From: a virus
Length of the DNA stretch: 64,000 nucleotides
Strand: one strand, 5' to 3'
IMG/VR virus record: IMGVR_UViG_3300027754_005993
Location: 53,773-117,772 of that record
The position numbers were made by a program, and so were the translations under genes. Shown piece after piece: positions 1 to 64,000 of the stretch (position 1 is the stretch's first letter; the number at the start of each line of letters is the position of its first letter). The notes under the pieces were generated by a model. That model saw nothing but the letters and a program-made list of their open reading frames with translations, was not told where the DNA came from and searched no databases.

Positions 1-86
1 TGTATCTAAATAGTACAGATTATGTTTGTGTTCCTGTTTCATATACAGATTTCTCAGGTTACGAACTCTGCGACGGGGAATCCTAA
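1..86 (+). CDS. 3' end of an upstream gene (partial)
   Basis: An open frame enters from the left edge (first full codon at position 3) and ends at TAA 84-86. The last residues read YLNSTDYVCVPVSYTDFSGY and then a short acidic end, ELCDGES. Its stop overlaps the ATG of the next gene (TAATG), which indicates translational coupling. Too little remains to name it. It probably belongs to the same structural operon as the two Cys-rich genes that follow. Confidence 0.6.
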   Translation, partial: YLNSTDYVCVPVSYTDFSGYELCDGES

Positions 87-1594
87 TGTCTTCAGTACAG
101 TTTAGATCAAGAATAAAACCAGCATTTGACTACTCAGATAAACTGAATAGTTATGGTGTTTGTTGTGGGACTACAGGTGCAGACAATAAAACAATAAAAT
201 CGTTTACTGAATGTTTTAATGAAGGTGGATATTTTATTCCTACACTAGATGGAAACGCTGACAGTGTTTCATGTCCAGATAGAGATACTCGTCTTGGATG
301 TTGTTGTGCGTGTTCGTATGTAACTCCAGGAGAATTAAATCAAGTACCTACTTTGGATAGCGAGGGAAACACATCAACTCCATATCTTGCATCGGGAACA
401 ACAAGTAATGTTTCTAAATGCGAATGTGACCGAGTGAATGGAAAATGGACAGAAGGAACTTGTCCAATATTGACAGCAGATACTTGGCAAACTCAATGTT
501 TAAACTCAAGCAGATTAGATGCTAGAGCACCAAGATCTTGTTGTCATTTAGAATTTGATGAAGATACAGGTTGGCCAACTTCTATTACATGTAAAGATGT
601 TTGTTCTAGTAGAGATTGTGCGCTTTTGGGAACTGAAACATATCCATCGGTGTTTGGAGACAATAGATGTACTACACCGCTCCGAGAAGGCGATCAAACT
701 ACAACATGTATTGATTCACCGTATTATTCATATATGCTTACAAGGTCTTCATTATATGAAGGATTTGTAATGGGGTCTTGTTATATCTTGGAAGATAACA
801 ATGGATCTTTAGAATATTCGTGTTCTATAACACCACAAGCATCGTGTGCTGGATATTGGATCGAAGATCAGGATGAAAACAATTCTTTCTGTACTTCAAG
901 TTTTCAACCAATCAATCCACAAAAAATATCAGGAAAATATCAAGTCCAAACGATGGGTCTTACAGCATTTAATAATTTAGGATTGACTTCTGGAGACACA
1001 TTTCAAGGTGGAATTTATATTGGAATATTCAAACCACCAGTATTAAATGGTAAAAGCAGTGAATTATATGGAAATTTAAGTTTTGCAAATCCAACATTGA
1101 CAAACATGTATGCCGATTCTGTCGGAGGTACTGCTTCACAGTGGGCATTGATTGTAAATGAAACTAAATATTCTGTACCATTTATAACAGCAAATGAAAT
1201 TGATGTAGACTATACCACTTCACTGTGGGATGGATATTACAATACTTATGGAGATGGAGTATTCAATGGAATTAATAATGCTCTGACCAATACAATTAGA
1301 TACGCTGATAGGGGAGGATTTATTGATTATTATCTACCATCAATATATGAATTGTATTTCTACAATGCCTATCTTTATAGAAATACTAAAAATATATCTG
1401 GAAATGTAATGTCGTCTTCCATATTCAATACTAAATACTTAAACAAGACCACACAGAAATCAAAGATATCTGGAAAAGGATTTGTGTATGGAGTGGGTAT
1501 GAGTATCAATTATAGTGTAAATTATAAAACTTTACTTATAGAAAAAACAAATACAGAGAGTGCTTTATTTTTTAGAAGAATCGTATTACAATAA
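86..1594 (+). CDS. Cys-rich virion protein with a DUF1566-like C-terminus
   Basis: This 502-aa protein is probably a virion component. I chose ATG 86 because GGGGAA lies just upstream and the ATG overlaps the preceding stop; an in-frame ATG at 26 would lie inside the upstream gene. The first 300 residues are rich in cysteine, often paired (VCCGTT, GCCCAC, SCCHLE). That is unusual for a cytoplasmically assembled phage protein and suggests metal binding or disulfides in the finished particle. The C-terminal third, with FIDYYLPSIYELYFYNAY, resembles the DUF1566/Lcl C-terminal fold seen in surface and fibre proteins. The position upstream of gp13 is where related phages carry accessory structural genes. 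The exact role is unknown. Confidence 0.75.
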   Translation: MSSVQFRSRIKPAFDYSDKLNSYGVCCGTTGADNKTIKSFTECFNEGGYFIPTLDGNADSVSCPDRDTRLGCCCACSYVTPGELNQVPTLDSEGNTSTPYLASGTTSNVSKCECDRVNGKWTEGTCPILTADTWQTQCLNSSRLDARAPRSCCHLEFDEDTGWPTSITCKDVCSSRDCALLGTETYPSVFGDNRCTTPLREGDQTTTCIDSPYYSYMLTRSSLYEGFVMGSCYILEDNNGSLEYSCSITPQASCAGYWIEDQDENNSFCTSSFQPINPQKISGKYQVQTMGLTAFNNLGLTSGDTFQGGIYIGIFKPPVLNGKSSELYGNLSFANPTLTNMYADSVGGTASQWALIVNETKYSVPFITANEIDVDYTTSLWDGYYNTYGDGVFNGINNALTNTIRYADRGGFIDYYLPSIYELYFYNAYLYRNTKNISGNVMSSSIFNTKYLNKTTQKSKISGKGFVYGVGMSINYSVNYKTLLIEKTNTESALFFRRIVLQ

Positions 1595-1606
1595 GGATTT
1601 TTTATC

Positions 1607-2176
1607 ATGGGATGTAATTGTAAAAACAAGAATACTGGTGGGGAACAACCACCCCAAGAACCCGCTCGCGCAGCAGCACCTGCGGATATCGTTTTCCGTT
1701 CAGAACAAGCAATTCCTCAGGGGGGATTAAAACAAAAATTGACCATGATGCAAAGCTTTGCCATGGCGATTACCTCTCGTGGAATGAACAACGAAAAGGT
1801 CACAAAACCAATCAAACAACTTCGGGTTTTAAGTTGCTTTGGCAATCAGGGTCAGGGTGGGGTACTACCACAATGTGAACATCTAAAGAAAAGTACAACA
1901 GACGGTAAGTTTTTCTGTGGTGGATGCGGATGTGGTGACCGTAAAGGTACATGGTTGACTCCAGATGATCCAGAATACAGTAAACTGGATTATCCAAAGT
2001 TAAACTGCCCATTACAGATGCCTGGATTTACAAATTATGAAAAGGCAAAACCAGATGAATCTGCATCTCCAATAACAAGAAGATATTACATTGAACAGTT
2101 GCCATATAGAGATATAGAACACATAAAAGTAACTACGCACGAAGTGCCTATACAACCACCAGAAGTTTTAAAATAA
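1607..2176 (+). CDS. Cys-rich hypothetical protein upstream of gp13
   Basis: This 189-aa protein starts at ATG 1607 after AAGGA (1593-1597). It begins MGCNCKNKN and contains a second Cys cluster, CGGCGCGDRKG, plus a CEHLKK...CGG pair, so a metal-binding (zinc-ribbon-like) or disulfide-linked fold is plausible. The C-terminal part contains YYIEQLPYRDIEHIKVTTHE and has no recognisable catalytic motif. It follows another Cys-rich gene by 12 nt and is separated from gp13 by the hairpin/late-promoter element. I do not recognise a named family. Confidence 0.75.
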   Translation: MGCNCKNKNTGGEQPPQEPARAAAPADIVFRSEQAIPQGGLKQKLTMMQSFAMAITSRGMNNEKVTKPIKQLRVLSCFGNQGQGGVLPQCEHLKKSTTDGKFFCGGCGCGDRKGTWLTPDDPEYSKLDYPKLNCPLQMPGFTNYEKAKPDESASPITRRYYIEQLPYRDIEHIKVTTHEVPIQPPEVLK

Positions 2177-2184
2177 ACAAAAAA

Positions 2185-2213
2185 ACTCTCCTTATAAATA
2201 AAGTAAGGAGAGT
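2185..2213 (+). promoter_or_regulatory. Hairpin hiding the gp13 SD, with a late promoter inside
   Basis: ACTCTCCTTA (2185-2194) is perfectly complementary to TAAGGAGAGT (2204-2213), giving a 10-bp stem with a 9-nt loop. The right arm holds the gp13 Shine-Dalgarno sequence AAGGAG, ten bases before ATG 2220. The T4 late box TATAAATA (2193-2200) spans the left arm and loop. A late transcript would start near 2206 and so lack the left arm, leaving the SD free. Read-through RNA from upstream would fold and be silent. Flanking A-rich and T-rich runs could also make it a weak terminator. Confidence 0.75.
2193..2200 (+). promoter_or_regulatory. Late promoter for gp13
   Basis: Exact T4 late consensus TATAAATA. 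By T4 geometry the start site falls near 2206, giving a leader of about 14 nt that begins within AGGAG. Confidence 0.8.
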
Positions 2214-2219
2214 GTTTTA

Positions 2220-3029
2220 ATGTCTTCAGTAAACGCACCAAATTCAAGAGAAACGCTTATAGAACATGCTCTTCGTGCTCTCGGGCATCCCGTAATCCAA
2301 ATAAATGTAGATCAGCAACAATGCGAGGATCGTCTTGATGAAGCATTGCAATATTTTACCACCAGACACTATGATGGTGTTATAAAAATGTTTTTCAAGT
2401 ATCAAGTAACTCAGACGGATCTGGATCGCGGGTTTATAAATGTTTCGGATATTCAAAACCCAGCTAGCGATCCCAATGGACCCGATGGCACTAATATTGT
2501 GTCTGTTGTTAAGATATTCAGATTCGGCACTCTTTCTGGTGTTAATATGTTTGATGTCAGATATCAGTTGGCATTGACCGATTACTTTGGAATCAATCGT
2601 GGGTTGAACGGAAGTTCATCAACTCCTCTTGCTGGGTATCAAGCGACTATGTCTTACATCAGTCTTCTTGAACAATTTTTTAGTCCAGAGAAGTCATTAA
2701 GATTCAATAAAGTAACAAATAAAATCTATGTGGATGCTTTTAGTCAAGATATAGATGCTGGTGGATATTTAATAATTGAATCATATGCAGAACTAGACCC
2801 AGATGTGTATACTAAAATTTATGATGATCGCATGGTGAAGAAGTATGTCATTGCTTTGATTAAAAAGCAATGGGGTGCAAACATGTTGAAGTATGATGGT
2901 GTTCAACTTCCAGGCGGCATCACTTTCAAGGGACAACAGATATATCAGGATGCCATGGCAGAGATTGTTGCGATAGAACAAGAGTTTGAAAGATCATACG
3001 AACTACCGATAGATTTCATGATTGGATAA
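2220..3029 (+). CDS. gp13: Neck protein gp13 (head completion)
   Basis: This 269-aa homologue of T4 gp13 (309 aa) binds the portal after packaging and, with gp14, forms the neck where the tail attaches. The N-terminus is diagnostic of aquatic T4-like gp13: an ALRALGHPVIQINVD stretch at about residues 16-30, then a QCEDRLDEALQYF helix. The start ATG 2220 has the SD AAGGAG, which lies in the hairpin described separately. It is the first gene of a tightly packed run gp13-gp14-gp15-gp16-gp17, as in related phages. There is only a 3-nt gap to gp14. Confidence 0.92.
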   Translation: MSSVNAPNSRETLIEHALRALGHPVIQINVDQQQCEDRLDEALQYFTTRHYDGVIKMFFKYQVTQTDLDRGFINVSDIQNPASDPNGPDGTNIVSVVKIFRFGTLSGVNMFDVRYQLALTDYFGINRGLNGSSSTPLAGYQATMSYISLLEQFFSPEKSLRFNKVTNKIYVDAFSQDIDAGGYLIIESYAELDPDVYTKIYDDRMVKKYVIALIKKQWGANMLKYDGVQLPGGITFKGQQIYQDAMAEIVAIEQEFERSYELPIDFMIG

Positions 3030-3032
3030 AAA

Positions 3033-3956
3033 ATGGCAACAAATCCATATTTCAACGAATATATCGGAGAACAAGATCTACTCATTGACTTGACGGTTGA
3101 AACCATCAAGGCTACGGGTAGAGATATGATTTATATACCTAGAGAATATGTCAATAAAGATGTTATCTTTGGAGAGGATGTGCTATCGCAATTTAAGGAC
3201 TCTTATACAATTGAAATGTACATTCAGTCTGTTACATCTTTCGGTGGACAGATGAACATCATCAATAAATTTGGTATCAACATTACTGATAAAGTAACTC
3301 TACAAGTAGCAAAAAGAAGATTTGATGAAGAAGTGGTTGCTAGAGACTCAACCATCACACATCCACGCGAAGGCGATTTAATCTATTTTCCATTCAATAA
3401 AAGTTTGTTTGAAATAAATTATGTTGAAGATAAAATGCCATTTTTCCAATTTGGAATTCTGACAACCTATACACTCACATGCGAACTCTTCACTTATTCT
3501 TATGAAACAATAAACACTGGTATTGCTACTGTAGATGAAGTAGAAGAAAAGAGAAAATACAATATGTACGAATTCCAAATTTCAGGAGCTCCAATTACGG
3601 GATCTATAGTATTTAAACGAGGAGATACTGTTTATCAAGTTTATGGAGTAACTGGTGCTGGAGTCACATACTCTAATGCTACAGCGGAAGCAACACTTGT
3701 TGAAATTACAGGAGCATATGCGTATATGAAAGGTATAAGTGGAATATTTGCAACAGGTCCAAGTGGTATACAATCTGTCAAGAATACAACTACAGGAACA
3801 GAATATTACCTACTGAATTACAATACAACAAATGTGAATCTTTCAGTTGACCCAATTGCTGGAGTTAATGAGATTGAAAATGATATCTACGCAGAAGCAG
3901 CGGACAACGAACTTAATTTTAGCAGAGATAATCCATTCTCAGAGGAATGCTCATAA
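3033..3956 (+). CDS. gp14: Neck protein gp14
   Basis: This 307-aa protein matches T4 gp14 (256 aa), which forms the lower collar joining head and tail. Typical features are MATNPYFNEY at the start, the segment DLTVETIKATGRDMIYIPRE around residues 19-38, and a central EGDLIYFPFNKSLFEI stretch. The roughly 50 extra residues compared with T4 lie in the second half, a Gly/Thr-rich section at about 180-260. It starts 3 nt after gp13 and its stop overlaps the gp15 ATG (TAATG at 3954-3958), so the two are probably translationally coupled. Confidence 0.92.
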   Translation: MATNPYFNEYIGEQDLLIDLTVETIKATGRDMIYIPREYVNKDVIFGEDVLSQFKDSYTIEMYIQSVTSFGGQMNIINKFGINITDKVTLQVAKRRFDEEVVARDSTITHPREGDLIYFPFNKSLFEINYVEDKMPFFQFGILTTYTLTCELFTYSYETINTGIATVDEVEEKRKYNMYEFQISGAPITGSIVFKRGDTVYQVYGVTGAGVTYSNATAEATLVEITGAYAYMKGISGIFATGPSGIQSVKNTTTGTEYYLLNYNTTNVNLSVDPIAGVNEIENDIYAEAADNELNFSRDNPFSEECS

Positions 3957-4705
3957 TGTTTAAGGTAGGTCAATCATATTATAATGAATCCATTAGAAAG
4001 GTAGTTTTAACCTTTGGTTCTATATTTGAATCTGTGTATATTACTCGTTATAATGTAGATGGTACAGAAAAAGAAAAAATACGAGTTCCTTTGAGTTATG
4101 GAAGCAAGGAAAAATTCTTCTGGAGACTGTCGCAAGAGAGCAGTCTGTCAAAGAATAGTAGAGTTGAAATTGTTCTTCCAAAAATGGGATTTGAAATTAC
4201 AACATTGATTTATGATCCAAGTAGAAAATTAAATAGAACTTTACAACGAACAAATATTGTTGATGGAAGTGTTTTGAAAGCATATGCTGAAGTTCCTTAT
4301 ATTATAAATTTTGCTCTCTATGTTTTTACCAGAAACATGGATGATATGTTACAAGTCATTGAACAAATAGTTCCATATTTTGCTCCAGACTACACAGTAA
4401 CTGTAAAGATGAATAATTTGAATGAAACTGTTGATATTCCATTCGTATTAAATAGTGTAAATATAGATGAAAATTATGAAGGAACTTTTGATACAAGACG
4501 ATCTCTTATAAGTTCATTTGATTTTTCAGCAAAAACTTACATCTACCCAAATATTTGTGGTGGAACTGGTGGACTGATCTTGAGAACTGATATAAACATG
4601 TATGATGGTGAAGAAGTTGCTGGAAGTGAATACTGGGGTGATGTTGGATATACTGGTGATTATATTACAGGTTCAAGTACTGCTGTGCCTGGAGAGTGGC
4701 CATGA
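3956..4705 (+). CDS. gp15: Tail completion/sheath stabiliser protein gp15
   Basis: This 249-aa protein (T4 gp15 272 aa) caps the tail and connects it to the neck. MFKVGQSYYNESIRKVV and SYGSKEKFFWRL are typical of the family. I chose ATG 3956 because AGAGGA (3941-3946) is correctly spaced; an in-frame ATG at 3947 would sit against that SD. A Gly-rich, acidic C-terminus follows the conserved core. Its end overlaps the gp16 start as ATGA. Confidence 0.9.
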   Translation: MFKVGQSYYNESIRKVVLTFGSIFESVYITRYNVDGTEKEKIRVPLSYGSKEKFFWRLSQESSLSKNSRVEIVLPKMGFEITTLIYDPSRKLNRTLQRTNIVDGSVLKAYAEVPYIINFALYVFTRNMDDMLQVIEQIVPYFAPDYTVTVKMNNLNETVDIPFVLNSVNIDENYEGTFDTRRSLISSFDFSAKTYIYPNICGGTGGLILRTDINMYDGEEVAGSEYWGDVGYTGDYITGSSTAVPGEWP

Positions 4706-5178
4706 GTGACGAAAAACTAACAGCAGAAGAAAAGTTATCTGAGGTTCTGGACATAGAAATTTTGCCCAAGGAAGAACCAAAGACTATAGTTCAATCTGAA
4801 ATCTTCATAAAAGAAGTAAAGATAAAACGAAAAGACCAAGTGCGACAGGATTATGATTCTGCTCGTAAAAATATGAAAGAACTCATAAATCGTGGATTTG
4901 AAGCTCTAGATGGAGTTATGAGGGTAGCAGAGGCGGGCGATTCTCCTAGAGCATATGAGGTCGCCTCTATTCTTATGAAAACTGTAAGTGAGATTAACAC
5001 CGATCTAATGGGTATTCACAAAACTACTGCGGAAGCATTAGGCGTAAATAAAGTCGTAAAGACCACCACAAATAATTCAATATTTGTTGGATCTACTCGC
5101 GATCTTCAAAATATTATTAATCAGTCTCGTAGTCAATTGAAGGCGATACCAACCGAAGAAGTGGAATATGACAGCTAA
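4702..5178 (+). CDS. gp16: Small terminase subunit gp16
   Basis: This 158-aa protein is close in size to T4 gp16 (164 aa), which regulates the packaging ATPase and recognises concatemeric DNA. It is largely helical and highly charged: KRKDQVRQDYDSARKNMKEL at about 47-66 is followed by a central helical pair (VASILMKTVSEINTDLMGIH), as expected for the oligomerisation core. ATG 4702 has GGAGAG (4691-4696) upstream and overlaps the gp15 stop; a GTG at 4696 overlaps the SD and is less likely. The end overlaps the gp17 start by 11 nt. Confidence 0.9.
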   Translation: MSDEKLTAEEKLSEVLDIEILPKEEPKTIVQSEIFIKEVKIKRKDQVRQDYDSARKNMKELINRGFEALDGVMRVAEAGDSPRAYEVASILMKTVSEINTDLMGIHKTTAEALGVNKVVKTTTNNSIFVGSTRDLQNIINQSRSQLKAIPTEEVEYDS

Positions 5179-6895
5179 AAAAGATGGTTATCTTGGTAAT
5201 CCAAATTTAAAACCCGTAGGTGTGCAACAACAATTCACACCAAATCAGGTAAAAGAATATATTAAGTGTGCAGCAGAACCTGCCTACTTTGTGGAAAAAT
5301 ATGTAAAGATTGTAGCAGTAGATAAGGGTCTTGTTCCTTTTGCAATGTATAACTTTCAGAAAGACCTTATTGATATACTACATCATAATAGATTCGTAAT
5401 AGGAAAGTTACCTCGTCAGGTAGGTAAGACTACCACCGTAGGTGCTTACCTTTTACATTATGTTCTATTCAATCAAAATATGAATGTTGCAATTCTTGCA
5501 AACAAACAATCTACTGCCATTGAAATTTTAGGCAGAATTAAGATGGCATATGAATATTTGCCTAAGTGGTTGCAGCAAGGCGTAATTGAATGGAATAAGG
5601 GTTCTATTGTTCTGGAAAACGGATCAAAGATTCTAGCAAGTGCCACCTCTTCGTCTGCAATCCGTGGCGGTTCATTTAATTGCATCCTGCTCGACGAATT
5701 TGCCCACATTCCTACCCAAATTGCTGAAGAGTTCTTCACCTCAGTGTATCCAACCATCACTTCTGGTCAATCTACCAAGATGTTCATCATCTCCACCCCA
5801 AACGGTCTTAATATGTTTTATTATTACTGGAAGGGTGCTATAAACAATCAAAATGGTTATGTGCCATTTGAAGTTCATTGGAGTCAGGTTCCAAAATATC
5901 CAGGTGGTCCACTCAGAGATGATAAGTGGAAAGAGGATATGATAATCAAGACTTCCGAGAAACAGTTTGAACAAGAGTTCGAATGTGACTTCTTGGGCAG
6001 TTCCAATACTTTGATATCATCTGCTAAATTACACACTTTGGTATATAACAAACCAATTTTAAGAACCAAAGATGGAATGTGTGTATATCAGGAACCACAG
6101 AGAAAAGACCCCGATGTGGAAAAATCTCAGGATCATCTTTATTTTATAACTGCCGATGTCGCAGAAGGTCAAGGCAAAGACTATACCGCTATGACCGTAA
6201 TAGATGTAACTGAATTCCCATACAGGGTAATTGCCACCTATAAAAACAATACAGTATCACCCCTTCTATTCGCATCAGTTCTTAGAACAGTTGCCAAGAA
6301 GTATAATAACGCATATGTTCTAGTTGAGATTAATAGCATAGGCACGGAAGTTGCCAATATATTACACACCGATCTAGAATATGAAAATATAGTTAAAACC
6401 ACCATGATGGGTAGAAAGGGTCAAATTATTACAGAGGGATTTGGTCCTGGAAAAAAGATACAGATGGGTGTTAAAACTTCAGTATTGACTAAAAAGGTTG
6501 GATGTCAAGTACTAAAGAACATGATTGAAGAAGATAAACTCATTGTTGAAGATGCCGACATTATCTCAGAATTTACAACATTTATCTCCAAAAAACAAAG
6601 TTTTGGAGCAGATGAAGGACATAATGACGACTTAGTGATGTGTTTAGTTTTATTTTCATGGGCGACTCGTCAACAGTATTTCAAGAATTTGACCGATATG
6701 GATGTTAGACTTGCGATGTATCAGCAAGATATTGAGAAAATTGAAGAAGATATGTTACCTTTTGGTTATTTTCTTGACGGAATCGAAGATTTTGAAGATG
6801 AGGCAGAAGACAAAAAATGGGGTATGTCTTCAGAAAATTGGCTTATAACAGATAAAAAAAATTATAACTTGCCATGGGATTCGTATAAAAAATAG
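5168..6895 (+). CDS. gp17: Large terminase gp17 (packaging ATPase-nuclease)
   Basis: This 575-aa protein (T4 gp17 610 aa) is the motor that translocates DNA into the prohead and cuts it. The ATPase domain shows Walker A RQVGKTT (residues 83-89), Walker B ILLDEF (173-178) and the coupling motif STPNG (209-213). The RNase H-like nuclease domain shows the three acidic positions: D330 in ITADVAEGQGKD, E387 in LVEINSIG and D487/D488 in EGHNDDLV. These correspond to the T4 catalytic triad. No insertion, intein or frameshift is visible. It is followed by a short non-coding gap with a late promoter. Confidence 0.97.
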   Translation: MTAKKDGYLGNPNLKPVGVQQQFTPNQVKEYIKCAAEPAYFVEKYVKIVAVDKGLVPFAMYNFQKDLIDILHHNRFVIGKLPRQVGKTTTVGAYLLHYVLFNQNMNVAILANKQSTAIEILGRIKMAYEYLPKWLQQGVIEWNKGSIVLENGSKILASATSSSAIRGGSFNCILLDEFAHIPTQIAEEFFTSVYPTITSGQSTKMFIISTPNGLNMFYYYWKGAINNQNGYVPFEVHWSQVPKYPGGPLRDDKWKEDMIIKTSEKQFEQEFECDFLGSSNTLISSAKLHTLVYNKPILRTKDGMCVYQEPQRKDPDVEKSQDHLYFITADVAEGQGKDYTAMTVIDVTEFPYRVIATYKNNTVSPLLFASVLRTVAKKYNNAYVLVEINSIGTEVANILHTDLEYENIVKTTMMGRKGQIITEGFGPGKKIQMGVKTSVLTKKVGCQVLKNMIEEDKLIVEDADIISEFTTFISKKQSFGADEGHNDDLVMCLVLFSWATRQQYFKNLTDMDVRLAMYQQDIEKIEEDMLPFGYFLDGIEDFEDEAEDKKWGMSSENWLITDKKNYNLPWDSYKK

Positions 6896-6935
6896 TTTAG
6901 GGCATTTAAAATATTAAAAGTAGAATTTAACTACA

Positions 6936-6943
6936 TATAAATA
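6936..6943 (+). promoter_or_regulatory. Late promoter for the tail sheath gene
   Basis: Exact TATAAATA in the 74-nt gap after gp17. The predicted start is near 6949, 21 nt before the sheath ATG. SD AAGGAGA lies within the leader. Confidence 0.8.
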
Positions 6944-6969
6944 GCAACTTAAACCAAGGAGAGAAGAAC

Positions 6970-8181
6970 ATGCCAAGACCAAATATAAGTTTTAGAGTAA
7001 ATGATGAATCTATGGTGGTTCCGATCACTGAAGGATTTTCCACAACTATTGGTGCTGTATACAACCCAACACTCAGTATGAAATCGTTAGCAGGAAACAC
7101 AAATGAAAGAGATCTAGGATACTATTTAGTACCTAATATTTCTGACTGGTATGGTCGGTTAACTGACTTTATCATCAGAACAGACGGTGGACTTTCAGCA
7201 TCATCAGGAATCACATTTTATAGTCCTGGATATTGTGCTTCCACTTATCTAAATGGATTATATGCTGGCACTGGAATTTGTGGAGGATTCTCTGCGGAAT
7301 GGTGGGCAATAAACAACTTTCTTCAATACGGATCAGCCTGCTATGTTGGATTCGGAAATGGATTGGCAGGAGTAACAGCATTCTATAATATAGGATTTGA
7401 TGTTATGTTTCAAGGAGCACCAGGAGGACTTTATCCAACAGCAGTGACAACTGTAATTGATGTTAAGTCTAGCACAGATCAACCAGCAATTGGTGTTCTT
7501 GGCCTAACTTCTTCTGCTAACGCATTTACTACAGCTCCAACTAAACCAGCAACAAATAAAGATTACACCATAGTCTATGGTGAAAAATTACATTTAGACA
7601 CTACAGGGTTGTATACAATTGAAACTTCGCTTGCTCCAGATGTTGCTGGGTGTATAGTTCGCACAGATAGAGATTTTTATCCATGGTTCTCACCAGCTGG
7701 TGCTAGAAGAGGAAGAATCCTCAATGTTCTTCGTTTAAAGAGAGCACTTTCTCCAATTGAACAAGATATTCTCTACGATGCTGGAATTAATCCAGTTGTA
7801 ACTTTTGCGGGAGAAGGAACAATTCTCTTTGGAGATAAGACAGGAGAACCTGCAACATCTTCGCTGTCGAGAATAAATGTTTCAAGACTGTACATGTACA
7901 TCAAAAAGGCACTAGCACCAGTTGCTCGCTCTATACTTTTTGAGCAAAATGATGCTGTAACTCGCTCTGGGTTTAAGATTGCTGCCGAAGGATTCTTAGA
8001 TAGAATTGTTGGACAACGAGGTATTACAGAGTATAGAGTAATTTGTGATCAGTCCAACAACACACCAGCAGTAGTTCAAGCAAATTACTTTGTTGCTGAT
8101 ATTTTAGTTAAACCAATTACTTCTATTAATTATGTCAGAATAACCCTAACAAATAAAGATCTGTCAGCAGTATTACCATAA
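6970..8181 (+). CDS. gp18: Contractile tail sheath protein gp18 (compact)
   Basis: This 403-aa sheath protein forms the outer contractile layer of the tail. The C-terminal half is clearly the conserved sheath core: a DAGINPVVTF turn, SRINVSRLYMYIKKALAP, SILFEQNDAVTRS, and the final INYVRITLTN strand. The protein is much shorter than T4 gp18 (659 aa). The N-terminal region (residues 1-260) is a Gly-rich segment that probably replaces the protruding T4 domains I-II by a simpler arrangement. It is preceded by its own late promoter and followed by the tube gene, as in T4. Confidence 0.9.
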   Translation: MPRPNISFRVNDESMVVPITEGFSTTIGAVYNPTLSMKSLAGNTNERDLGYYLVPNISDWYGRLTDFIIRTDGGLSASSGITFYSPGYCASTYLNGLYAGTGICGGFSAEWWAINNFLQYGSACYVGFGNGLAGVTAFYNIGFDVMFQGAPGGLYPTAVTTVIDVKSSTDQPAIGVLGLTSSANAFTTAPTKPATNKDYTIVYGEKLHLDTTGLYTIETSLAPDVAGCIVRTDRDFYPWFSPAGARRGRILNVLRLKRALSPIEQDILYDAGINPVVTFAGEGTILFGDKTGEPATSSLSRINVSRLYMYIKKALAPVARSILFEQNDAVTRSGFKIAAEGFLDRIVGQRGITEYRVICDQSNNTPAVVQANYFVADILVKPITSINYVRITLTNKDLSAVLP

Positions 8182-8184
8182 ATA
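8177..8184 (+). promoter_or_regulatory. Late promoter for the tail tube gene
   Basis: CATAAATA, one mismatch from the T4 late consensus and the form common in aquatic T4-like phages. It overlaps the end of gp18. The predicted start near 8190 leaves AGAGG in a 14-nt leader. Confidence 0.7.
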
Positions 8185-8203
8185 GAAAAAGAGGTAAATT
8201 AGA

Positions 8204-8758
8204 ATGGCAAGTTTAAACGAATTCAGAAGTAACTTTTTTGGTGTAAGACCAAATCGTTTTATGGTCCAAGCGAATTGGCCATCGGGGGTTCCATCACCTC
8301 CAAATGTTAATGACCTCTTCATTTATGTTAAAGGTGCGGATTTACCAGGTTCTACCATAGGAACCATAAATGTCGCTTGGCAAGGCAGAGTAATTAAGTT
8401 CTCAGGTGAACGAAATTATTCCGATTGGGTTATAAATGTTTACGATTCCAATGTGCCAACAAAGGATCTAAGAACGGGATTTGAGCGTTGGATGGAAGTA
8501 ATGGATGGTAGAAATACTCACCAAATTAATTATAACTTGGTAAGTGACTGGATCATTCGTTATAGCGATGTAACAATTGGTGAACAATCTACTCCGTCAA
8601 ACACTCAAAGTCCAAATAATTTTAATAAAGCAGTTAAATTGAAGAATTGTTTCCCAACAGATATTGGTCCAATTACATTGAACTATGATGTTGCCGATAC
8701 ATTCAGTGAATTTACAGTACAACTTGCGTATGATTATTGGGAACCAGTGGATTCGTGA
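8204..8758 (+). CDS. gp19: Tail tube protein gp19
   Basis: This 184-aa protein (T4 gp19 163 aa) polymerises into the inner tube through which DNA passes. Family features are the N-terminal SLNEFRSNFFGVRPNRFMV, the YVKGADLPGSTIG loop and the beta-rich IKFSGERNYSDWVINVYDS segment. Its size and its position between sheath and portal genes match T4 order. It has its own late promoter, which fits the high copy number required. A related tube-fold protein lies after gp23 (15198). Confidence 0.94.
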   Translation: MASLNEFRSNFFGVRPNRFMVQANWPSGVPSPPNVNDLFIYVKGADLPGSTIGTINVAWQGRVIKFSGERNYSDWVINVYDSNVPTKDLRTGFERWMEVMDGRNTHQINYNLVSDWIIRYSDVTIGEQSTPSNTQSPNNFNKAVKLKNCFPTDIGPITLNYDVADTFSEFTVQLAYDYWEPVDS

Positions 8759-8775
8759 TTTATAAGGATTAATAA

Positions 8776-10344
8776 ATGGCATTTGATATTTTTGGTTTTT
8801 CTTTTGGCAGAAAAGATGAGGGATTATTCCCAGATGGTGGGTTGACGGGTTCATCTCCGTCAACCCTATCTTTTACTGCACCTGAAAATTATGATGGAAC
8901 GCAAGTACTTGAAACAGGTGGATTTATGTCCTCTGTTTATGACTTTGGCGGTTCTTTCATAGATGAAAATTCTTTGGTACGGCAATACCGTGGTATGTCG
9001 CTTTATCCAGAAGTTGATATGGCAATTGAAGATATAGTAACTCAAGCAATAACTTATGATAAGCAAAACATATCACTTAGATTAGATTTGAACAATACTG
9101 AATTGTCTGATAATATTAAATCCAAGATTAATTTAGAATTTATCAATATTTTGAAACTGTTAGATTTTAAGAACAGAGGATATGATATTTTTAGAAGATG
9201 GTATGTGGATGGACGAGTATATTTTCAAAATATTATTGATATGGAACATCCAGAAAAAGGCATCCTTGAACTTAGAGCAATAGATCCTATAAAGATCAGA
9301 AAAATCAGAAAAGTTCAAAAGGAAATAAAAAGAGTAAACAATACTACTGTTCCTATTGTTAAGAAAGTGGAAGAATATTTTGTATATACTGATTTTGAAA
9401 TGAGTTCTGTAGCAACTTCAGCAACATCAAATGTTGGTGTTAAGATTGAAGTTGATGCAATCACATACGCACATTCAGGATTGGTTGACCAGACCTCTAA
9501 GAGAATCGTAGGATTCTTACACAAGGCAATTCGTCCATTGAACATGCTTCGTCAGACCGAAGATGCGATGGTCGTATATCGCCTCGCTCGCGCTCCAGAG
9601 CGTAGAGTGTTTTATATTGATGTAGGAAATCTGCCTAAACAAAAGGCAGAAGAATACATTAAGACTCTGATGACTCGCTATCGTAATAAACTTACATACG
9701 ATTCTGCTACAGGAGACATCAAGGATCAAAAAAACCATATGTCAATGTTAGAAGACTATTGGTTGCCTCGTAGAGAAGGTGGTAAGGGAACTGAGATTCA
9801 GACTCTTCCAGGTGGACAAAATCTTGGAGCAATGGAAGATGTTGAATATCTTCTGCGTAAGGTATACCGAGCACTCAATGTTCCACTGACCCGAATGGAA
9901 GTTCAAAGCGGATTCAATCTTGGTCGCAGCAGCGAAATCACAAGAGATGAAGTTAAATTCTATAAGTTCATAGAGCGTCTTCAGAATAAATTTAGCAATA
10001 TGTTCATAGACATTCTCAAGAAGCAATGTATTCTTCGTGGAATTCTAACTCCAGAAGATTGGAAGAATATATATCAAGATATCAACATAGTTTATAGCAA
10101 GGATTCATATTTTACCGAACTCAAGGAAAATGAAATTCTTAATGAACGAGTTAATATGTTGAATGTCCTTGGAAATTATAATGGCATGTTCTTCTCAACG
10201 AATTATATTAGAAGAAACATTCTAAAGCAGACAGATGAAGAAATAGCAAAAATGGATATAGAAATTGAACAGGATAGACAAAAGCAGTTACAACAACAAC
10301 TACAAATGCAGCAAATGGGTCTGGACCCACAGCAAGAAAAATAA
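8776..10344 (+). CDS. gp20: Portal vertex protein gp20
   Basis: This 522-aa protein is almost the same length as T4 gp20 (524 aa). It forms the dodecameric portal ring that nucleates prohead assembly and docks the terminase. Conserved signatures include LVRQYRGMSLYPEVDMAIED near residues 65-85, APERRVFYIDVGNLPKQKAE near 273-292, and the SATGDIKDQKNHMSMLEDYW region near 315. The C-terminus is Gln-rich (RQKQLQQQLQMQQMG). ATG 8776 follows the SD AAGGA at 8763. It lies upstream of a gp67-like core gene, as in T4. Confidence 0.96.
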   Translation: MAFDIFGFSFGRKDEGLFPDGGLTGSSPSTLSFTAPENYDGTQVLETGGFMSSVYDFGGSFIDENSLVRQYRGMSLYPEVDMAIEDIVTQAITYDKQNISLRLDLNNTELSDNIKSKINLEFINILKLLDFKNRGYDIFRRWYVDGRVYFQNIIDMEHPEKGILELRAIDPIKIRKIRKVQKEIKRVNNTTVPIVKKVEEYFVYTDFEMSSVATSATSNVGVKIEVDAITYAHSGLVDQTSKRIVGFLHKAIRPLNMLRQTEDAMVVYRLARAPERRVFYIDVGNLPKQKAEEYIKTLMTRYRNKLTYDSATGDIKDQKNHMSMLEDYWLPRREGGKGTEIQTLPGGQNLGAMEDVEYLLRKVYRALNVPLTRMEVQSGFNLGRSSEITRDEVKFYKFIERLQNKFSNMFIDILKKQCILRGILTPEDWKNIYQDINIVYSKDSYFTELKENEILNERVNMLNVLGNYNGMFFSTNYIRRNILKQTDEEIAKMDIEIEQDRQKQLQQQLQMQQMGLDPQQEK

Positions 10345-10351
10345 AATAATA

Positions 10352-10359
10352 TATAAATT
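10352..10359 (+). promoter_or_regulatory. Possible degenerate late promoter
   Basis: TATAAATT differs from the late consensus in the last base. The predicted start near 10365 would cut into the SD GGAGA (10361-10365) of the next gene, so this may be an inactive relic. Confidence 0.3.
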
Positions 10360-10370
10360 AGGAGAACCCC

Positions 10371-10895
10371 ATGTCAAATAGCAAACAAATTATAGAATCA
10401 CTTTTTGCCGACGATCTATACACAGCAAAAAAAGCAATCACCGAAGTACTCACTAGTAAAATGGCACAAGCATTAGAAGAAAAATTAATTGATTTTGCGC
10501 CAGAAGTTTTCAATGAAAGCTCAAAACCAGATTTCCTTGATCTTGATAGAGATGGAAATAAAACAGAACCCATGAGAAAAGCAGCCAGGGATAAAAAGAA
10601 AGTGGGTAAAAGAGTCAATATGAAAGAAGATATTGAAGATCTTGCTGAAGATTTTGAAAATCAACTTAAGTCATTAGTTGAAGAAATTGAAGAAGAAACT
10701 GGTGAACAATTATCTGAAGAAGAAATTATTGATATTGCTAATATGCTTATTGATATGATCGCTGAAGATCATGTTGATGGTGACGAAGATCACGACGATG
10801 ATGAAGACGATGACGACGATGATGATGACGAAGACAATGACGAAGACCAACCAACTGCAACCAATTATCGTCTTGGGACTAATTCCGAGTATTGA
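10371..10895 (+). CDS. gp67: Prohead core protein, gp67-like, with an Asp-rich tail
   Basis: This 174-aa protein sits between portal gp20 and protease gp21, where T4 has the prohead core genes 67 and 68. It is helical and very acidic: residues about 85-125 are Glu-rich coiled-coil-like sequence (EEIEEETGEQLSEEEIIDIA) and about 137-157 are nearly all Asp/Glu. T4 gp67 also has an acidic C-terminus and is degraded during maturation. A segment FLDLDRDGNKTEPM (about 55-68) resembles an EF-hand-type D-x-D-x-D-G loop. SD GGAGA lies at 10361. The assignment rests on position and composition more than on sequence. Confidence 0.7.
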   Translation: MSNSKQIIESLFADDLYTAKKAITEVLTSKMAQALEEKLIDFAPEVFNESSKPDFLDLDRDGNKTEPMRKAARDKKKVGKRVNMKEDIEDLAEDFENQLKSLVEEIEEETGEQLSEEEIIDIANMLIDMIAEDHVDGDEDHDDDEDDDDDDDDEDNDEDQPTATNYRLGTNSEY

Positions 10896-10914
10896 ATAAT
10901 TCAGAAAGACTTCC

Positions 10915-11559
10915 ATGAAACTAATCACAGAAACCGTAGAAGATGTAGAATCCATCGTTGAATCCAACGAAGCGGGTGCTAAGACATATAAGATTCGTGG
11001 GGTCATGATGGAAAGTGATACCCAAAATAGAAATGGTCGTATCTATGAAAATAGAATATTAATCAAAGAAACTAGACGATATGTTATAGAATATGTAAAT
11101 AAAAATAGAGCAATGGGTGAATTAAATCATCCATCTGGTCCAACTGTCAATCTTGATCGCGTTTCCCACATGATTGAATCCCTTAAGGAAAATGGAAAAC
11201 AGATAATCGGGGAAGCAAAGATTATTGATACTCCAATGGGAAATATTGTTAAGAATCTAATTGATGCTGGTGCTAAACTAGGGGTATCTTCTAGAGGCAT
11301 GGGAAGTTTGGAAAAACGCAATGGTGTAAATTATGTTAAGGAAGACTTTACTCTCGCAGCAATAGATATTGTTGCGGATCCATCAGCACCAAATGCGTTT
11401 GTAGATGGCATTCTTGAGGGTAAGGAATGGATCTGGAACAATGGAATTTTAATTGAATCTGATATTGCCCATTACGAAAAACAATTAAAAAGAACATCAA
11501 ATCGTAAACTAGAAGAAACTGCTATAAACTTATTTTCTGATTTTCTGAGAAGAATATGA
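10915..11559 (+). CDS. gp21: Prohead maturation protease gp21
   Basis: This 214-aa serine protease (T4 gp21 212 aa, peptidase family S77) is packaged in the core and cleaves scaffold and capsid proteins at I/L-x-E sites once the prohead is complete. Residues visible for catalysis are His72 in GELNHPSGP and Ser125/126 in KLGVSSRGMGS, with IDIVADPSAPNAFVDG near 150 forming the substrate-channel region. The gene overlaps the next one by 4 nt (ATGA), so the downstream repeat protein is probably co-translated. Confidence 0.94.
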   Translation: MKLITETVEDVESIVESNEAGAKTYKIRGVMMESDTQNRNGRIYENRILIKETRRYVIEYVNKNRAMGELNHPSGPTVNLDRVSHMIESLKENGKQIIGEAKIIDTPMGNIVKNLIDAGAKLGVSSRGMGSLEKRNGVNYVKEDFTLAAIDIVADPSAPNAFVDGILEGKEWIWNNGILIESDIAHYEKQLKRTSNRKLEETAINLFSDFLRRI

Positions 11560-12479
11560 ATAATAATAAAAAACTATTATCGGAAGAAGCAATATCTGCA
11601 ATAAGATCTAGAATTCCTACTATGTCAAAGGACATTCATGAAGGAATAGTCAGTGATATTGCGGGTCTTGCCAGAGTTGCAGGAAGTGCAGTCGCAGCAG
11701 GTGCTAGAGTTGGAGCAGATGCGCTTGCTAGAGGTACTGGAACTGTAGCAGACGCTGCATTGAGAGGCACTAGAACTGTAGCAGACGCTGCATTAAGAGG
11801 TACTGCGGTTGGAGCAGCTGCGGTTGGTAGAGGCACTAGAACTGTAGCAGACGCTGCATTAAGAGGTACTGCGGTTGGAGCAGCTGCGGTTGGTAGAGGC
11901 ACTAGAACTGTAGCAGACGCTGCATTAAGAGGCACTAGGGTTGGAGCAGCTGCGGTTGGTAGAGGCACTAGGGTTGGAGCAAGAGGTGCATGGAGAGGCA
12001 CTAAGGCTGTAGCTAGAGTTGTTGGCAAAGATATTGCTAAAGATATAATTTGGGGTGGTATTAAGGCAGGAGCAGCAGAACAGGCTGCTATCGTTGCAGC
12101 ACACACACATCAAGAATTAAATAGACATCAGCATATTCTTGAACAAACTTATGCTCAAAGACTGGGAATGAGTCATGCAGCTCTACGAAATATATTGGCA
12201 AATGCTCCAGATCAACAACCAATTGCTCCAAATTTATTCATTCCTTTGCCGCGCGGAGTAAGTGCCAGAGATTTGAAAACGGATTTTGATCAAAAGCGTA
12301 GTTTATGGAATGCCAAAGTAGATTTATCTCATTCAATTGCTGGTATTCACGCAGCAGATCCAGAGTTACGACGAACAGCAAATTTTGTAAATGCATCGCG
12401 ACGATCATTAGCACGAACAGCAAATATACAACACCAGGAACCTTGGTGGACAAATCCACAGGCATATAACAGAGTATGA
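11556..12479 (+). CDS. Ala/Gly/Arg repeat protein, candidate internal head protein
   Basis: This 307-aa protein has no recognisable family and lies between the protease (gp21) and scaffold (gp22) genes. Residues 27-30 read IHEG, matching the (I/L)-x-E|(G/A) sites cut by T4-type gp21, so a 29-residue propeptide may be removed. Residues about 55-150 are a basic, Ala-rich tandem repeat of GTRTVADAALRGTAVGAAAVGR (22 aa). After about residue 165 comes an AEQAAIVAAHTHQELNRHQH helix with clustered His, and a Trp-rich C-terminus. Position, cleavage site and basic repeats suggest a core or ejected internal protein like the T4 IPs. ATG 11556 overlaps the gp21 stop. Confidence 0.6.
   Translation: MNNNKKLLSEEAISAIRSRIPTMSKDIHEGIVSDIAGLARVAGSAVAAGARVGADALARGTGTVADAALRGTRTVADAALRGTAVGAAAVGRGTRTVADAALRGTAVGAAAVGRGTRTVADAALRGTRVGAAAVGRGTRVGARGAWRGTKAVARVVGKDIAKDIIWGGIKAGAAEQAAIVAAHTHQELNRHQHILEQTYAQRLGMSHAALRNILANAPDQQPIAPNLFIPLPRGVSARDLKTDFDQKRSLWNAKVDLSHSIAGIHAADPELRRTANFVNASRRSLARTANIQHQEPWWTNPQAYNRV
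11769..11966 (+). repeat. 66-nt tandem repeat in the head-protein gene
   Basis: Units begin at 11769, 11835 and 11901. The first two 66-nt units are identical by eye and the third diverges in its second half. Each encodes 22 residues in frame. Shorter echoes continue on both sides (about 11700-12005). Such exact DNA repeats suggest recent expansion or contraction by recombination. Confidence 0.85.
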
Positions 12480-12510
12480 TAAAACAAAAAATACTTAAAA
12501 ACAGAAATCT

Positions 12511-12518
12511 TCTAAATA
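12511..12518 (+). promoter_or_regulatory. Upstream late promoter for gp22
   Basis: TCTAAATA matches the CTAAATA form of late promoter used by aquatic T4-like phages. It is one of a tandem pair in the 100-nt gap before gp22. Confidence 0.5.
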
Positions 12519-12547
12519 GACAAATAGACAGTGTAAATATTAATTCA

Positions 12548-12555
12548 TCTAAATA
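12548..12555 (+). promoter_or_regulatory. Proximal late promoter for gp22
   Basis: TCTAAATA, 25 nt before the gp22 ATG. The predicted start near 12561 leaves the SD GGAGA in the leader. Confidence 0.6.
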
Positions 12556-12579
12556 CTTTTAAACAATATGGAGAACCAC

Positions 12580-13593
12580 ATGGCAGATAATAACCCATAC
12601 GCAGAATACTCATCAACAAAACTTTATATGGACGCTACTGGAAAGGGAGCAAAGATAGCAGAACCTATTGCTAATCCAGCAAACTCAGCAGTCGCAAGAC
12701 ACACAGGAGCCCCTATGACTGGAGCAGCAAATCAATTACAAGACGATTATCTTGAAAGTTTGTTCAATGGTGAAAACTTAAGTGAAGAATTCAAACTTAA
12801 GGCAGAAACCATTTTTCAAGCAGCAATCAATGAAAAAGTTGCTATAATTGAAAATAACATCCTTGACGCAGCAAAAGAAATAATTCAAGAAAACGCACAG
12901 AATCAACAAAACTCACTCGTTGAGCATGTTGACGGTTATCTTAATTATGTAATTTCTGAGTGGATGGAAGAAAACAAAATAGCAATTGAACGCGGTCTTC
13001 GCACTGAAATTGCTGAAAACTTCATTCATGGACTTAAGTCATTGTTTGAAACTTCATTCATTGATGTTCCAGCAGAGAAGTATAATATTCTTGATGATCT
13101 CTATGAAGCAAATGAAGAACTTCAGAAGAATGCTAACAATTTGATAAAAGAAAATATTCAACTCAAAAATGAGATCACTGCTCGTCTTTGTGCTGAAGCA
13201 TTTATGGAAGAAGCAGCAGGACTTGCTGACACTCAAATTGAAAAACTTGCTAAACTTTCAGAAGGAATTGAATTTACAAATGTAAATCATTACCGTGAAA
13301 AAGTTTCATTGTTGAAAGAATCGTATTTTGGTCAAAGAATGTCTTCAACACCAGAAACCACCTACTATACACCACAATCAGCAGGACAAATGTTGACTGA
13401 AGATTCATCCTATGTTTCTGCGGAAACATCAGATTCAGCAATGAATAATATCGTTAACGCCATCACAGCAATTAACAAGAATAGACCAGCAAGACCCGCA
13501 CTTAAGTCATTAAGTGATTCACTAGTAAATACTCGTATCCAATCAATCATGAACCCAAATATGGGTCTGTCCCCCAAGGACAATTTGTTCTAA
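12580..13593 (+). CDS. gp22: Prohead scaffold protein gp22
   Basis: This 337-aa protein (T4 gp22 269 aa) is the main core protein around which the gp23 shell assembles; it is then degraded by gp21. The diagnostic block is DDYLESLFNGENLSEEFKLK followed by a long helical region (KAETIFQAAINEKVAIIENN, and so on) that predicts coiled coils over about residues 70-220. I chose ATG 12580 because GGAGA (12570-12574) is correctly spaced; an in-frame ATG at 12568 lies against that SD. The gene directly precedes the major capsid gene, as in T4. Confidence 0.92.
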   Translation: MADNNPYAEYSSTKLYMDATGKGAKIAEPIANPANSAVARHTGAPMTGAANQLQDDYLESLFNGENLSEEFKLKAETIFQAAINEKVAIIENNILDAAKEIIQENAQNQQNSLVEHVDGYLNYVISEWMEENKIAIERGLRTEIAENFIHGLKSLFETSFIDVPAEKYNILDDLYEANEELQKNANNLIKENIQLKNEITARLCAEAFMEEAAGLADTQIEKLAKLSEGIEFTNVNHYREKVSLLKESYFGQRMSSTPETTYYTPQSAGQMLTEDSSYVSAETSDSAMNNIVNAITAINKNRPARPALKSLSDSLVNTRIQSIMNPNMGLSPKDNLF

Positions 13594-13605
13594 AATTTTT
13601 AAAAA

Positions 13606-13613
13606 ACTAAATA
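13606..13613 (+). promoter_or_regulatory. Late promoter for the major capsid gene
   Basis: ACTAAATA in the 46-nt gap before gp23. The predicted start near 13619 is 21 nt before the ATG, with SD AGGAGAG in the leader. Confidence 0.7.
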
Positions 13614-13639
13614 CTAAAAAGGAAATAGGAGAGAAAAAC

Positions 13640-15127
13640 ATGTCAAATGAATTCAATCAAAGTACCGCAGCAGATCTTCTTGTTGAAAAATGGGCTCCAG
13701 TTTTGGACCACGAATCTTTACCAACAATCGGAGATGCCCATAAGCGTAGAGTAACGGCAATTCTTCTTGAAAACCAAATCAAGGCAATGTCTGAAGAAAG
13801 AGTAACAGGTAACACTAGTCTCTTTGAAAATACAATGGGACCAGTCGGTATGGGTGGTAATTTTACCACAGGTCAAGTTGGCGCAGCAGGTAACTTTGCT
13901 GGATACGATCCAGTAATGATTTCACTTGTTCGTCGCGCAATGCCGAATGTTGTCGCCTACGATATTGCAGGCGTTCAACCGATGAGTGCTCCAACAGGAC
14001 TCATCTTTGCAATGCGTGCTCGTTACGGCAATGATTCTGGTGGTTATACACAAGGAACCGAAGCACTCTTTGACGAACCATGGGCTAAATTCTCTGGTGT
14101 ATGTGGTGCATCTGGTCCTGGTGGAGCTGGATATGCAAGTATTCTCGCTGGGTCATCCGCTGGTGTTCTTAGTGGTGTTCTTGGGACCGCAGGTGCTACA
14201 TATATCACTCGTGTTGATCCCTTCACAGCATTCCGTGGAATGTTGACCTCAACTGCTGAAACTCTCGGTGCGTCTCCATCAACAACGGATTTCCGTGAAA
14301 TGGCATTCAGCATTGAGCGTGTCGCAGTACAAGCTCGTTCACGCGCTCTGAAAGCAGAATATACCACAGAACTTGCACAAGATCTTCGTGCAGTTCACGG
14401 TCTTGATGCCGAAGCAGAACTCGCTAATATTCTCTCAGTTGAAATCATGAATGAAATCAACCGCGAAATTCTCCGAGCAATGTATTTTGTTGCTAAGACA
14501 GGTTGCGTAAATGACGATCTTGCTGGTTATGGATCAGTTGCTACACCAGCTGGCGGCGTATATGATCTTATCCAAGATTCTGACGGTCGTTGGTCAGCAG
14601 AACGCTATCGTGGTTTGATGTTCCAAATTGAACGCGAAGCAAATCAAATTGCTAAGGATACTCGTAGAGGTAAGGGTAACTTCATCGTATGCAGTGCAGA
14701 TGTTGCATCAGCACTTGCAATGGGTGGATTCCTTAATCTCTCACCAGCACTCAATGTTGATATGCAAGTAGATGATACTGGTAATGTCTTCGCTGGTGTT
14801 CTTAACAATAAGTTTAAGGTATTCATTGATCCATTCGTTGCCAACAATGTCAACTTTATCACTGTTGGATACAAGGGAACCTCACCATATGACGCAGGAT
14901 TCTTCTACTGCCCATATGTTCCACTACAAATGGTCCGTGCTGTTGGCCAAGACACCTTCCAACCGAAGATTGGTTTCAAGACTCGTTACGGTCTTGTCGC
15001 CAATCCGTTCGCTCAAGGTCGCGATGCATTTACATCAACACAACTTGGCAACGATGGTCTAGTTGCATCTACAAATGCATACTTCCGCCTCTTCGCAGTC
15101 AAGAATCTCCACGGCAATACCGCCTGA
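13640..15127 (+). CDS. gp23: Major capsid protein gp23
   Basis: This 495-aa protein (T4 gp23 521 aa) builds the hexamers of the head. The classic marker stretch is intact: YDPVMISLVRRAMPNVVAYD at about residues 93-112, then GVQPMSAPTGLIFAMRARYG. The C-terminus carries the usual QDTFQPKIGFKTRYGLVANPF block. The N-terminal 60-odd residues precede a plausible gp21 cleavage region near SLFENTMG (about 59-66). Codon choice is richer in C-ending codons than in neighbouring genes, typical for the most abundant product. A strong terminator follows. Confidence 0.97.
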   Translation: MSNEFNQSTAADLLVEKWAPVLDHESLPTIGDAHKRRVTAILLENQIKAMSEERVTGNTSLFENTMGPVGMGGNFTTGQVGAAGNFAGYDPVMISLVRRAMPNVVAYDIAGVQPMSAPTGLIFAMRARYGNDSGGYTQGTEALFDEPWAKFSGVCGASGPGGAGYASILAGSSAGVLSGVLGTAGATYITRVDPFTAFRGMLTSTAETLGASPSTTDFREMAFSIERVAVQARSRALKAEYTTELAQDLRAVHGLDAEAELANILSVEIMNEINREILRAMYFVAKTGCVNDDLAGYGSVATPAGGVYDLIQDSDGRWSAERYRGLMFQIEREANQIAKDTRRGKGNFIVCSADVASALAMGGFLNLSPALNVDMQVDDTGNVFAGVLNNKFKVFIDPFVANNVNFITVGYKGTSPYDAGFFYCPYVPLQMVRAVGQDTFQPKIGFKTRYGLVANPFAQGRDAFTSTQLGNDGLVASTNAYFRLFAVKNLHGNTA

Positions 15128-15152
15128 TAGAGATCAGTAAATAATTAAGAAG

Positions 15153-15185
15153 ACCCAGGGATGAAAGTCCCTGGGTTTTTCTTTT
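15153..15185 (+). terminator. Rho-independent terminator after gp23
   Basis: ACCCAGGGA (15153-15161) pairs perfectly with TCCCTGGGT (15168-15176) around the 6-nt loop TGAAAG, followed by TTTTTCTTTT. This is the clearest intrinsic terminator in the window and isolates the capsid message from what follows. Confidence 0.93.
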
Positions 15186-15192
15186 ATAAATA
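15185..15192 (+). promoter_or_regulatory. Late promoter placed 5 nt before an ATG
   Basis: Exact TATAAATA abutting the terminator T-run. With T4 spacing the first transcribed base (about 15198) is the A of the next gene's ATG, so the transcript would have no leader and no SD. Confidence 0.8.
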
Positions 15193-15197
15193 CTAGT

Positions 15198-15788
15198 ATG
15201 CCAAACAACAATCAGCAGATAATCCGAGATAATGTTCCAGCGAGCATTTTAAAAGATTTGCCTGGAGATATGTTATTTGAAAATAACTTTCAACCAACAA
15301 CAAATAATACTTTAACAAATAATAAGTTTAGATTTGTTATGACTCGTTGCCCAACTATGACATATTTTTGCCAAAGAGCAAATGTGCCATCATTGAGTTT
15401 TGGAACAAGTATTCAATCAAATCCAACTGGTGTGACAATCAAAAGACCAGGAACCTCCTATGTCTATGAGGATCTACAAATAGGGTTTTCTGTTGATGAA
15501 AATATGAAAAATTGGTTAGAAATTCACAACTGGATAAAGGATCTTGGTGTATCGTACAATAGCGCAACTGAAGTTTTAAATGAACATCAAAAGGTAGCAA
15601 GCGCATATTTACTTGTATTAAATAGTGCGTATAGACCAATGATTTCTTTTACATTTAAAAATGTATATCCAACATTTCTAAGTGGTATTGATTTTGATTC
15701 ATCATTAGCAGATACCGACACAATCATAGCAACCGCAACATTTTCGTACACTCACTATGAAGTGAATGTATTCACAAGCGAACCTTAA
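15198..15788 (+). CDS. Tail-tube-fold protein after gp23 (gp3 or gp54-like candidate)
   Basis: This 196-aa protein contains NKFRFVMTRCPTMTYFCQRA at about 42-61, NVPSLSFGTSIQSNP, then VYEDLQIGFSVDENMKNWLE. The pattern resembles the beta-barrel fold of tail-tube-type proteins (compare gp19 at 8204). In related phages the gene between gp23 and uvsY is usually annotated as tail completion gp3, but the tube initiator gp54 would also fit. It is expressed from an exact late promoter whose start coincides with the ATG, so translation is probably leaderless. Tail-protein class fairly sure; precise name not. Confidence 0.65.
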   Translation: MPNNNQQIIRDNVPASILKDLPGDMLFENNFQPTTNNTLTNNKFRFVMTRCPTMTYFCQRANVPSLSFGTSIQSNPTGVTIKRPGTSYVYEDLQIGFSVDENMKNWLEIHNWIKDLGVSYNSATEVLNEHQKVASAYLLVLNSAYRPMISFTFKNVYPTFLSGIDFDSSLADTDTIIATATFSYTHYEVNVFTSEP

Positions 15789-15799
15789 TCCCCTATACT
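15771..15799 (+). promoter_or_regulatory. Early sigma70-type promoter for uvsY
   Basis: TTCACA (15771-15776), 17-nt spacer, TATACT (15794-15799). Only 7 nt separate the -10 box from the uvsY ATG, so the transcript should start at or one base before the start codon. Confidence 0.65.
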
Positions 15800-15806
15800 T
15801 TACATT

Positions 15807-16241
15807 ATGAACATTGACCAAATAAAAGCACAAGCGGAACTTGATACTGTAATTGATGTCAACCACCTAGACGAAGAGTCTACGAAGGTTCCTCAGATTC
15901 ACAATAAATATCTTTGTATTCTTATGGATGAGAAACTCGTTCTTGAAAACTTTGAATCTAAACTCAAAGTACTCAAGCGTGATAAATGGTTATATTACTC
16001 TGGCAAATTGTCAGAAGAAGAACTAAAGAAGAAAGGTTGGGAACCATTTGGTCTTAACATTCTTAAGCAAGATCTTGATCGGTTCATTGACAGCGATTCT
16101 GAAGTCATTAACCTTTCAAATAAAGTATTTCTTCAAAAAGAAAAAGTAATATACATTGAAAGTGTCATCAAGATCATTTCAAACAAAATGTGGAATATTC
16201 GTTCAGCCATTGAATGGATTAAGTTTACCCAAGGCGTATGA
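15807..16241 (+). CDS. uvsY: Recombination mediator UvsY
   Basis: This 144-aa protein (T4 UvsY 137 aa) loads UvsX recombinase on gp32-coated single-stranded DNA. Typical features are the LxxxxxLDTVIDVNHLDEES start, a KWLYYSGKLSEEELKKKGW segment near 66-84, and the C-terminal helix IKIISNKMWNIRSAIEWIKF. It is followed without a gap by uvsW (4-nt overlap), the pairing seen in T4. It appears to be the first gene of an early transcript. Confidence 0.93.
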   Translation: MNIDQIKAQAELDTVIDVNHLDEESTKVPQIHNKYLCILMDEKLVLENFESKLKVLKRDKWLYYSGKLSEEELKKKGWEPFGLNILKQDLDRFIDSDSEVINLSNKVFLQKEKVIYIESVIKIISNKMWNIRSAIEWIKFTQGV

Positions 16242-17686
16242 TTAAGATACATCAAGTAGATTCTGTGTATATCGAAATTGAGTGCGAGAAAGGTATCGCC
16301 AAGGAGTTATCCTCATTCTTTACCTTCAATGTACCAAATTCGCAATACAATCCAGCATTTCGCAAGAAGCGTTGGGATGGCAAGATTCGTTTGTTCAGTA
16401 TTCTTACAAACAAAATCTATGCTGGATTGCTTTCATATGTTCTGACATTTGCTTCTGATCGTGGTTACAAAGTAGAATATCAATCAAGTCTATCGCGAGA
16501 CACCACTTGCTTAGAACTGCCTACAGTCTATTCTGGAGGCAAGGTCATTCAACCGCACGACTACCAGATTGATGCGATCAAACACGCCCTTGAAAATCGT
16601 AGGACTCTCCTGATATCGCCAACGGGCAGTGGTAAGAGTTTGATCATCTATATGATTATGCTTGAACTTTTAAAGCGTACAAAGAAAAAGATTCTAATTG
16701 TTGTACCCACCACAGGACTTGTTACACAATTAAATTCAGACTTTCAAGATTATGCAAATACCAAGGCAATTGCCAAACATATTCATTTAATATATGGTGG
16801 TCAGGAAAAAACAACTGAATGTAGAGTTATAATATCCACATGGCAAAGTCTTTATACACAGGATGAAAGATACTTTGAACAATTTGATAGTATCATCGGC
16901 GATGAGTCTCATTTGTTTAAGGCAAAATCTCTAGTAAAGATCATGAGTAAATTGAAGACCTGTGAATATAGAATCGGAACCACAGGCACGCTTGATGGCA
17001 CGCAGGTACATCGGTTGGTTCTTGAAGGATTATTTGGTCCTGTGCATCAAGTCACATCTACAAAAGAACTTATAGATAAAGAAGTACTAGCTCAGCTAAA
17101 TATTGAATGTTTGATTCTTCGTTATACTGACAAAGATATACAGGAGATTAAGCGTGCAAAATATCCTGATGAAATTGAATGGTTAGTTCTCAATGATAAA
17201 CGAAATCAGTTTATTACAGATCTCGCAACTAGCATTCCTGGTAATGTGCTCGTTCTTTTTAATTTTGTTGAGAAGCATGGAATACCTCTATATCAGAAGA
17301 TTTCAAAGGCAAGTAAGAAACAGTCATATCTTATCTGTGGTAAAACCGAAATTGAACAAAGAGAAGAAATACGAAAGATTGTAGACAAGGGCAACAATAG
17401 CGTTCTTGTGGCATCCTATGGAACATGCAGCACAGGTATTAATATTAAAAACATTCACGCAATTGTATTTGCTTCCCCATCAAAATCAGTTGTTCGTGTT
17501 CTTCAATCCATTGGTCGTGGTCTTAGAAAGTCAGATACAAAGGAAAAAGCAACGGTATATGACATAGGAGACGATCTCAGTTGGGGCAAGTATAGAAATC
17601 ATGCTCTCCGACACCTAGATGAGCGCACTACCATATATACTAATGAAGAGTTCACATTCAAGAAAACTAAAATTAAATTAAGTTAG
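16238..17686 (+). CDS. uvsW: DNA/RNA helicase UvsW
   Basis: This 482-aa superfamily 2 helicase acts on branched DNA and R-loops, resolving recombination intermediates and ending origin-dependent replication. Visible motifs are an N-terminal domain with FRKKRWDGKIRLF (about 41-53), Q-like PHDYQIDAI, Walker A SPTGSGKS (127-134), DESH (221-224), a GTTGTL motif III, and motif VI SIGRGLRKS near the C-terminus. It is about 100 residues shorter than T4 UvsW, but all helicase motifs are present. The start overlaps uvsY by 4 nt. Confidence 0.95.
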   Translation: MIKIHQVDSVYIEIECEKGIAKELSSFFTFNVPNSQYNPAFRKKRWDGKIRLFSILTNKIYAGLLSYVLTFASDRGYKVEYQSSLSRDTTCLELPTVYSGGKVIQPHDYQIDAIKHALENRRTLLISPTGSGKSLIIYMIMLELLKRTKKKILIVVPTTGLVTQLNSDFQDYANTKAIAKHIHLIYGGQEKTTECRVIISTWQSLYTQDERYFEQFDSIIGDESHLFKAKSLVKIMSKLKTCEYRIGTTGTLDGTQVHRLVLEGLFGPVHQVTSTKELIDKEVLAQLNIECLILRYTDKDIQEIKRAKYPDEIEWLVLNDKRNQFITDLATSIPGNVLVLFNFVEKHGIPLYQKISKASKKQSYLICGKTEIEQREEIRKIVDKGNNSVLVASYGTCSTGINIKNIHAIVFASPSKSVVRVLQSIGRGLRKSDTKEKATVYDIGDDLSWGKYRNHALRHLDERTTIYTNEEFTFKKTKIKLS

Positions 17687-17695
17687 GAACTAACA

Positions 17696-18430
17696 ATGAA
17701 TCTTAAAATCCTGAAACTTAGAAGCGGTGAAGAAATAATAGGTCAGATTCTTGAAGAAACTGAATCCTCAGTAAAAATCTTTCAACCTATGTTCTTCAAC
17801 ATAATTCAATCATTTAATGATGATGGTAATCCTTGTGATATCACCACAATTCATGATTGGTTGGTAAATACCGATGAGAAAAATGTTTCATTGCCAATGG
17901 ATCATGTGGCATTCATCAGTGAACCAAATACGAACACCAAAAAACTATATGAAATTGAAAGTGTCAAAGAATTTGACAAAGATAGTTACAAGACTTCTGT
18001 CGAAGAAACAGAAAAACCACCAGCATCTTCTATTAAAATGAATGAAAAAGATGCAGATGTGTTTGGTATGTTCTTGGAACAACTTATTAATCAATCTTTG
18101 GATTATACGCGACCTCCTACTTCTCATAGAGAATCTTCTAATAGAGAAGGTCCAAAGAGAAAAAGAAAACCAAAGAAGGACTATCTTCCACCAGATATGT
18201 CAGATGAGAGCGAATTAGAGCGTCATATGATTATGATGCAACTCTACATTCCAGCTGAGGCAATTATGAATATGGTGACCAGTGGTCTTCTAGAACCAAA
18301 AGTTCTACTTGATATGGTAAAAGAAGTCAAGAAGCGTAATAAGTTCACTGGTGATGAGAAGGATCGTGGCGATTTCGGTACTAAGTTTTCCGATTGGAAT
18401 CCCGATCCTAAGTCAGATGACTATAACTAA
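17696..18430 (+). CDS. Hypothetical protein with an Sm-like N-terminus
   Basis: This 244-aa protein begins MNLKILKLRSGEEIIGQILE, followed by alternating strands to about residue 90 (...VKIFQPMFFNI...LPMDHVAFISEP). That pattern is typical of an Sm-like small beta-barrel. The middle is charged and low in complexity (SNREGPKRKRKPKKDYLPPD). The C-terminus, ELERHMIMMQLYIPAEAIMN, is helical. Comparable proteins occur near uvsW in aquatic T4-like phages, without a known function. A five-base-pair hairpin, GTTAG-GAA-CTAAC (17682-17694), covers the uvsW stop and its SD. Confidence 0.7.
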   Translation: MNLKILKLRSGEEIIGQILEETESSVKIFQPMFFNIIQSFNDDGNPCDITTIHDWLVNTDEKNVSLPMDHVAFISEPNTNTKKLYEIESVKEFDKDSYKTSVEETEKPPASSIKMNEKDADVFGMFLEQLINQSLDYTRPPTSHRESSNREGPKRKRKPKKDYLPPDMSDESELERHMIMMQLYIPAEAIMNMVTSGLLEPKVLLDMVKEVKKRNKFTGDEKDRGDFGTKFSDWNPDPKSDDYN

Positions 18431-18590
18431 TAGTTAGCTACTATAGGGATCCTTCTTTATTACCACACAGAAATTATACACGCAATGTACGATTCTTGTC
18501 AAGCCCTTATCATCAAGTTTACCAAAAATAGTATAAAACACTTGAAAGATTGGTTTTCCATGCTATACTTGTATTACGAACAGGATGACC
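18431..18590 (+). other. 160-nt non-coding gap before gp55
   Basis: No ORF or tRNA is seen here. The gap holds the early promoter for gp55 at 18542-18569. A small palindrome, CTAATAGTTAG, follows the previous stop, without the T-run needed for an intrinsic terminator. Confidence 0.6.
18542..18569 (+). promoter_or_regulatory. Early sigma70-type promoter for gp55
   Basis: TTGAAA (18542-18547), 16-nt spacer ending in TGC (an extended -10), TATACT (18564-18569). The start near 18576 gives a leader of about 15 nt that includes AGGA, so this one is not leaderless. Confidence 0.75.
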
Positions 18591-19157
18591 ATGAAAAACG
18601 AAAATGAAGATCCAAAAATTATAGAACAAGAAGTAAAGACTCTGAAACATTACATAGACAATGTAAAGTTTTGCAAGTCAATGACCGAATGGAAAAAACT
18701 AGTGCATATTGCAGAGCAGTGTGGAGAAAAGCGTCCACCTGTTACTGACTATATTGCAGAATCATTTCTTAAGATTGCAGAGCATCTCTCGCATAGACCA
18801 AACTTTATCAATTATCAATTTAGAGATGATATGATTGGTGATGGTATTGAGAATTGTCTTCTATATGCTCATAATTTTGATCCTGAAAAATCATCAAATC
18901 CATTTTCATATTTTACTCAGATAATTTATTATGCTTTTCTTCGTCGCATAGAAAAAGAAAAGAAACAAGCATTTATAAAATATAAGTGCTTGCAATTAAA
19001 CGATCTTGATGGTAAAGTGGTGAATTGGTTGAAGCAAGATGGAGAGGCAAGTTCATATGGTGAATTTTTACAAAAACATTTTGCATTAACTGAAAATGAT
19101 ATTGAAAAGTTAGAACCCAAAGATAAAAAGAAAAGGAAACAAAGGAAGCGCAAGTGA
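18591..19157 (+). CDS. gp55: Late-transcription sigma factor gp55
   Basis: This 188-aa protein (T4 gp55 185 aa) directs host RNA polymerase to TATAAATA promoters. The sigma region 2-like core is visible: DDMIGDGIENCLLYAHNFDPEKSSNPFSYFTQIIYYAFLRRI (about residues 77-118). I chose ATG 18591 because AGGA (18582-18585) is at the right distance; an ATG at 18585 overlaps that SD. The C-terminus is strikingly basic (about 15 of the last 20 residues charged, ending KKKRKQRKRK). I do not see the acidic/hydrophobic clamp-binding tail of T4 gp55. It overlaps gp47 by 4 nt. Confidence 0.92.
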   Translation: MKNENEDPKIIEQEVKTLKHYIDNVKFCKSMTEWKKLVHIAEQCGEKRPPVTDYIAESFLKIAEHLSHRPNFINYQFRDDMIGDGIENCLLYAHNFDPEKSSNPFSYFTQIIYYAFLRRIEKEKKQAFIKYKCLQLNDLDGKVVNWLKQDGEASSYGEFLQKHFALTENDIEKLEPKDKKKRKQRKRK

Positions 19158-20215
19158 AATTAGCATTTATTTGTGATACCCATTTTGGTGTACGAAATGA
19201 TTCGCCGTTCTTTTTGGATAATGCCCTATCTTTTTTTGAAAATCAATTCTTTCCATTTTTAAAAGAAAACAATATTACTCAAGTTATTCATCTTGGTGAC
19301 TTTTTTGACCGAAGGAAGTATGTTAATTTCAACACGCTTTCTTTGGTCAGAACACGATTTGTGAATAAGTTGCAAGAACACAATATCACTTTTCATATTA
19401 CCATAGGAAATCATGATACTTATTTTCGCAACACAAATGAATTAAATTCTTTGCGTGAACTTTTGACTGATCGCTACGATAATATTAAACTTTACGAAAA
19501 ACCAACTACAATTAATTTTGACGACTTCTGCTTTGGAATAGTTCCTTGGGTGACTAAGGATAACGAAGCAGAAGTCGTTGATTTCGTTTCAAAATGTCCA
19601 TGTAGAATGATTGGTGGACATTTTGAAATCAATGGATTCCAAGTAGTCATGGGTGTCAAGCATTCACACGGATTCACTACAGAAATCTTCAAACGATTTG
19701 ATCGTGTTCTATCTGGACACTTTCATATCAAACAATCACAAGGAAATATTCATTATCTTGGGACTCAATATCAATTGAATTTCTCAGATGTATATTCTAC
19801 AAAAGGATTTCATGTTTATGACACAGAAACCGACGAGATGGATTTTATTGAGAATGCTGGCAATATATTTCATGTGTTTAACTATGACGATTCCAATCAA
19901 GATGAAGTCAAGCGTATTGTCAAATTTATAAATGAAACTAATCTAAAGAATGGGTTTATTCGTGTCACTGTAAGATCCAAGGCACGACAAGAAATCTTTG
20001 ATAAATTTATTGATGCTCTTTGGGATAAAGGAATTCAAGATCTATCGGTAGTGGAAGATCAAATAGATCATAAAACATCTGGAGTTGAATTCAGTGAATC
20101 TGAGGATACAATGAGCATCATAGGTCGTGAGATTGATGCGATTGAACGCGATGTAGATAAGGGTAAACTTAAGACTTTGATTCGTGATCTTTATATGGAA
20201 AGTCTGAAGATATGA
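19154..20215 (+). CDS. gp47: Recombination nuclease subunit gp47 (Mre11-like)
   Basis: This 353-aa metallophosphoesterase (T4 gp47 339 aa) resects DNA ends together with gp46. The phosphodiesterase motifs are intact: CDTHFG (residues 6-11), HLGDFFDRR, IGNHD, GGHFE and LSGHFH. The C-terminal 100 residues form the DNA-binding/capping region (RVTVRSKARQEIFDKFIDAL). The ATG overlaps the gp55 stop, and the end overlaps gp46 by 4 nt, so the three genes are tightly coupled. Confidence 0.95.
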   Translation: MKLAFICDTHFGVRNDSPFFLDNALSFFENQFFPFLKENNITQVIHLGDFFDRRKYVNFNTLSLVRTRFVNKLQEHNITFHITIGNHDTYFRNTNELNSLRELLTDRYDNIKLYEKPTTINFDDFCFGIVPWVTKDNEAEVVDFVSKCPCRMIGGHFEINGFQVVMGVKHSHGFTTEIFKRFDRVLSGHFHIKQSQGNIHYLGTQYQLNFSDVYSTKGFHVYDTETDEMDFIENAGNIFHVFNYDDSNQDEVKRIVKFINETNLKNGFIRVTVRSKARQEIFDKFIDALWDKGIQDLSVVEDQIDHKTSGVEFSESEDTMSIIGREIDAIERDVDKGKLKTLIRDLYMESLKI

Positions 20216-21942
20216 TTAAATTTGAAAAAGTAAGATTCAAAAACTTTGGATCTTTTGGAAACAATATCACAGAAATCGTGCTGGATAAAAACAGCACAAC
20301 TCTTATCTGTGGAAGCAATGGAAGTGGAAAGTCTTTTGCTTTTCTTGATTCCATTACATTTGCGTTGTTTGGCAAACCATTTCGTAAGATCAATATTCCT
20401 ACACTCGTCAATTCAGTCAATGAAAAAGGGTGTTTAGTTGAGATTGATTTTAGTCGTGGATCCGATAAATTCATGATTCGTCGTGGTATTAATCCGCGCG
20501 TCTTTGAGATTTATAGAAACGGTGAACTTATTGATCAGGATGCCAAGAGTCTTGATTATCAGGAACTTCTTGAGAATCAAATTCTTAAGATGAATTACAA
20601 GACATTCACGCAGGTGGTAATTCTTGGTAGTTCTTCATTTGTTCCTTTCATGCAGTTGTCGGCAGCAGATCGTCGCTCTGTTATTGAAAATATTCTTGAC
20701 ATCAATATATTCAGCACAATGAATATCGTGCTCAGGGGTAAGATTCTTTCATTAAAGGAAATGATCAAAGAACTCAGCATGAAGATTGAAATTGAAAAGA
20801 ACAAGATTAATGTTCAAAAGAGTTATATTGCTACTCTTGAAAAGAAGAACACCGAAGATGATGATGTAAAGAATCAACGAATTACTGAACTAGAGACAAA
20901 GATTAAAACAATTCAATATGATTTAATATGCAAAAATCTTTCGGTTGAGGGTCTACAAGAAGATATTAATAATGCAAAGAAAATTTTAAAAGACAAAACC
21001 AACAGAATTCAAGATTGTCGTACCCATATCGTCACATTGAAGACTTCAAAGGATCAGAAACAGAAGGAGATAAACTTCTTTAAGGAAAATTGTACCTGCC
21101 CAACTTGCACCCAACCTATTGATGATAAAGTCAAAAAAGAAAAGGTGTTGATGAATAATTATGAGATTTCTAATTTAGAAGATGATATGGTAACTACCAA
21201 AGATCATAGCAATTCTCTTCAATATGATATCACTAAATTTGAAAGTCACATTCAGGATACAACCAATCTCATATATGAAGTAACTTCCTTCAACAAAGAA
21301 ATTGAAGCGTATAATAAAGAGATTGAACGGATTCGTAGCACTATGCATAAATCCGCAATCAAGGATGATCTTGTAGAGGAGAAAGAAAAACTCAAGATGT
21401 TTGAGGGTGGACTTGCTGCTTTAGATGAGGAAAAGTTAATTCATTCGAGTGATCTGATGTATCATGAATTCGCAGGTGAGTTACTTCGCGATGGGGGAGT
21501 CAAGGGAAAGATCATCAAGTATTATCTTCCTCACATGAATAAGTTCATCAATAAGTTTCTATCGTCCATGGATTTCTTTGTGCAGTTTCAACTGGATGAG
21601 GAATTCAATGAACAGATTAAATCTCGCTATCGTGATGATTTTAGTTACATGAATTTTAGCGAAGGTGAGAAAATGCGTATAGATCTGGCACTATTGCTAG
21701 CATGGCGAGAGATCGCAAGACTCAAGAATAGCGTCAGTTGTAATCTCTTGATTCTTGATGAGGTGTTCGACTCCTCTCTAGACTCCGTTGGCATGGACGA
21801 ACTTATGAAACTTTTAAAACTTATAAGCGACAAAGCGAATGTGTATGTTATTAGTCACAAAGCAGATCAACTTGTTGATAAATTTTCAACGATTATTTCC
21901 GTTGAGAAAAAGAATAATTTTAGCAAGATCATATATAGTTAA
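20212..21942 (+). CDS. gp46: Recombination nuclease ATPase gp46 (Rad50-like)
   Basis: This 576-aa SMC-like ATPase (T4 gp46 560 aa) partners gp47 in end resection for recombination-dependent replication. It shows Walker A GSNGSGKS (34-41), coiled-coil arms on both sides of the zinc-hook CPTC (C296/C299), the ABC signature FSEGEKMRIDLAL (about 481-493) and Walker B LLILDEVFDSSLD (about 512-524). The hook cysteines sit at the expected midpoint. No truncation is seen. Confidence 0.95.
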   Translation: MIKFEKVRFKNFGSFGNNITEIVLDKNSTTLICGSNGSGKSFAFLDSITFALFGKPFRKINIPTLVNSVNEKGCLVEIDFSRGSDKFMIRRGINPRVFEIYRNGELIDQDAKSLDYQELLENQILKMNYKTFTQVVILGSSSFVPFMQLSAADRRSVIENILDINIFSTMNIVLRGKILSLKEMIKELSMKIEIEKNKINVQKSYIATLEKKNTEDDDVKNQRITELETKIKTIQYDLICKNLSVEGLQEDINNAKKILKDKTNRIQDCRTHIVTLKTSKDQKQKEINFFKENCTCPTCTQPIDDKVKKEKVLMNNYEISNLEDDMVTTKDHSNSLQYDITKFESHIQDTTNLIYEVTSFNKEIEAYNKEIERIRSTMHKSAIKDDLVEEKEKLKMFEGGLAALDEEKLIHSSDLMYHEFAGELLRDGGVKGKIIKYYLPHMNKFINKFLSSMDFFVQFQLDEEFNEQIKSRYRDDFSYMNFSEGEKMRIDLALLLAWREIARLKNSVSCNLLILDEVFDSSLDSVGMDELMKLLKLISDKANVYVISHKADQLVDKFSTIISVEKKNNFSKIIYS

Positions 21943-21945
21943 GAC

Positions 21946-22266
21946 ATGTCTAAAGTAGATACACTTAATTTTAGAGGAAAATTTCGGCAATATGATGTTG
22001 ATGGTCATCCTTATATTTATTTTATAGGTGATTCTGTTGAACACAATTCTCAAATTTATGTTTGTGTAAAGGCAACAACCACTAAAATTCCAGGAACACA
22101 GGAAGGTTCAGCATATTGGAAAGAAACTGGAGGAAATTTTGGTTTCTTTATTCAAGAACAATTACCAAAAAATGCTGAAGTTGGAGATAGATGGTATATT
22201 CCGTCTACAGCGATAATGTACACTTATGTTAAAGAAAGAAATAATGCTTTTTGGGTTGAATTATGA
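21946..22266 (+). CDS. Small protein with a fibre/carbohydrate-binding-like fold
   Basis: This 106-aa protein begins 3 nt after gp46. Residues about 24-62 (GDSVEHNSQIYVCVKAT...SAYWKETG) follow the Trp/Tyr pattern of small chitin/cellulose-binding-type modules. Residues about 81-105 (VGDRWYIPSTAIMYTYV...FWVEL) resemble the GDRWMDSDTGIEFVY...QWVQP element found twice in the collagen-like fibre at 39055. A virion-type module between gp46 and gp45 is unexpected. The gene contains the -35 box of the promoter for the next gene. Function unknown; possibly a displaced virion decoration protein. Confidence 0.6.
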   Translation: MSKVDTLNFRGKFRQYDVDGHPYIYFIGDSVEHNSQIYVCVKATTTKIPGTQEGSAYWKETGGNFGFFIQEQLPKNAEVGDRWYIPSTAIMYTYVKERNNAFWVEL

Positions 22267-22283
22267 TTAAAACATGGTATAAT
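22256..22283 (+). promoter_or_regulatory. Early sigma70-type promoter for the clamp operon
   Basis: TTGAAT (22256-22261), 16-nt spacer ending in TGG, TATAAT (22278-22283). The start near 22290 lies about 4 nt before ATG 22294. It probably drives the 59-aa gene, gp45, gp44, gp62 and regA. Confidence 0.75.
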
Positions 22284-22293
22284 AGGACAAGTT

Positions 22294-22473
22294 ATGAATA
22301 ACACCAATACGGGGCGTAATGAATTTAAAGAAAAGCCAAAACCACCTAAACAATTGAAATCTGTTTCCCGTAAGGAAAAAGATTCAGAGAAGAATAGATC
22401 AAAACAACAACTGAAAAATTATGTCCAAAGCAACTTTGAGGACGATAATTTTGAAGATAACTTCATGAGGTAA
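22294..22473 (+). CDS. 59-aa charged protein upstream of the sliding clamp
   Basis: The ATG lies 10 nt after a consensus -10 box and the frame runs to TAA 22471-22473, just before gp45. Residues 1-45 are polar and lysine-rich (KEKPKPPKQLKS...KNRSKQQLK). The last residues, SNFEDDNFEDNFMR, are acidic with spaced Phe. T4 gp33 and gp55 bind the gp45 clamp through acidic/hydrophobic C-termini, so a clamp-binding peptide is possible, but this is inference. The first position behind a strong promoter and tight spacing to gp45 support a real gene. Confidence 0.6.
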   Translation: MNNTNTGRNEFKEKPKPPKQLKSVSRKEKDSEKNRSKQQLKNYVQSNFEDDNFEDNFMR

Positions 22474-22476
22474 ATT

Positions 22477-23160
22477 ATGAGCACTGTGACTTTTTCGAAA
22501 AATACCCTAACAATTCTTAAGAACTTCTCAAGTCTAAATTCCAATATTCTAGTAAAACCAGGAAATGTAATCAAGACGATTACACCATCCAAGACAGGTA
22601 TGGCAGTCGCTACCATTGAAGAAACCTTTAATGTTGAGTTCGGCATTTGGGATCTCAATAAATTTCTTGGTGTAGTCAGTCTCTTCAATACTCCAACATT
22701 CACCTTTGGAGATAAGAGCGTCAAGATCAAGAATGGTGGAGATTCTGTAGTCAATTATTACTACTCAGAACCACGACTATTGACATGTCCTACAAAGGAT
22801 GTCAATATGCCAGAAATCAATGTGAGTATTATTCTCACCGAAAAGAACTTCAATGAACTTCAGAAAGCAGCATCCGTGATGCAACTTCCTGATATGTCGT
22901 TTAAGTCTGACGATGGTGACATTGTTGCTATGGTTTCTGATCTTGGAGATCCTACCAGTAATTCATATAAGGTAATTTCTGGGACAAAGTATAATGGTCC
23001 CGAATTCTTGTTTAACTTTAAGATGGAGAATATCAAGATTCTTCCTGGAGATTATAAGATTAACTTTGCCAAGAATGTTGTGGGTGAATTCATTCACCAG
23101 TCTATTCCTGTCAAGTACTGGTATGCGATGGAAGCAAATACCTCTAACTATGGATCTTAA
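22477..23160 (+). CDS. gp45: DNA polymerase sliding clamp gp45
   Basis: This 227-aa protein is within a residue of T4 gp45 (228 aa). The trimeric ring tethers the polymerase to DNA and, in T4, also activates late transcription through gp55 and gp33. Recognisable features are VTFSKNTLTILKNFSSLNSN at the start, FNVEFGIWDLNKFLGVVSLF near 45-64, and the C-terminal VVGEFIHQSIPVKYWYAMEA. SD GAGG lies at 22467. It is followed by both clamp-loader genes, as in T4. Confidence 0.95.
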   Translation: MSTVTFSKNTLTILKNFSSLNSNILVKPGNVIKTITPSKTGMAVATIEETFNVEFGIWDLNKFLGVVSLFNTPTFTFGDKSVKIKNGGDSVVNYYYSEPRLLTCPTKDVNMPEINVSIILTEKNFNELQKAASVMQLPDMSFKSDDGDIVAMVSDLGDPTSNSYKVISGTKYNGPEFLFNFKMENIKILPGDYKINFAKNVVGEFIHQSIPVKYWYAMEANTSNYGS

Positions 23161-23162
23161 TA

Positions 23163-24107
23163 ATGAAACCAGAAAATTTTCTGTGGGTTGAAAAGTATCG
23201 TCCGCAGACCATTGAAGATTGCGTTCTCCCCATGTCGCTGAAGTCTACCTTCAGCGACATGGTTGCTAAGGGAGAACCTCAGAATTTGCTCTTCTCTGGT
23301 ACTGCTGGTGTTGGCAAGACAACAGTCGCAAAGGCACTCTGCAATGAGATGGAGTGTGACTGGATTATTATTAATTGCTCAGAGGAAGGAAACATTGACA
23401 CGCTGCGAACAAAGATTCGTCAGTTTGCCAGTACCGTATCTCTGAGTGGGGATACTAAAAAGGTGGTCATTTTAGATGAGTTTGATTATTCAAATGCTAA
23501 TAGCATTCAACCTGCTCTGCGAGGTGCTATTGAAGAATTTGCAAATAATTGTAGGTTTATCCTTACTTGTAACTATAAATCAAGAATTATTGAACCTATT
23601 CACTCTCGTTGCACTTGTATTGACTTCGTACTTGCTGCCTCCGAAAAACCAACCATTGCCGCAAAGATGATGGAACGGTGTTCATATATTCTTAACCAAG
23701 AAGGTGTTAAGGCAGATAAGAAGGTTCTTGGTCAATTGATCATGAAGCACTTTCCAGATATGCGTAGAATTCTAAATGAATTGCAACGGTACGGAGTGTC
23801 TGGTACGATTGATGTGGGAATTCTTTCCTCTATCGCAGAGGTAGAGATTAAGAACCTGATGACTGCACTTCGCAACAAGGATTTTGTCACGGTTCGTCGT
23901 TGGGCAGCACTCAATGCTGAAACCTCCCCCCAAGAGATCTATAGGAAAATCTACGATGCCCTTGGTGAGCATATGGAGAATCAGACCATTCCAGAGGCGA
24001 TCTTGATAATCGCAGAGGCACAGTATCGCTCTGCTTTTGTTGCTGATCAAGAGATCAATCTTGTAGCGTGTCTAGTCCAGTTGATGATGTCTTGCGCTTT
24101 CAAATAA
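23163..24107 (+). CDS. gp44: Clamp loader large subunit gp44
   Basis: This 314-aa AAA+ ATPase (T4 gp44 319 aa) opens the gp45 ring and places it on primed DNA. Motifs are WVEKYRPQTIEDCVLP at the start, Walker A GTAGVGKTT (46-54), Walker B VILDEFDYS (102-110), sensor 1 LTCNYKS (134-140) and the SRC motif (148-150). It starts 2 nt after gp45 and ends 1 nt before gp62. Confidence 0.96.
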   Translation: MKPENFLWVEKYRPQTIEDCVLPMSLKSTFSDMVAKGEPQNLLFSGTAGVGKTTVAKALCNEMECDWIIINCSEEGNIDTLRTKIRQFASTVSLSGDTKKVVILDEFDYSNANSIQPALRGAIEEFANNCRFILTCNYKSRIIEPIHSRCTCIDFVLAASEKPTIAAKMMERCSYILNQEGVKADKKVLGQLIMKHFPDMRRILNELQRYGVSGTIDVGILSSIAEVEIKNLMTALRNKDFVTVRRWAALNAETSPQEIYRKIYDALGEHMENQTIPEAILIIAEAQYRSAFVADQEINLVACLVQLMMSCAFK

Positions 24108-24108
24108 T

Positions 24109-24480
24109 ATGCTTTCCGATATCTTAAACTCAATCAATCAGACCAAGGAAAATCTCCTATCCAAAGACCCCCGTCTGGAGAAGGATTATGTTCCCTTTGT
24201 CATCAATAAATGCTTTTCGTATTTTCCCGATACCATCTTTTATGCCAATAGAATGAATCAGTCTGCATTCTTAGATAAAAAGATGCAATATGACTATTAT
24301 ATTCACTCAATATCCAAGCGTAAGCGTTTTTCCAAGTGGATCAAATCCGAGGAAAGCAAGGATTTAGAGGTGATCAAGGAAGTCTATGGGTACTCAGATG
24401 CCCGTGCTAGGGAGGTAATTGACTTGCTTCCTATGGACAAATTACGCGAATTAATACAAAAAGGTGGTCAAAAACGGTAA
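24109..24480 (+). CDS. gp62: Clamp loader small subunit gp62 (short)
   Basis: This 123-aa protein sits between gp44 and regA exactly as in T4, and its FVINKCFSYFPDTIFYANRM segment (about 27-46) is typical of gp62 in aquatic T4-like phages. It is about two thirds of the T4 length (187 aa), which is usual outside the T-evens. It forms the clamp loader with four gp44 subunits. The C-terminus (EVIDLLPMDKLRELIQKGG) looks complete, and the reading frame is intact. Confidence 0.88.
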   Translation: MLSDILNSINQTKENLLSKDPRLEKDYVPFVINKCFSYFPDTIFYANRMNQSAFLDKKMQYDYYIHSISKRKRFSKWIKSEESKDLEVIKEVYGYSDARAREVIDLLPMDKLRELIQKGGQKR

Positions 24481-24515
24481 AACCCTAAATATTTTCTATA
24501 ATATGGAGCATTATT

Positions 24516-24911
24516 ATGGAAGATATTTTTGAGGGATTGGGCGTGGAGATAACATTGAAAAGTGAAGAAGATTTCCTTAAAGTTAAGGAAACTCTCACTA
24601 GAATCGGTGTATCTTCTAAAACTGAAAAGAAATTATATCAATCGTGTCATATACTACACAAGCGAGGTAGATATGCTATCATACATTTTAAAGAAATGTT
24701 TGTTCTTGATGGTCTTGACTCTGATATATCAGAAGACGATCTTGGGCGAAGAAATACAATAGTTAAATTACTGGTAGAATGGGAATTGGTGAATGTGATA
24801 GATCCAAAACAGTATGAGCAACCACAACTTTCTCTTGCTAGATTGAAGATCATTCCGCATAAAGAAAAGAAAGAATGGACTTTGATTCCTAAGTATCACA
24901 TCGGTAAGTGA
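24516..24911 (+). CDS. regA: Translational repressor RegA
   Basis: This 131-aa RNA-binding protein (T4 RegA 122 aa) represses translation of early mRNAs, including the clamp genes, by binding near their start codons. Family features include the LKVKETLTRIGVSSKTEKKLYQSCHILHKRGRY region (about 22-54), HFKEMFVLDG and the C-terminal RLKIIPHKEKKEWTLIPKYH. In the 35-nt gap before it, TATAAT (24497-24502) and CCTAAATA (24484-24491) are both present, but without a clear -35. In T4 regA is followed by gene 43; here 32 kb separate them. Confidence 0.93.
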   Translation: MEDIFEGLGVEITLKSEEDFLKVKETLTRIGVSSKTEKKLYQSCHILHKRGRYAIIHFKEMFVLDGLDSDISEDDLGRRNTIVKLLVEWELVNVIDPKQYEQPQLSLARLKIIPHKEKKEWTLIPKYHIGK

Positions 24912-24938
24912 CATATATAAGTGTGGAGATTTTATATT

Positions 24939-25778
24939 ATGAAAAAAATGCAAGCAATTGGTGCTCCATTTCAAATAGAATATTCATCAAATTCTAATTT
25001 ATTGCCACAATCCTTCAGTTGGATCGCGGAAGACTTTCCTGTAAAAGTTTTTATAGATGGTGGAATTGCCATCGGAATGTCTTATCAAAAGAAACCTGGA
25101 ACACTGAAAATAGCATGGGTTTGCGAATCGCGTGCTATTTTTCATGCAATGAACTTTCCAAGAGAAGTTTGGGAAGAACAATTTTTAAATATTTGCGATT
25201 CATATGATCTTCTTTTTACTTCTGAGAAGAGTTGGTTGGGAAAGCATCCAAATGTAAGATATTGTCCAGCAGGAAGTAATCTTCCATGGATAAAGAACCA
25301 AGATATTTTTCCAAAAACAAAATTAGCATCTATGATTGCTTCTCCCAAGAAATTTGCATTTGGACATGCTATTCGTCATCAATTGGCAGAACAATATAAA
25401 AATAACCTTGATCTGTATGGTGGAGTTCTTGGATCTCGTAGATTAAGTCCAGGTGTTCCGTGGGGCGATAAGTCTGAAGGACTGAATGATTATATGTTTT
25501 CTATTACTGTGGAAAATGATAAGTACAGTACATATTATACAGAGAAAATAACTGATTGTTTTGCTACGGGAACAATACCAGTATATTGGGGAGCACCAGA
25601 TATTGGTGATATCTTCAACAAAGATGGAATTATAGAATTAACTCCAGATTTTGATCCAAAAACATTGACAAAAGAACTATATGAAAGTAAACTTGATGCA
25701 GTAAGAGACAACTTTAATCGGGTTAAAGAACTTGTTTCTGCTGATGATCAATTATTTAAATTAATCAATGAAAACTGA
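24939..25778 (+). CDS. GT10-type (fucosyltransferase-like) glycosyltransferase
   Basis: This 279-aa protein belongs to the alpha-1,3-fucosyltransferase-like family GT10, as seen from the C-terminal block KFAFGHAIRHQLA...LDLYGG, then NDYMFSITVENDKYSTYYTE, then KITDCFATGTIPVYWGAPDI (about 145-225), which carries the donor-nucleotide site. The family transfers fucose or a related deoxysugar from a GDP donor. I chose ATG 24939 because GGAG (24925-24928) precedes it. It opens the sugar cluster and overlaps the next gene by 11 nt. Acceptor unknown: virion glycan or host envelope. Confidence 0.85.
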   Translation: MKKMQAIGAPFQIEYSSNSNLLPQSFSWIAEDFPVKVFIDGGIAIGMSYQKKPGTLKIAWVCESRAIFHAMNFPREVWEEQFLNICDSYDLLFTSEKSWLGKHPNVRYCPAGSNLPWIKNQDIFPKTKLASMIASPKKFAFGHAIRHQLAEQYKNNLDLYGGVLGSRRLSPGVPWGDKSEGLNDYMFSITVENDKYSTYYTEKITDCFATGTIPVYWGAPDIGDIFNKDGIIELTPDFDPKTLTKELYESKLDAVRDNFNRVKELVSADDQLFKLINEN

Positions 25779-26436
25779 AATTGTATCCTTTTATTGTGAT
25801 ATAGATGATCGTACATACTATAGCGATCACGCGCGTCGTCTGAGAATCAATTGCAATGAGAATAATATTCCACATGATATTCGCGAATTACCTTCGCGTG
25901 GTGAATACCGTTTAAATTGTCTTGCTAAACCAAGATTCATTCTTTCTGTGTTGGAAGAAAAGAAACGACCATTTGTGTGGATGGATGTTGATTCTTTGAT
26001 TCATGCTGAACTTTCTATATTTGATACCCTGAAAGACAACTGCGATATGGCATTTGCATATCAAGGCAATCCTCCAGATGTGAATCCCAATTTACCCAAA
26101 GCATCACCAATTTATGTAAATTATACAGAAAAGACTATACAGTGTTTGACTTACTGGGTTGAACGATGCGAATTCAATGAAATGAATTTGGGTGTGAAAT
26201 TTTTTGATCATGAAGTTCTGATGGGTGAAGTATTGCCAGAATTTTTATCCAAGATGCGAATTGGTATGCTTGGACATCCATATGCCATATGGCCTGGAAC
26301 ATCATTGCCAGAAGGATTCACGCCAATGATAACAATGGGAATTGCTGATGGAAAATCCAAAGAAAATTCACTGAGAGAAATGGGACTTCGAGAAGAAATC
26401 GTAAAATTTAACTTAGTAGGTAATGCAAGTGAATAA
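25768..26436 (+). CDS. GT-A type glycosyltransferase
   Basis: This 222-aa protein has a putative nucleotide-sugar/metal site, FVWMDVDSLIHAE, with a DxD at about residues 72-76. Downstream are a conserved acceptor loop (DMAFAYQGNPP) and a C-terminal LGHPYAIWPGTSLPEGF segment. It resembles small phage and bacterial nucleotide-diphospho-sugar transferases. It overlaps both neighbours and is thus part of the sugar operon. Donor and acceptor cannot be predicted. Confidence 0.7.
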   Translation: MKTEIVSFYCDIDDRTYYSDHARRLRINCNENNIPHDIRELPSRGEYRLNCLAKPRFILSVLEEKKRPFVWMDVDSLIHAELSIFDTLKDNCDMAFAYQGNPPDVNPNLPKASPIYVNYTEKTIQCLTYWVERCEFNEMNLGVKFFDHEVLMGEVLPEFLSKMRIGMLGHPYAIWPGTSLPEGFTPMITMGIADGKSKENSLREMGLREEIVKFNLVGNASE

Positions 26437-27163
26437 ACAAGTTTTATTTTGGCAACCAGCTGGCATTGGTGATATATTCTTCTTACAGAAGGCAGCAAGA
26501 CATTTTATATCTTCAGAATATGAAGTCATATGGCCTGTGATTCCAGAATTCCTATACATCAAGGATTACATCAAGGGAATCAATTTTGTAAATGTAAATG
26601 AAGATTTTCCTCGTAAGGAATTATATAAGACACCAATTGCAATCAATACAGAAGAATTCATTTATATTCCTTTTGATATTTCACATCATAGATTTGGTGT
26701 GCTACCGATGAAGGGCAAGTATCTGTTGATGCAATTCCTGGGATTTGATGTCAATGAAAATAATTGGAAAGATTATTTGCAATTTGAACGAAATCAAGAA
26801 CGAGAGATTCGTTGTAAGGAAATCCTTGGTATAAAGAACGAACCATTTATTTTTGTGAATAATATGTTTGCTTCTCCACCTGATATGGTATACAGGGAAG
26901 TCAATATTACAAATTCAAATATAAAGTGTGTATACCATAAACCAGAACATATCAAACTATTCAATGTATTTGATCTATGCTGGGTTATTGAGAATGCTGT
27001 AGAGATTCATACAGTTGAAACTTCACTTTGCTATCTTGTTGAAAAACTAAATACTAAAGGAAAACTGAACATGTATTCGCGAAAAGTGAATGACAGATTG
27101 CAGAATCCAGATTTTTCATATGTTGACCATATTTATAAAAAGGATTGGAATTATATAATATGA
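26423..27163 (+). CDS. GT-B-like glycosyltransferase (GT9-type)
   Basis: This 246-aa protein opens with VLFWQPAGIGDIFFLQKAAR, the glycine-rich N-terminus typical of ADP-heptose/LPS transferase-like GT-B enzymes, whose equivalent is (x)GxGDxxxxxP. The C-terminal half has LGIKNEPFIFVNNMFASPPD and FDLCWVIENAVEIHTVETSL. The latter corresponds to the site where GT9 enzymes place D/ExHT near the donor; EIHTVETS is well preserved. It overlaps the preceding gene by 14 nt and ends in an ATGA overlap with the next. Confidence 0.7.
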   Translation: MQVNKQVLFWQPAGIGDIFFLQKAARHFISSEYEVIWPVIPEFLYIKDYIKGINFVNVNEDFPRKELYKTPIAINTEEFIYIPFDISHHRFGVLPMKGKYLLMQFLGFDVNENNWKDYLQFERNQEREIRCKEILGIKNEPFIFVNNMFASPPDMVYREVNITNSNIKCVYHKPEHIKLFNVFDLCWVIENAVEIHTVETSLCYLVEKLNTKGKLNMYSRKVNDRLQNPDFSYVDHIYKKDWNYII

Positions 27164-27540
27164 TGCTTGAAGTTTCTATTGGCGAGGCAATTGACAAATA
27201 TACAATTCTTACAATCAAAGAAGAATGTATCAAAGACGAGAGAAAACTCGTAAATATTAAAAAAGAAAGAATGGAAATTGAAAAATCCCTGATAGATCAG
27301 GGATACTTTTATTCATTCATCGAAGAGATGGCAGACTTGACTAAAGTAAATAAAACTCTTTGGGATATAGAAGATCAGATACGAATTAAAGAAGCAAATA
27401 AACAGTTCGATCATGAGTTCATAGAACTTGCAAGATCTGTTTATATTACTAATGATAAAAGATTTGAAATTAAAAATCAAATCAATCAAAAGTCAAATTC
27501 GAATCTCAAAGAAGAAAAGTCGTATGCCAAATACAATTGA
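27160..27540 (+). CDS. DUF6165-like protein of sugar clusters
   Basis: This 126-aa helical protein contains the blocks LEVSIGEAIDKYTILTIKEE and LWDIEDQIRIKEA...EFIELARSVYITNDKR. They are characteristic of a small family found beside LPS/capsule and phage glycosylation genes, which I recall as DUF6165. Its role is unknown. The start is ATG 27160 (overlapping the previous stop as ATGA) or ATG 27163. A TTG at 27145 in frame is less likely, because TTGGAA there can serve as the SD. Confidence 0.7.
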   Translation: MMLEVSIGEAIDKYTILTIKEECIKDERKLVNIKKERMEIEKSLIDQGYFYSFIEEMADLTKVNKTLWDIEDQIRIKEANKQFDHEFIELARSVYITNDKRFEIKNQINQKSNSNLKEEKSYAKYN

Positions 27541-28234
27541 TATATCAGATATAACATTTCTTGGAGTGGACGGTGTTGGTAATGATGCAACTATATTGCG
27601 TTCATTAAAATACAGCAAACAATTTTTTCCAAATGCTAAAGTTAAATTTTTAACTTCAGGAAATCATCATTCAATCGATCCTGATATTGAACATGTGCAA
27701 ATACGAAATCTTGGATACGATGAATTTAGCAAATTCTGTTTAACTGAATTGTATCGGTATTTTGATACTAGTTATATGATATATTGTCATGGTGATGGGT
27801 TTGCCACAAATCCAAATGCATGGACTGGTGAATTTTTAAAATATGATTATCTAGGAGCACCTTGGCCAAGATCTAATCTAGAAAGAAGTTCAAATAGATG
27901 GGAATTGGTTAAAAAAGCGTACTACGAATCACAAAAAACTTATTTTGTTGGGAATGGTGGATTTTCATTTAGATCTAAAAAATTAATGGAATCTGTAAGT
28001 CAACTGTACAAAGATGAATATTATGGTATACCAGAAGATCTTGTCATAGCAATAATCATGCGAAAACAACTGGAAAAACAAGGATTTAAATTTACAAGTG
28101 ATATAGGAGTTGCTGGTAAGTTTTCATGTGAAGCACCCTTTGTAGATGGATACATACTTTCATCGGATGAGAGTTTTGGATTCCATTGTGGTGGAACTCA
28201 TCCCCACAAAGTGAAATTATTGGAGACTGTATGA
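27524..28234 (+). CDS. DUF5672-family putative glycosyltransferase (copy 1)
   Basis: This 236-aa protein carries the DUF5672 signature: an IYCHGDGFATNP loop, WTGEFLKYDYLGAPWP, and a GNGGFSFRSKKLME block. The HGDG/QTDG motif is the likely DxD-like metal/donor site, so a GT-A type transferase is inferred. I chose ATG 27524 (MPNTIDIS) because upstream in-frame sequence lies in the previous gene and reads as non-conserved Lys/Ile. A second member is at 31502, so the cluster has two paralogues. It ends in an ATGA overlap with the epimerase. Confidence 0.75.
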   Translation: MPNTIDISDITFLGVDGVGNDATILRSLKYSKQFFPNAKVKFLTSGNHHSIDPDIEHVQIRNLGYDEFSKFCLTELYRYFDTSYMIYCHGDGFATNPNAWTGEFLKYDYLGAPWPRSNLERSSNRWELVKKAYYESQKTYFVGNGGFSFRSKKLMESVSQLYKDEYYGIPEDLVIAIIMRKQLEKQGFKFTSDIGVAGKFSCEAPFVDGYILSSDESFGFHCGGTHPHKVKLLETV

Positions 28235-29226
28235 AGGTTTTAATTACTGGTGTTGCTGGTCTTTTAGGTTCTCGTCTTGCTGATTGGTTGATTGAGAATG
28301 ACAAAGCAACGGTGTATGGTATTGATGATCTTTCTGGTGGATACATCCAGAATGTAAATTCTAAAGTTGTTTTTTACAACTACGACCTTACAAGCAATAG
28401 CAAAAAAATAGAATATCTTTTCAAGGAACATAAGTTTGATTATGTCTTTCATTTTGCCGCATATGCTGCTGAAGGGTTAAGTCCTTTCATTCGTCAATAT
28501 AATTATGAAAATAATCTGATTGCAACTACAAAGTTGATCAATCTTAGCATCAAGCACAAGATCAAGAGATTTGTATTTACATCGACCATGGCAGTTTATG
28601 GCAATGGTGAAGTTCCCTTCAAGGAATCGCATCAGCAAGCACCAATAGATCCATATGGCATTGCAAAATATGCGTGTGAGATGGATCTCCATGTTGCAGG
28701 AGAACAGCATGGTCTTGATTGGTGTATCTTTAGACCTCACAATGTATATGGTGTCAATCAAAACATCTGGGACAAGTATAGAAATGTTTTAGGTATTTGG
28801 ATGTATCAGCATCTTAACGGTATGCCAATGACGATCTATGGTGATGGAGAGCAAACCAGAGCATTTAGTTATATTGATGACTGTGTTCCATACTTTTGGA
28901 TGGGTGCTATTGAAGATAAGGCATCAAAGCAAATATTCAATATTGGTGGAGATGATCATATTTCTATAAATGATGCTTGCAATTTGTTAATTGATGTGAT
29001 AGGATCTGGAACCAAACAACATCTTGAACAACGACATGAAGTAAAACATGCATGGGTGACGCATGATAAGATCAAGGATGTTCTTGGATATAAGCAAGTA
29101 ACAACTCTAAAAGACGGATTGAGTAAGATGTGGGAGTGGGCAAAAACTCAACCAATGCGTGAAAGAAAACTATGGTCGAAGTATGAATTAGATGTGGGCA
29201 TTTACAACTATTGGAAAGTGAAATAA
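28231..29226 (+). CDS. NAD-dependent sugar epimerase (extended SDR)
   Basis: This 331-aa protein is an extended short-chain dehydrogenase of the UDP-glucose 4-epimerase/dehydratase type. It has a Rossmann motif GVAGLLGS near residues 6-13, the catalytic Ser/Thr strand TSTMAVYGNG, and the catalytic YGIAK (Tyr/Lys) near 140-150. RPHNVYGVNQ and GDGEQTRAFSYIDDC follow. I chose ATG 28231 because TTGGAG precedes it. It makes an activated sugar for the adjacent transferases. The last 262 nt are copied at 30656-30917. Confidence 0.85.
   Translation: MKVLITGVAGLLGSRLADWLIENDKATVYGIDDLSGGYIQNVNSKVVFYNYDLTSNSKKIEYLFKEHKFDYVFHFAAYAAEGLSPFIRQYNYENNLIATTKLINLSIKHKIKRFVFTSTMAVYGNGEVPFKESHQQAPIDPYGIAKYACEMDLHVAGEQHGLDWCIFRPHNVYGVNQNIWDKYRNVLGIWMYQHLNGMPMTIYGDGEQTRAFSYIDDCVPYFWMGAIEDKASKQIFNIGGDDHISINDACNLLIDVIGSGTKQHLEQRHEVKHAWVTHDKIKDVLGYKQVTTLKDGLSKMWEWAKTQPMRERKLWSKYELDVGIYNYWKVK
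28965..29226 (+). repeat. Source copy of a 262-nt duplication (epimerase 3' end)
   Basis: This segment encodes the C-terminal 86 residues and stop codon of the epimerase. It matches 30656-30917 at the same length with no indels and only scattered, mostly third-position differences. Confidence 0.9.
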
Positions 29227-29227
29227 T

Positions 29228-29863
29228 ATGGCACAAGGTGTACATAAAATTACAGAACAGTTCGAGGAAAAGGTAGCAGAATATACTGGTGCGCCTTATG
29301 CTGTTGCTCTTGACAACATGAGTAACGCATTGTTTCTTGCTTTGTATTATGAGAAAGTTCAAGGACTTGAGATCACAATACCAGCAAGAACTTATATGTC
29401 AGTTCCCTGTGAAATTATTCATGCTGGTGCAAAAGTAAAATTTGAACCAGTCGAAGGAACCAAGATCAAAGGTGGGTATCAACTAAAACCAACAAAGGTT
29501 TGGGATTGCGCATTGCAATTCACAACAAACATGTATGTGCCAAATACACATATGTGTTTATCTTTCACTGGACCATATAAGCATCTTAAATTGGGCAAGG
29601 GTGGCATGATAATTACTGATGATGTGGATGCGTACAAGTGGTTCAAGAAAGCAAGATTTAGTGGAAGAAATGAGTGTTCTTATCACGAAGATACATTTGA
29701 TATGTTGGGGTGGAACTTCTATATGATGCCAGAGATTGCTGCCCGTGGTCTTCTTCTGATGACACAGTTTTATAATCTTGATGGCACTCCAAAACACAAT
29801 CCAGATCTTGAATTACCATATCCAGATCTTTCAAAGCATCCAGTATATACAGATAGTAAATAA
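29228..29863 (+). CDS. Compact DegT/DnrJ-type PLP sugar aminotransferase-like protein
   Basis: This 211-aa protein resembles the N-terminal, cofactor-binding half of DegT/DnrJ/EryC1 sugar aminotransferases: QFEEKVAEYTGAPYAVALDN at the start, TIPARTYMSVPCEIIHAGA, and LSFTGPYKHLKLGKGGMIIT, which places the Schiff-base Lys in the usual SF...K...GGM context (about residues 114-129). Family members are normally 360-400 aa, so the C-terminal domain is missing. The reading frame looks intact and no remnant of the second half follows, which suggests a naturally small form. Activity is uncertain. Confidence 0.7.
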   Translation: MAQGVHKITEQFEEKVAEYTGAPYAVALDNMSNALFLALYYEKVQGLEITIPARTYMSVPCEIIHAGAKVKFEPVEGTKIKGGYQLKPTKVWDCALQFTTNMYVPNTHMCLSFTGPYKHLKLGKGGMIITDDVDAYKWFKKARFSGRNECSYHEDTFDMLGWNFYMMPEIAARGLLLMTQFYNLDGTPKHNPDLELPYPDLSKHPVYTDSK

Positions 29864-30609
29864 TGATTCATATATTTTTTAGACATTATAATGTTGGTGG
29901 AAGCAATAATGCTGCAAGACAAGACAATCGTTATCAAGCACGATCTGCTCGTCGTTGGGGAAATGTAGACAATTGGTTTAATTATGAAAAAGTATTTTTA
30001 AATCTTCTTCGTACTACTGCTGGTGCTAATGTTAAGATTAATGTTGTTATGGATGGCATCATCGAAGAAAATTGGATTGCAAAATACAAAAATAAATTTA
30101 CACCATATGAAATTGTCGGTGGAACTGATTTTGCGTCATTTTTTCCAACAATGGATATTGTAAAAAATGATACATCTATTCGACAAAATGATATAGTTTA
30201 TCTTTTAGAAAATGATTATCTTCATGTTGATGGATGGGTTTCAAAGGTAGAAGAACTCTACACAATGTACAATGATAATGTAAGTTATGTTTCACTATAC
30301 GATCATTTGGATAAATACATTTATGATCATTATTCGCATTTGAGGGAAAAGATTATTATAACCAGAACCCATCACTGGAGAACTACCCCAAGCACAACGG
30401 GAACATTCATGTTAAGTAAGAAAATCTTCGATGAGGATTATGATGTTCATTCGACACGAAAAGAAGATCATGGTAAATTTGTATGGTTACAAGAAAATAG
30501 AAAAAGATTTCTGTTGACTCCTATCCCTGGATTATCAACTCATTGTGTTGGAGAATGTTCACCCACAATTGATTGGCAAGCAATTAGCGATAGAGAGGTA
30601 ATACAGTGA
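29863..30609 (+). CDS. Putative glycosyltransferase
   Basis: This 248-aa protein begins MIHIFFRHYNVGGSNNAARQ. It contains DIVYLLENDYLHVDGWVSKV near 107-126, typical of phage GT-A-like proteins where END/DxD binds the nucleotide sugar. Then come RTHHWRTTPSTTGTFMLSKK and GLSTHCVGECSP. It starts at the stop of the preceding gene (TAATG overlap) and ends over the GTG of the chimeric ORF. Donor and acceptor are unknown. Confidence 0.65.
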   Translation: MIHIFFRHYNVGGSNNAARQDNRYQARSARRWGNVDNWFNYEKVFLNLLRTTAGANVKINVVMDGIIEENWIAKYKNKFTPYEIVGGTDFASFFPTMDIVKNDTSIRQNDIVYLLENDYLHVDGWVSKVEELYTMYNDNVSYVSLYDHLDKYIYDHYSHLREKIIITRTHHWRTTPSTTGTFMLSKKIFDEDYDVHSTRKEDHGKFVWLQENRKRFLLTPIPGLSTHCVGECSPTIDWQAISDREVIQ

Positions 30610-30917
30610 ATACAGTTGAAGAATCGTATCGTGCATTGTCTTTGAGTGCATCGGATATAAATGATGCTTGCAATTTGTTAATTGATGTGGTAGGATCAGG
30701 TACTAAACAGCATCTCGAACAGAGACATGAAGTAAAACATGCATGGGTGACGCATGATAAGATCAAGGATGTTCTTGGATATAAGCAAGTGACATCTTTA
30801 AAAGATGGATTGGGTAAAATGTGGGAATGGGCAAAGACCCAACCCATGCGGGAGAGAAAGTTATGGGATAAGTATGAATTGGATAAAGGAATTTACAACT
30901 ATTGGAAAGTGAAATAA
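30606..30917 (+). pseudogene. Chimeric ORF: short foreign N-terminus joined to a copied epimerase C-terminus
   Basis: This 103-codon frame starts at GTG 30606 (SD GAGG). Residues 1-17 (MNTVEESYRALSLSASD) resemble the start of a class of phage/bacterial SAM methyltransferases that read ...SDINEHLP. Residues 18-103 copy the end of the epimerase at 28231, including its stop. The junction falls at a shared TATAAATGA-like run, so a deletion or illegitimate recombination event is likely. It lacks the SDR cofactor site and catalytic Tyr/Lys, so it cannot be a functional epimerase. It may be a pseudogene or may yield a stable stub. Confidence 0.75.
30656..30917 (+). repeat. Second copy of the 262-nt epimerase 3' segment
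   Basis: Direct repeat of 28965-29226, 1.69 kb downstream in the same orientation, same length, no indels. The reading frame is conserved although the segment is separated from any epimerase N-terminus. Confidence 0.9.
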
Positions 30918-30919
30918 AA

Positions 30920-31444
30920 ATGAATAAACCAAATTTAAAACAAGAAAGAATGCATGGAATGGGAGATGCTGGTGGAGTTAATTATATAGAAGGATTAGAT
31001 GAACTTTGTTTATTTTTTAAAATGAACAAAAATCATAAAGTTCTAGAATTAGGTTGTAATGATGGAGTTAGCACATCTTTATTTGCATACTATGCTGATG
31101 TTGTTGATACTGTTGATATAGTTTTAACAGAAAAAATGAAAAATATTTTAAATTTTCATAAAAACATTAATTTTAAACAAGGAAGTATTTCTCAGATAGT
31201 TCCAAATTTAATTGATGATTATTATGATTTTATTTATATTGACGCAGATCATTCTTTTCATTCTGTAGTACATGATATAAATGTTAGTCTTCCAAAATTA
31301 AAAAAAACTGGAATAATGTCTGGACATGATTATATACCAGATAGTCCAACATTATTTGGAGTAAGTCAAGCAGTAAATAGTTTATTTAATATTGAAAAAA
31401 TTAAAGTTTTTTCTGATTATAGTTGGGCAATTATTGGAGAATAA
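30920..31444 (+). CDS. Class I SAM-dependent methyltransferase
   Basis: This 174-aa protein has SAM motif I VLELGCNDGVSTSLFAYYAD near residues 40-59 and the FIYIDADHSFHSVVHDI block near 105-121. This is the arrangement of the Methyltransf_24 type, often acting on sugars or small molecules in glycan clusters. It ends with a MSGHDYIPDS motif. ATG 30920 lies just after the chimeric ORF stop; an earlier in-frame ATG (30902) would overlap it. A methylated sugar is a reasonable product; the substrate is not known. Confidence 0.78.
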   Translation: MNKPNLKQERMHGMGDAGGVNYIEGLDELCLFFKMNKNHKVLELGCNDGVSTSLFAYYADVVDTVDIVLTEKMKNILNFHKNINFKQGSISQIVPNLIDDYYDFIYIDADHSFHSVVHDINVSLPKLKKTGIMSGHDYIPDSPTLFGVSQAVNSLFNIEKIKVFSDYSWAIIGE

Positions 31445-31501
31445 AATTCATGAAATGTTTAGTAATTGCAATGGTCTTACTATACTGAAACGAGTTGGTT
31501 C

Positions 31502-32221
31502 ATGATAGATTTATCAAAAGTAACTTTAGTCACTATAGATGGTACTGGCAAAGATACTTCCAAACTTATTGAAGTAATCGATATCTGCACTCGTAAAATA
31601 AACTTTGGGTCTGTTATTTTGATTACAGCAGATCCAGACATTCAGACTACTGCTAAAGTGACAATTCATACAATTGACAAGATGTCATATCCAGAGTATA
31701 ATACATTTTGTATAACGGATTTGAATAAATATGTCAATACAGAATTTTGTTTGATTGTTCAGACTGATGGATTTATCTGCAAACCAACAAACTGGACAGA
31801 TGAATTTTATAACTATGATTACATCGGTTGTCCGTGGATGGATGCCGAACCTGGATATTTTCCTTGGGTTACTGAACCAAAGTATCAAGTTGGTTGTGGT
31901 GGATTTTGTTTCCGTAGTAAGAAATTACTACAAACAGGAGCAAATATAAGCAGGGAATTTATCTCAAGAATGACACACGCAGGAATGGGTGAGGATGTAA
32001 TCATATGTGTATCACTGAGGGATTATTTTGAAAAAATGGATTGTAAGTTTCCAACAGGAGAATTTGCAAAGAAGTTTGCACTAGGGAGTGCTCCGCTAAA
32101 GGAAAATCAATTGGAAACTACATTTGGATTCCACAGCAATGAATATATGTCGGAAGTTAAAAAAATGATTGAAAGATGGGATGAATATGAAATTACAAGA
32201 AATACTAACAGAGGAAATTAA
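31502..32221 (+). CDS. DUF5672-family putative glycosyltransferase (copy 2)
   Basis: This 239-aa protein shows the same signature as the gene at 27524: FCLIVQTDGFICKP (donor/metal loop), WTDEFYNYDYIGCPW and VGCGGFCFRSKKLLQ, ending FGFHS. I chose ATG 31502 (MIDLSKVT). The frame can be extended upstream to 31466, but without conserved sequence. The preceding 57-nt gap holds a 12-codon reading frame (31450-31488) that may be the relic of a lost gene. The two copies are divergent and probably use different sugars or acceptors. Confidence 0.75.
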   Translation: MIDLSKVTLVTIDGTGKDTSKLIEVIDICTRKINFGSVILITADPDIQTTAKVTIHTIDKMSYPEYNTFCITDLNKYVNTEFCLIVQTDGFICKPTNWTDEFYNYDYIGCPWMDAEPGYFPWVTEPKYQVGCGGFCFRSKKLLQTGANISREFISRMTHAGMGEDVIICVSLRDYFEKMDCKFPTGEFAKKFALGSAPLKENQLETTFGFHSNEYMSEVKKMIERWDEYEITRNTNRGN

Positions 32222-32224
32222 TTT

Positions 32225-32764
32225 ATGAAAGTTAGACCAATGCGACCACTTGAAGGTGTACAAGGATTGATTGATATTTGCGATTTTGTTTCTAGTAACA
32301 TTAAAGTAGAAACTGCTTTAGAGTTGGGATCATATATTGGAGAATCAACTGTTACATTTGCTAAAAATTTTAAAGATTTAAAAATTTTGTATGCAGTCGA
32401 TCCGTTTAGTTTAAATTTTAATTCTGATAATTTATTTGATGAAGAAAATATAGAAGGAATAATGAACATTTTCTATAAAAATATTGAACAATATCCATCA
32501 ATCAAGCATATTAGAAAAGATTCAGAAAACGCATCAAAAGATTTTGAAAATAAAATTTTTGATTTCATTTATATTGATGGTTGTCACTCATTTGATTGTG
32601 TGATGAAGGATGTTAAATATTGGAAACCAAAAGTAAAAGAAAATTGTTATATGTCATTCCATGACATTGATTGGTATGAAGTTGTATCTGCATTATCTTT
32701 ACATTTTGATATCGATAACGGGTATATGACCAAAGACAACAGCATTACTTTTAGAGTTCAATAA
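32225..32764 (+). CDS. Class I SAM-dependent methyltransferase (second)
   Basis: This 179-aa protein has motif I ALELGSYIGESTVTFAKNF near residues 30-48, AVDPFS after strand 2, and FIYIDGCHSFDCVMKDV near 113-129. The family architecture is the same as the methyltransferase at 30920, but the sequence differs, so this is not a recent duplicate. It is part of the sugar cluster, with a 3-nt gap from the DUF5672 gene. A role in O- or N-methylation of a glycan is inferred. Confidence 0.78.
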   Translation: MKVRPMRPLEGVQGLIDICDFVSSNIKVETALELGSYIGESTVTFAKNFKDLKILYAVDPFSLNFNSDNLFDEENIEGIMNIFYKNIEQYPSIKHIRKDSENASKDFENKIFDFIYIDGCHSFDCVMKDVKYWKPKVKENCYMSFHDIDWYEVVSALSLHFDIDNGYMTKDNSITFRVQ

Positions 32765-32781
32765 AATTAAGAGGAATAAAA

Positions 32782-33585
32782 ATGCAAAGAAAAATATATG
32801 ATTGTTTTCAATTTTTTAACGAATTGGATATTCTTGATATTAGATTAAATGAATTGGATTCTCAAGTTGACTATTTTGTTATTGTTGAAGCAGAATTGAG
32901 TCATCAGTTAAAACCAAAACCATTATATTTTAAAGAAAATAAAGAAAGATATTCTAAATTCTTGCATAAGATCATTCATGTTGTTGTGCCAGCAGATAAA
33001 TTTGTATCGAATACGGTTCAGCATTTTGCTCATCATAATGATCAAATTCAAAGAAATTCTTTGAGAAATGGAATAGAAAATGCCAATGATGAAGATTTTA
33101 TTATTATATCTGATTTAGATGAAATTGTTTCTAGTAAAAAAATACAAGATTATAAAAATTCACAGTATTGGGAATCTCCAATACCTGTTATATTTGAACA
33201 AAATTTTTATTTATGGTATTTGAATGCAAGAGCAGACGGATTCCCTTGGATTAATTCTGGAATGTGTTTAAAGAAAGATTTAGAGGAAATTGGAACAAGA
33301 GGATTCAAGGATAACAAAACTTGTTTTACATTTCCTAGAATTAAAGATGGTGGTTGGCATTTTTCTTATATTGGAAATCCTAATACTGTAAAAACAAAAC
33401 TTGATAATTTTGCACATACAGAATTCTCTCATCTAACTATTGATGACTTAAAAAAGAATAGAGAAAATTTAATCGACCCATTAGGGAGAAAAGACGAAGG
33501 TATAAATATAGTTGTAGACTCAATACAGACTATGCCACAGTATGTGCAGGATAATATAGAAAAATTCAAGGACTTTTTAATATGA
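32782..33585 (+). CDS. GT17-family glycosyltransferase
   Basis: This 267-aa protein is recognisable as family GT17, related to beta-1,4-N-acetylglucosaminyltransferase III. It has KIYDCFQFFNELDILDIRLN at the start, an YFVIVEAELSHQLKPKPLYF block, FIIISDLDEIVSS with the DxD site near residues 110-116, and GGWHFSYIGNP near 193-203. The usual transfer is of GlcNAc onto a mannose-type acceptor, but bacterial and viral members are uncharacterised. SD AAGAGG lies at 32769. Its end overlaps the next gene by 4 nt. Confidence 0.85.
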   Translation: MQRKIYDCFQFFNELDILDIRLNELDSQVDYFVIVEAELSHQLKPKPLYFKENKERYSKFLHKIIHVVVPADKFVSNTVQHFAHHNDQIQRNSLRNGIENANDEDFIIISDLDEIVSSKKIQDYKNSQYWESPIPVIFEQNFYLWYLNARADGFPWINSGMCLKKDLEEIGTRGFKDNKTCFTFPRIKDGGWHFSYIGNPNTVKTKLDNFAHTEFSHLTIDDLKKNRENLIDPLGRKDEGINIVVDSIQTMPQYVQDNIEKFKDFLI

Positions 33586-34610
33586 AAAATATATTGGTTT
33601 TGGGTGGTGGGGGATTTATTGGTTCTCATCTCGTTAAACGACTTAAAAATGAAGGAAATTATGTAAAGGTATGTGATCTTAAATATCCAGAATATTCTGC
33701 AAGCACAGCAGATGATTTTATGATTGGAGATTTGCGCGATCAAGTGGTGTGCGACAAACTCTTTAATATGCATTATGACGAGGTTTATCAACTCGCTGCT
33801 GATATGGGTGGTGCAGGATATATCTTCACTGGAGAGAATGATGCAAATGTAATGCATAATTCCGCTCTTATCAATTTAAATATTGTTGAGCGTTGTATGC
33901 GTACTGGAGTAGGAAGAGTGTTTTATTCTTCATCTGCTTGCATGTACCCTGCATACAACCAGGAAGATCCAAATAATCCAAAGTGTTCAGAATCTTCCGC
34001 ATACCCTGCTGCACCAGATAGTGAGTATGGATGGGAGAAACTTTTCAGCGAAAGACTTTATCTATCTTATGCTCGCAATCATAAGTTGAATGTAAGGATT
34101 GCAAGATATCATAATATCTTTGGACCAGAAGGCACATGGAAGGGTGGCAAGGAGAAAGCACCAGCGGCACTTTGCCGTAAGGTTATAGAAGCAAAAAATG
34201 GCACGATTGATGTGTGGGGTACTGGAGAACAAACTCGGTCATTCCTATATATCGATGAGTGTGTTGAAGCAACTCTAAGATTGATGCGATCAGATTTTTC
34301 TGGTCCAGTGAATATTGGTTCAGAGGAAATGATAACAATTAATAATCTAGCAAAGATGGTTATTGATATCTCTGGAAAAGATGTTAAGATACACAATGTG
34401 AAAGGACCAGTTGGAGTTATGGGTAGAAATTCTGATAATAAACTCTATAAGGAAAAGATTGGTTGGGAACCATCGCAACCACTTTCTGTTGGTATTGAGA
34501 AAACTTACAAATGGATTGAAACTCAGCATGAGGATTGTTCGTCATTTACTAGCGTTCCAGTTCATGCAAATTCCGCACAACTGGACATGGAAGATAAACA
34601 TAGAAAGTAA
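33582..34610 (+). CDS. GDP-mannose 3,5-epimerase-like SDR
   Basis: This 342-aa extended SDR closely follows the plant GDP-mannose 3',5'-epimerase pattern. It has GGGGFIGS (8-15), VYQLAADMGGAGYI (68-81), SSSACMYP with the putative catalytic Cys120, YGWEK (Tyr149/Lys153), and RYHNIFGPEGTWKGGKEKAP (about 175-194) with catalytic-type lysines. In the known enzyme Cys and Lys perform epimerisation at C3 and C5, giving GDP-L-galactose or GDP-L-gulose. The product would be a GDP-sugar, which fits the GT10 gene at 24939. Specificity was not tested. Confidence 0.82.
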   Translation: MKNILVLGGGGFIGSHLVKRLKNEGNYVKVCDLKYPEYSASTADDFMIGDLRDQVVCDKLFNMHYDEVYQLAADMGGAGYIFTGENDANVMHNSALINLNIVERCMRTGVGRVFYSSSACMYPAYNQEDPNNPKCSESSAYPAAPDSEYGWEKLFSERLYLSYARNHKLNVRIARYHNIFGPEGTWKGGKEKAPAALCRKVIEAKNGTIDVWGTGEQTRSFLYIDECVEATLRLMRSDFSGPVNIGSEEMITINNLAKMVIDISGKDVKIHNVKGPVGVMGRNSDNKLYKEKIGWEPSQPLSVGIEKTYKWIETQHEDCSSFTSVPVHANSAQLDMEDKHRK

Positions 34611-34611
34611 A

Positions 34612-34767
34612 ATGCATTACATCATCGTATATGAAGATGGTAAACCATTCTTGTCAATACCGACATATGAAAAGAATGTTGATGTGGACAAGATAGTCAA
34701 AGACTACAGATTGAATAAAACTGTAGTAATCAAAGTAGAAGAACAAGATAAATTTATAGGATGGTAA
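34612..34767 (+). CDS. 51-aa hypothetical protein
   Basis: A short frame from ATG 34612 to TAA 34767, starting MHYIIVYEDGKPFLSIPTYE and ending EEQDKFIGW. It fits exactly between the GME-like gene (1-nt gap) and the next glycosyltransferase (3-nt gap), which is the main argument that it is real. Alternating hydrophobic residues suggest a small beta-strand domain. No family recognised. Confidence 0.55.
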   Translation: MHYIIVYEDGKPFLSIPTYEKNVDVDKIVKDYRLNKTVVIKVEEQDKFIGW

Positions 34768-34770
34768 ACA

Positions 34771-35637
34771 ATGAAAATTGTATTTTTTAATCATCACCCA
34801 GATGAAATGTATTGGCATATTAAAACTTTTGAAGCACTTGGTCATGATTGTCATGTTGCTACTAGAAAATTAACACTAGAATGTGGAGAGAATTATTGCT
34901 CTTTTGACGAAGAGGGGCATGTTCAAAAAGGTCCAGTATTCTATAAATGGGAACATCTTCACCCAGACATGAACTTGAAATTTACTGACACTATTCATGG
35001 ATTTGATGCTGCTGTTACAATCAGTGGAAAGATTCCATATGTGCTCGCACCAAAAATGAAAGTCTTTGCTTGCGTAGTAGTTAAGTTTGATATTGATAAG
35101 TTTAATGGTGTGGATAATATCATCAAGATCATAGCACATCCAGATGCTAAACAATGGAATGGACATTTTGTTCCAAAGTTTGTTCCGCAATATGGAAAGA
35201 TCGGTCCACAGACTTATATCAGTCAGTTGATGGAGAGATATTATACCATGTATCTTGCAGACTTGATGAAGTTGAAGCAAGAAGGATTCCCAGTCATTGT
35301 TTCTGGTGCAATCGAAGCACCAGATGGAGTTGTTCACGATCTTCGTCTATTGGAACAAACTAGATTTCTAGTTCACGACAAGGCATATGGGATTTCATGT
35401 GGTGCTGTTCTCAAAGCATTGGACTCTGGATGTAAAATTTATATGACAAAGAAAAATAGAATTGAAACTGGTCTTTCTGATATTCCAGATGAATGTTTCA
35501 TATTTAATGATGATATATCAATTAAAGATGCATACGATAAGTATGCTGATTATGATAAATCTCATATTCAAACCTTGTTTAGAAATGTGAGAAATTTAGA
35601 TAATGCTGTCAACCATTTATCCAATTTACTAAAATGA
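34771..35637 (+). CDS. Putative GT-B glycosyltransferase
   Basis: This 288-aa protein opens MKIVFFNHHPDEMYWHIKTF, like GT-B glycosyltransferases of the GT4 group with a shortened N-terminal domain. The C-terminal half has FPVIVSGAIEAPDGVVHDLR and LVHDKAYGISCGAVLKALDS, the second like the donor-site E-x-x-x-G-x-x-x-E region but with Gly/Ala replacing the first Glu. ATG 34771 follows the 51-aa gene by 3 nt, and the end overlaps the next gene by 4 nt. Assignment as a transferase is probable; its substrate is open. Confidence 0.6.
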   Translation: MKIVFFNHHPDEMYWHIKTFEALGHDCHVATRKLTLECGENYCSFDEEGHVQKGPVFYKWEHLHPDMNLKFTDTIHGFDAAVTISGKIPYVLAPKMKVFACVVVKFDIDKFNGVDNIIKIIAHPDAKQWNGHFVPKFVPQYGKIGPQTYISQLMERYYTMYLADLMKLKQEGFPVIVSGAIEAPDGVVHDLRLLEQTRFLVHDKAYGISCGAVLKALDSGCKIYMTKKNRIETGLSDIPDECFIFNDDISIKDAYDKYADYDKSHIQTLFRNVRNLDNAVNHLSNLLK

Positions 35638-36470
35638 TATCGGTATTTGGATCTAGTGGATTTATTGGGTCTAGATTTGTTGATACATTCAAAGACAAAT
35701 GTATCGCTATACCTAGAGAATGTAATACACCACAATCTAATACTGTTCTTTATTTAATAAGCACAGTTGATAATTATAATGTATATACAGATCCATATTT
35801 GGATGTTAATACAAATCTCATAAAACTAATAAATGTTCTTGAACAGTGTAAAAACTTTTCAGAACCATTAACATTTAATTTTATCAGTTCTTGGTTTGTG
35901 TATGGAAAGACTAATGAATTTCCAGCAAAGGAAACTTCAATTTGCAATCCCAGAGGATTTTATTCGATTACTAAATATGCAGCAGAAAGAATGGTTGAAT
36001 CTTATTGTGAAACTTTTAACATCAACTATAAGATAATGCGATTGACCAATATAATTGGTCCTGGTGACAAAAAAGTATCCAATAAGAAGAATGCATTGCA
36101 ATATATGTTCAATCAGTTGAAATCCAATGATCAGGTCAAATTGTATAATAATGGAGAAGTTATTAGAGATTATATGGGTGTTGATGATTGTTGTAATGCT
36201 ATAATGACATGTATTGATAATGCAGATAATAAATCCATAACAAATATTTCCAATTCAGAACCAACAAAGATAAAAGATATAATCAATTATGCTAAAGTTA
36301 AGTTAAATTCTCAAAGTGAAATATTATCAATAGATACACCACAATTTCATAAAACTGTTCAAATTGAGAACATGTATCTTGACAATACCGCTCTTTGTAT
36401 GCTAGGATATACACCAAAAAGCACTGTGTATCAGTGCGTAGATTCTATATTGAAAATAAACAATGATTAA
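35634..36470 (+). CDS. SDR reductase/epimerase paired with the RfbH-type dehydrase
   Basis: This 278-aa SDR has the cofactor motif GSSGFIGS (5-12), catalytic strand FISSWFVYGKTN and YSITK (Tyr/Lys) near 107-116, then RLTNIIGPGDKK and GEVIRDYMGVDDC. Its 8-nt overlap with the 3-dehydrase gene argues for a shared pathway. In 3,6-dideoxyhexose pathways a reductase of this type (for example CDP-abequose or CDP-paratose synthase) acts after the dehydrase/reductase step. That role is inferred from context; the sequence alone says only SDR sugar enzyme. Confidence 0.75.
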   Translation: MISVFGSSGFIGSRFVDTFKDKCIAIPRECNTPQSNTVLYLISTVDNYNVYTDPYLDVNTNLIKLINVLEQCKNFSEPLTFNFISSWFVYGKTNEFPAKETSICNPRGFYSITKYAAERMVESYCETFNINYKIMRLTNIIGPGDKKVSNKKNALQYMFNQLKSNDQVKLYNNGEVIRDYMGVDDCCNAIMTCIDNADNKSITNISNSEPTKIKDIINYAKVKLNSQSEILSIDTPQFHKTVQIENMYLDNTALCMLGYTPKSTVYQCVDSILKINND

Positions 36471-37800
36471 TTTAAACACTGATAATCTTATTAAAGAAAA
36501 GTTATCAAAATTGATAACAGAGATTGTGATTTCATCTAAAAAAGAATGGATTCCAGGTATTGATTGGATTTCATATGCTGGATCTTTTATGGATGAAAAC
36601 GAGTATATTGCTGCCGTCGAATGCCTATTGGATGGTTGGTTTGCTCTCGGTGAAAATGGTATTAAATTTGAAAGACAATTTAAATTTCATATAGGGAAAA
36701 ATTATGGGTTATTGACGAATAGTGGATCTAGTGCAAATTTATTGATGGTTTCTGCGCTTAAATCTAAAAATTTATACAATTTGCCAGTAGGATCAAAAAT
36801 AATAACTCCATGTGCTGGATTTCCAACAACAGTAAATCCAATATTGCAAAATGGTTTTGTTCCTGTTTTTGTGGATATAGAAATTGAGACTCTTAATATT
36901 GATTTGGATCAATTTGAAAAGGCAGCAAAAGATGGAGCAAGTGCAGTAATTTTTGCACATGTTTTAGGTAATCCTCCAAACATGGATCGTGTTATGGAGA
37001 TCGTAGACAAATATAATCTTATTTTACTTGAAGATTGTTGTGATGCTCTTGGTAGTTCTTTTGATGGTAAACTTTTGGGATCGTTTGGTCAATTTGCATC
37101 ATGTTCTTTTTACCCAGCACACCATATTACAATGGGAGAAGGTGGATTTGTTGGATGTAGAACAGAAGAACAAGAAACAGTAATTAGAAGTATTCGTGAT
37201 TGGGGTAGAGGTTGCTATTGCTCTGGTAAAGGTTCTGCTTGCCTGAAGAATGGAATGTGTAAAAAGAGATTCAGCAATTGGTTGCCAGATATGCCAGATG
37301 TAATTTTTGATCACAAATATATTTACGATGAAATTGGTTATAATTTAAAACCACTAGATTTGCAAGCAGCTATTGGTCTAGTTCAGATTAAAAAAATACC
37401 TGAAATTATAAAAATAAGAAAGAATAATTTTAACAGATTATATTCTATATTTTCGAAATATGAAACAATATTTCATTTGCCCAAAGCAACTCAAAATTCA
37501 GATCCTTCATGGTTTGCATTTCCATTGACCGTGAGGGATGGTGTTCAGTTAAATAGATCTGATTTTACTTTATATCTTGAAAATTGTAAAATACAGACTA
37601 GAAATTATTTTGGTGGTAATTTATTACTTCAACCAGCTTATCGTGGATTGTATAGTGGAAACGCAATGATAGATTTTCCAGTTGCAACAAAAATTACAAA
37701 AGATACTTTCTTTTTAGGTACAAGTCCAGTAATTTCAGATCAACAACTTGTCTACATAGAAGAGAAAGTGAATGAATATTTTCAGTCAGTCAAGTTTTAA
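36463..37800 (+). CDS. rfbH: RfbH/E1-type CDP-4-keto-6-deoxyglucose 3-dehydrase
   Basis: This 445-aa PMP-dependent iron-sulfur enzyme is of full family length. The usual PLP-binding lysine is replaced by histidine in SFYPAHHITMGEGG (His220/221), the hallmark of E1/RfbH dehydrases rather than aminotransferases. Cysteines at 193, 251, 253 and 260 match the position of the [2Fe-2S] ligands of that enzyme. The rest follows the DegT fold (GWFALGENGIKFERQF, LTNSGSSANLLMVSAL, LEDCCDALGSSF). It removes the C3 hydroxyl en route to 3,6-dideoxyhexoses. A partner reductase (RfbI/E3) is not seen in the window. Confidence 0.88.
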   Translation: MINLNTDNLIKEKLSKLITEIVISSKKEWIPGIDWISYAGSFMDENEYIAAVECLLDGWFALGENGIKFERQFKFHIGKNYGLLTNSGSSANLLMVSALKSKNLYNLPVGSKIITPCAGFPTTVNPILQNGFVPVFVDIEIETLNIDLDQFEKAAKDGASAVIFAHVLGNPPNMDRVMEIVDKYNLILLEDCCDALGSSFDGKLLGSFGQFASCSFYPAHHITMGEGGFVGCRTEEQETVIRSIRDWGRGCYCSGKGSACLKNGMCKKRFSNWLPDMPDVIFDHKYIYDEIGYNLKPLDLQAAIGLVQIKKIPEIIKIRKNNFNRLYSIFSKYETIFHLPKATQNSDPSWFAFPLTVRDGVQLNRSDFTLYLENCKIQTRNYFGGNLLLQPAYRGLYSGNAMIDFPVATKITKDTFFLGTSPVISDQQLVYIEEKVNEYFQSVKF

Positions 37801-37811
37801 GAGTATTAATT

Positions 37812-39026
37812 ATGAAACCAAAAATTGCACTATCTATGATCGTTAAGAATGAATCTCATATTATTCATGAGTGTTTGAATTCTATTTACAAGTACATTGA
37901 TTACTGGATTGTTTCCGATACTGGATCCACCGATGGAACTCAAGATATCATTAAGAATTTCTTTGCAGAAAAAGGAATTCCTGGTGAGATTCATCAAGAT
38001 GAGTGGAAGAACTTTGGTCACAATAGAACACAGGCACTTCGCCATTGTGATGGTAAGTGTGATTATATCTGGATGATTGATGCGGATGACTGCATAGAAG
38101 GTGATTTTAAATTTCCATTAGAAATGACAGCAGATGGATATGTGATTCGCATGGGTCGCGAAGATTTCTCTTGGTGGAGAACTCAAATTTTCCGAATGGA
38201 TGCCAAGTGGGAATACAAAGGTGTTCTTCACGAATATCCAGCATGTGCTAAAGAACAACCAATGCTTACAAAGATTGAAGGAAAGTATAATCTCAATGCA
38301 CGAACTCTTGGTGCAAGAAATGTTGGAATTACTCCAGTAGAAAAATACAAGAGAGATGCCGATATGCTTGAAATTGCAATGGTGGATGAACCAACCAACA
38401 CTAGGTATCAATTCTATCTTGCACAATCGTATTTTGATTCTCAGCAATGGGAAAAGTCTGAGGCAGCATATAAGAAGCGTGCTGAAATGGGTGGATGGGC
38501 AGAGGAAGTTTATTACGCACTTTATCGTGTTGCTGTTTGTCGCGCAATGTTGGATAGACCGTGGCCTGAGATTCAAGCATCATTCCTTGATGCATATAAT
38601 TATCGTCCAATTCGTTCCGAACCGTTGGTCCATATTTCCCAAGTTCTTCGTCAAAAATATAATCAACCAGCAGCTGCATTTGTGTTTGCACGAATGGCAG
38701 CAGAAATGCCACTACCTCAAGGTGAGATTCTATTTGTTCCTGATGCCATTTATAACTTTGTGGCATTAGATGAACTTGGAGCAACAGCATTTGCTGCTGG
38801 TAGACCAGAACTTGGATTTCTTGCGTGTAAGAAACTTTTGGAAGAAAATAGACTACCAAAGGGCGAAATTGACAGAGTTCAGCAAAATTATAATCAATAT
38901 AAAACAATTCTTGAACAAATAGATCAACAACGAAAACAATACGAAGCACACATACAAAAAACACAACCAGTTCCTGAAATTAAATCCCAAAAATTTAAGG
39001 AACGAAAGAAACAAAAAGTTAAATAA
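37812..39026 (+). CDS. GT2 glycosyltransferase with TPR-like C-terminus
   Basis: This 404-aa protein has an N-terminal GT-A domain of family 2 (LSMIVKNESHIIHECLNSI, SDTGSTDGTQDII near 36-48, and the DxD motif MIDADDC near 89-95). Next come a shortened acceptor region and a helical stretch (about 195-330) with Trp/Tyr/Ala spacing like tetratricopeptide repeats (QWEKSEAAYKKRAEMGGWAEE). The last 50 residues are Gln/Lys-rich. GT2-TPR proteins are frequent in aquatic T4-like phages. It closes the sugar cluster, directly before the fibre genes. Confidence 0.85.
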   Translation: MKPKIALSMIVKNESHIIHECLNSIYKYIDYWIVSDTGSTDGTQDIIKNFFAEKGIPGEIHQDEWKNFGHNRTQALRHCDGKCDYIWMIDADDCIEGDFKFPLEMTADGYVIRMGREDFSWWRTQIFRMDAKWEYKGVLHEYPACAKEQPMLTKIEGKYNLNARTLGARNVGITPVEKYKRDADMLEIAMVDEPTNTRYQFYLAQSYFDSQQWEKSEAAYKKRAEMGGWAEEVYYALYRVAVCRAMLDRPWPEIQASFLDAYNYRPIRSEPLVHISQVLRQKYNQPAAAFVFARMAAEMPLPQGEILFVPDAIYNFVALDELGATAFAAGRPELGFLACKKLLEENRLPKGEIDRVQQNYNQYKTILEQIDQQRKQYEAHIQKTQPVPEIKSQKFKERKKQKVK

Positions 39027-39031
39027 TTTTG

Positions 39032-39039
39032 TATAAATA
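39032..39039 (+). promoter_or_regulatory. Late promoter for the first collagen-like fibre
   Basis: Exact TATAAATA. The predicted start near 39045 leaves about 10 nt before the ATG, with no recognisable SD. Confidence 0.8.
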
Positions 39040-39054
39040 GTGCTATAGTAAACT

Positions 39055-40830
39055 ATGGCATTTCCAATAAATCCAATTTCAGGAACCACACACGGCGTTA
39101 ATAGTCGTGTGTGGTCATATAATGGCATCGCGTGGGATAGACTAGATCTAGGAACTAGCACAGGGGGTTCTGGTGGTATTAGTGGTCCTTATGTAATATC
39201 CATAAACGGATTCATTGGTGGGGTCACGCTCTCAGCGGGGTCTGGTATCACTCTAAGTGGTACTGGTGGAATTATAACAATTTCCACTACTGGTACTGCT
39301 GGTCAAGGAACAATATTCTATTATCAAGCTACTGGTCCAAGTTCTGGTATAACTACTGGCGACAGGTGGATGGATTCCGATACAGGAATTGAATTTGTAT
39401 ACATCAACGATGGCAATTCTCCACAATGGGTTCAACCATTAAATGCTGGAACCGTGGGACCAGCAGGTGCAGCAGGAAATACTGGTAATACTGGAAATAC
39501 TGGTATTCAAGGAAATACTGGTAATACTGGAAATACTGGTTCTCCAGGTATTCAAGGCAACACTGGTAATACTGGAAATACTGGTTCTCCAGGTATTCAA
39601 GGAAATACAGGTAATACTGGTGCTACAGGTATTCAAGGAAATACTGGTAATACTGGTTCTCCAGGTATTCAAGGAAATACAGGTAATACTGGTTCTCCAG
39701 GTATTCAAGGAAATACTGGTAATACAGGAAACAATGGAAACACAGGAAACACAGGTAATACTGGAAACACTGGTAATACTGGTAACAATGGAAACACAGG
39801 TGCTACTGGTTATGGATATACTGCTGCTGGTATTTCTGGTGGGTTCCTTTGGATATCGCCAGTAGATGAATTTGGTATTCGTGGAGCATCATTCTCCATT
39901 GGATATGTTCAAGGTAATACAGGTAATACAGGAAACAATGGAAACACAGGTAATACTGGAAACACTGGTAACAATGGAAACACAGGTGCTACTGGATCTG
40001 GTTATACTGGAATTGGTATATCTGGTGGATTCTTGTGGATATCACCAGTAAATAATTCTGGTAAAGGTGCTTCTTTTAGTATAGGATATGTTCAAGGAAA
40101 TACTGGTAATACAGGAAACAATGGAAACACAGGAAACACAGGTAATACTGGAAACACTGGAAACACAGGTTCAACTGGTGCTACTGGTTATGGATATACT
40201 GCTGCTGGTATTTCTGGTGGGTTCCTTTGGATATCGCCAGTAGATGGATTTGGTATTCGTGGAGCATCATTCTCTATAGGATATGTTCAAGGAAATACTG
40301 GTAATACAGGAAACACTGGTAATACAGGAAATACTGGAAATACAGGAAACACAGGTAATACAGGTGCTACTGGTAACACAGGTTCAACTGGTGCTACTGG
40401 TTATGGATATACTGCCGCTGGTCTTTCTGGTGGATTCTTGTGGATATCACCTATAGATGGATTTGGTATTCGTGGAGCATCATTCTCTATAGGATATGTT
40501 CAAGGTAATACTGGTAATACAGGTGCTACTGGTCAAGCACCAATATTCTATTATCAAGCTACTGCTCCGACTTCTGGTATAACGACTGGCGACAGGTGGA
40601 TGGATTCCGATACAGGAATTGAATTTGTATATATCTACGATGGTAACTCTCCACAATGGGTACAACCATTAAATGCTGCATCTCAAGGTAGTCAATATCT
40701 CTACGAGTTGACTCCCGCTTCCGCTACTGCGACAGGAACAAAAGGAGACATTGTTTACGACACAAACTACATCTATGTCTGCATAGCAACTGACACTTGG
40801 AAGCGGACAGCAATTTCTACTTGGGTGTGA
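39055..40830 (+). CDS. Collagen-like fibre protein I
   Basis: This 591-aa protein is built mainly from Gly-X-Thr triplets (GNTGNTGNTG type, about residues 140-490), which fold as collagen-like triple helices in phage fibres. The triplets are interrupted four times by a module of about 36 residues containing ISGGFLWISPV and GASFSIGYVQG. A block SGITTGDRWMDSDTGIEFVY plus QWVQPLNA occurs both before and after the triplet region, so the ends are duplicates. The C-terminal 50 residues end DTWKRTAISTWV. It is likely part of the tail fibre or a head/tail whisker. Late promoter upstream, no SD. Confidence 0.8.
   Translation: MAFPINPISGTTHGVNSRVWSYNGIAWDRLDLGTSTGGSGGISGPYVISINGFIGGVTLSAGSGITLSGTGGIITISTTGTAGQGTIFYYQATGPSSGITTGDRWMDSDTGIEFVYINDGNSPQWVQPLNAGTVGPAGAAGNTGNTGNTGIQGNTGNTGNTGSPGIQGNTGNTGNTGSPGIQGNTGNTGATGIQGNTGNTGSPGIQGNTGNTGSPGIQGNTGNTGNNGNTGNTGNTGNTGNTGNNGNTGATGYGYTAAGISGGFLWISPVDEFGIRGASFSIGYVQGNTGNTGNNGNTGNTGNTGNNGNTGATGSGYTGIGISGGFLWISPVNNSGKGASFSIGYVQGNTGNTGNNGNTGNTGNTGNTGNTGSTGATGYGYTAAGISGGFLWISPVDGFGIRGASFSIGYVQGNTGNTGNTGNTGNTGNTGNTGNTGATGNTGSTGATGYGYTAAGLSGGFLWISPIDGFGIRGASFSIGYVQGNTGNTGATGQAPIFYYQATAPTSGITTGDRWMDSDTGIEFVYIYDGNSPQWVQPLNAASQGSQYLYELTPASATATGTKGDIVYDTNYIYVCIATDTWKRTAISTWV
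39470..40530 (+). repeat. Collagen-like triplet DNA repeat in fibre I
   Basis: A 9-nt unit encoding Gly-Asn-Thr or Gly-X-Thr, with synonymous alternation (AAT/AAC, ACT/ACA, GGT/GGA), interleaved with four copies of the 36-residue module. It produces long open frames on the other strand that are not genes. Confidence 0.9.
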
Positions 40831-40841
40831 TCGTTATGGAC

Positions 40842-40849
40842 TATAAATA
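40842..40849 (+). promoter_or_regulatory. Late promoter for the gene at 40864
   Basis: Exact TATAAATA just after the fibre I stop. The predicted start near 40855 gives a leader of about 9 nt beginning GGATAA, which leaves at most a partial SD. Confidence 0.75.
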
Positions 40850-40863
40850 TTAAAGGATAATAC

Positions 40864-42012
40864 ATGCCATTAGATTTCCCTCCATCCCCAGCACCGAATT
40901 ATATTTATACCTTTGGCACTTCTTCTTGGAAGTGGACTGGTGATTCGTGGACAGTTTATTCTACTCCACTTTTGGGTAACACTGGTGCTACTGGCAACAC
41001 AGGTGCTACTGGTCCAGTTGGTGATTATGTAATTACATTCAATGGAAGAACTGGTAACATTCAAGGTGTGACATCAATCAATGGTGCTACAGGTACTATA
41101 ATAAATGTGGCATTTACAAATCTAGGAAATACCTTTACTGTCAGACAGGTAATGAATGCTGGTCTTACGACTTCTTCTATAAATGTTGCTGGTGTAGCAT
41201 CATTCAATCCATCAAACAGCGGACAGAATACTTTAGGCGGAACAAGTACCACTCTTGCATCAACTGCCACGACAGTTCAGAATACAGCAGCACTGCTGAC
41301 TATTTCAACCACTTTCTTACCAGGAAACAATGCTACGCTCAGACTACAGGGATCTGATGGAAGTGGTGAAACTTCATATACTAATGATATTAAACCCCAG
41401 ACTACACAGACTGGAAATTTAACACATACTCTGCCAGCGACTACAGGAACATTACTGAATGATAAATTACAGTATGTTGCTTCAATAAATGGAAGAACGG
41501 GTGACATTCAAGGTGTGACATCAATCAATGGTGCTACAGGTACTATAATAAATGTGGCATTTACAAATCTTGGAAATACCTTTAGTGTTTGTCAAGTATT
41601 CAATGCTGGCATAACCGCCTCTGGTGGAATGACATTATTTGGATCATTAAATTCTTATAGTGGAATTTCTGCTTCTGGCATCACATCAGATTCTGGGTAT
41701 AAAATAACAGCTGGTGCAATCAATGCCCAAACAGTAAGTTATACTATGCTAGGATCAGACAACGGCAAAATCATAACCATGAATCCTGCTTCTACAGGAA
41801 TCACACTTACTGTTCCTACTGGATTGCCCATCGGTCACACAACAACAATTATTCGTCTTAGCTCTACTCTAAATGTTGGAATAAGTGCCGCTAGTGGTGT
41901 GACAATCAATAGTTTCCAGAATCAGAAAAATATTGCTGGTCAACATGCTGCTGTAAGTTTGATTTCTTATACCACCGATACATTCAATCTTGCAGGAGGA
42001 CTGACAGGATGA
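40864..42012 (+). CDS. Modular fibre protein with an internal duplication
   Basis: This 382-aa protein starts MPLDFPPSPAPNYIYTFGTS and WKWTGDSWTV, the same style of N-terminus as the protein at 46297 (MPLDFPSNP...WKWNGSAW), so both may attach to the virion the same way. A short Gly-x-Thr stretch follows. A 34-residue segment with NGRTGNIQGVTSINGATGTI is present twice (DNA 41041-41142 and 41488-41589). The C-terminal part is Ser/Thr/Gly-rich beta structure. It overlaps the next gene by 4 nt. Probably a fibre or decoration subunit. Confidence 0.7.
   Translation: MPLDFPPSPAPNYIYTFGTSSWKWTGDSWTVYSTPLLGNTGATGNTGATGPVGDYVITFNGRTGNIQGVTSINGATGTIINVAFTNLGNTFTVRQVMNAGLTTSSINVAGVASFNPSNSGQNTLGGTSTTLASTATTVQNTAALLTISTTFLPGNNATLRLQGSDGSGETSYTNDIKPQTTQTGNLTHTLPATTGTLLNDKLQYVASINGRTGDIQGVTSINGATGTIINVAFTNLGNTFSVCQVFNAGITASGGMTLFGSLNSYSGISASGITSDSGYKITAGAINAQTVSYTMLGSDNGKIITMNPASTGITLTVPTGLPIGHTTTIIRLSSTLNVGISAASGVTINSFQNQKNIAGQHAAVSLISYTTDTFNLAGGLTG
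41041..41142 (+). repeat. Fibre segment duplication, copy 1
   Basis: About 100 nt, nearly identical to 41488-41589 in the same gene and frame. Confidence 0.85.
41488..41589 (+). repeat. Fibre segment duplication, copy 2
   Basis: Second copy of 41041-41142, 447 nt (149 codons) downstream, keeping the reading frame. Confidence 0.85.
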
Positions 42013-42524
42013 TACTTCCTAATTGTCGTCCTGCATATTTAACACCAATACAGATCAAAGGATCCAATACTCCAGCAGCAGTGAATTGGACCAATATAAG
42101 ATTTACCGCGTCTTCGGGAACACATCAATTCACAGAACAGCAAATAACAGGAATTTCAACTCCTATAGTTTTAAGTGTGAATGGAGCATGGGGATCCAAT
42201 AGTACATTATATTATCGTGTTGCTCCAACTACAACGCCATTGCCAAACCCTTTACTCAATAAAGATGTATTTGTAGGAGTAACAGCATTTGATTACGCTG
42301 TAGGATTTGGATCATCCTCACAAGGATTCACTGCATGTCTTCCATTCAATAGTACTGGAAGCACTTTTGCAGTGAATAATAATGATTTTGTTGCATTTAT
42401 ATGCTGGGGTGCTGATCAGGCGCCTGGTCCATCAGTTATATTCCCAACATGGACAGTTACAGTCAATAACGAATCTGCTGGTGCAGCTACTTTGGATACT
42501 TTTGACGCAATAACAAATCCATAA
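42009..42524 (+). CDS. Hypothetical fibre-cluster protein
   Basis: This 171-aa protein, coupled to the preceding gene by a 4-nt overlap, has Ser/Thr/Asn-rich alternating strands (VLSVNGAWGSNSTLYYRVAP, VFVGVTAFDYAVGFGSSSQG) like a beta-sandwich adhesin or decoration domain. No signal peptide or enzyme motif is seen. Its position between fibre genes makes a virion role likely. Confidence 0.6.
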   Translation: MILPNCRPAYLTPIQIKGSNTPAAVNWTNIRFTASSGTHQFTEQQITGISTPIVLSVNGAWGSNSTLYYRVAPTTTPLPNPLLNKDVFVGVTAFDYAVGFGSSSQGFTACLPFNSTGSTFAVNNNDFVAFICWGADQAPGPSVIFPTWTVTVNNESAGAATLDTFDAITNP

Positions 42525-42527
42525 ATA
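42520..42527 (+). promoter_or_regulatory. Late promoter for the gene at 42543
   Basis: CATAAATA. The predicted start near 42533 lies within CGGAGAAA, so the SD would be partly retained (GAGAA). Confidence 0.65.
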
Positions 42528-42542
42528 TAACGGAGAAATTAT

Positions 42543-42974
42543 ATGCCAGCATCACGGTACGATATTCAAGCAGATCAGGGAGCAACATTCAAGTTGCATT
42601 TGCATTATAAATTTTCTGGTGGAACTGGAATTGATATTGGAAACTTTACAGGAAGAATGCAAGTCCGAAGATCCTCAAAAGATCCAAATGTTATTTTATT
42701 CTTAACTCAAAATGGTGTTACTGGTGGTGGTATTACTGGAGAATTTGCTATTGGTAGTGGAATTGCTGGTAGTGGTGGAATTAGTTTCAATACTTCTATT
42801 TCTGGAGCAACAGCATTTACTGGTGGAATATTTCTAAGAGTTGATGCTGATACTATGACTAATGTTCCAAATGGAAAGCATTTTTATGATCTTGAATTAA
42901 AGAATTCGCTCAATGAAGTGATGAGACTTATGGAAGGTTCATTTGAAGTCTCAAGAGAAATTACGAGAACATAA
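42543..42974 (+). CDS. Small structural protein (baseplate/fibre connector-like)
   Basis: This 143-aa protein begins with QADQGATFKLHLHYKFSGGT and ends HFYDLELKNSLNEVMRLMEG, SFEVSREITR. This conserved outline is found in small phage tail-tip proteins next to fibre genes, where a beta-sandwich domain accepts user-defined 'ranges' of properties. I recall it as common in aquatic T4-like phages without a firm function. It lies 3 nt before the large collagen-like gene, so the two are likely co-expressed and may interact. Confidence 0.65.
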   Translation: MPASRYDIQADQGATFKLHLHYKFSGGTGIDIGNFTGRMQVRRSSKDPNVILFLTQNGVTGGGITGEFAIGSGIAGSGGISFNTSISGATAFTGGIFLRVDADTMTNVPNGKHFYDLELKNSLNEVMRLMEGSFEVSREITRT

Positions 42975-42977
42975 CAG

Positions 42978-45947
42978 ATGGCAGAAGAGAAACCAATACT
43001 GGTAGTAACTCAAATTCCTCCGAACACAATTGTTACGGAGAGTTCTGCTAATAACTTAGTAGTCAATAACACATTACCATCCACAGTATTGATTGCTGCT
43101 GCATTGGGGCCAGCAATTGCTGGTGGTGCTGGTGCTCAAGGTATAAGAGGAACTACAGGTGCTACTGGTGCTACTGGTTCTGGTTATACTGCAATTGGTC
43201 TTTCTGGTGGGTTTCTTTGGGTTTCTCCTGTAAGTAATACTGGAGTTCGTGGAGCATCATTTTCCATTGGATATGTTTTAGGATCAACTGGTAACACTGG
43301 AAATACTGGTATTCAAGGTAACACTGGTAACACTGGTAATACTGGTTCTCCAGGTATTCAAGGAAATACAGGTAACACTGGTAACACTGGAAATACTGGT
43401 TCTCCAGGTATTCAAGGTAACACTGGTAATACTGGAAACACTGGTTCTGATGGTTCTCCAGGTATTCAAGGAAATACAGGTAATACTGGTTCTCCAGGTA
43501 TTCAAGGTAACACTGGTAATACTGGAAACACTGGTGCTCCAGGTATTCAAGGTAACACTGGTAATACTGGTTCTCCAGGTATTCAAGGAAATACAGGTAA
43601 TACTGGAAACACTGGTTCTCCAGGTATTCAAGGAAATACAGGTAATACTGGTTCTCCAGGTATTCAAGGTAACACTGGTAATACTGGTAATACTGGTTCT
43701 CCAGGTATTCAAGGAAATACAGGTAATACTGGTTCTCCAGGTATTCAAGGAAATACAGGTAATACAGGTAATACTGGAAACACTGGTGCTCCAGGTATTC
43801 AAGGAAATACAGGTAATACTGGTTCTCCAGGTATTCAAGGAAATACAGGTAACACTGGTAATACAGGTATTCAAGGAAATACAGGTAACACTGGTAATAC
43901 AGGTAATACTGGTTCTCAAGGTCCATCTGGTGGTGTTAATTTTGCTTTTGGTGCAACTGCTCCTTCCAACCCAACTGGTGGAGATCAATGGTTAGATAGC
44001 AATACTGGAGCATTGCTCACTTATTTTTATGACGGAAATTCTTCTCAATGGGTTCAATTCCTTAAAGGAATTCCTGGTCCTCAAGGAGCAACTGGTCCGA
44101 GCGGAGTAGTCTCTGGTGATTATGTTGCTTTGTTCAATGGAAAAACTGGAAATGTTGGTATTTCTGCTGGATCGTTCATAACAATCACTCAAACAGGAAA
44201 CACATTTACAATATCTTCTAGTGTAGGAACTGTTGCAGGTTCTACAGGAAATACTGGTGCTACTGGTTCTCCAGGTATTCAAGGTAACACTGGTAACACT
44301 GGTAATACAGGTATTCAAGGTAACACTGGTAACACTGGTAATACAGGTATTCAAGGTAACACTGGAAATACTGGTAACACTGGAAATACAGGTATTCAAG
44401 GTAACACTGGTAATACTGGTAACACTGGAAATACAGGTATTCAAGGTAACACTGGTAACACTGGTAACACTGGTATTCAAGGTAACACTGGTAACACTGG
44501 AAATACAGGTATTCAAGGTAATACTGGAAATACTGGAGCATGTGGTCCAACCGATATACGATCAACAAATTCAGCATCCACATTCTATCCATTATTTGCT
44601 GGAGGTTCTGGAAATACTTACATTTATATTGATGATGTCACTACACCATTTACATATGTCCCAAGTAGTGGTGCATTAACAGCAAAGATATTCGCCATAG
44701 CAACTGGAGTTAATTCATCCTCATTGAACGCAACCTATGTTGAATTTAATACTAGTACAGACTCATCAAGTGTTTCTGCTACCAATATTGGTAATGTTGG
44801 ATCATCACCATTTACAGTTCAATCAAATGTTAAATTAAAATTAACTGCTCCAACTATAGAATTTTATGGATCTGGTTGGGGATATACATTCCCTGCATCA
44901 AATGGAACTACTGGTCAAGCATTACTGACAAGAGGTGATGCTGGACTTTATTGGGGAACGGTTTCTACATCTGGTGGTAGTGGAACAACTCTATTTGCTG
45001 GAAGAGGAATTACTCTAACTACAGCATCCGCAGGAACTACAGTTGCTACTATTCTAGGAATGACCAGTGCGAATGATGGATTCTTGATTTCTGGTGGTAT
45101 AACCCAAAGAACTCTTGGATTTAGTGGTGGTGATGTGACAATTGAAGGTGGAACATTTGCATCAGTAATAACATTCCCAACTGTATCTACAACACTTGTT
45201 GGAATTCACAATGCAGTAACTTCGTTCAATGGATCAACTGGTGATATTACATTCGCTGGTGGTGTTACTGGAGTGAATGGTAAAACTGGAAATGCTTTTG
45301 TGTTTGAATATTATCTAGGGTTTACTTCCACCGTAAACACTTCAACATATCCAGAAGGTGGAACTGCTAATTATGCGTCAAATCAACCAGTATATTACAG
45401 TTCCTCACCATTTAATGATATAATATCATCGGGTAGAGCAAAACCAAATAGAGTTTATTTTAATCCATTTGTAATTCCAACCCAAACAACAATACAAATA
45501 TTGCGACTTAGTGGATATCAAAACGGATTATGTGGTGGAACTGGAAATGTATTTTTAGGAATATATAATGCAAATTCTTATGGTATGCCAAAAGACAAAC
45601 TATATTCGTCCAGCAGTCTAGTAGTATTAAGTGATTTTGCCAATACTCATGATTATAATCCTTCTGGATTGATTACTCTATCTCCTGGATATTATTATCT
45701 TGCAGCAGTATTTAATAATAATCCTACACTATATTCGTTTACTACTGGAGCGCAAACCAGTACAAGTCCATTTGGATCTCAAAATCTTGCTGGTGGATAT
45801 CAGAACCGAGCTATTATTATAGATCAGGGTGGATTTACCTTACCGATAAGTGGAATCACTAGTGGTGCTAGATTTGTTGATTATAGCGTTGGTGGAACAT
45901 ATACAAATCTTATGGTAAGTCCACTAATAGAATTTAGGATTCTATAA
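42978..45947 (+). CDS. Collagen-like fibre protein II (989 aa)
   Basis: The largest protein of the window. Residues about 95-315 and 420-520 are Gly-X-Thr/Gly-x-Pro triplets, many in the form GSPGIQGNTGNTG, preceded by one copy of the ISGGFLWVSPV...GASFSIGYVLG module. A PSNPTGGDQWLDSNTGALLTYF...QWVQFLKG block sits between the triplet regions. The stretch STFYPLFAGG...YGSGWGYTFP is shared with the protein at 52401. The last 230 residues form a non-repetitive Tyr/Ser-rich domain (GTGNVFLGIYNANSYGMPKD; SPGYYYLAAVFN), a plausible receptor-binding tip. It ends as TAATG over the next gene. Confidence 0.82.
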   Translation: MAEEKPILVVTQIPPNTIVTESSANNLVVNNTLPSTVLIAAALGPAIAGGAGAQGIRGTTGATGATGSGYTAIGLSGGFLWVSPVSNTGVRGASFSIGYVLGSTGNTGNTGIQGNTGNTGNTGSPGIQGNTGNTGNTGNTGSPGIQGNTGNTGNTGSDGSPGIQGNTGNTGSPGIQGNTGNTGNTGAPGIQGNTGNTGSPGIQGNTGNTGNTGSPGIQGNTGNTGSPGIQGNTGNTGNTGSPGIQGNTGNTGSPGIQGNTGNTGNTGNTGAPGIQGNTGNTGSPGIQGNTGNTGNTGIQGNTGNTGNTGNTGSQGPSGGVNFAFGATAPSNPTGGDQWLDSNTGALLTYFYDGNSSQWVQFLKGIPGPQGATGPSGVVSGDYVALFNGKTGNVGISAGSFITITQTGNTFTISSSVGTVAGSTGNTGATGSPGIQGNTGNTGNTGIQGNTGNTGNTGIQGNTGNTGNTGNTGIQGNTGNTGNTGNTGIQGNTGNTGNTGIQGNTGNTGNTGIQGNTGNTGACGPTDIRSTNSASTFYPLFAGGSGNTYIYIDDVTTPFTYVPSSGALTAKIFAIATGVNSSSLNATYVEFNTSTDSSSVSATNIGNVGSSPFTVQSNVKLKLTAPTIEFYGSGWGYTFPASNGTTGQALLTRGDAGLYWGTVSTSGGSGTTLFAGRGITLTTASAGTTVATILGMTSANDGFLISGGITQRTLGFSGGDVTIEGGTFASVITFPTVSTTLVGIHNAVTSFNGSTGDITFAGGVTGVNGKTGNAFVFEYYLGFTSTVNTSTYPEGGTANYASNQPVYYSSSPFNDIISSGRAKPNRVYFNPFVIPTQTTIQILRLSGYQNGLCGGTGNVFLGIYNANSYGMPKDKLYSSSSLVVLSDFANTHDYNPSGLITLSPGYYYLAAVFNNNPTLYSFTTGAQTSTSPFGSQNLAGGYQNRAIIIDQGGFTLPISGITSGARFVDYSVGGTYTNLMVSPLIEFRIL
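43275..43920 (+). repeat. Collagen-like triplet DNA repeat in fibre II, first block
   Basis: Alternates GGT/GGA-AAT/AAC-ACT/ACA triplets with GGTTCTCCAGGTATTCAA inserts roughly every 33-60 nt. Inserts in some units carry GCT for TCT. Confidence 0.9.
44245..44540 (+). repeat. Collagen-like triplet DNA repeat in fibre II, second block
   Basis: Repeats of GGTATTCAAGGTAACACTGG with one to three extra Gly-Asn-Thr triplets per unit, ending at GGAGCATGTGGTCC. Confidence 0.9.
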
Positions 45948-46282
45948 TGAAAGTATTCAAACAATACAGTTTCAACGAACTCACACAAGAATCAACTTTA
46001 ATAGATGATAGAGATTTTTATCATTGTAAACAATTTCAATTAAAAGAGCTAAGAAATATTGCTAACAAACTGATTATCTCTAGTGTTCCAGAATATAAGC
46101 AAAGAAACGCAGCACTTGGATTGCTGTCTGATGAAGAAACACAACAGATTAAAGATTCAATACAAGCAATAAGAACAATATCAAATCAAAAAGAAGCAGA
46201 GATACTCGCAGTTGTTTGGGATGGACAAGAATCCACAAGAGCAGAAGCGTGTGATATAGTTCAGAGGATATTCTGGGAATAA
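45947..46282 (+). CDS. Possible fibre assembly/chaperone-like protein
   Basis: This 111-aa helical protein starts at the stop of fibre II (TAATG) and contains VPEYKQRNAALGLLSDEETQ and IQAIRTISNQKEAEI. That pattern is common in small proteins encoded directly after phage fibre genes, often annotated as fibre assembly proteins. No repeats or signal sequence. It may help fold or attach the collagen-like fibres; this is inferred from location and outline. Confidence 0.55.
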   Translation: MKVFKQYSFNELTQESTLIDDRDFYHCKQFQLKELRNIANKLIISSVPEYKQRNAALGLLSDEETQQIKDSIQAIRTISNQKEAEILAVVWDGQESTRAEACDIVQRIFWE

Positions 46283-46285
46283 ATA
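46278..46285 (+). promoter_or_regulatory. Late promoter for fibre III
   Basis: AATAAATA overlapping the previous stop region. The predicted start near 46291 is only 6 nt before ATG 46297 and no SD is present. Confidence 0.6.
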
Positions 46286-46296
46286 ATTAAACTACC

Positions 46297-47766
46297 ATGC
46301 CACTAGATTTTCCTTCAAATCCAACCCTCAATTTACCATACACTTTCAACGGAACTCAATGGAAGTGGAATGGTTCTGCTTGGTTGATTGTTGGTGATAA
46401 TTTTGGTACTACAGGAGCAACAGGACCAGCTGGAAATACTGGAAACACTGGTAATAATGGAACAACAGGTAACACTGGTGCTACGGGATCTGGTTATACT
46501 GCTGCTGGTCTTTCTGGTGGATTCTTATGGATAACTCCAGTTTTATCTTCTGGTATACTTGGAGCATCATTCTCCATTGGATATGTTATTGGTTCAACTG
46601 GAGCAACTGGAAGAACGGGAACAACGGGAAATACAGGAGCAACAGGATCTGGGTATACTGCTATTGGTATTTCTGGTGGATTTCTTTGGATATCACCAGT
46701 AGACAGTAGTGGAATCCAAGGTGCTTCATTCTCTGTGGGTAGAGTTCAAGGAACAACTGGATCTACTGGTCCTACTGGATCTACAGGTGCTACAGGTAAT
46801 AATGGAACAACAGGTAACACTGGTGCTACGGGATCTGGTTATACTGCCGCTGGTCTTTCTGGTGGATTCTTATGGATATCTCCAGTATTGAATGATGGAA
46901 CTAGAGGTGCATCATTCTCTATAGGATATATTTTAGGAACAACAGGTAATACTGGAAACACTGGTAATAATGGAACAACAGGTAACACTGGTGCTACGGG
47001 ATCTGGTTATACTGCTGCTGGTCTTTCTGGTGGATTCTTATGGATAACTCCAGTTTTATCTTCTGGTATACTTGGAGCATCATTCTCCATTGGATATGTT
47101 ATTGGTTCAACTGGAGCAACTGGAAGAACTGGTACTACTGGATCTACAGGTGCTACGGGATCTGGTTATACGGCTATTGGTATTTCTGGTGGATTTCTTT
47201 GGATATCACCAGTAGATAATTTTGGTATTCGCGGAGCATCATTCTCTATAGGATATGTTCAAGGAAATACTGGAAACACTGGTAATACAGGTAATAATGG
47301 AAGTACAGGTAATACTGGAAACACTGGTAATACAGGTAATAATGGAAGTACAGGTAATACTGGAAACACTGGTAACAATGGAAATACTGGCAACACTGGT
47401 GCTACAGGATCTGGATATACTGCTATAGGATTATCTGGTGGATTCTTGTGGATATCACCAGTAGATGGATTTGGTATTCGTGGAGCATCATTCTCCATTG
47501 GATATGTTCAAGGTAATACAGGTAATACAGGAAATGACGGAACACCTGGAACAATTAGTGGTTCATATGTTCAGACCATAAATGGATTTACGGGTGGTGT
47601 TACATTGGCACAAGGAACCAATGTTACAATAAATTCTGTTGGAAATATAATAACAATCAACTCATCTGGAGCTGGGGGTGGAGTAGATGGAGTTTCTACA
47701 TATGATGGTAGAACTGGTAATATTTTCACACCACCATTAATTTTATACGCATTAGGAATAATTTAA
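46297..47766 (+). CDS. Collagen-like fibre protein III
   Basis: This 489-aa protein starts MPLDFPSNPTLNLPYTFNGT, WKWNGSAW, close to the protein at 40864. It then alternates short Gly-X-Thr runs with six copies of the 36-residue SGGFLWI(S/T)PV...GASFSIGY module. Two of these (about residues 65-100 and 245-280) are identical, reading SPV-like 'TPVLSSGILGASFSIGYVIG'. The C-terminus, GSYVQTINGFTGGVTLAQGT, echoes fibre I's N-terminal region (ISINGFIGGVTLSAGS). It is likely an alternative or companion fibre to proteins I and II. Confidence 0.78.
   Translation: MPLDFPSNPTLNLPYTFNGTQWKWNGSAWLIVGDNFGTTGATGPAGNTGNTGNNGTTGNTGATGSGYTAAGLSGGFLWITPVLSSGILGASFSIGYVIGSTGATGRTGTTGNTGATGSGYTAIGISGGFLWISPVDSSGIQGASFSVGRVQGTTGSTGPTGSTGATGNNGTTGNTGATGSGYTAAGLSGGFLWISPVLNDGTRGASFSIGYILGTTGNTGNTGNNGTTGNTGATGSGYTAAGLSGGFLWITPVLSSGILGASFSIGYVIGSTGATGRTGTTGSTGATGSGYTAIGISGGFLWISPVDNFGIRGASFSIGYVQGNTGNTGNTGNNGSTGNTGNTGNTGNNGSTGNTGNTGNNGNTGNTGATGSGYTAIGLSGGFLWISPVDGFGIRGASFSIGYVQGNTGNTGNDGTPGTISGSYVQTINGFTGGVTLAQGTNVTINSVGNIITINSSGAGGGVDGVSTYDGRTGNIFTPPLILYALGII
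46420..47540 (+). repeat. Alternating triplet/module repeat in fibre III
   Basis: Six module copies and intervening Gly-X-Thr triplets. Segments around 46495-46620 and 47000-47125 are almost the same DNA, pointing to recent internal duplication. Confidence 0.85.
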
Positions 47767-47776
47767 GGAAAATACA

Positions 47777-48214
47777 ATGGCAACAACCGCACAATTTGTC
47801 GCATCACCTATAATTGATATCACACAAATTGGTCCTACAGCAAATACTGGAAGAACTGGTGGTGGAACTATTGGTACTGATATATTTTTAGTATGTTCTG
47901 GACCAACATTCTCTGGTGGATCTGGTGTTGGAAAAAGAATCACTCGCGGAGTAATTCATGGGGTCAGTGGAACTTCTAGCGGAATTGTAAGATTTTTTCT
48001 ATCTCCAGACAGTGGAACAACGCGAAGAGTCATATTGGAAAAACCAGTATATGGCACAACAGTTTCTTCCACTACTTCAGCATATAGAACAGAAATTCCA
48101 GAATTAGTTGGAATGGTAGTTCCAGGTGTAAGCGGAGCAAACGCATATCAAATATATGCTTCAACTCATGTAGCGGATACCTATAATATAATTATTGAGA
48201 GTGGAGTTCTATGA
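47777..48214 (+). CDS. Hypothetical structural protein
   Basis: This 145-aa protein starts MATTAQFVASPIIDITQIGP after SD AAGGA and is Gly/Thr/Ser-rich (GPTANTGRTGGGTIGTDIFL), ending with strand-rich AYQIYASTHVADTYNIIIES. The outline suits a phage decoration or fibre knob subunit. It overlaps the glycine-rich protein gene by 4 nt, so the pair may form one adhesin complex. Confidence 0.6.
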   Translation: MATTAQFVASPIIDITQIGPTANTGRTGGGTIGTDIFLVCSGPTFSGGSGVGKRITRGVIHGVSGTSSGIVRFFLSPDSGTTRRVILEKPVYGTTVSSTTSAYRTEIPELVGMVVPGVSGANAYQIYASTHVADTYNIIIESGVL

Positions 48215-49218
48215 ATCAAGGGATATATGGATTTCCTTCTACAACTGGAATAGCATTACCAAATATAATCAGTATTACTGAATTTGACGCAAATGCATCT
48301 TACGCTATTCCGCCTACTGCTGCATCATTGCAGATTCTTTTAATTGGTGGTGCTGGTGGTGGCGGTGGTGGTGCTGCTGGAAATAATAACAATGCAGCTG
48401 GTGGTGGTGCAGGATCAGGTGGAAGCATTATATATCTTGACTGTTTGGTTGTGGAAGATCTTCCTTCAATAACACTCAATGTGACGATTGGTGCTGGTGG
48501 TGCTGGCGGTGCTAGTGCAATTCCAGGTACTAGATCTGCCACAAATGGTGGACCTGGTGGAAATTCTAGTATATCAATGTCTGGGTTTCCAGGATTATTC
48601 ATCAGAGCGCAAGGTGGTGGTGGAGGTGCAACTAGTGGAGCAACCACCCTTACAGCAGGTGGTGTTGCTGCTGGTGGTGCAAGTAAACAGTCAAATTTTG
48701 GATTTGTGAATACACCAAATTCAAGTGGGCAAAACGGTGGATTTTCTAATGCATTGCTTCCTGTTGTAATATCGGATGCAAGAAATAATAATGGTGCTGG
48801 TGGTGGTAGTTGTACTTCAGCATCCATTGCCTTCACAGGTGGGTCTATTGAAATAGCAACTAATGCAACAGTATCATCTCAACCAATTCTATATCATTTA
48901 AATTTACCACTTGTCGGTGCTGCTTTTGGAATAACAGCAGCGTTAGGTGGAGCTATAAATGCAGGTCCAACATTAGGTGCTGGACAAAACGGTACATTTA
49001 TGATTGGAACTAGTATGAAATTATTGGGTGGTGGAATTGGTGGTGCGGGTGGTGGTGGTAGTATTAGTGCTGGAGCAACCCAAGGTGGTGGTAATGGAGG
49101 CAATGGGTTTCGCGGTGGAGGCGGTGGAGGTGGAGGGGCAGCTAGAGCCACTGGAGTTCCTGGTGGAACTGGTGGGAATGGTGGAAATGGTTATTGTTGT
49201 ATAGTAGCAAAGATGTAA
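48211..49218 (+). CDS. Glycine-rich adhesin-like protein
   Basis: This 335-aa protein has several glycine-rich motifs (LIGGAGGGGGGAAGNN, GGAGGASAIPG, GGGIGGAGGGGS and a final FRGGGGGGGG) joined by short strands. Proteins of this kind, such as the T-even gp38 adhesin of Salmonella phage S16, form polyglycine-II sandwiches that display receptor-binding loops. The N-terminus (ISITEFDANASYAIPPTAAS) looks like an attachment segment. The antisense Pro-rich frames here are artefacts. Receptor recognition is inferred from composition and its place in the fibre cluster. Confidence 0.7.
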   Translation: MNQGIYGFPSTTGIALPNIISITEFDANASYAIPPTAASLQILLIGGAGGGGGGAAGNNNNAAGGGAGSGGSIIYLDCLVVEDLPSITLNVTIGAGGAGGASAIPGTRSATNGGPGGNSSISMSGFPGLFIRAQGGGGGATSGATTLTAGGVAAGGASKQSNFGFVNTPNSSGQNGGFSNALLPVVISDARNNNGAGGGSCTSASIAFTGGSIEIATNATVSSQPILYHLNLPLVGAAFGITAALGGAINAGPTLGAGQNGTFMIGTSMKLLGGGIGGAGGGGSISAGATQGGGNGGNGFRGGGGGGGGAARATGVPGGTGGNGGNGYCCIVAKM

Positions 49219-49222
49219 AAAT

Positions 49223-50119
49223 ATGTCAGCACCAAGTCCATCATTAAATTCAGGAGCGATTGATCAATTCTATAATAGAGTTGCAATTGTTCGTTCTTCT
49301 GACAGCAGAGTTATTGATATTGTTGTGTCTGGTGGTTCTGTATTCCCAGATGCATATGGTGTGACAGTTGTTGCTATTTCAGTTTTATCTACTGAAACTT
49401 GTGAGATATATTGGATATATGATGAACTTGGTATTCCAAGATTTTATAGTGATGGAACAAATTACGAAAGATCTTTAGAAGTACCAATAACAGTATTTCC
49501 AGGTTCTATAGCAGTTGGAAATAATCCACCTATATCAGATCGTGGATTCTATGTTCAATTTCCAGATGGAACCACACAAGATAGTGCAGTAAATAGAACA
49601 AGACTTACAACATTCACTGCTATACAAGAATTTGCTGCTGGAATTTCTTCTGGTCAAATAATCGCAACAGATACAACTGATGGTGTTGGACTTATAGCAG
49701 CAAAAGCAATGTCTGGATCTAATTCCAGAATAGGTGCAATTCGTTTAGGATATGTCAATGGTACTTCACAGTACAATACATTGCTTCACAATTCATCTGG
49801 AACATTCACGATCTATAATGGATTCAGTTCAACTGGTTCCAACCTTTTAAATATCAGTTCTACAGTTATGAATGTAAATGTTCCAGTTTCTGGAATGACA
49901 TTTACTGGAAATATTTACGCACCTAATATCGTAAATTCAGTCAATGGTTGTACTGGAATACTTGGAATCACAGGAACAACGGGAGAGATAGAAGTAACAA
50001 GTATATGCCCCAATATTATCATTGGTCTTCCAAATAATGTAACAATTTCTGGTAATTTAAATGTTGGAGGGGATATTCAAATGTTTGGTTCCATATACAT
50101 AGACGGAGGGACTTACTAA
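49223..50119 (+). CDS. Modular fibre/adhesin protein
   Basis: This 298-aa protein starts 4 nt after the Gly-rich gene. A phage fibre 'GFYVQFPDGTTQDSA' motif occurs near residue 115. Residues about 145-245 (IIATDTTDG, IGAIRLGYVNG, FTIYNGFSSTGSNLLN, VPVSGMTFTGNI) are nearly the same as a region of the protein at 52401, so this is a shared exchangeable domain. The end reads NVGGDIQMFGSIYIDGGTY, and the next gene also ends DGGTY. A beta-helical shaft is likely. Confidence 0.7.
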   Translation: MSAPSPSLNSGAIDQFYNRVAIVRSSDSRVIDIVVSGGSVFPDAYGVTVVAISVLSTETCEIYWIYDELGIPRFYSDGTNYERSLEVPITVFPGSIAVGNNPPISDRGFYVQFPDGTTQDSAVNRTRLTTFTAIQEFAAGISSGQIIATDTTDGVGLIAAKAMSGSNSRIGAIRLGYVNGTSQYNTLLHNSSGTFTIYNGFSSTGSNLLNISSTVMNVNVPVSGMTFTGNIYAPNIVNSVNGCTGILGITGTTGEIEVTSICPNIIIGLPNNVTISGNLNVGGDIQMFGSIYIDGGTY

Positions 50120-50120
50120 T

Positions 50121-51851
50121 ATGTCAACAATTCGAGTTAAACGATCAACATCATCTACTGCACCATCAGGCCTTACATTCGGCGAACCAGCGTTCGTTGA
50201 TGGAATAAATTCATTATATGTCGCAAAGAATGATGGAACATCATTGCGAGTTGGTGCAGAAATTGACACCACCGTTACTCTAGGCACTAGTGATAATAAG
50301 ATTCCAACCCAAAAAGCAGTAAAGGTCTATGTTGATAATAATATCGCAGGAGGTTCCATATCTTCATTGAATGGTCTTACTGGTGCGGTTAATATTTATG
50401 GTGGTTCTGGTGTCTCCGTTGCTGCTGCTGCTGGTGGAATAACCCTAACGAACACAGGCGTTGTATCTGCGGTTGCAGGAACAGGAATTTCCGTATCGGC
50501 GGCCACAGGAGCGGTCACCTTTACAAATACTGGTGTTCAGTCTGCGGTTGCAGGAAACCAAATAACAGTTTCTGGTGCTACAGGAGCAGTTACTGTTGCG
50601 GTAACTGCTACTCCAAGTTTCACCACAATCTCAACCTCTGGAGATGGTACGGTTGGTGGAAATTTAGTTGTTACTGGTAATCTGACAATCAACGGAACTA
50701 CCACCACCGTTAACAGCAATACGATGACCATAGACGATCCGCTGCTTACCCTTGGAACCTCGGGTGGTCTACCGATTTCCGCATCGGATTCAGGAAAAGA
50801 TCGTGGTATTGTATTTAATTATTATGATACTGCTGGTCGCACAGGATTCTTTGGTTGGGATGCAAGTGCTGCTGAATTCGTATTTCAGAAGAATTCAACG
50901 GTTACTGGTGAAGTGGTCACAGGAGTTTCCTATGGAAATCTTCATGTTGCAAGTTTAGTATTACAAAATGGTGCGGTTACACCAGATACGGTTATTGGCA
51001 GTGCAGCAGGAAATCAAACTCATACATTTAGAGATTACGGCGGAACCATTGTTACCGTCAATGGTGAACCCACAACAGGATATATTCTCAAGGGAAATTC
51101 TCTTGGAGCACACACTTGGCAAAACCCAAATGCCGCAGGATTTACTGCATTCGCAGCGACTAGTTTAGCAACTGCTCGTACATTCTCCCTGACAGGTGAT
51201 GTCACGGCAACTGGAATCACCTTTGATGGAACTGGCAATGTCACACTGTCCACAACGATTGCAGCTAATTCAGTAGCACTCGGAACTGATACCACAGGAA
51301 ATTATGCTCAAGATGTTAGTGTTGCTGGTTTAGGTCTTACTATAAGTGGTGCAGCAGGAGAAGGCACACAATACATCATAACATCTGGTGCGACTTCTGC
51401 AAATACAGCATCTCAGATTGTTGCTAGAGATGCTTCTGGTAATTTCACAGCAGGAACAATAACCGCAAACTTGACTGGAAATGTTTCTGGTAGTGCTGCT
51501 ACACTAACAACTTCTCGTACAATAGGTCTTACTGGCGATATATTTGGATCAGCATCCTTCAATGGATCTGCTGATGCAACTATTACTGCTACTATTGCGG
51601 CAGGATCCATTCTTGATGCAGATATTAATGCATCTGCTGGTATAGTAGATACTAAACTTGCTACTATATCTACTGCTAATAAAGTTTCTATATCTGCATT
51701 GGATATAGATGGCGCAACATCCGCAGGAAACATCGTAGGAGCTGACCTCTTGATTGTGGATGACGGCGCAAACGGCACAAACAGAAAAGTCACGGTTGAC
51801 AATCTATTCGGATCAACCAGCACTGCTATTGTTGATGGTGGAACATACTAA
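50121..51851 (+). CDS. Fibre protein with a tropism-determinant-like N-terminus
   Basis: This 576-aa protein has the N-terminus STIRVKRSTSSTAPSGLTFGEPAFVDGINSLYVAKNDGTSLRV. This SG-LxxGExA-V...LYVG type domain is common at the start of phage fibres, as in major-tropism-determinant-like proteins. Later come a KIPTQKAVKVYVDNNIAGGS segment, several 'VSAVAGTGISVSAATGAVTF' repeats, and a LGTDTTGNYAQDVSVAGLGLTI stretch typical of marine phage fibres. No lectin tip is recognisable. It shares the C-terminal DGGTY with the upstream protein. Confidence 0.75.
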   Translation: MSTIRVKRSTSSTAPSGLTFGEPAFVDGINSLYVAKNDGTSLRVGAEIDTTVTLGTSDNKIPTQKAVKVYVDNNIAGGSISSLNGLTGAVNIYGGSGVSVAAAAGGITLTNTGVVSAVAGTGISVSAATGAVTFTNTGVQSAVAGNQITVSGATGAVTVAVTATPSFTTISTSGDGTVGGNLVVTGNLTINGTTTTVNSNTMTIDDPLLTLGTSGGLPISASDSGKDRGIVFNYYDTAGRTGFFGWDASAAEFVFQKNSTVTGEVVTGVSYGNLHVASLVLQNGAVTPDTVIGSAAGNQTHTFRDYGGTIVTVNGEPTTGYILKGNSLGAHTWQNPNAAGFTAFAATSLATARTFSLTGDVTATGITFDGTGNVTLSTTIAANSVALGTDTTGNYAQDVSVAGLGLTISGAAGEGTQYIITSGATSANTASQIVARDASGNFTAGTITANLTGNVSGSAATLTTSRTIGLTGDIFGSASFNGSADATITATIAAGSILDADINASAGIVDTKLATISTANKVSISALDIDGATSAGNIVGADLLIVDDGANGTNRKVTVDNLFGSTSTAIVDGGTY

Positions 51852-51857
51852 TAAATA
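51850..51857 (+). promoter_or_regulatory. Late promoter for the coiled-coil gene
   Basis: AATAAATA overlapping the fibre stop (TAATAAATA). The predicted start near 51863 falls at GGAGG, leaving an SD in a 10-nt leader. Confidence 0.6.
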
Positions 51858-51872
51858 CTATGGAGGTATATA

Positions 51873-52397
51873 ATGGAAGAAGTGAATTATAATGATAAGG
51901 TCGTGCTACCATTCTTAGAGAAGAAGTGTAAAGACTTATTAAGTCTAAACCTTGTATTTGAGGCGAAGTTATTGATTGAGCAAAACAAGGTAAAGGACTT
52001 TGAGGCTTTTGCAAATCAAGAAAATGAAAAAGTAGAAGGTCTTGTCAATCAAATAGAGAATCTCAAACTCAATATAGAGAATATCAATAAATCTATCGGC
52101 GAGTATACATCTGCCAGAAACGATGCAGTAAATCAGTTGAATCAACTGCAACAGGATATGTCCAATCTGAATAATAGATTTATACGAGAAGAGTCAATGA
52201 AGAATAATGCCATTGGAGAATATGATATTCTACAGAAACGGTGTTCTGCTCTTGAACTTGAGAATTCGCAATTGAAGAACACTATTGCTGAAAGCAAAGA
52301 ACTAAATATTAAATATTCTGCTCTTGAAGTTGAGAATTCGGAATTGAAGAACACTATTGCTGAAAGTAAAGTTAAAAAACAAAAAGTAGCAGTGTAA
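51873..52397 (+). CDS. Coiled-coil protein of the fibre cluster
   Basis: This 174-aa protein is a helical, heptad-rich sequence over about residues 45-165 (VEGLVNQIENLKLNIENINK, QLNQLQQDMSNLNN). Near the C-terminus a unit of 23 residues is duplicated in tandem: CSALELENSQLKNTIAESKE then YSALEVENSELKNTIAESKV. This duplication lengthens the coiled coil by whole heptads plus two. It has its own late promoter and an SD, GGAGG. It may be a fibre shaft, trimerisation partner or assembly factor. Confidence 0.65.
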   Translation: MEEVNYNDKVVLPFLEKKCKDLLSLNLVFEAKLLIEQNKVKDFEAFANQENEKVEGLVNQIENLKLNIENINKSIGEYTSARNDAVNQLNQLQQDMSNLNNRFIREESMKNNAIGEYDILQKRCSALELENSQLKNTIAESKELNIKYSALEVENSELKNTIAESKVKKQKVAV

Positions 52398-52400
52398 CAC

Positions 52401-54503
52401 ATGGCAAAAGTTTTATTAAAGAATTCCTTTACATCAGCATCTGTTCCTGCTGGTCTTTCTGCGGGTGAACTAGCGGTAAATGTAACCGATAGAAAATTAT
52501 TTGTTGGAAATGCCGTTGGTGGCGTTGTTACTCTTATTGACCCAAATGCACTTGTAACTTCAGTCAATGGAGCAACTGGTGCAGTAACAAACATCAATGC
52601 AGCAACTGTCACTACCACATCGTCCAATAGTTCTTCTACATTTTATCCCCTATTTGCTGGAGGAGCAGGAAACACTGCACTCTATGTGGACGATGTCACT
52701 ACACCATTTACATATGTTCCAAGTAGTGGTACATTAAATATAAGAAATTTAAATGCCCTTAATGGAAACACGGGTACTTTCCTTACTACATCTAACTTAG
52801 GAGTAGTGAATTCTCTTGATAGTACTGAGTTATCTATAAGTGCTTTAAATCATGTACCATCCTCATCAAATTCTTTTACTGTCAGTTCAACAAATTCATT
52901 AAAATTATCAGGATCAACTGTGCAATTTTATGGATCTGGTTGGGGATATACATTCCCAACATCAAATGGAAGTGCTAATCAAGTACTGACAACCAATGGA
53001 GCAACCCCAGCAACATTGACTTGGTCAACACCATCGAGTGGTATTACAACGGGGACTGCAAATACATTCACCGCACTCCAAACATTCTCTGCGGGTATTA
53101 CCTCAACTACACTATATGCCTCTGCTGGTGTGACATTTAATAGCACATCAGCACACACAGGTCTTGGTACATTCTCTGCTGGTATTACCTCAACTACACT
53201 ATATGCCTCTGCTGGTGTGACATTTAATAGCACATCAGCACACACAGGTCTTGGTACATTCTCTGCTGGTATTACCTCAACTACACTATATGCCTCTGCT
53301 GGTGTGACATTTAATAGCACATCAGCACACACAGGTCTTGGTACATTCTCTGCTGGAATAATCGCAACAGATACAACTGATGGAATTGGTGTTATTTCCA
53401 CAAAAGGTGCGCTTGATACATCACCTGCAAGAAACGGCGCAATTCGTTTAGGATATGTCAATAGTACTCCGTCGTATAATATATTGCTTAACAATGCATC
53501 TGGACTTTTTACAATTTATAATGGATTTAGTTCAACTGGATCCAACCTTCTCAATATTAATTCAACAGTCATGAATGTAAATGTTCCAGTTTCTGGAATG
53601 ACATTCACGGGCAACATCTCAGCACCAAACATTGTTACTGGTATATCTGGAGCGACTGGACCTATTGGTTTAGTTGCTGGTACAAATATTACTATTGCTC
53701 AATCGGGAAAAACATTTACTTTTTCTTCTAGTTCTAGTGGTGGAACACAGGTAGGAGTCACATCATCTGGTCAATTATTTGATGTTAAGAGTTGGGCTTT
53801 TTCGTATTGTGATTTCCATGGCGGACCAGGACCATTTGGTACTGTTCTTGGTGCTAGTGGTGGAGATGTTGTTTATTATGTAGATTCACCAGGTTCTCAC
53901 ATTTTCACTAATTATCAAAAATATACTGGTGTGGCATCTTTAAGAACTGGAGCGAGTGGAAGTTATGTTGCATTGGGTTGTGTAACACCAAGTGCTTCAT
54001 ATAGCACAGCTGTTGGACCATTTAGTATGGGTCTTACATTTGAATTTAGAACAAGAATTAGTACTGATTATGGTAACGATTCTACGGCTACAAATAATTT
54101 TACTATTTATGCTGGTGTGGATGAACAGTCTGCTTTGTATCCAACTTTTAATACAAGTAATGGAGCAGCTTGTTGGTTTGAATATAATCACGCTTCGAAT
54201 AGTGGAAATTGGACTGCCAACCTTTGTGAATATTTTGGAAGAACTGCTTCTGTTGGTACTACATTTGCCTATACTAATGCTGATAATAAATTTGATATAA
54301 TAAGAGGTATGAGTGGTGGAACAGGACACTTCTTCATGTATATCAATGGTGTTACTGTTGCTGGATTTAGTTTCGACCAAGGACTCCTTGGACAAGGTCA
54401 AGGAAATGCCAGAATTGTTGTAAGACGAACTGCATCTGCTGCCAGTGTAACTAGAAGAACATTCGTAGATTATCTTTCTATACTTCAGCAAAGGGGTACA
54501 TAA
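52401..54503 (+). CDS. Large modular fibre protein
   Basis: This 700-aa protein starts AKVLLKNSFTSASVPAGLSA, GELAVNVTDRKLFVGN, the same kind of fibre N-terminal domain as at 50121. It then has a TFYPLFAGGAGNTALYVDDV...YGSGWGYTFP block shared with fibre II, three tandem copies of a 29-residue unit (SAGITSTTLYASAGVTFNST...), and a region shared with the protein at 49223. The C-terminal 230 residues (FRTRISTDYGNDSTATNNFT; GGTGHFFMYINGVTVAGFSF) look like a beta-sandwich carbohydrate-binding or knob domain. It is a mosaic made of parts found in neighbouring genes. Confidence 0.78.
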   Translation: MAKVLLKNSFTSASVPAGLSAGELAVNVTDRKLFVGNAVGGVVTLIDPNALVTSVNGATGAVTNINAATVTTTSSNSSSTFYPLFAGGAGNTALYVDDVTTPFTYVPSSGTLNIRNLNALNGNTGTFLTTSNLGVVNSLDSTELSISALNHVPSSSNSFTVSSTNSLKLSGSTVQFYGSGWGYTFPTSNGSANQVLTTNGATPATLTWSTPSSGITTGTANTFTALQTFSAGITSTTLYASAGVTFNSTSAHTGLGTFSAGITSTTLYASAGVTFNSTSAHTGLGTFSAGITSTTLYASAGVTFNSTSAHTGLGTFSAGIIATDTTDGIGVISTKGALDTSPARNGAIRLGYVNSTPSYNILLNNASGLFTIYNGFSSTGSNLLNINSTVMNVNVPVSGMTFTGNISAPNIVTGISGATGPIGLVAGTNITIAQSGKTFTFSSSSSGGTQVGVTSSGQLFDVKSWAFSYCDFHGGPGPFGTVLGASGGDVVYYVDSPGSHIFTNYQKYTGVASLRTGASGSYVALGCVTPSASYSTAVGPFSMGLTFEFRTRISTDYGNDSTATNNFTIYAGVDEQSALYPTFNTSNGAACWFEYNHASNSGNWTANLCEYFGRTASVGTTFAYTNADNKFDIIRGMSGGTGHFFMYINGVTVAGFSFDQGLLGQGQGNARIVVRRTASAASVTRRTFVDYLSILQQRGT
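53082..53342 (+). repeat. Three 87-nt tandem repeats in the fibre gene
   Basis: Units 53082-53168, 53169-53255 and 53256-53342, 29 codons each. Units 2 and 3 are identical by eye and unit 1 differs at its start (TGCGGG for TGCTGG). A partial fourth unit follows. Confidence 0.9.
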
Positions 54504-54508
54504 ACTTT

Positions 54509-54922
54509 ATGAGATACGCAATACTCCGAGATGACACTAGAGATTATGTGATTAATATAAGAGATACTGATATAGTATATGATTCAGATCAGTTAATATT
54601 ATTAAATGATGGTGAAGTATGTGGTAAATTTTATAGATATTTCCCAAATGAAACACCAAGATTTTTACCACCATTACCATACCATGTGTATACAACATTT
54701 CAATTTTTATTAAAATTTACTGCGGAAGAACGAGCAGCAATGCGATTGCTCGCACAAACGGATACTAGTTTGGCAGATTTTTTACAATTATGTCAATCCG
54801 CACAACAAATAGAAAATATCCATCCCATGACATTACAGGGAATGAATTATTTGGTTTATCTTAATATCATTAGTGAGCAAAGAAAAAATGAAATATTAGA
54901 TTTGAATGATAATAATGATTAA
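54509..54922 (+). CDS. Hypothetical protein after the fibre genes
   Basis: This 137-aa protein begins MRYAILRDDTRDYVINIRDT and has an acidic Asn-rich end (LDLNDNND). The middle (FLLKFTAEERAAMRLLAQTD; LADFLQLCQSAQQIENIHPM; GMNYLVYLNIISEQRKNEIL) is helical. It is reminiscent of small proteins that accompany fibre genes. It starts 5 nt after the large fibre and is the last gene before an early promoter. Confidence 0.6.
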   Translation: MRYAILRDDTRDYVINIRDTDIVYDSDQLILLNDGEVCGKFYRYFPNETPRFLPPLPYHVYTTFQFLLKFTAEERAAMRLLAQTDTSLADFLQLCQSAQQIENIHPMTLQGMNYLVYLNIISEQRKNEILDLNDNND

Positions 54923-54950
54923 TATCACTAATATTATCAATAGTTGACTC

Positions 54951-54978
54951 TTGACTTGAATTGTATTTATGGTATAAT
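54951..54978 (+). promoter_or_regulatory. Early sigma70-type promoter for dut
   Basis: TTGACT (54951-54956), 16-nt spacer ending in TGG, TATAAT (54973-54978). Exactly 6 nt separate the -10 box from the dut ATG, so the usual start position is the A of ATG. Confidence 0.85.
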
Positions 54979-54984
54979 TGAGTT

Positions 54985-55503
54985 ATGGAATTAAAACTGT
55001 TTAAACTTCACAATAATGTCCATGAACCAAAATATGGTTCAGAGAATGCGGCATGTTTTGATCTCAGCGCATTTTTACATTATCAGGGATCAGTAAAAGC
55101 ATACACCAAAGAAAATGATCTTATGGAAATGCTTGTAACTCAGGATCCTGCTGGTAAGAATTATATTGATATTCCTGGTGAATGGAGAGTATTGATTCCT
55201 ACTGGATTGATCATGGATATTCCATGTAATCATTCTGTAAGAATTTATCCAAGATCTGGGATTTCTACCAAACAAGGGTTGAATCTTATTAATTGTGTTG
55301 GTATAATTGATTCTGATTATGTACATGAAGTTTTTATTCCTGTGTATAATACAGCACAGAAAAAGATCAGAATCTATGATAATGATAGAATTGCTCAGGG
55401 AGAAATGGTCTTTAATTACAAGACCTTAATTAATTTTACAAATGAAAGACCACTTGCGAGAGGTAATCGTGATGGTGGGTTTGGATCTACAGGAATACAA
55501 TGA
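54985..55503 (+). CDS. dut: dUTP pyrophosphatase
   Basis: This 172-aa trimeric-type dUTPase hydrolyses dUTP to dUMP, keeping uracil out of DNA and feeding dTMP synthesis. The conserved motifs appear in order: ENAACFDLSAF (motif 1, about 20-30), RIYPRSGISTKQGL (motif 2), NCVGIIDSDYVHEV (motif 3), RIAQGEMV (motif 4) and GNRDGGFGSTG (motif 5, the Phe-containing nucleotide lid, at the very C-terminus). A 25-residue insertion follows motif 1. It is the first gene of an early unit and apparently leaderless. It overlaps the methyltransferase gene by 4 nt. Confidence 0.92.
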   Translation: MELKLFKLHNNVHEPKYGSENAACFDLSAFLHYQGSVKAYTKENDLMEMLVTQDPAGKNYIDIPGEWRVLIPTGLIMDIPCNHSVRIYPRSGISTKQGLNLINCVGIIDSDYVHEVFIPVYNTAQKKIRIYDNDRIAQGEMVFNYKTLINFTNERPLARGNRDGGFGSTGIQ

Positions 55504-56837
55504 ATACAGCAAAACTTGATGATGTTGTGAACTTTCTGAAGAAGTTCGCTGGTGATGATGGTATACCAATTATTGGTGGAACTGATTGGGAAGAGATGAA
55601 TACTCTCTTCAAGAAAGAAGAAATCAAAGAAGGAATGGCAGAATATATTTCAAAGTATTCTGTATTATTTCCTTTTAGACAAATTCCAATTGAAGACTCC
55701 GAAAAGAAATTTCGTGAACTTCGTGCTGCTCCGCATATGGAATTTATTATGCGTGAATCGGGAGAAGTCGTTGAAAAATATGAGGATTACAAATATCCAT
55801 ATTCAACTCATGGTAAATTTGTAATTTCATTTGGTCATTATTTCAATGACATTAGCAATTACTATCATCAACGCAATCGCTATGATTGCGGATCGCATGG
55901 ATTTGTTTCTCCAAATGAATACTGGTATTCTCCCGACCTACTCAAGAAAATGAATTGGACATTCTGGAGAATGGAAGATCGTGGAATCAATCATGGAAAG
56001 ATTCGTGGATCCTTTCGTCTTGGAGCATATGTTGCTACTCAGTTTAAACCACAAGTAGCAAAGACAATCTTTGATTTTGTTAAGTTCAAGGTAAAGGCTC
56101 ATCAATTCCGTGTTCTTGATTTTAGTATGGGGTGGGGAGATCGCCTTGCAGGATTTTATACATCAAAGGCGACTCAGTATCTGGGAACAGATCCAAATCC
56201 AAGTGTATTTCGTGTATATAAGGATCAGTGTATTGCATATGAAAAACTAATCAGTGGTAAGGATCCAATTATCACTGATTTTCAAAAAGAAGTGAATGGG
56301 CATTTCTATGATGCTTTCCGTTGCGTTGGTTCTTCTGGTAAAGAAGTGATTGTGTACAATGCTCCTGCTGAAGATATCCTTGATGTTGTTCGCGCTAATA
56401 AATATGATTGTATCTTTACATCTCCTCCATATTTTGCAACTGAACTATATGATGAGGGTGGAGATGATTGGAAACAGTCTTGGTTTCGTTACAGCGAATA
56501 TGACAATTGGTGGAATAAGTTCTACGCACCAGTAATGAAAGCGTGTTATGAATCCCTTACCGACAATGGAGCGATGATGATTAATATCATGGATCCACAT
56601 GTATATGGTAAACGATATAATACATGTGATCAGATGGTAGATTATATCAAGAGTCTTGGTGGAACATTTGATGGTCAGATTGGAATGAGAATCAAGCAGC
56701 GTCCAAAAAATGTTGATGCTGCTGATCTTAAAGAACATTTAACCACAACCTTTATTGAGAATATTTGGTGTTTTTCCAAGAATGGATTTGACTTATCCCC
56801 AGGATTTGCTACACTAGAAGGACTATTTGGAGACTAA
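55500..56837 (+). CDS. Putative DNA methyltransferase with an SPPY motif
   Basis: This 445-aa protein has a SAM-dependent fold: VLDFSMGWGDRLAGFYTSKA with motif I-like sequence near residues 205-224, GTDPNPSVF, and the catalytic motif FTSPPYFATELY near 309-320, as in N4-cytosine/N6-adenine amino-methyltransferases. It has a long N-terminal region (1-195) without a recognised domain and no restriction partner. Such solitary enzymes can protect phage DNA or act on modified bases. It sits between dut and a DUF1599 gene, so a DNA-base metabolism role is sensible. Confidence 0.75.
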   Translation: MNTAKLDDVVNFLKKFAGDDGIPIIGGTDWEEMNTLFKKEEIKEGMAEYISKYSVLFPFRQIPIEDSEKKFRELRAAPHMEFIMRESGEVVEKYEDYKYPYSTHGKFVISFGHYFNDISNYYHQRNRYDCGSHGFVSPNEYWYSPDLLKKMNWTFWRMEDRGINHGKIRGSFRLGAYVATQFKPQVAKTIFDFVKFKVKAHQFRVLDFSMGWGDRLAGFYTSKATQYLGTDPNPSVFRVYKDQCIAYEKLISGKDPIITDFQKEVNGHFYDAFRCVGSSGKEVIVYNAPAEDILDVVRANKYDCIFTSPPYFATELYDEGGDDWKQSWFRYSEYDNWWNKFYAPVMKACYESLTDNGAMMINIMDPHVYGKRYNTCDQMVDYIKSLGGTFDGQIGMRIKQRPKNVDAADLKEHLTTTFIENIWCFSKNGFDLSPGFATLEGLFGD

Positions 56838-56838
56838 T

Positions 56839-57147
56839 ATGACTCGTGATGAACTTTTTAAAATGCATGAAGATATGTGTTGCTCTGCACTTGACCTTAT
56901 GAGAAAAAAGAATGCAGACTACGCTGGCAGTGGTAGTGATCCCTTTGCGAACTTTCGTCGTGCAGAAGCATTGGGGGTTTGCTCCACTGAGCAAGCATTC
57001 CTTGTTCGCATGACCGATAAGATGTCACGATTGACATCATTCGCCAGCAGAGGGAAATTGAGTGTTGAAGATGAAACCGTGTATGATACTCTAGAAGATT
57101 TGATCAATTACTCTGTGCTGCTTGCAGCATACCTAAAATCCAAATGA
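56839..57147 (+). CDS. DUF1599-like nucleotide metabolism protein
   Basis: This 102-aa protein carries KKNADYAGSGSDPFANFRRA, QAFLVRMTDKMSRLTSFASR and EDLINYSVLLAAYL, characteristic of DUF1599. The family is related to MazG-like nucleotide pyrophosphohydrolases and often lies among phage nucleotide genes. I chose ATG 56839 because TTGGAG lies upstream; a TTG further up (56827) would overlap it. The enzyme activity is inferred. It overlaps gp43A by 4 nt. Confidence 0.78.
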   Translation: MTRDELFKMHEDMCCSALDLMRKKNADYAGSGSDPFANFRRAEALGVCSTEQAFLVRMTDKMSRLTSFASRGKLSVEDETVYDTLEDLINYSVLLAAYLKSK

Positions 57148-58625
57148 ATTTCTATACAAATGTATTTTATGATTTCAAGTCCATTCTTTATGCAGAAAAA
57201 GAGAATGGCATAACTGTCTATAGGAGTGAGGAATATGTTCCAAGCGTTTATCTGCCGTCTAAAAAGAAAACTGATTCTCTTTCGATTCATGGTCAGTATG
57301 TTCATGAAATGACATTTGATTCTTATCAGTCATACAAGGAATTCTCTGAGAAGTATGCTGATGTCCCCAATTTTGAGATTCATGGTGATATTCAAACCGA
57401 ATATCAGTTCATCAATCGCAAATATGGAACTGATATTTCCTATGATTTTTCACAGATAGACATCATGTATATTGACATTGAAACCACCTCTGAGAAGGGG
57501 TGGCCTTCAATTGAAGATCCTGAAGAAGAGATCATTGCGATTACTGTATTTTCCAGTAAGCATGGAAATGCAACTTTCTGTCTTGGTATATTCAATCCTG
57601 GCGATATGGATATCAAGGTATTTGAATATCAAGATGAACAGAAACTACTCAGAGAATTCCTTGAATACTTTGCCAAGAATTATCCCGATGTTGTGAGTGG
57701 TTGGAACATTCGTTTCTTTGACTTTCCATATCTCATCAAGAGAATCAAAAAGGTTCTTGGACATAAAGCAGCAAAGATGCTTTCTCCTTGGGGTATTCTA
57801 AAGGAAAAGTATATCACTCGCAATGGTAAGGAAGATCTGATGTATGATATCATCGGAGTCTCCATGCTCGACTACTTTGAAGTCTACAAGACATTCACAT
57901 ATGTCAATCAGGAATCTTATCGTCTTGATCATATTGCGTATGTTGAATTAGGTCAGCGTAAATTGGCATATGATGAATACGAGAGTATGAATGAGTTCTA
58001 CAAGAAGGATTTCCAGAAGTTTATTCAGTATAATATCCGAGATGTTGAACTCGTTCAGAAATTGGAAGAGAAGTTAAAGCTTATAGAACTCTCTGTGGCA
58101 CTTGCATATTCAGCAGGAGTTAATTTTCAGGATGTATTCTCTCAGGTTCGTACATGGGATGTAATCATCTATAATTACTTGAGCAAGAAGAACATCGTCA
58201 TTCCTCCCAAGAAGAGGGGACGAAAGGATGAGCAATATGCTGGTGCTTATGTCAAGGAACCTCTTGTCGGTATGCATGAATGGGTAGTATCCTTTGACTT
58301 GAATTCACTTTATCCGCATCTCATCATGCATTATAATATTTCCACAGAGACAATCACACCCGATGAAGTGCGTGGTCTTATTTCACCAGATGCTATTCTC
58401 AAAGGTGATGTTGTTGCCACTAAATTAATACAACAATTCAAGGAAAAGAATCTATCCGTTGCTGCCAATGGGACAACCTATCGCAAGGATATTCGTGGAT
58501 TCTTACCAGAACTTATGGATACGATGTATCAAGAGCGTAAAACATTCAAAAATAAAATGATTGAATCGCAAAAACATTTAGAGGAAATCACTAAGGAACT
58601 CATGCGTAGGGCATTGACAAAGTAA
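57144..58625 (+). CDS. gp43A: Split DNA polymerase, N-terminal part gp43A
   Basis: This 493-aa protein holds the N-terminal domain, the 3'-5' exonuclease and the first part of the polymerase of a family B enzyme. Exonuclease motifs: YIDIETTS (Asp111/Glu113), NIRFFDFPYL (Asp193) and YNIRDVEL (Tyr296/Asp300). Polymerase motif A is FDLNSLYPHLI (Asp385, Tyr390), then KDIRGFLPELM, and the fingers helix YQERKTFKNKM. It ends at a proper TAA after a helical ITKELMRRALTK, within the fingers. The rest is gp43B at 60205. Together the parts are 876 aa (T4 gp43 898 aa). No intein motifs are seen. Confidence 0.93.
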   Translation: MNFYTNVFYDFKSILYAEKENGITVYRSEEYVPSVYLPSKKKTDSLSIHGQYVHEMTFDSYQSYKEFSEKYADVPNFEIHGDIQTEYQFINRKYGTDISYDFSQIDIMYIDIETTSEKGWPSIEDPEEEIIAITVFSSKHGNATFCLGIFNPGDMDIKVFEYQDEQKLLREFLEYFAKNYPDVVSGWNIRFFDFPYLIKRIKKVLGHKAAKMLSPWGILKEKYITRNGKEDLMYDIIGVSMLDYFEVYKTFTYVNQESYRLDHIAYVELGQRKLAYDEYESMNEFYKKDFQKFIQYNIRDVELVQKLEEKLKLIELSVALAYSAGVNFQDVFSQVRTWDVIIYNYLSKKNIVIPPKKRGRKDEQYAGAYVKEPLVGMHEWVVSFDLNSLYPHLIMHYNISTETITPDEVRGLISPDAILKGDVVATKLIQQFKEKNLSVAANGTTYRKDIRGFLPELMDTMYQERKTFKNKMIESQKHLEEITKELMRRALTK

Positions 58626-58641
58626 AGTTTTCTGGTATAAT
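58614..58641 (+). promoter_or_regulatory. Early sigma70-type promoter at the end of gp43A
   Basis: TTGACA (58614-58619), 16-nt spacer ending in TGG, TATAAT (58636-58641): full consensus in both boxes. Only 6 nt precede the SpoU ATG, so the start falls on that ATG. It overlaps the last codons of gp43A. Confidence 0.9.
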
Positions 58642-58647
58642 AGACGG

Positions 58648-59187
58648 ATGGAAACGAGGAACATTATTGACTACTTTCATTACTGGACGCACGAAGCGAT
58701 TATTGCAGATCTTGATGCAAAACGGAATAATTTTACCGTTCTTTGCAGCAATCTTTACAATGATTTCAACATCGCTACAGTCATTCGTAACTCAAATGCG
58801 TTCCTCGCGAAGCAGGTGATCCTATACGGATCCAAGCAGTATGATCGCCGTGGCACTGTTGGAACACATCATTATACTAATTTCATTCATGCCAAGACTT
58901 TTACCGAACTAGATGAAAGAATGAAGATTCTTCGTCAGACCTATGGTACGGTAAAGATCATCGGCATAGATAATGTTCCAGGTGCTACGGCGATTGATAC
59001 TTTTGAATGGAACACAAATACACATTATGTTCTAGCGTTCGGTCAAGAACAAGTCGGTCTACCAACAGAAATCCTCGACATCTGTGATCACATCTTGTAT
59101 ATTAAACAATATGGAACTGTCAGGAGTCTGAATGTAGGAACCGCGAGTGGTATCGCAATGTACGCACTCGCAAGTAATGTGTTTTAA
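58648..59187 (+). CDS. SpoU/TrmH-family RNA 2'-O-methyltransferase
   Basis: This 179-aa SPOUT enzyme methylates ribose 2'-OH in tRNA or rRNA. Motif 1 is DFNIATVIRNSNAF (Asn/Arg residues near 35-48), motif 2 ALAFGQEQVGLP-like sequence near 130-142, and motif 3 LNVGTASGIAMYALA near the C-terminus, which form the knotted SAM site. It lies between the two halves of the polymerase. Its stop codon (59185-59187) is immediately followed by the first base of tRNA-Gln, so it may act on the neighbouring tRNAs; that is inference. Apparently leaderless. Confidence 0.88.
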   Translation: METRNIIDYFHYWTHEAIIADLDAKRNNFTVLCSNLYNDFNIATVIRNSNAFLAKQVILYGSKQYDRRGTVGTHHYTNFIHAKTFTELDERMKILRQTYGTVKIIGIDNVPGATAIDTFEWNTNTHYVLAFGQEQVGLPTEILDICDHILYIKQYGTVRSLNVGTASGIAMYALASNVF

Positions 59188-59258
59188 TACCCCGTGGTGA
59201 AATGGTATCACAGAAGCCTTTGGAGCTTCTTTTCTTGGTTCGAATCCAAGCGGGGTAG
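59188..59258 (+). tRNA. tRNA-Gln (UUG)
   Basis: Folds fully: acceptor TACCCCG/CGGGGTA, D stem GTGA/TCAC, anticodon stem GAAGC/GCTTC with loop CTTTGGA (anticodon TTG), 4-nt variable loop, T stem CTTGG/CCAAG with TTCGAAT, discriminator G. No CCA is encoded. It reads CAA, a common codon in this AT-rich phage. Confidence 0.93.
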
Positions 59259-59263
59259 TTTTT

Positions 59264-59336
59264 GGGGATGTAGTCCAATGGCAGAGACAAATCACTTAAA
59301 ATGATTCCAGTGTGGGTTCGAGTCCCACCATCCTTA
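59264..59336 (+). tRNA. tRNA with Leu (UAA) anticodon, short variable arm
   Basis: Acceptor GGGGATG/CATCCTT (two G-U pairs), D stem GTC/GAC, anticodon stem AATCA/TGATT with loop CTTAAAA (anticodon TAA), variable loop CCAGT (5 nt), T stem GTGGG/CCCAC with TTCGAGT, discriminator A, no encoded CCA. Bacterial tRNA-Leu normally has a long (class II) variable arm, which is absent here. Confidence 0.85.
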
Positions 59337-59356
59337 TTAAATCGGAGACGACGATA

Positions 59357-59599
59357 ATGTATGGAATTATGACCAAACTGAACAACTTCGTTGACGACAA
59401 CCTGAAAGACTCCTTGGGAGTACCTCGTAAGGGCGTTCTGGCATTTAAGAAGAAGACTAGTGCGGTCACCGAATGTGATGCCCTGAATGACCTCCTGACG
59501 ACTAAGAAAACTAAACCATATGTGGTTGCCAAGTTTCCAGAAGATGAAACCTCATCATATGGATTTATTGTGGATGGTGTGTGGAAGCAAAAATTATAA
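59357..59599 (+). CDS. Hypothetical 80-aa protein in the gp43 cassette
   Basis: ATG 59357 (MYGIMTKLNN) has GGAG at 59344-59347. Upstream frame belongs to the tRNA. The protein is basic in the middle (RKGVLAFKKKTS) and ends VDGVWKQKL. It has a probable helix-strand arrangement without a recognised family. Codon use is noticeably richer in C/G-ending codons at the start than in the neighbouring genes. Short genes of this type are common beside phage tRNAs. Confidence 0.6.
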   Translation: MYGIMTKLNNFVDDNLKDSLGVPRKGVLAFKKKTSAVTECDALNDLLTTKKTKPYVVAKFPEDETSSYGFIVDGVWKQKL

Positions 59600-59602
59600 A
59601 TA
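59595..59602 (+). promoter_or_regulatory. Late promoter inside the gp43 cassette
   Basis: Exact TATAAATA overlapping the end of the 80-aa gene. The predicted start near 59608 gives a 14-nt leader with SD AAGAGGA for the gene at 59622. Confidence 0.75.
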
Positions 59603-59621
59603 CTTCATAAGAGGAACAATT

Positions 59622-59981
59622 ATGGAATGTATTTCGAAATTACTGACACTTCAAAACCAACTTCGCGTTCACCATTGGCAAACACCATCATATGCTGAAC
59701 ACAAAGCATTGGGTAAGGCATACGCAGGATTGGATCCACTAATTGATACCTTTGTGGAAACATATATGGGCAAGTATGGAAAAGATACACAGCAGAATAG
59801 AAGTATTGATCTACAAGGGTACGAAACTGCTCATCCAATGCCAGTATTGAAGTATTTTGAAAATTATTTAATCAATGAACTTCCAAACGATTTGTCTGAA
59901 CAAGATACAGAACTTTTAAATATTCGCGATGAAATGTTAAGTGTTCTCAATCAGACTAAGTATCTCTTGACTCTACATTGA
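59622..59981 (+). CDS. DUF5856-like, ferritin-like-fold protein
   Basis: This 119-aa protein has LTLQNQLRVHHWQTPSYAEH and KALGKAYAGLDPLIDTFVET, a pattern like the first helices of Dps/ferritin-like proteins (the HHWQT motif is shared by a phage family I recall as DUF5856). The remaining part is helical and acidic. It lacks a clear full ferroxidase site, so iron storage is not claimed. It has its own late promoter and lies inside the split polymerase locus. Start ATG 59622 after AGAGGA. Confidence 0.7.
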   Translation: MECISKLLTLQNQLRVHHWQTPSYAEHKALGKAYAGLDPLIDTFVETYMGKYGKDTQQNRSIDLQGYETAHPMPVLKYFENYLINELPNDLSEQDTELLNIRDEMLSVLNQTKYLLTLH

Positions 59982-59995
59982 GTTTGTAGTATCAT
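59967..59995 (+). promoter_or_regulatory. Early sigma70-type promoter before the last cassette gene and gp43B
   Basis: TTGACT (59967-59972), 17-nt spacer, TATCAT (59990-59995). Again exactly 6 nt to the ATG at 60002. It could provide gp43B, uvsX and gp41 independently of gp43A. Confidence 0.65.
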
Positions 59996-60001
59996 GTGTG
60001 A

Positions 60002-60244
60002 ATGATTTACGAGTTTAAAAATCCAATTCCTGTAACCACACCTATGGGTGATGGTTATATTTTATATGTTCGCGATGGCGGAACATGGGAAAACGATATT
60101 TTCGCCGTGGTCTTGACTGAAGGTGGAACGATTCGGCATTTTAGAAGTGATCAGTTGAATGTTTGGGCGAATGCCACCTTTGGAATTAAAAAGGATTCTA
60201 CATTATGTCAAAAGACTACTCCAAGTTCACCGATGCCCAACTAA
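60002..60244 (+). CDS. Hypothetical 80-aa protein overlapping gp43B
   Basis: Starts MIYEFKNPIPVTTPMGDGYI, with strands LYVRDGGTWENDIFAVVLTE and IRHFRSDQLNVWANATFGIK, a small beta-barrel-like outline known from phage hypothetical proteins near replication genes. The last 13 codons overlap the start of gp43B in another frame (60205-60244), and the SD of gp43B (AAGGAT) lies within it, so translational coupling is likely. No function recognised. Confidence 0.65.
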   Translation: MIYEFKNPIPVTTPMGDGYILYVRDGGTWENDIFAVVLTEGGTIRHFRSDQLNVWANATFGIKKDSTLCQKTTPSSPMPN

Positions 60245-61356
60245 TGGCACTGAAAAAACAAACTGAACATGATATATCCAAGTATCATAATTTTCAGTTG
60301 GTTCGCAAGATTCAGTTAAACTCCGCTTACGGTGCGATAGGGAACCAATATTTTAGATATTATTCTACCGAACTCGCAGAGGCGATTACTCTGTCGGGTC
60401 AATTGTCAATTCAATGGATCGGTCAAGAACTAAACAAATATCTCAACAAGATTATTGGCACTACCGATGTGGATTATGTGATTGCATCAGATACAGATTC
60501 TGTTTATCTGTGTCTTAATAATCTAGTCTTGAAGGTATTTCCAAACACAGGTCTTTTTGATGGAAAACCAGTTTCGCGACCACCGACAAAGACCGTAGTT
60601 GATTTCTTAGATAAGTCTGCGGAACAGGCGATCATTCCATTCATTGAGAAGAAGTTTGCTGAACTCGCACTCACCATGAATGCATACGAGAACAAAATGC
60701 AGATGGGTCGGGAAGTCATTGCCGACAAGGGAATATGGACTGCCAAGAAACGGTATATGTTGAATGTTTGGGATTCTGAAGGTGTGCGCTATGCAGAACC
60801 TAAACTCAAGATCATGGGAATTGAAACTACTCGTTCTTCAACTCCAGAGTTTGTCCGTAAGCATCTTAAGAAGGCTATCAATATTACCATGAATGGCACT
60901 GCACAGGATATGATAGACTTTGTTGAGAAGTGTCGTAATGAATTTTACGCACTGCCTCCAGAGGATATTGCATTTCCTCGTAGCGTAAACGGATTGGAAA
61001 AATATATTGATCGTTCTGCAATTTATAAAAAATCAACACCTATTGCCGTAAAGGGTGCTTTGATTTACAATCATTATCTTGCTAAATTCAAGATTGGTAA
61101 GAAATATAGGAAGATTATTGAAGGAGATAAGATTAAATTTCTAATGCTCAAGAAACCAAATCCTGTTGGTGGTTGCATTGGAGAAGATCAGGTTATTTCT
61201 TTTCCAAATGTTCTTCCAAAAGAATTTGAACTTGAGAAATATATTGATTATAAAACGCAATTTGAGAAATCTTTTATTGATCCTCTGACCGCCATTCTAG
61301 ATACTATTGGGTGGTCAACTGAAAAGAAAAATACATTAGAAAACCTATTTGGTTGA
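60205..61356 (+). CDS. gp43B: Split DNA polymerase, C-terminal part gp43B
   Basis: This 383-aa protein continues gp43A. It starts with a fingers helix (FTDAQLMALKKQTEHDISKY) and motif B LVRKIQLNSAYGAIGN (Lys35, Asn39, Tyr42, as in T4 Lys560/Asn564/Tyr567). Motif C is VIASDTDSVYL (Asp96/Asp98), and the thumb and a C-terminal NTLENLFG peptide of the clamp-binding type follow. Start ATG 60205 has SD AAGGAT. Each half lacks one catalytic aspartate motif, so the two must assemble for activity. The stop is followed by uvsX. Confidence 0.93.
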   Translation: MSKDYSKFTDAQLMALKKQTEHDISKYHNFQLVRKIQLNSAYGAIGNQYFRYYSTELAEAITLSGQLSIQWIGQELNKYLNKIIGTTDVDYVIASDTDSVYLCLNNLVLKVFPNTGLFDGKPVSRPPTKTVVDFLDKSAEQAIIPFIEKKFAELALTMNAYENKMQMGREVIADKGIWTAKKRYMLNVWDSEGVRYAEPKLKIMGIETTRSSTPEFVRKHLKKAINITMNGTAQDMIDFVEKCRNEFYALPPEDIAFPRSVNGLEKYIDRSAIYKKSTPIAVKGALIYNHYLAKFKIGKKYRKIIEGDKIKFLMLKKPNPVGGCIGEDQVISFPNVLPKEFELEKYIDYKTQFEKSFIDPLTAILDTIGWSTEKKNTLENLFG

Positions 61357-61366
61357 AAGGAATATT

Positions 61367-62410
61367 ATGAGTGATTTTTTATCGTCTATGGTTAAGAATT
61401 CTGGAAACAAATACGCATCACTGGTTTCCGATGGTCTTGAGGGAAGTGATGTAAATGGATTCGTGGATACTGGATGTTATATTCTGAATGGACTACTGTC
61501 GGCATCCATTTATAATGGAATGCCAAATAATAAAATTACAGCGATTGCGGGAGAAACATCCACAGGAAAGACTTATATCGCTTTGGGAATTGCCTCTAAG
61601 TTTTTACGGGATAATCCCAATGCTGTTGTTTTATATTTTGATTCTGAACAAGCAGTTACTTCTGAGATGTTCAAGAATCGTGGAATTGACCCAAAGCGAA
61701 TTGCAGTATTTCCAGTATCAACGGTGGAGGAATTTCGTCATCAAGTAATTACGATTGTGGACAAATATATTGACCTTCCCAAAGGGGAACAGAAACCAAC
61801 CTTCATCGTTCTTGATTCGTTGGGAATGTTGTCCACGACCAAAGAGATGACTGATACCGCTGATGGAAAAGATACAAGGGATATGACCCGCGCACAAATC
61901 ATCAAGGCTACATTTAGAGTCTTGACGGTAAAACTTGGTGTGGCGAAGATTCCTCTTCTGATGACAAACCACACATATCAATCCATGGGAATGTTCCCAA
62001 CGGCAGAACTTGCTGGTGGTCAGGGATTGAAGTATGCGGCATCAACTATTCTTTATCTTTCCAAGCGAAAGGATAAGAATTCTGATGGTGAGGTTGTTGG
62101 AAATATCATTCATTGTAAACTTTATAAGGGTAGATTCACCAAAGAAAATAGCATGGTGGATATTCGGTTGAATTACGAAACTGGACTTGACCCATATTAT
62201 GGTCTTGTGGATGTTGCGGTATCTGCTGGAATATTCAAAAAGAATTCAACGCGCATTGAACTTCCAGATGGAACCAAAGCGTTTGAGAAGACGATTTATG
62301 ATAATCCAGAAAAGTATTTTACCAAAGATGTTCTTGCGTTAGTGGAGAAGGCAGTGTATACTCAGTTCAGTTATGGTGGAGAGAAAACCATAGAGAACAC
62401 CGATGACTGA
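61367..62410 (+). CDS. uvsX: Recombinase UvsX
   Basis: This 347-aa RecA-family protein (T4 UvsX 391 aa) catalyses strand exchange for repair and recombination-dependent replication, loaded by UvsY. Visible are Walker A GETSTGKT (62-69), Walker B FIVLDSLGML with the loop 1 segment after it, and the C-terminal LNYETGLDPYYGLVDVAVSA. I chose ATG 61367 because AAAGGAA lies just upstream; the extended frame overlaps gp43B. It ends overlapping gp41 by 8 nt. Confidence 0.95.
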   Translation: MSDFLSSMVKNSGNKYASLVSDGLEGSDVNGFVDTGCYILNGLLSASIYNGMPNNKITAIAGETSTGKTYIALGIASKFLRDNPNAVVLYFDSEQAVTSEMFKNRGIDPKRIAVFPVSTVEEFRHQVITIVDKYIDLPKGEQKPTFIVLDSLGMLSTTKEMTDTADGKDTRDMTRAQIIKATFRVLTVKLGVAKIPLLMTNHTYQSMGMFPTAELAGGQGLKYAASTILYLSKRKDKNSDGEVVGNIIHCKLYKGRFTKENSMVDIRLNYETGLDPYYGLVDVAVSAGIFKKNSTRIELPDGTKAFEKTIYDNPEKYFTKDVLALVEKAVYTQFSYGGEKTIENTDD

Positions 62411-63767
62411 TGTTGAAAAACTAATTCTTCACAACCTTCTCAAGAACGAGACATACGCACGAAAAGTTACTCCCTTCCTACAGAGGGAGTATTTTCATGA
62501 TCGTGGACTACGATTTGTTTTTGAGACTATTCATGAATTTATTCTAAAATATAATAACCTTCCCACAAAGGAAGCGATCTATATCATTCTTGATAAGAAC
62601 AAAAGTATTAATCAAGAAGAGATGAAGCGCATCACAAATTATGTGGAGGAGATTTGCAATTCAAAGGAAAATGTTGATTCTGAATGGTTGATGACAGAAA
62701 CTGAAACTTTCTGCAAGGATAAGGCGGTATATAATGCGATCATGGAATCCATTCAGATTATAGATGGAAAGACTCAGCAATCTCAGGGATCTATTCCTGA
62801 TATTCTATCCAAGGCGTTGTCGGTATCATTTGATGTTCATATCGGTCACGATTATATTGAAGACTATGAGAAACGATATGATTTCTACCACACGGTAGAG
62901 AAACGAATTCCATTTGATTTGGATGGATTCAATCAGATCACAAATGGGGGAACTCCTGCAAAGACTTTGAACATTGTCATGGCAGGAACTGGTGTTGGTA
63001 AATCATTGTTCCTGTGCCATCATGCTGCAAATTGTCTCAAAAAGAATTGTAAGGTTCTATACATCACCTGTGAGATGGCAGAGGAAAGAATTGCAGAACG
63101 CATTGATGCAAATCTTCTTGATGTTACTCTTGATAATCTTCGCGAACTTTCAAAGGTAATCTATGAAAAGAAAATTCAGAATCTGAGTGCTGGAGTTCAA
63201 GGTAAACTTATCATCAAGGAATATCCAACTGCTACAGCAAATGTAAATCACTTTCGGTTTTTGTTGGATGAACTTTGGTTGAAGCGTAAGTTTAAACCCG
63301 ATGTGATCTTCATTGATTATCTGAACATCTGTGCTTCAGCAAGAGTAAAGAGTGGAAACAATGTAAACTCCTACACTTACATCAAGTCAATTGCAGAGGA
63401 GATTCGTGGTCTTGCGGTTGAATATAATGTACCAATTTTCAGTGCCACGCAAACTACTCGCTCTGGGCATTCAAACACGGATGTTAGTCTTGAGGATACT
63501 TCCGAGTCATTTGGTCTTCCAGCAACTGCTGACTTTATGTTCGCCTTGATCTCTACAGATGAACTTGCGGAACAGAATCAGATCATGGTGAAGCAGTTAA
63601 AGAATCGTTACAATGATACAGCAACCAATCGTAAGTTCTTGCTTAACATTCAGCGTGCTAAGATGAAACTTTCCGATATTCCACCGCAACACACAAATCT
63701 CATTACTATTCCTATTGCTAATCAACCAAAGCAAAAGGGTCAAAAGTTTGAAGATTGGAATTTCTAA
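62403..63767 (+). CDS. gp41: Replicative DNA helicase gp41
   Basis: This 454-aa DnaB-family helicase (T4 gp41 475 aa) unwinds the fork 5'-3' and stimulates primase gp61. The N-terminal helical domain (1-130) precedes Walker A GTGVGKS (195-201), ITCEMAEERIAER (motif H1a, near 220), Walker B VIFIDYLNIC and an ATQTTRSG motif (H3/H4 glutamine). An arginine finger region lies near NRYNDTATNRKF. It overlaps uvsX by 8 nt, and its stop overlaps the primase ATG. Confidence 0.95.
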   Translation: MTDVEKLILHNLLKNETYARKVTPFLQREYFHDRGLRFVFETIHEFILKYNNLPTKEAIYIILDKNKSINQEEMKRITNYVEEICNSKENVDSEWLMTETETFCKDKAVYNAIMESIQIIDGKTQQSQGSIPDILSKALSVSFDVHIGHDYIEDYEKRYDFYHTVEKRIPFDLDGFNQITNGGTPAKTLNIVMAGTGVGKSLFLCHHAANCLKKNCKVLYITCEMAEERIAERIDANLLDVTLDNLRELSKVIYEKKIQNLSAGVQGKLIIKEYPTATANVNHFRFLLDELWLKRKFKPDVIFIDYLNICASARVKSGNNVNSYTYIKSIAEEIRGLAVEYNVPIFSATQTTRSGHSNTDVSLEDTSESFGLPATADFMFALISTDELAEQNQIMVKQLKNRYNDTATNRKFLLNIQRAKMKLSDIPPQHTNLITIPIANQPKQKGQKFEDWNF

Positions 63768-64000
63768 TGTCTGCTTATCTTGATCGTAAATATATCAATT
63801 TGGTTTCTAATTCCCTTGTGAAATTTAAATGGAAGAAGGTAAATCTTGCTAACTGCCGTTGTGTCTTTTGTGGTGATTCCGAGACAAATAAGAACAAAGC
63901 GAGAGGTTATTTCTTCAGCAGTAAGGATAGTTATTTTTATAAATGTCATAACTGTGGGGTTTCATATAATGTGTACAAGTTTCTTGAAGTGATCTCTCCT
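63767..64000 (+). CDS. gp61: DNA primase gp61 (5' part only)
   Basis: The ATG at 63767 overlaps the gp41 stop (TAATG). The 78 visible codons encode the primase zinc-binding domain: a CRCVFCGD pair, then YKCHNCGVSYNV, giving the CxxC...CxxC ribbon that reads the priming site. A SSKDSYFYK strand lies between them. The protein continues beyond the right edge, so the TOPRIM domain is not visible. In T4 gp61 (342 aa) makes short RNA primers with gp41. Confidence 0.88.
   Translation, partial: MSAYLDRKYINLVSNSLVKFKWKKVNLANCRCVFCGDSETNKNKARGYFFSSKDSYFYKCHNCGVSYNVYKFLEVISP

Follow-up and report, generated by a model that had tools for sequence, protein, structure and literature searches.

Sigma70-type promoters set against start codons mark a conserved, predicted leaderless gene class in T4-like phages

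A T4-like virus of uncultured bacteria carries a class of genes whose sigma70-type promoters end 6-7 nt before the ATG, a spacing that is enriched above shuffled sequence, retained among divergent relatives and accompanied by a near absence of Shine-Dalgarno (SD) motifs. From this geometry we infer, with a probability of roughly 0.8, that selection has positioned strong promoters for transcription to begin at the first base of the ATG, giving mRNAs that are translated without a leader. The window analysed, i.e., the whole stretch of 64,000 nt, runs from base 53773 to base 117772 of a virus record 117,772 bases long, referred to below as the contig.

Promoter-gene pairs in the window and contig

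An earlier note on this DNA, made from the sequence alone, described four promoters of common geometry, and direct reading bears this description out, with gaps between -10 box and ATG of 6 nt (dut, SpoU, gene 60002) and 7 nt (uvsY). The features are as follows:

54951..54978, plus strand: dut promoter, TTGACT-16-TATAAT (-10 box 54973-54978), 6 nt to ATG 54985
54985..55503, plus strand: dut, dUTPase, predicted leaderless (PF00692, 1.8e-17; phrog_135, 3e-35)
58614..58641, plus strand: SpoU promoter, TTGACA-16-TATAAT, 12/12 matches (-10 box 58636-58641), 6 nt to ATG 58648
58648..59187, plus strand: SpoU-family RNA methyltransferase, predicted leaderless (PF00588, 4.9e-24)
59967..59995, plus strand: gene 60002 promoter, TTGACT-17-TATCAT (-10 box 59990-59995), 6 nt to ATG
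60002..60244, plus strand: 80-aa protein of unknown function, predicted leaderless, read from ATG 60002
15771..15799, plus strand: uvsY promoter, TTCACA-17-TATACT (-10 box 15794-15799), 7 nt to ATG 15807
15807..16241, plus strand: uvsY, recombination mediator, predicted leaderless (PF11056, 1.2e-25)
22256..22283, plus strand: fifth cited promoter, 10 nt to ATG 22294, outside the class
Contig 23290 (L003:3490), outside the window: gp33-like promoter, TTGACT-16-TATACT-7-ATG, 7 nt from the ATG

The last entry serves a gp33-like late-transcription coactivator (PF16805) and adds a class member, whereas the fifth promoter, which the earlier note had counted in, has to be removed, as its gap of 10 nt is not enriched. 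The product of gene 60002 has no match in Pfam or PHROG, and the gene overlaps the start of the open reading frame (ORF) for the C-terminal half of the polymerase. The -35 box of the SpoU promoter overlaps the end of the preceding polymerase ORF. At its other end, the SpoU stop (59187) directly adjoins tRNA-Gln, which begins at 59188, so SpoU, tRNA-Gln and tRNA-Leu are probably one transcript.

The earlier note was also right that the majority of the remaining genes either have an SD or run into the gene before. SD-like motifs precede 31 of the 64 window genes examined, a further 19 overlap the previous gene or start no more than 5 nt after its stop, and only 14 have neither, among them all four of the claimed genes. 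Because the same contig also carries strong promoters with longer, SD-bearing leaders, the promoter-on-ATG arrangement represents a class and not a rule. Its members are dut, uvsY, spoU, the gp33-like gene and the 60002 family, to which relatives add polymerase (both halves), RNase H, UV endonuclease and an IMPDH/GMP-reductase-like enzyme; altogether, the same gap precedes about 30 different gene families. The genes served belong mainly to replication, repair and nucleotide functions, which is consistent with early or middle use, although timing was not tested; that the promoters act early is deduced from their sigma70-type consensus and from the kinds of gene they serve (replication, recombination and nucleotide functions), and remains unproven.

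Enrichment of the 6-7 nt gap

A gene start was counted if a sigma70-like promoter (at least 10 of 12 matches) lay 6-7 nt upstream, and dinucleotide shuffles of the 60 nt upstream of starts provided the null model. The contig has five such starts against 0.30 (maximum 2) after shuffling, and ten contigs with shared anchor genes together have 36 against about 2.3. The lack of a genome-wide excess of this spacing, which the earlier note had named as grounds for refutation, is thus not what was found. When promoter-gene pairs from all fetched loci were pooled and near-duplicates removed, 50 fell at gap 6 and 29 at gap 7; gap 0 accounted for 18, no remaining gap exceeded 9, and gaps 1-5 and 8-12 were sparse. 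One promoter match inside a tRNA gene (L073:3619) was rejected as a false positive of the scan.

Among isolate phages, the Pelagibacter T4-like phages HTVC008M (NC_020484) and Mosig (MT647606) have three gap-6/7 promoters each, DLP6 has two, and ACP17 and S-CREM1 have one each; none was found in Cr30, phiM12 or V45v66, and no gap-6/7 start in T4 or Syn9. These counts carry several qualifications. Relatives were fetched via anchor genes, which introduces an ascertainment bias that affects whole-contig scans less; four contigs (G001, G005, G008, G009) have no polymerase match and may be only partly related; and per-contig enrichment rests on one to six genes, leaving single contigs such as G001 weak.

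Conservation in relatives

Among relatives, the two promoter boxes and the distance to the ATG are retained, while the sequence between them drifts. Identity for spoU is 0.89 in the -35 box and 0.97 in the -10 box, compared with 0.47 in the spacer and 0.34 in the discriminator, and the values for dut are similar (0.90, 0.95, 0.50 and 0.38, respectively), so that in both genes the discriminator changes in sequence at fixed length. The uvsY promoter is less clear in this respect (discriminator identity 0.69). The gap is 6 nt in 14 and 7 nt in one of 15 distinct spoU promoters of relatives, 7 nt in 11 and 6 nt in three of 14 distinct uvsY relatives, and 6 or 7 nt in 10 distinct dut promoters; the dut geometry is retained in L088, L097, L099, L104 and L105, for example. 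Nearly all spoU, dut and uvsY relatives show protein homology from residue 1-3 onward, which indicates that the annotated ATGs are the real starts. The arrangement is not obligatory, since some relatives of these three genes have lost it or have SD leaders (it is missing in L011, L035, L094, L098, L138, L163 and L177-L184).

The DNA polymerase gp43 is itself divided into two ORFs (57144-58625 and 60205-61356) that match separate PHROG families (phrog_2062 and phrog_1918), with about 1.6 kb holding SpoU, two tRNAs and small genes between them. In some relatives, the C-terminal half has its own promoter 6-7 nt before the ATG (L017:5203, L030:2640).

Start-site signatures and competing explanations

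Transcription start sites usually prefer a pyrimidine-purine step. A pyrimidine precedes the ATG in 44 of 50 gap-6 genes (P 3e-7) and 24 of 29 gap-7 genes (P 1e-3), against a background of 54%, a bias to be expected from initiation on the A of this codon; this evidence is indirect, no 5' end having been mapped. SD motifs occur upstream of 1 of the 79 gap-6/7 genes versus 32 of 76 genes with gaps of 13-40 nt (P 4e-11). All these P values are optimistic, as the sequences compared are related and hence not independent. In class genes, the -10 box has its first T 12-13 nt before the ATG, and a distance of about 12 bp between this T and the start codon is a published leaderless signature in bacteria (PMC3160421). 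Two criteria of such TA-led genes, namely -10 placement above chance and no SD upstream, are fulfilled, whereas a transcription start on the start codon and translation from the 5'-terminal AUG are inferred.

In the mechanism proposed, the host polymerase would bind TTGACN-16/17-TATAAT and initiate at a Y-A dinucleotide, using the A that lies 7-8 nt beyond the -10 box; the resulting mRNA would have AUG at its very 5' end and lack an SD. This AUG would then be recognised directly by the ribosome, as in leaderless initiation, a 70S-type route not being established. Because no 5' end has been mapped and the host is unknown, the choice of start site is deduced from rules of the E. coli type.

A different account holds that compaction alone pushed promoters against ATGs to save space, the exact start being irrelevant and ribosomes binding the unstructured 5' region independently of an SD. 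The dense packing of the window, where the 19 genes mentioned above overlap or nearly touch their predecessors, and the running of two of the cited -35 boxes into an upstream ORF both accord with it. Compaction nevertheless predicts a spread of gaps, not a sharp peak at 6-7 nt with sparse neighbours on both sides, and it leaves unexplained a discriminator kept in length without its sequence and the enrichment of Y before A; we consider it unlikely. Less plausible still is the proposal that the promoters mainly serve downstream units, with the adjacent ATG poorly or never translated. Although tRNA-Gln and tRNA-Leu directly follow SpoU and gene 60002 overlaps the polymerase C-terminal half, the adjacent genes encode conserved proteins with homology from their first residues, and some 30 different families share the gap. 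Chance in an AT-rich genome, with which the near-expected number of promoter-like matches in the region (79 versus 72.6 shuffled) and the 18 gap-0 matches resembling AT-rich coincidences would agree, is refuted by the 36 starts against about 2.3 in shuffled upstream regions and by conservation across divergent relatives, and can be dismissed. Transcription starting on the AUG thus remains the preferred reading.

Late boxes set on the ATG

The leaderless-type class is not confined to early-type promoters, as a late TATAAATA box at a gap of 5 nt is conserved too:

15185..15192, plus strand: late-type box TATAAATA, 5 nt to ATG 15198
15198..15788, plus strand: tail-tube-like protein, predicted late leaderless (PF06841, weak and below cut-off, E 0.0012)

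The box stands at gap 5 in nearly all relatives of gene 15198 found, some with less than 60% protein identity. Across the ten contigs, late-box gaps form two groups, one at about 5 nt without an SD and the other mostly at 14 nt or more and mostly with an SD. HTVC008M has five gap-5 late boxes before an ATG and Mosig two, whereas no late box lies nearer than 13 nt in T4 or 15 nt in Syn9. The cultured hosts of these Pelagibacter phages make the late-box and promoter pattern testable. A hairpin and T run (15153-15184) lead straight into the late box of gene 15198, and most relatives have a similar hairpin and T run at this place.

The earlier note had treated the class as one of early genes starting on their AUG. 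The start on the AUG is supported by the spacing, the free discriminator, the Y before A, the lack of an SD and the tRNA junction that replaces the promoter in some relatives, while the restriction to early-type promoters does not stand.

tRNA-to-ATG junctions

In relatives, ORF starts cluster 1-3 nt after the 3' end of the preceding tRNA (44 of 117 pairs; 30 of 88 when non-redundant), with a trailer that is usually T, TT or TTT and no encoded CCA. In ten isolate genomes, only 1 of 32 tRNA-ORF pairs is at such a distance (Syn9, 3 nt). The criterion of tRNA punctuation, i.e., a start codon 0-3 nt from a tRNA 3' end, recurrent and over background, is therefore met in relatives and not in the window, where the gene that follows the two tRNAs (ATG 59357) has an SD; the contig has one tRNA-Gly followed by an ATG after 1 nt. 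The spoU gene and the 60002 family occur in a promoter form or a tRNA form depending on the phage, the latter family having either a gap-6/7 promoter or an ATG right after tRNA-Leu (L212, L214-L216). This switching suggests that the bare 5' AUG is the thing kept. Separately, tRNA-Leu 3' ends that are nearly identical lead through TT into the ATGs of several unrelated ORFs (L016, L024, L029, L037, L048, L110, L113), as if cassettes had been swapped at this end of the tRNA.

RNase Z cleavage would leave a 5' phosphate. Leaderless translation has been reported to need one (PMC9031893). That the 5' ends of post-tRNA genes are made by tRNA cleavage is our inference. Relatives appear to have, besides the promoter, a second route through the late TATAAATA box 5 nt before the ATG and a third through cleavage of a CCA-less tRNA 1-3 nt before it. 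Whether the T4-like lineage depends on leaderless mRNAs, with the bare AUG conserved across three ways of making the 5' end (promoter, late TATAAATA box and tRNA punctuation), is a broader proposition for which we see the odds as even.

Phage identity and host

The T4-type core genes gp43 polymerase, gp23 capsid, uvsY and the gp33-like coactivator are present, and the T4-like set of the window comprises polymerase, UvsY, dUTPase, a gp23-type capsid protein and late TATAAATA boxes. A megablast search of the region against phage records gave no match. Neither WhiB nor PsbA was found when looked for in the ten contigs, and a gp23 search of genome contigs for the host returned only two MAG contigs, from phyla unrelated to each other. 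CCA is encoded in 1 of 61 tRNAs of contigs G000-G007 (loci L002-L004, L219-L259) versus 64 of 65 in seven proteobacterial control phages (T4 left out), a weak hint of a non-proteobacterial host that does not demonstrate one.

Comparison with known systems

Studies of leaderless translation have usually dealt either with individual phage repressors or with certain host chromosomes that show the trait. Apparent selection for a bare 5' AUG in replication and nucleotide genes of a T4-like phage lineage suggests a use during infection, e.g., translation independent of an SD or of the full initiation-factor set. The genomic signature is simple and could be compared with RNA data. Gene-prediction programs relying on an SD would misjudge starts of this kind. 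No paper on a leaderless early class or on tRNA punctuation in phages was found, which is weak evidence given partial literature coverage; the AR9 paper, with reference to a study in E. coli, remarks of phage transcripts that they "are often leaderless".

T4 and the Kyanoviridae cyanophage Syn9 likewise have early promoters of sigma70 type and late promoters with TATAAATA boxes; both differ in having no gap-6/7 starts and no late boxes as close to the ATG. In animal mitochondria, excision of tRNAs (tRNA punctuation) produces mRNAs whose start codon is preceded by 0-3 nt, a system covered by works cited in PMC4633059. The tRNA junctions described here offer a possible bacterial-virus parallel; unlike in mitochondria, tRNA punctuation in the phages is only predicted, for some genes, and with T, TT or TTT trailers. 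The lambda cI transcript from PRM starts at the AUG and, like the mRNAs predicted here, is a phage mRNA beginning with AUG; it represents the single repressor gene of a temperate phage, whereas the present class spans many genes of T4-like phages. It is treated as a leaderless mRNA in the literature (PMC9031893). TA-led leaderless genes, a common feature of Actinobacteria and of Deinococcus-Thermus (Zheng et al. 2011, PMC3160421), bear a close likeness: they too lack an SD and have a TATAAT-like -10 box whose first T falls about 12 bp ahead of the start codon. Those genes are a trait of host chromosomes, whereas the genes described here form a class within a T4-like phage lineage and, unlike TA-led bacterial genes, have a near-consensus -35 box at mostly 16-bp spacing. 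Leaderless translation of this known kind is the best explanation of the arrangement, which is unusual as a conserved class in T4-like phages.
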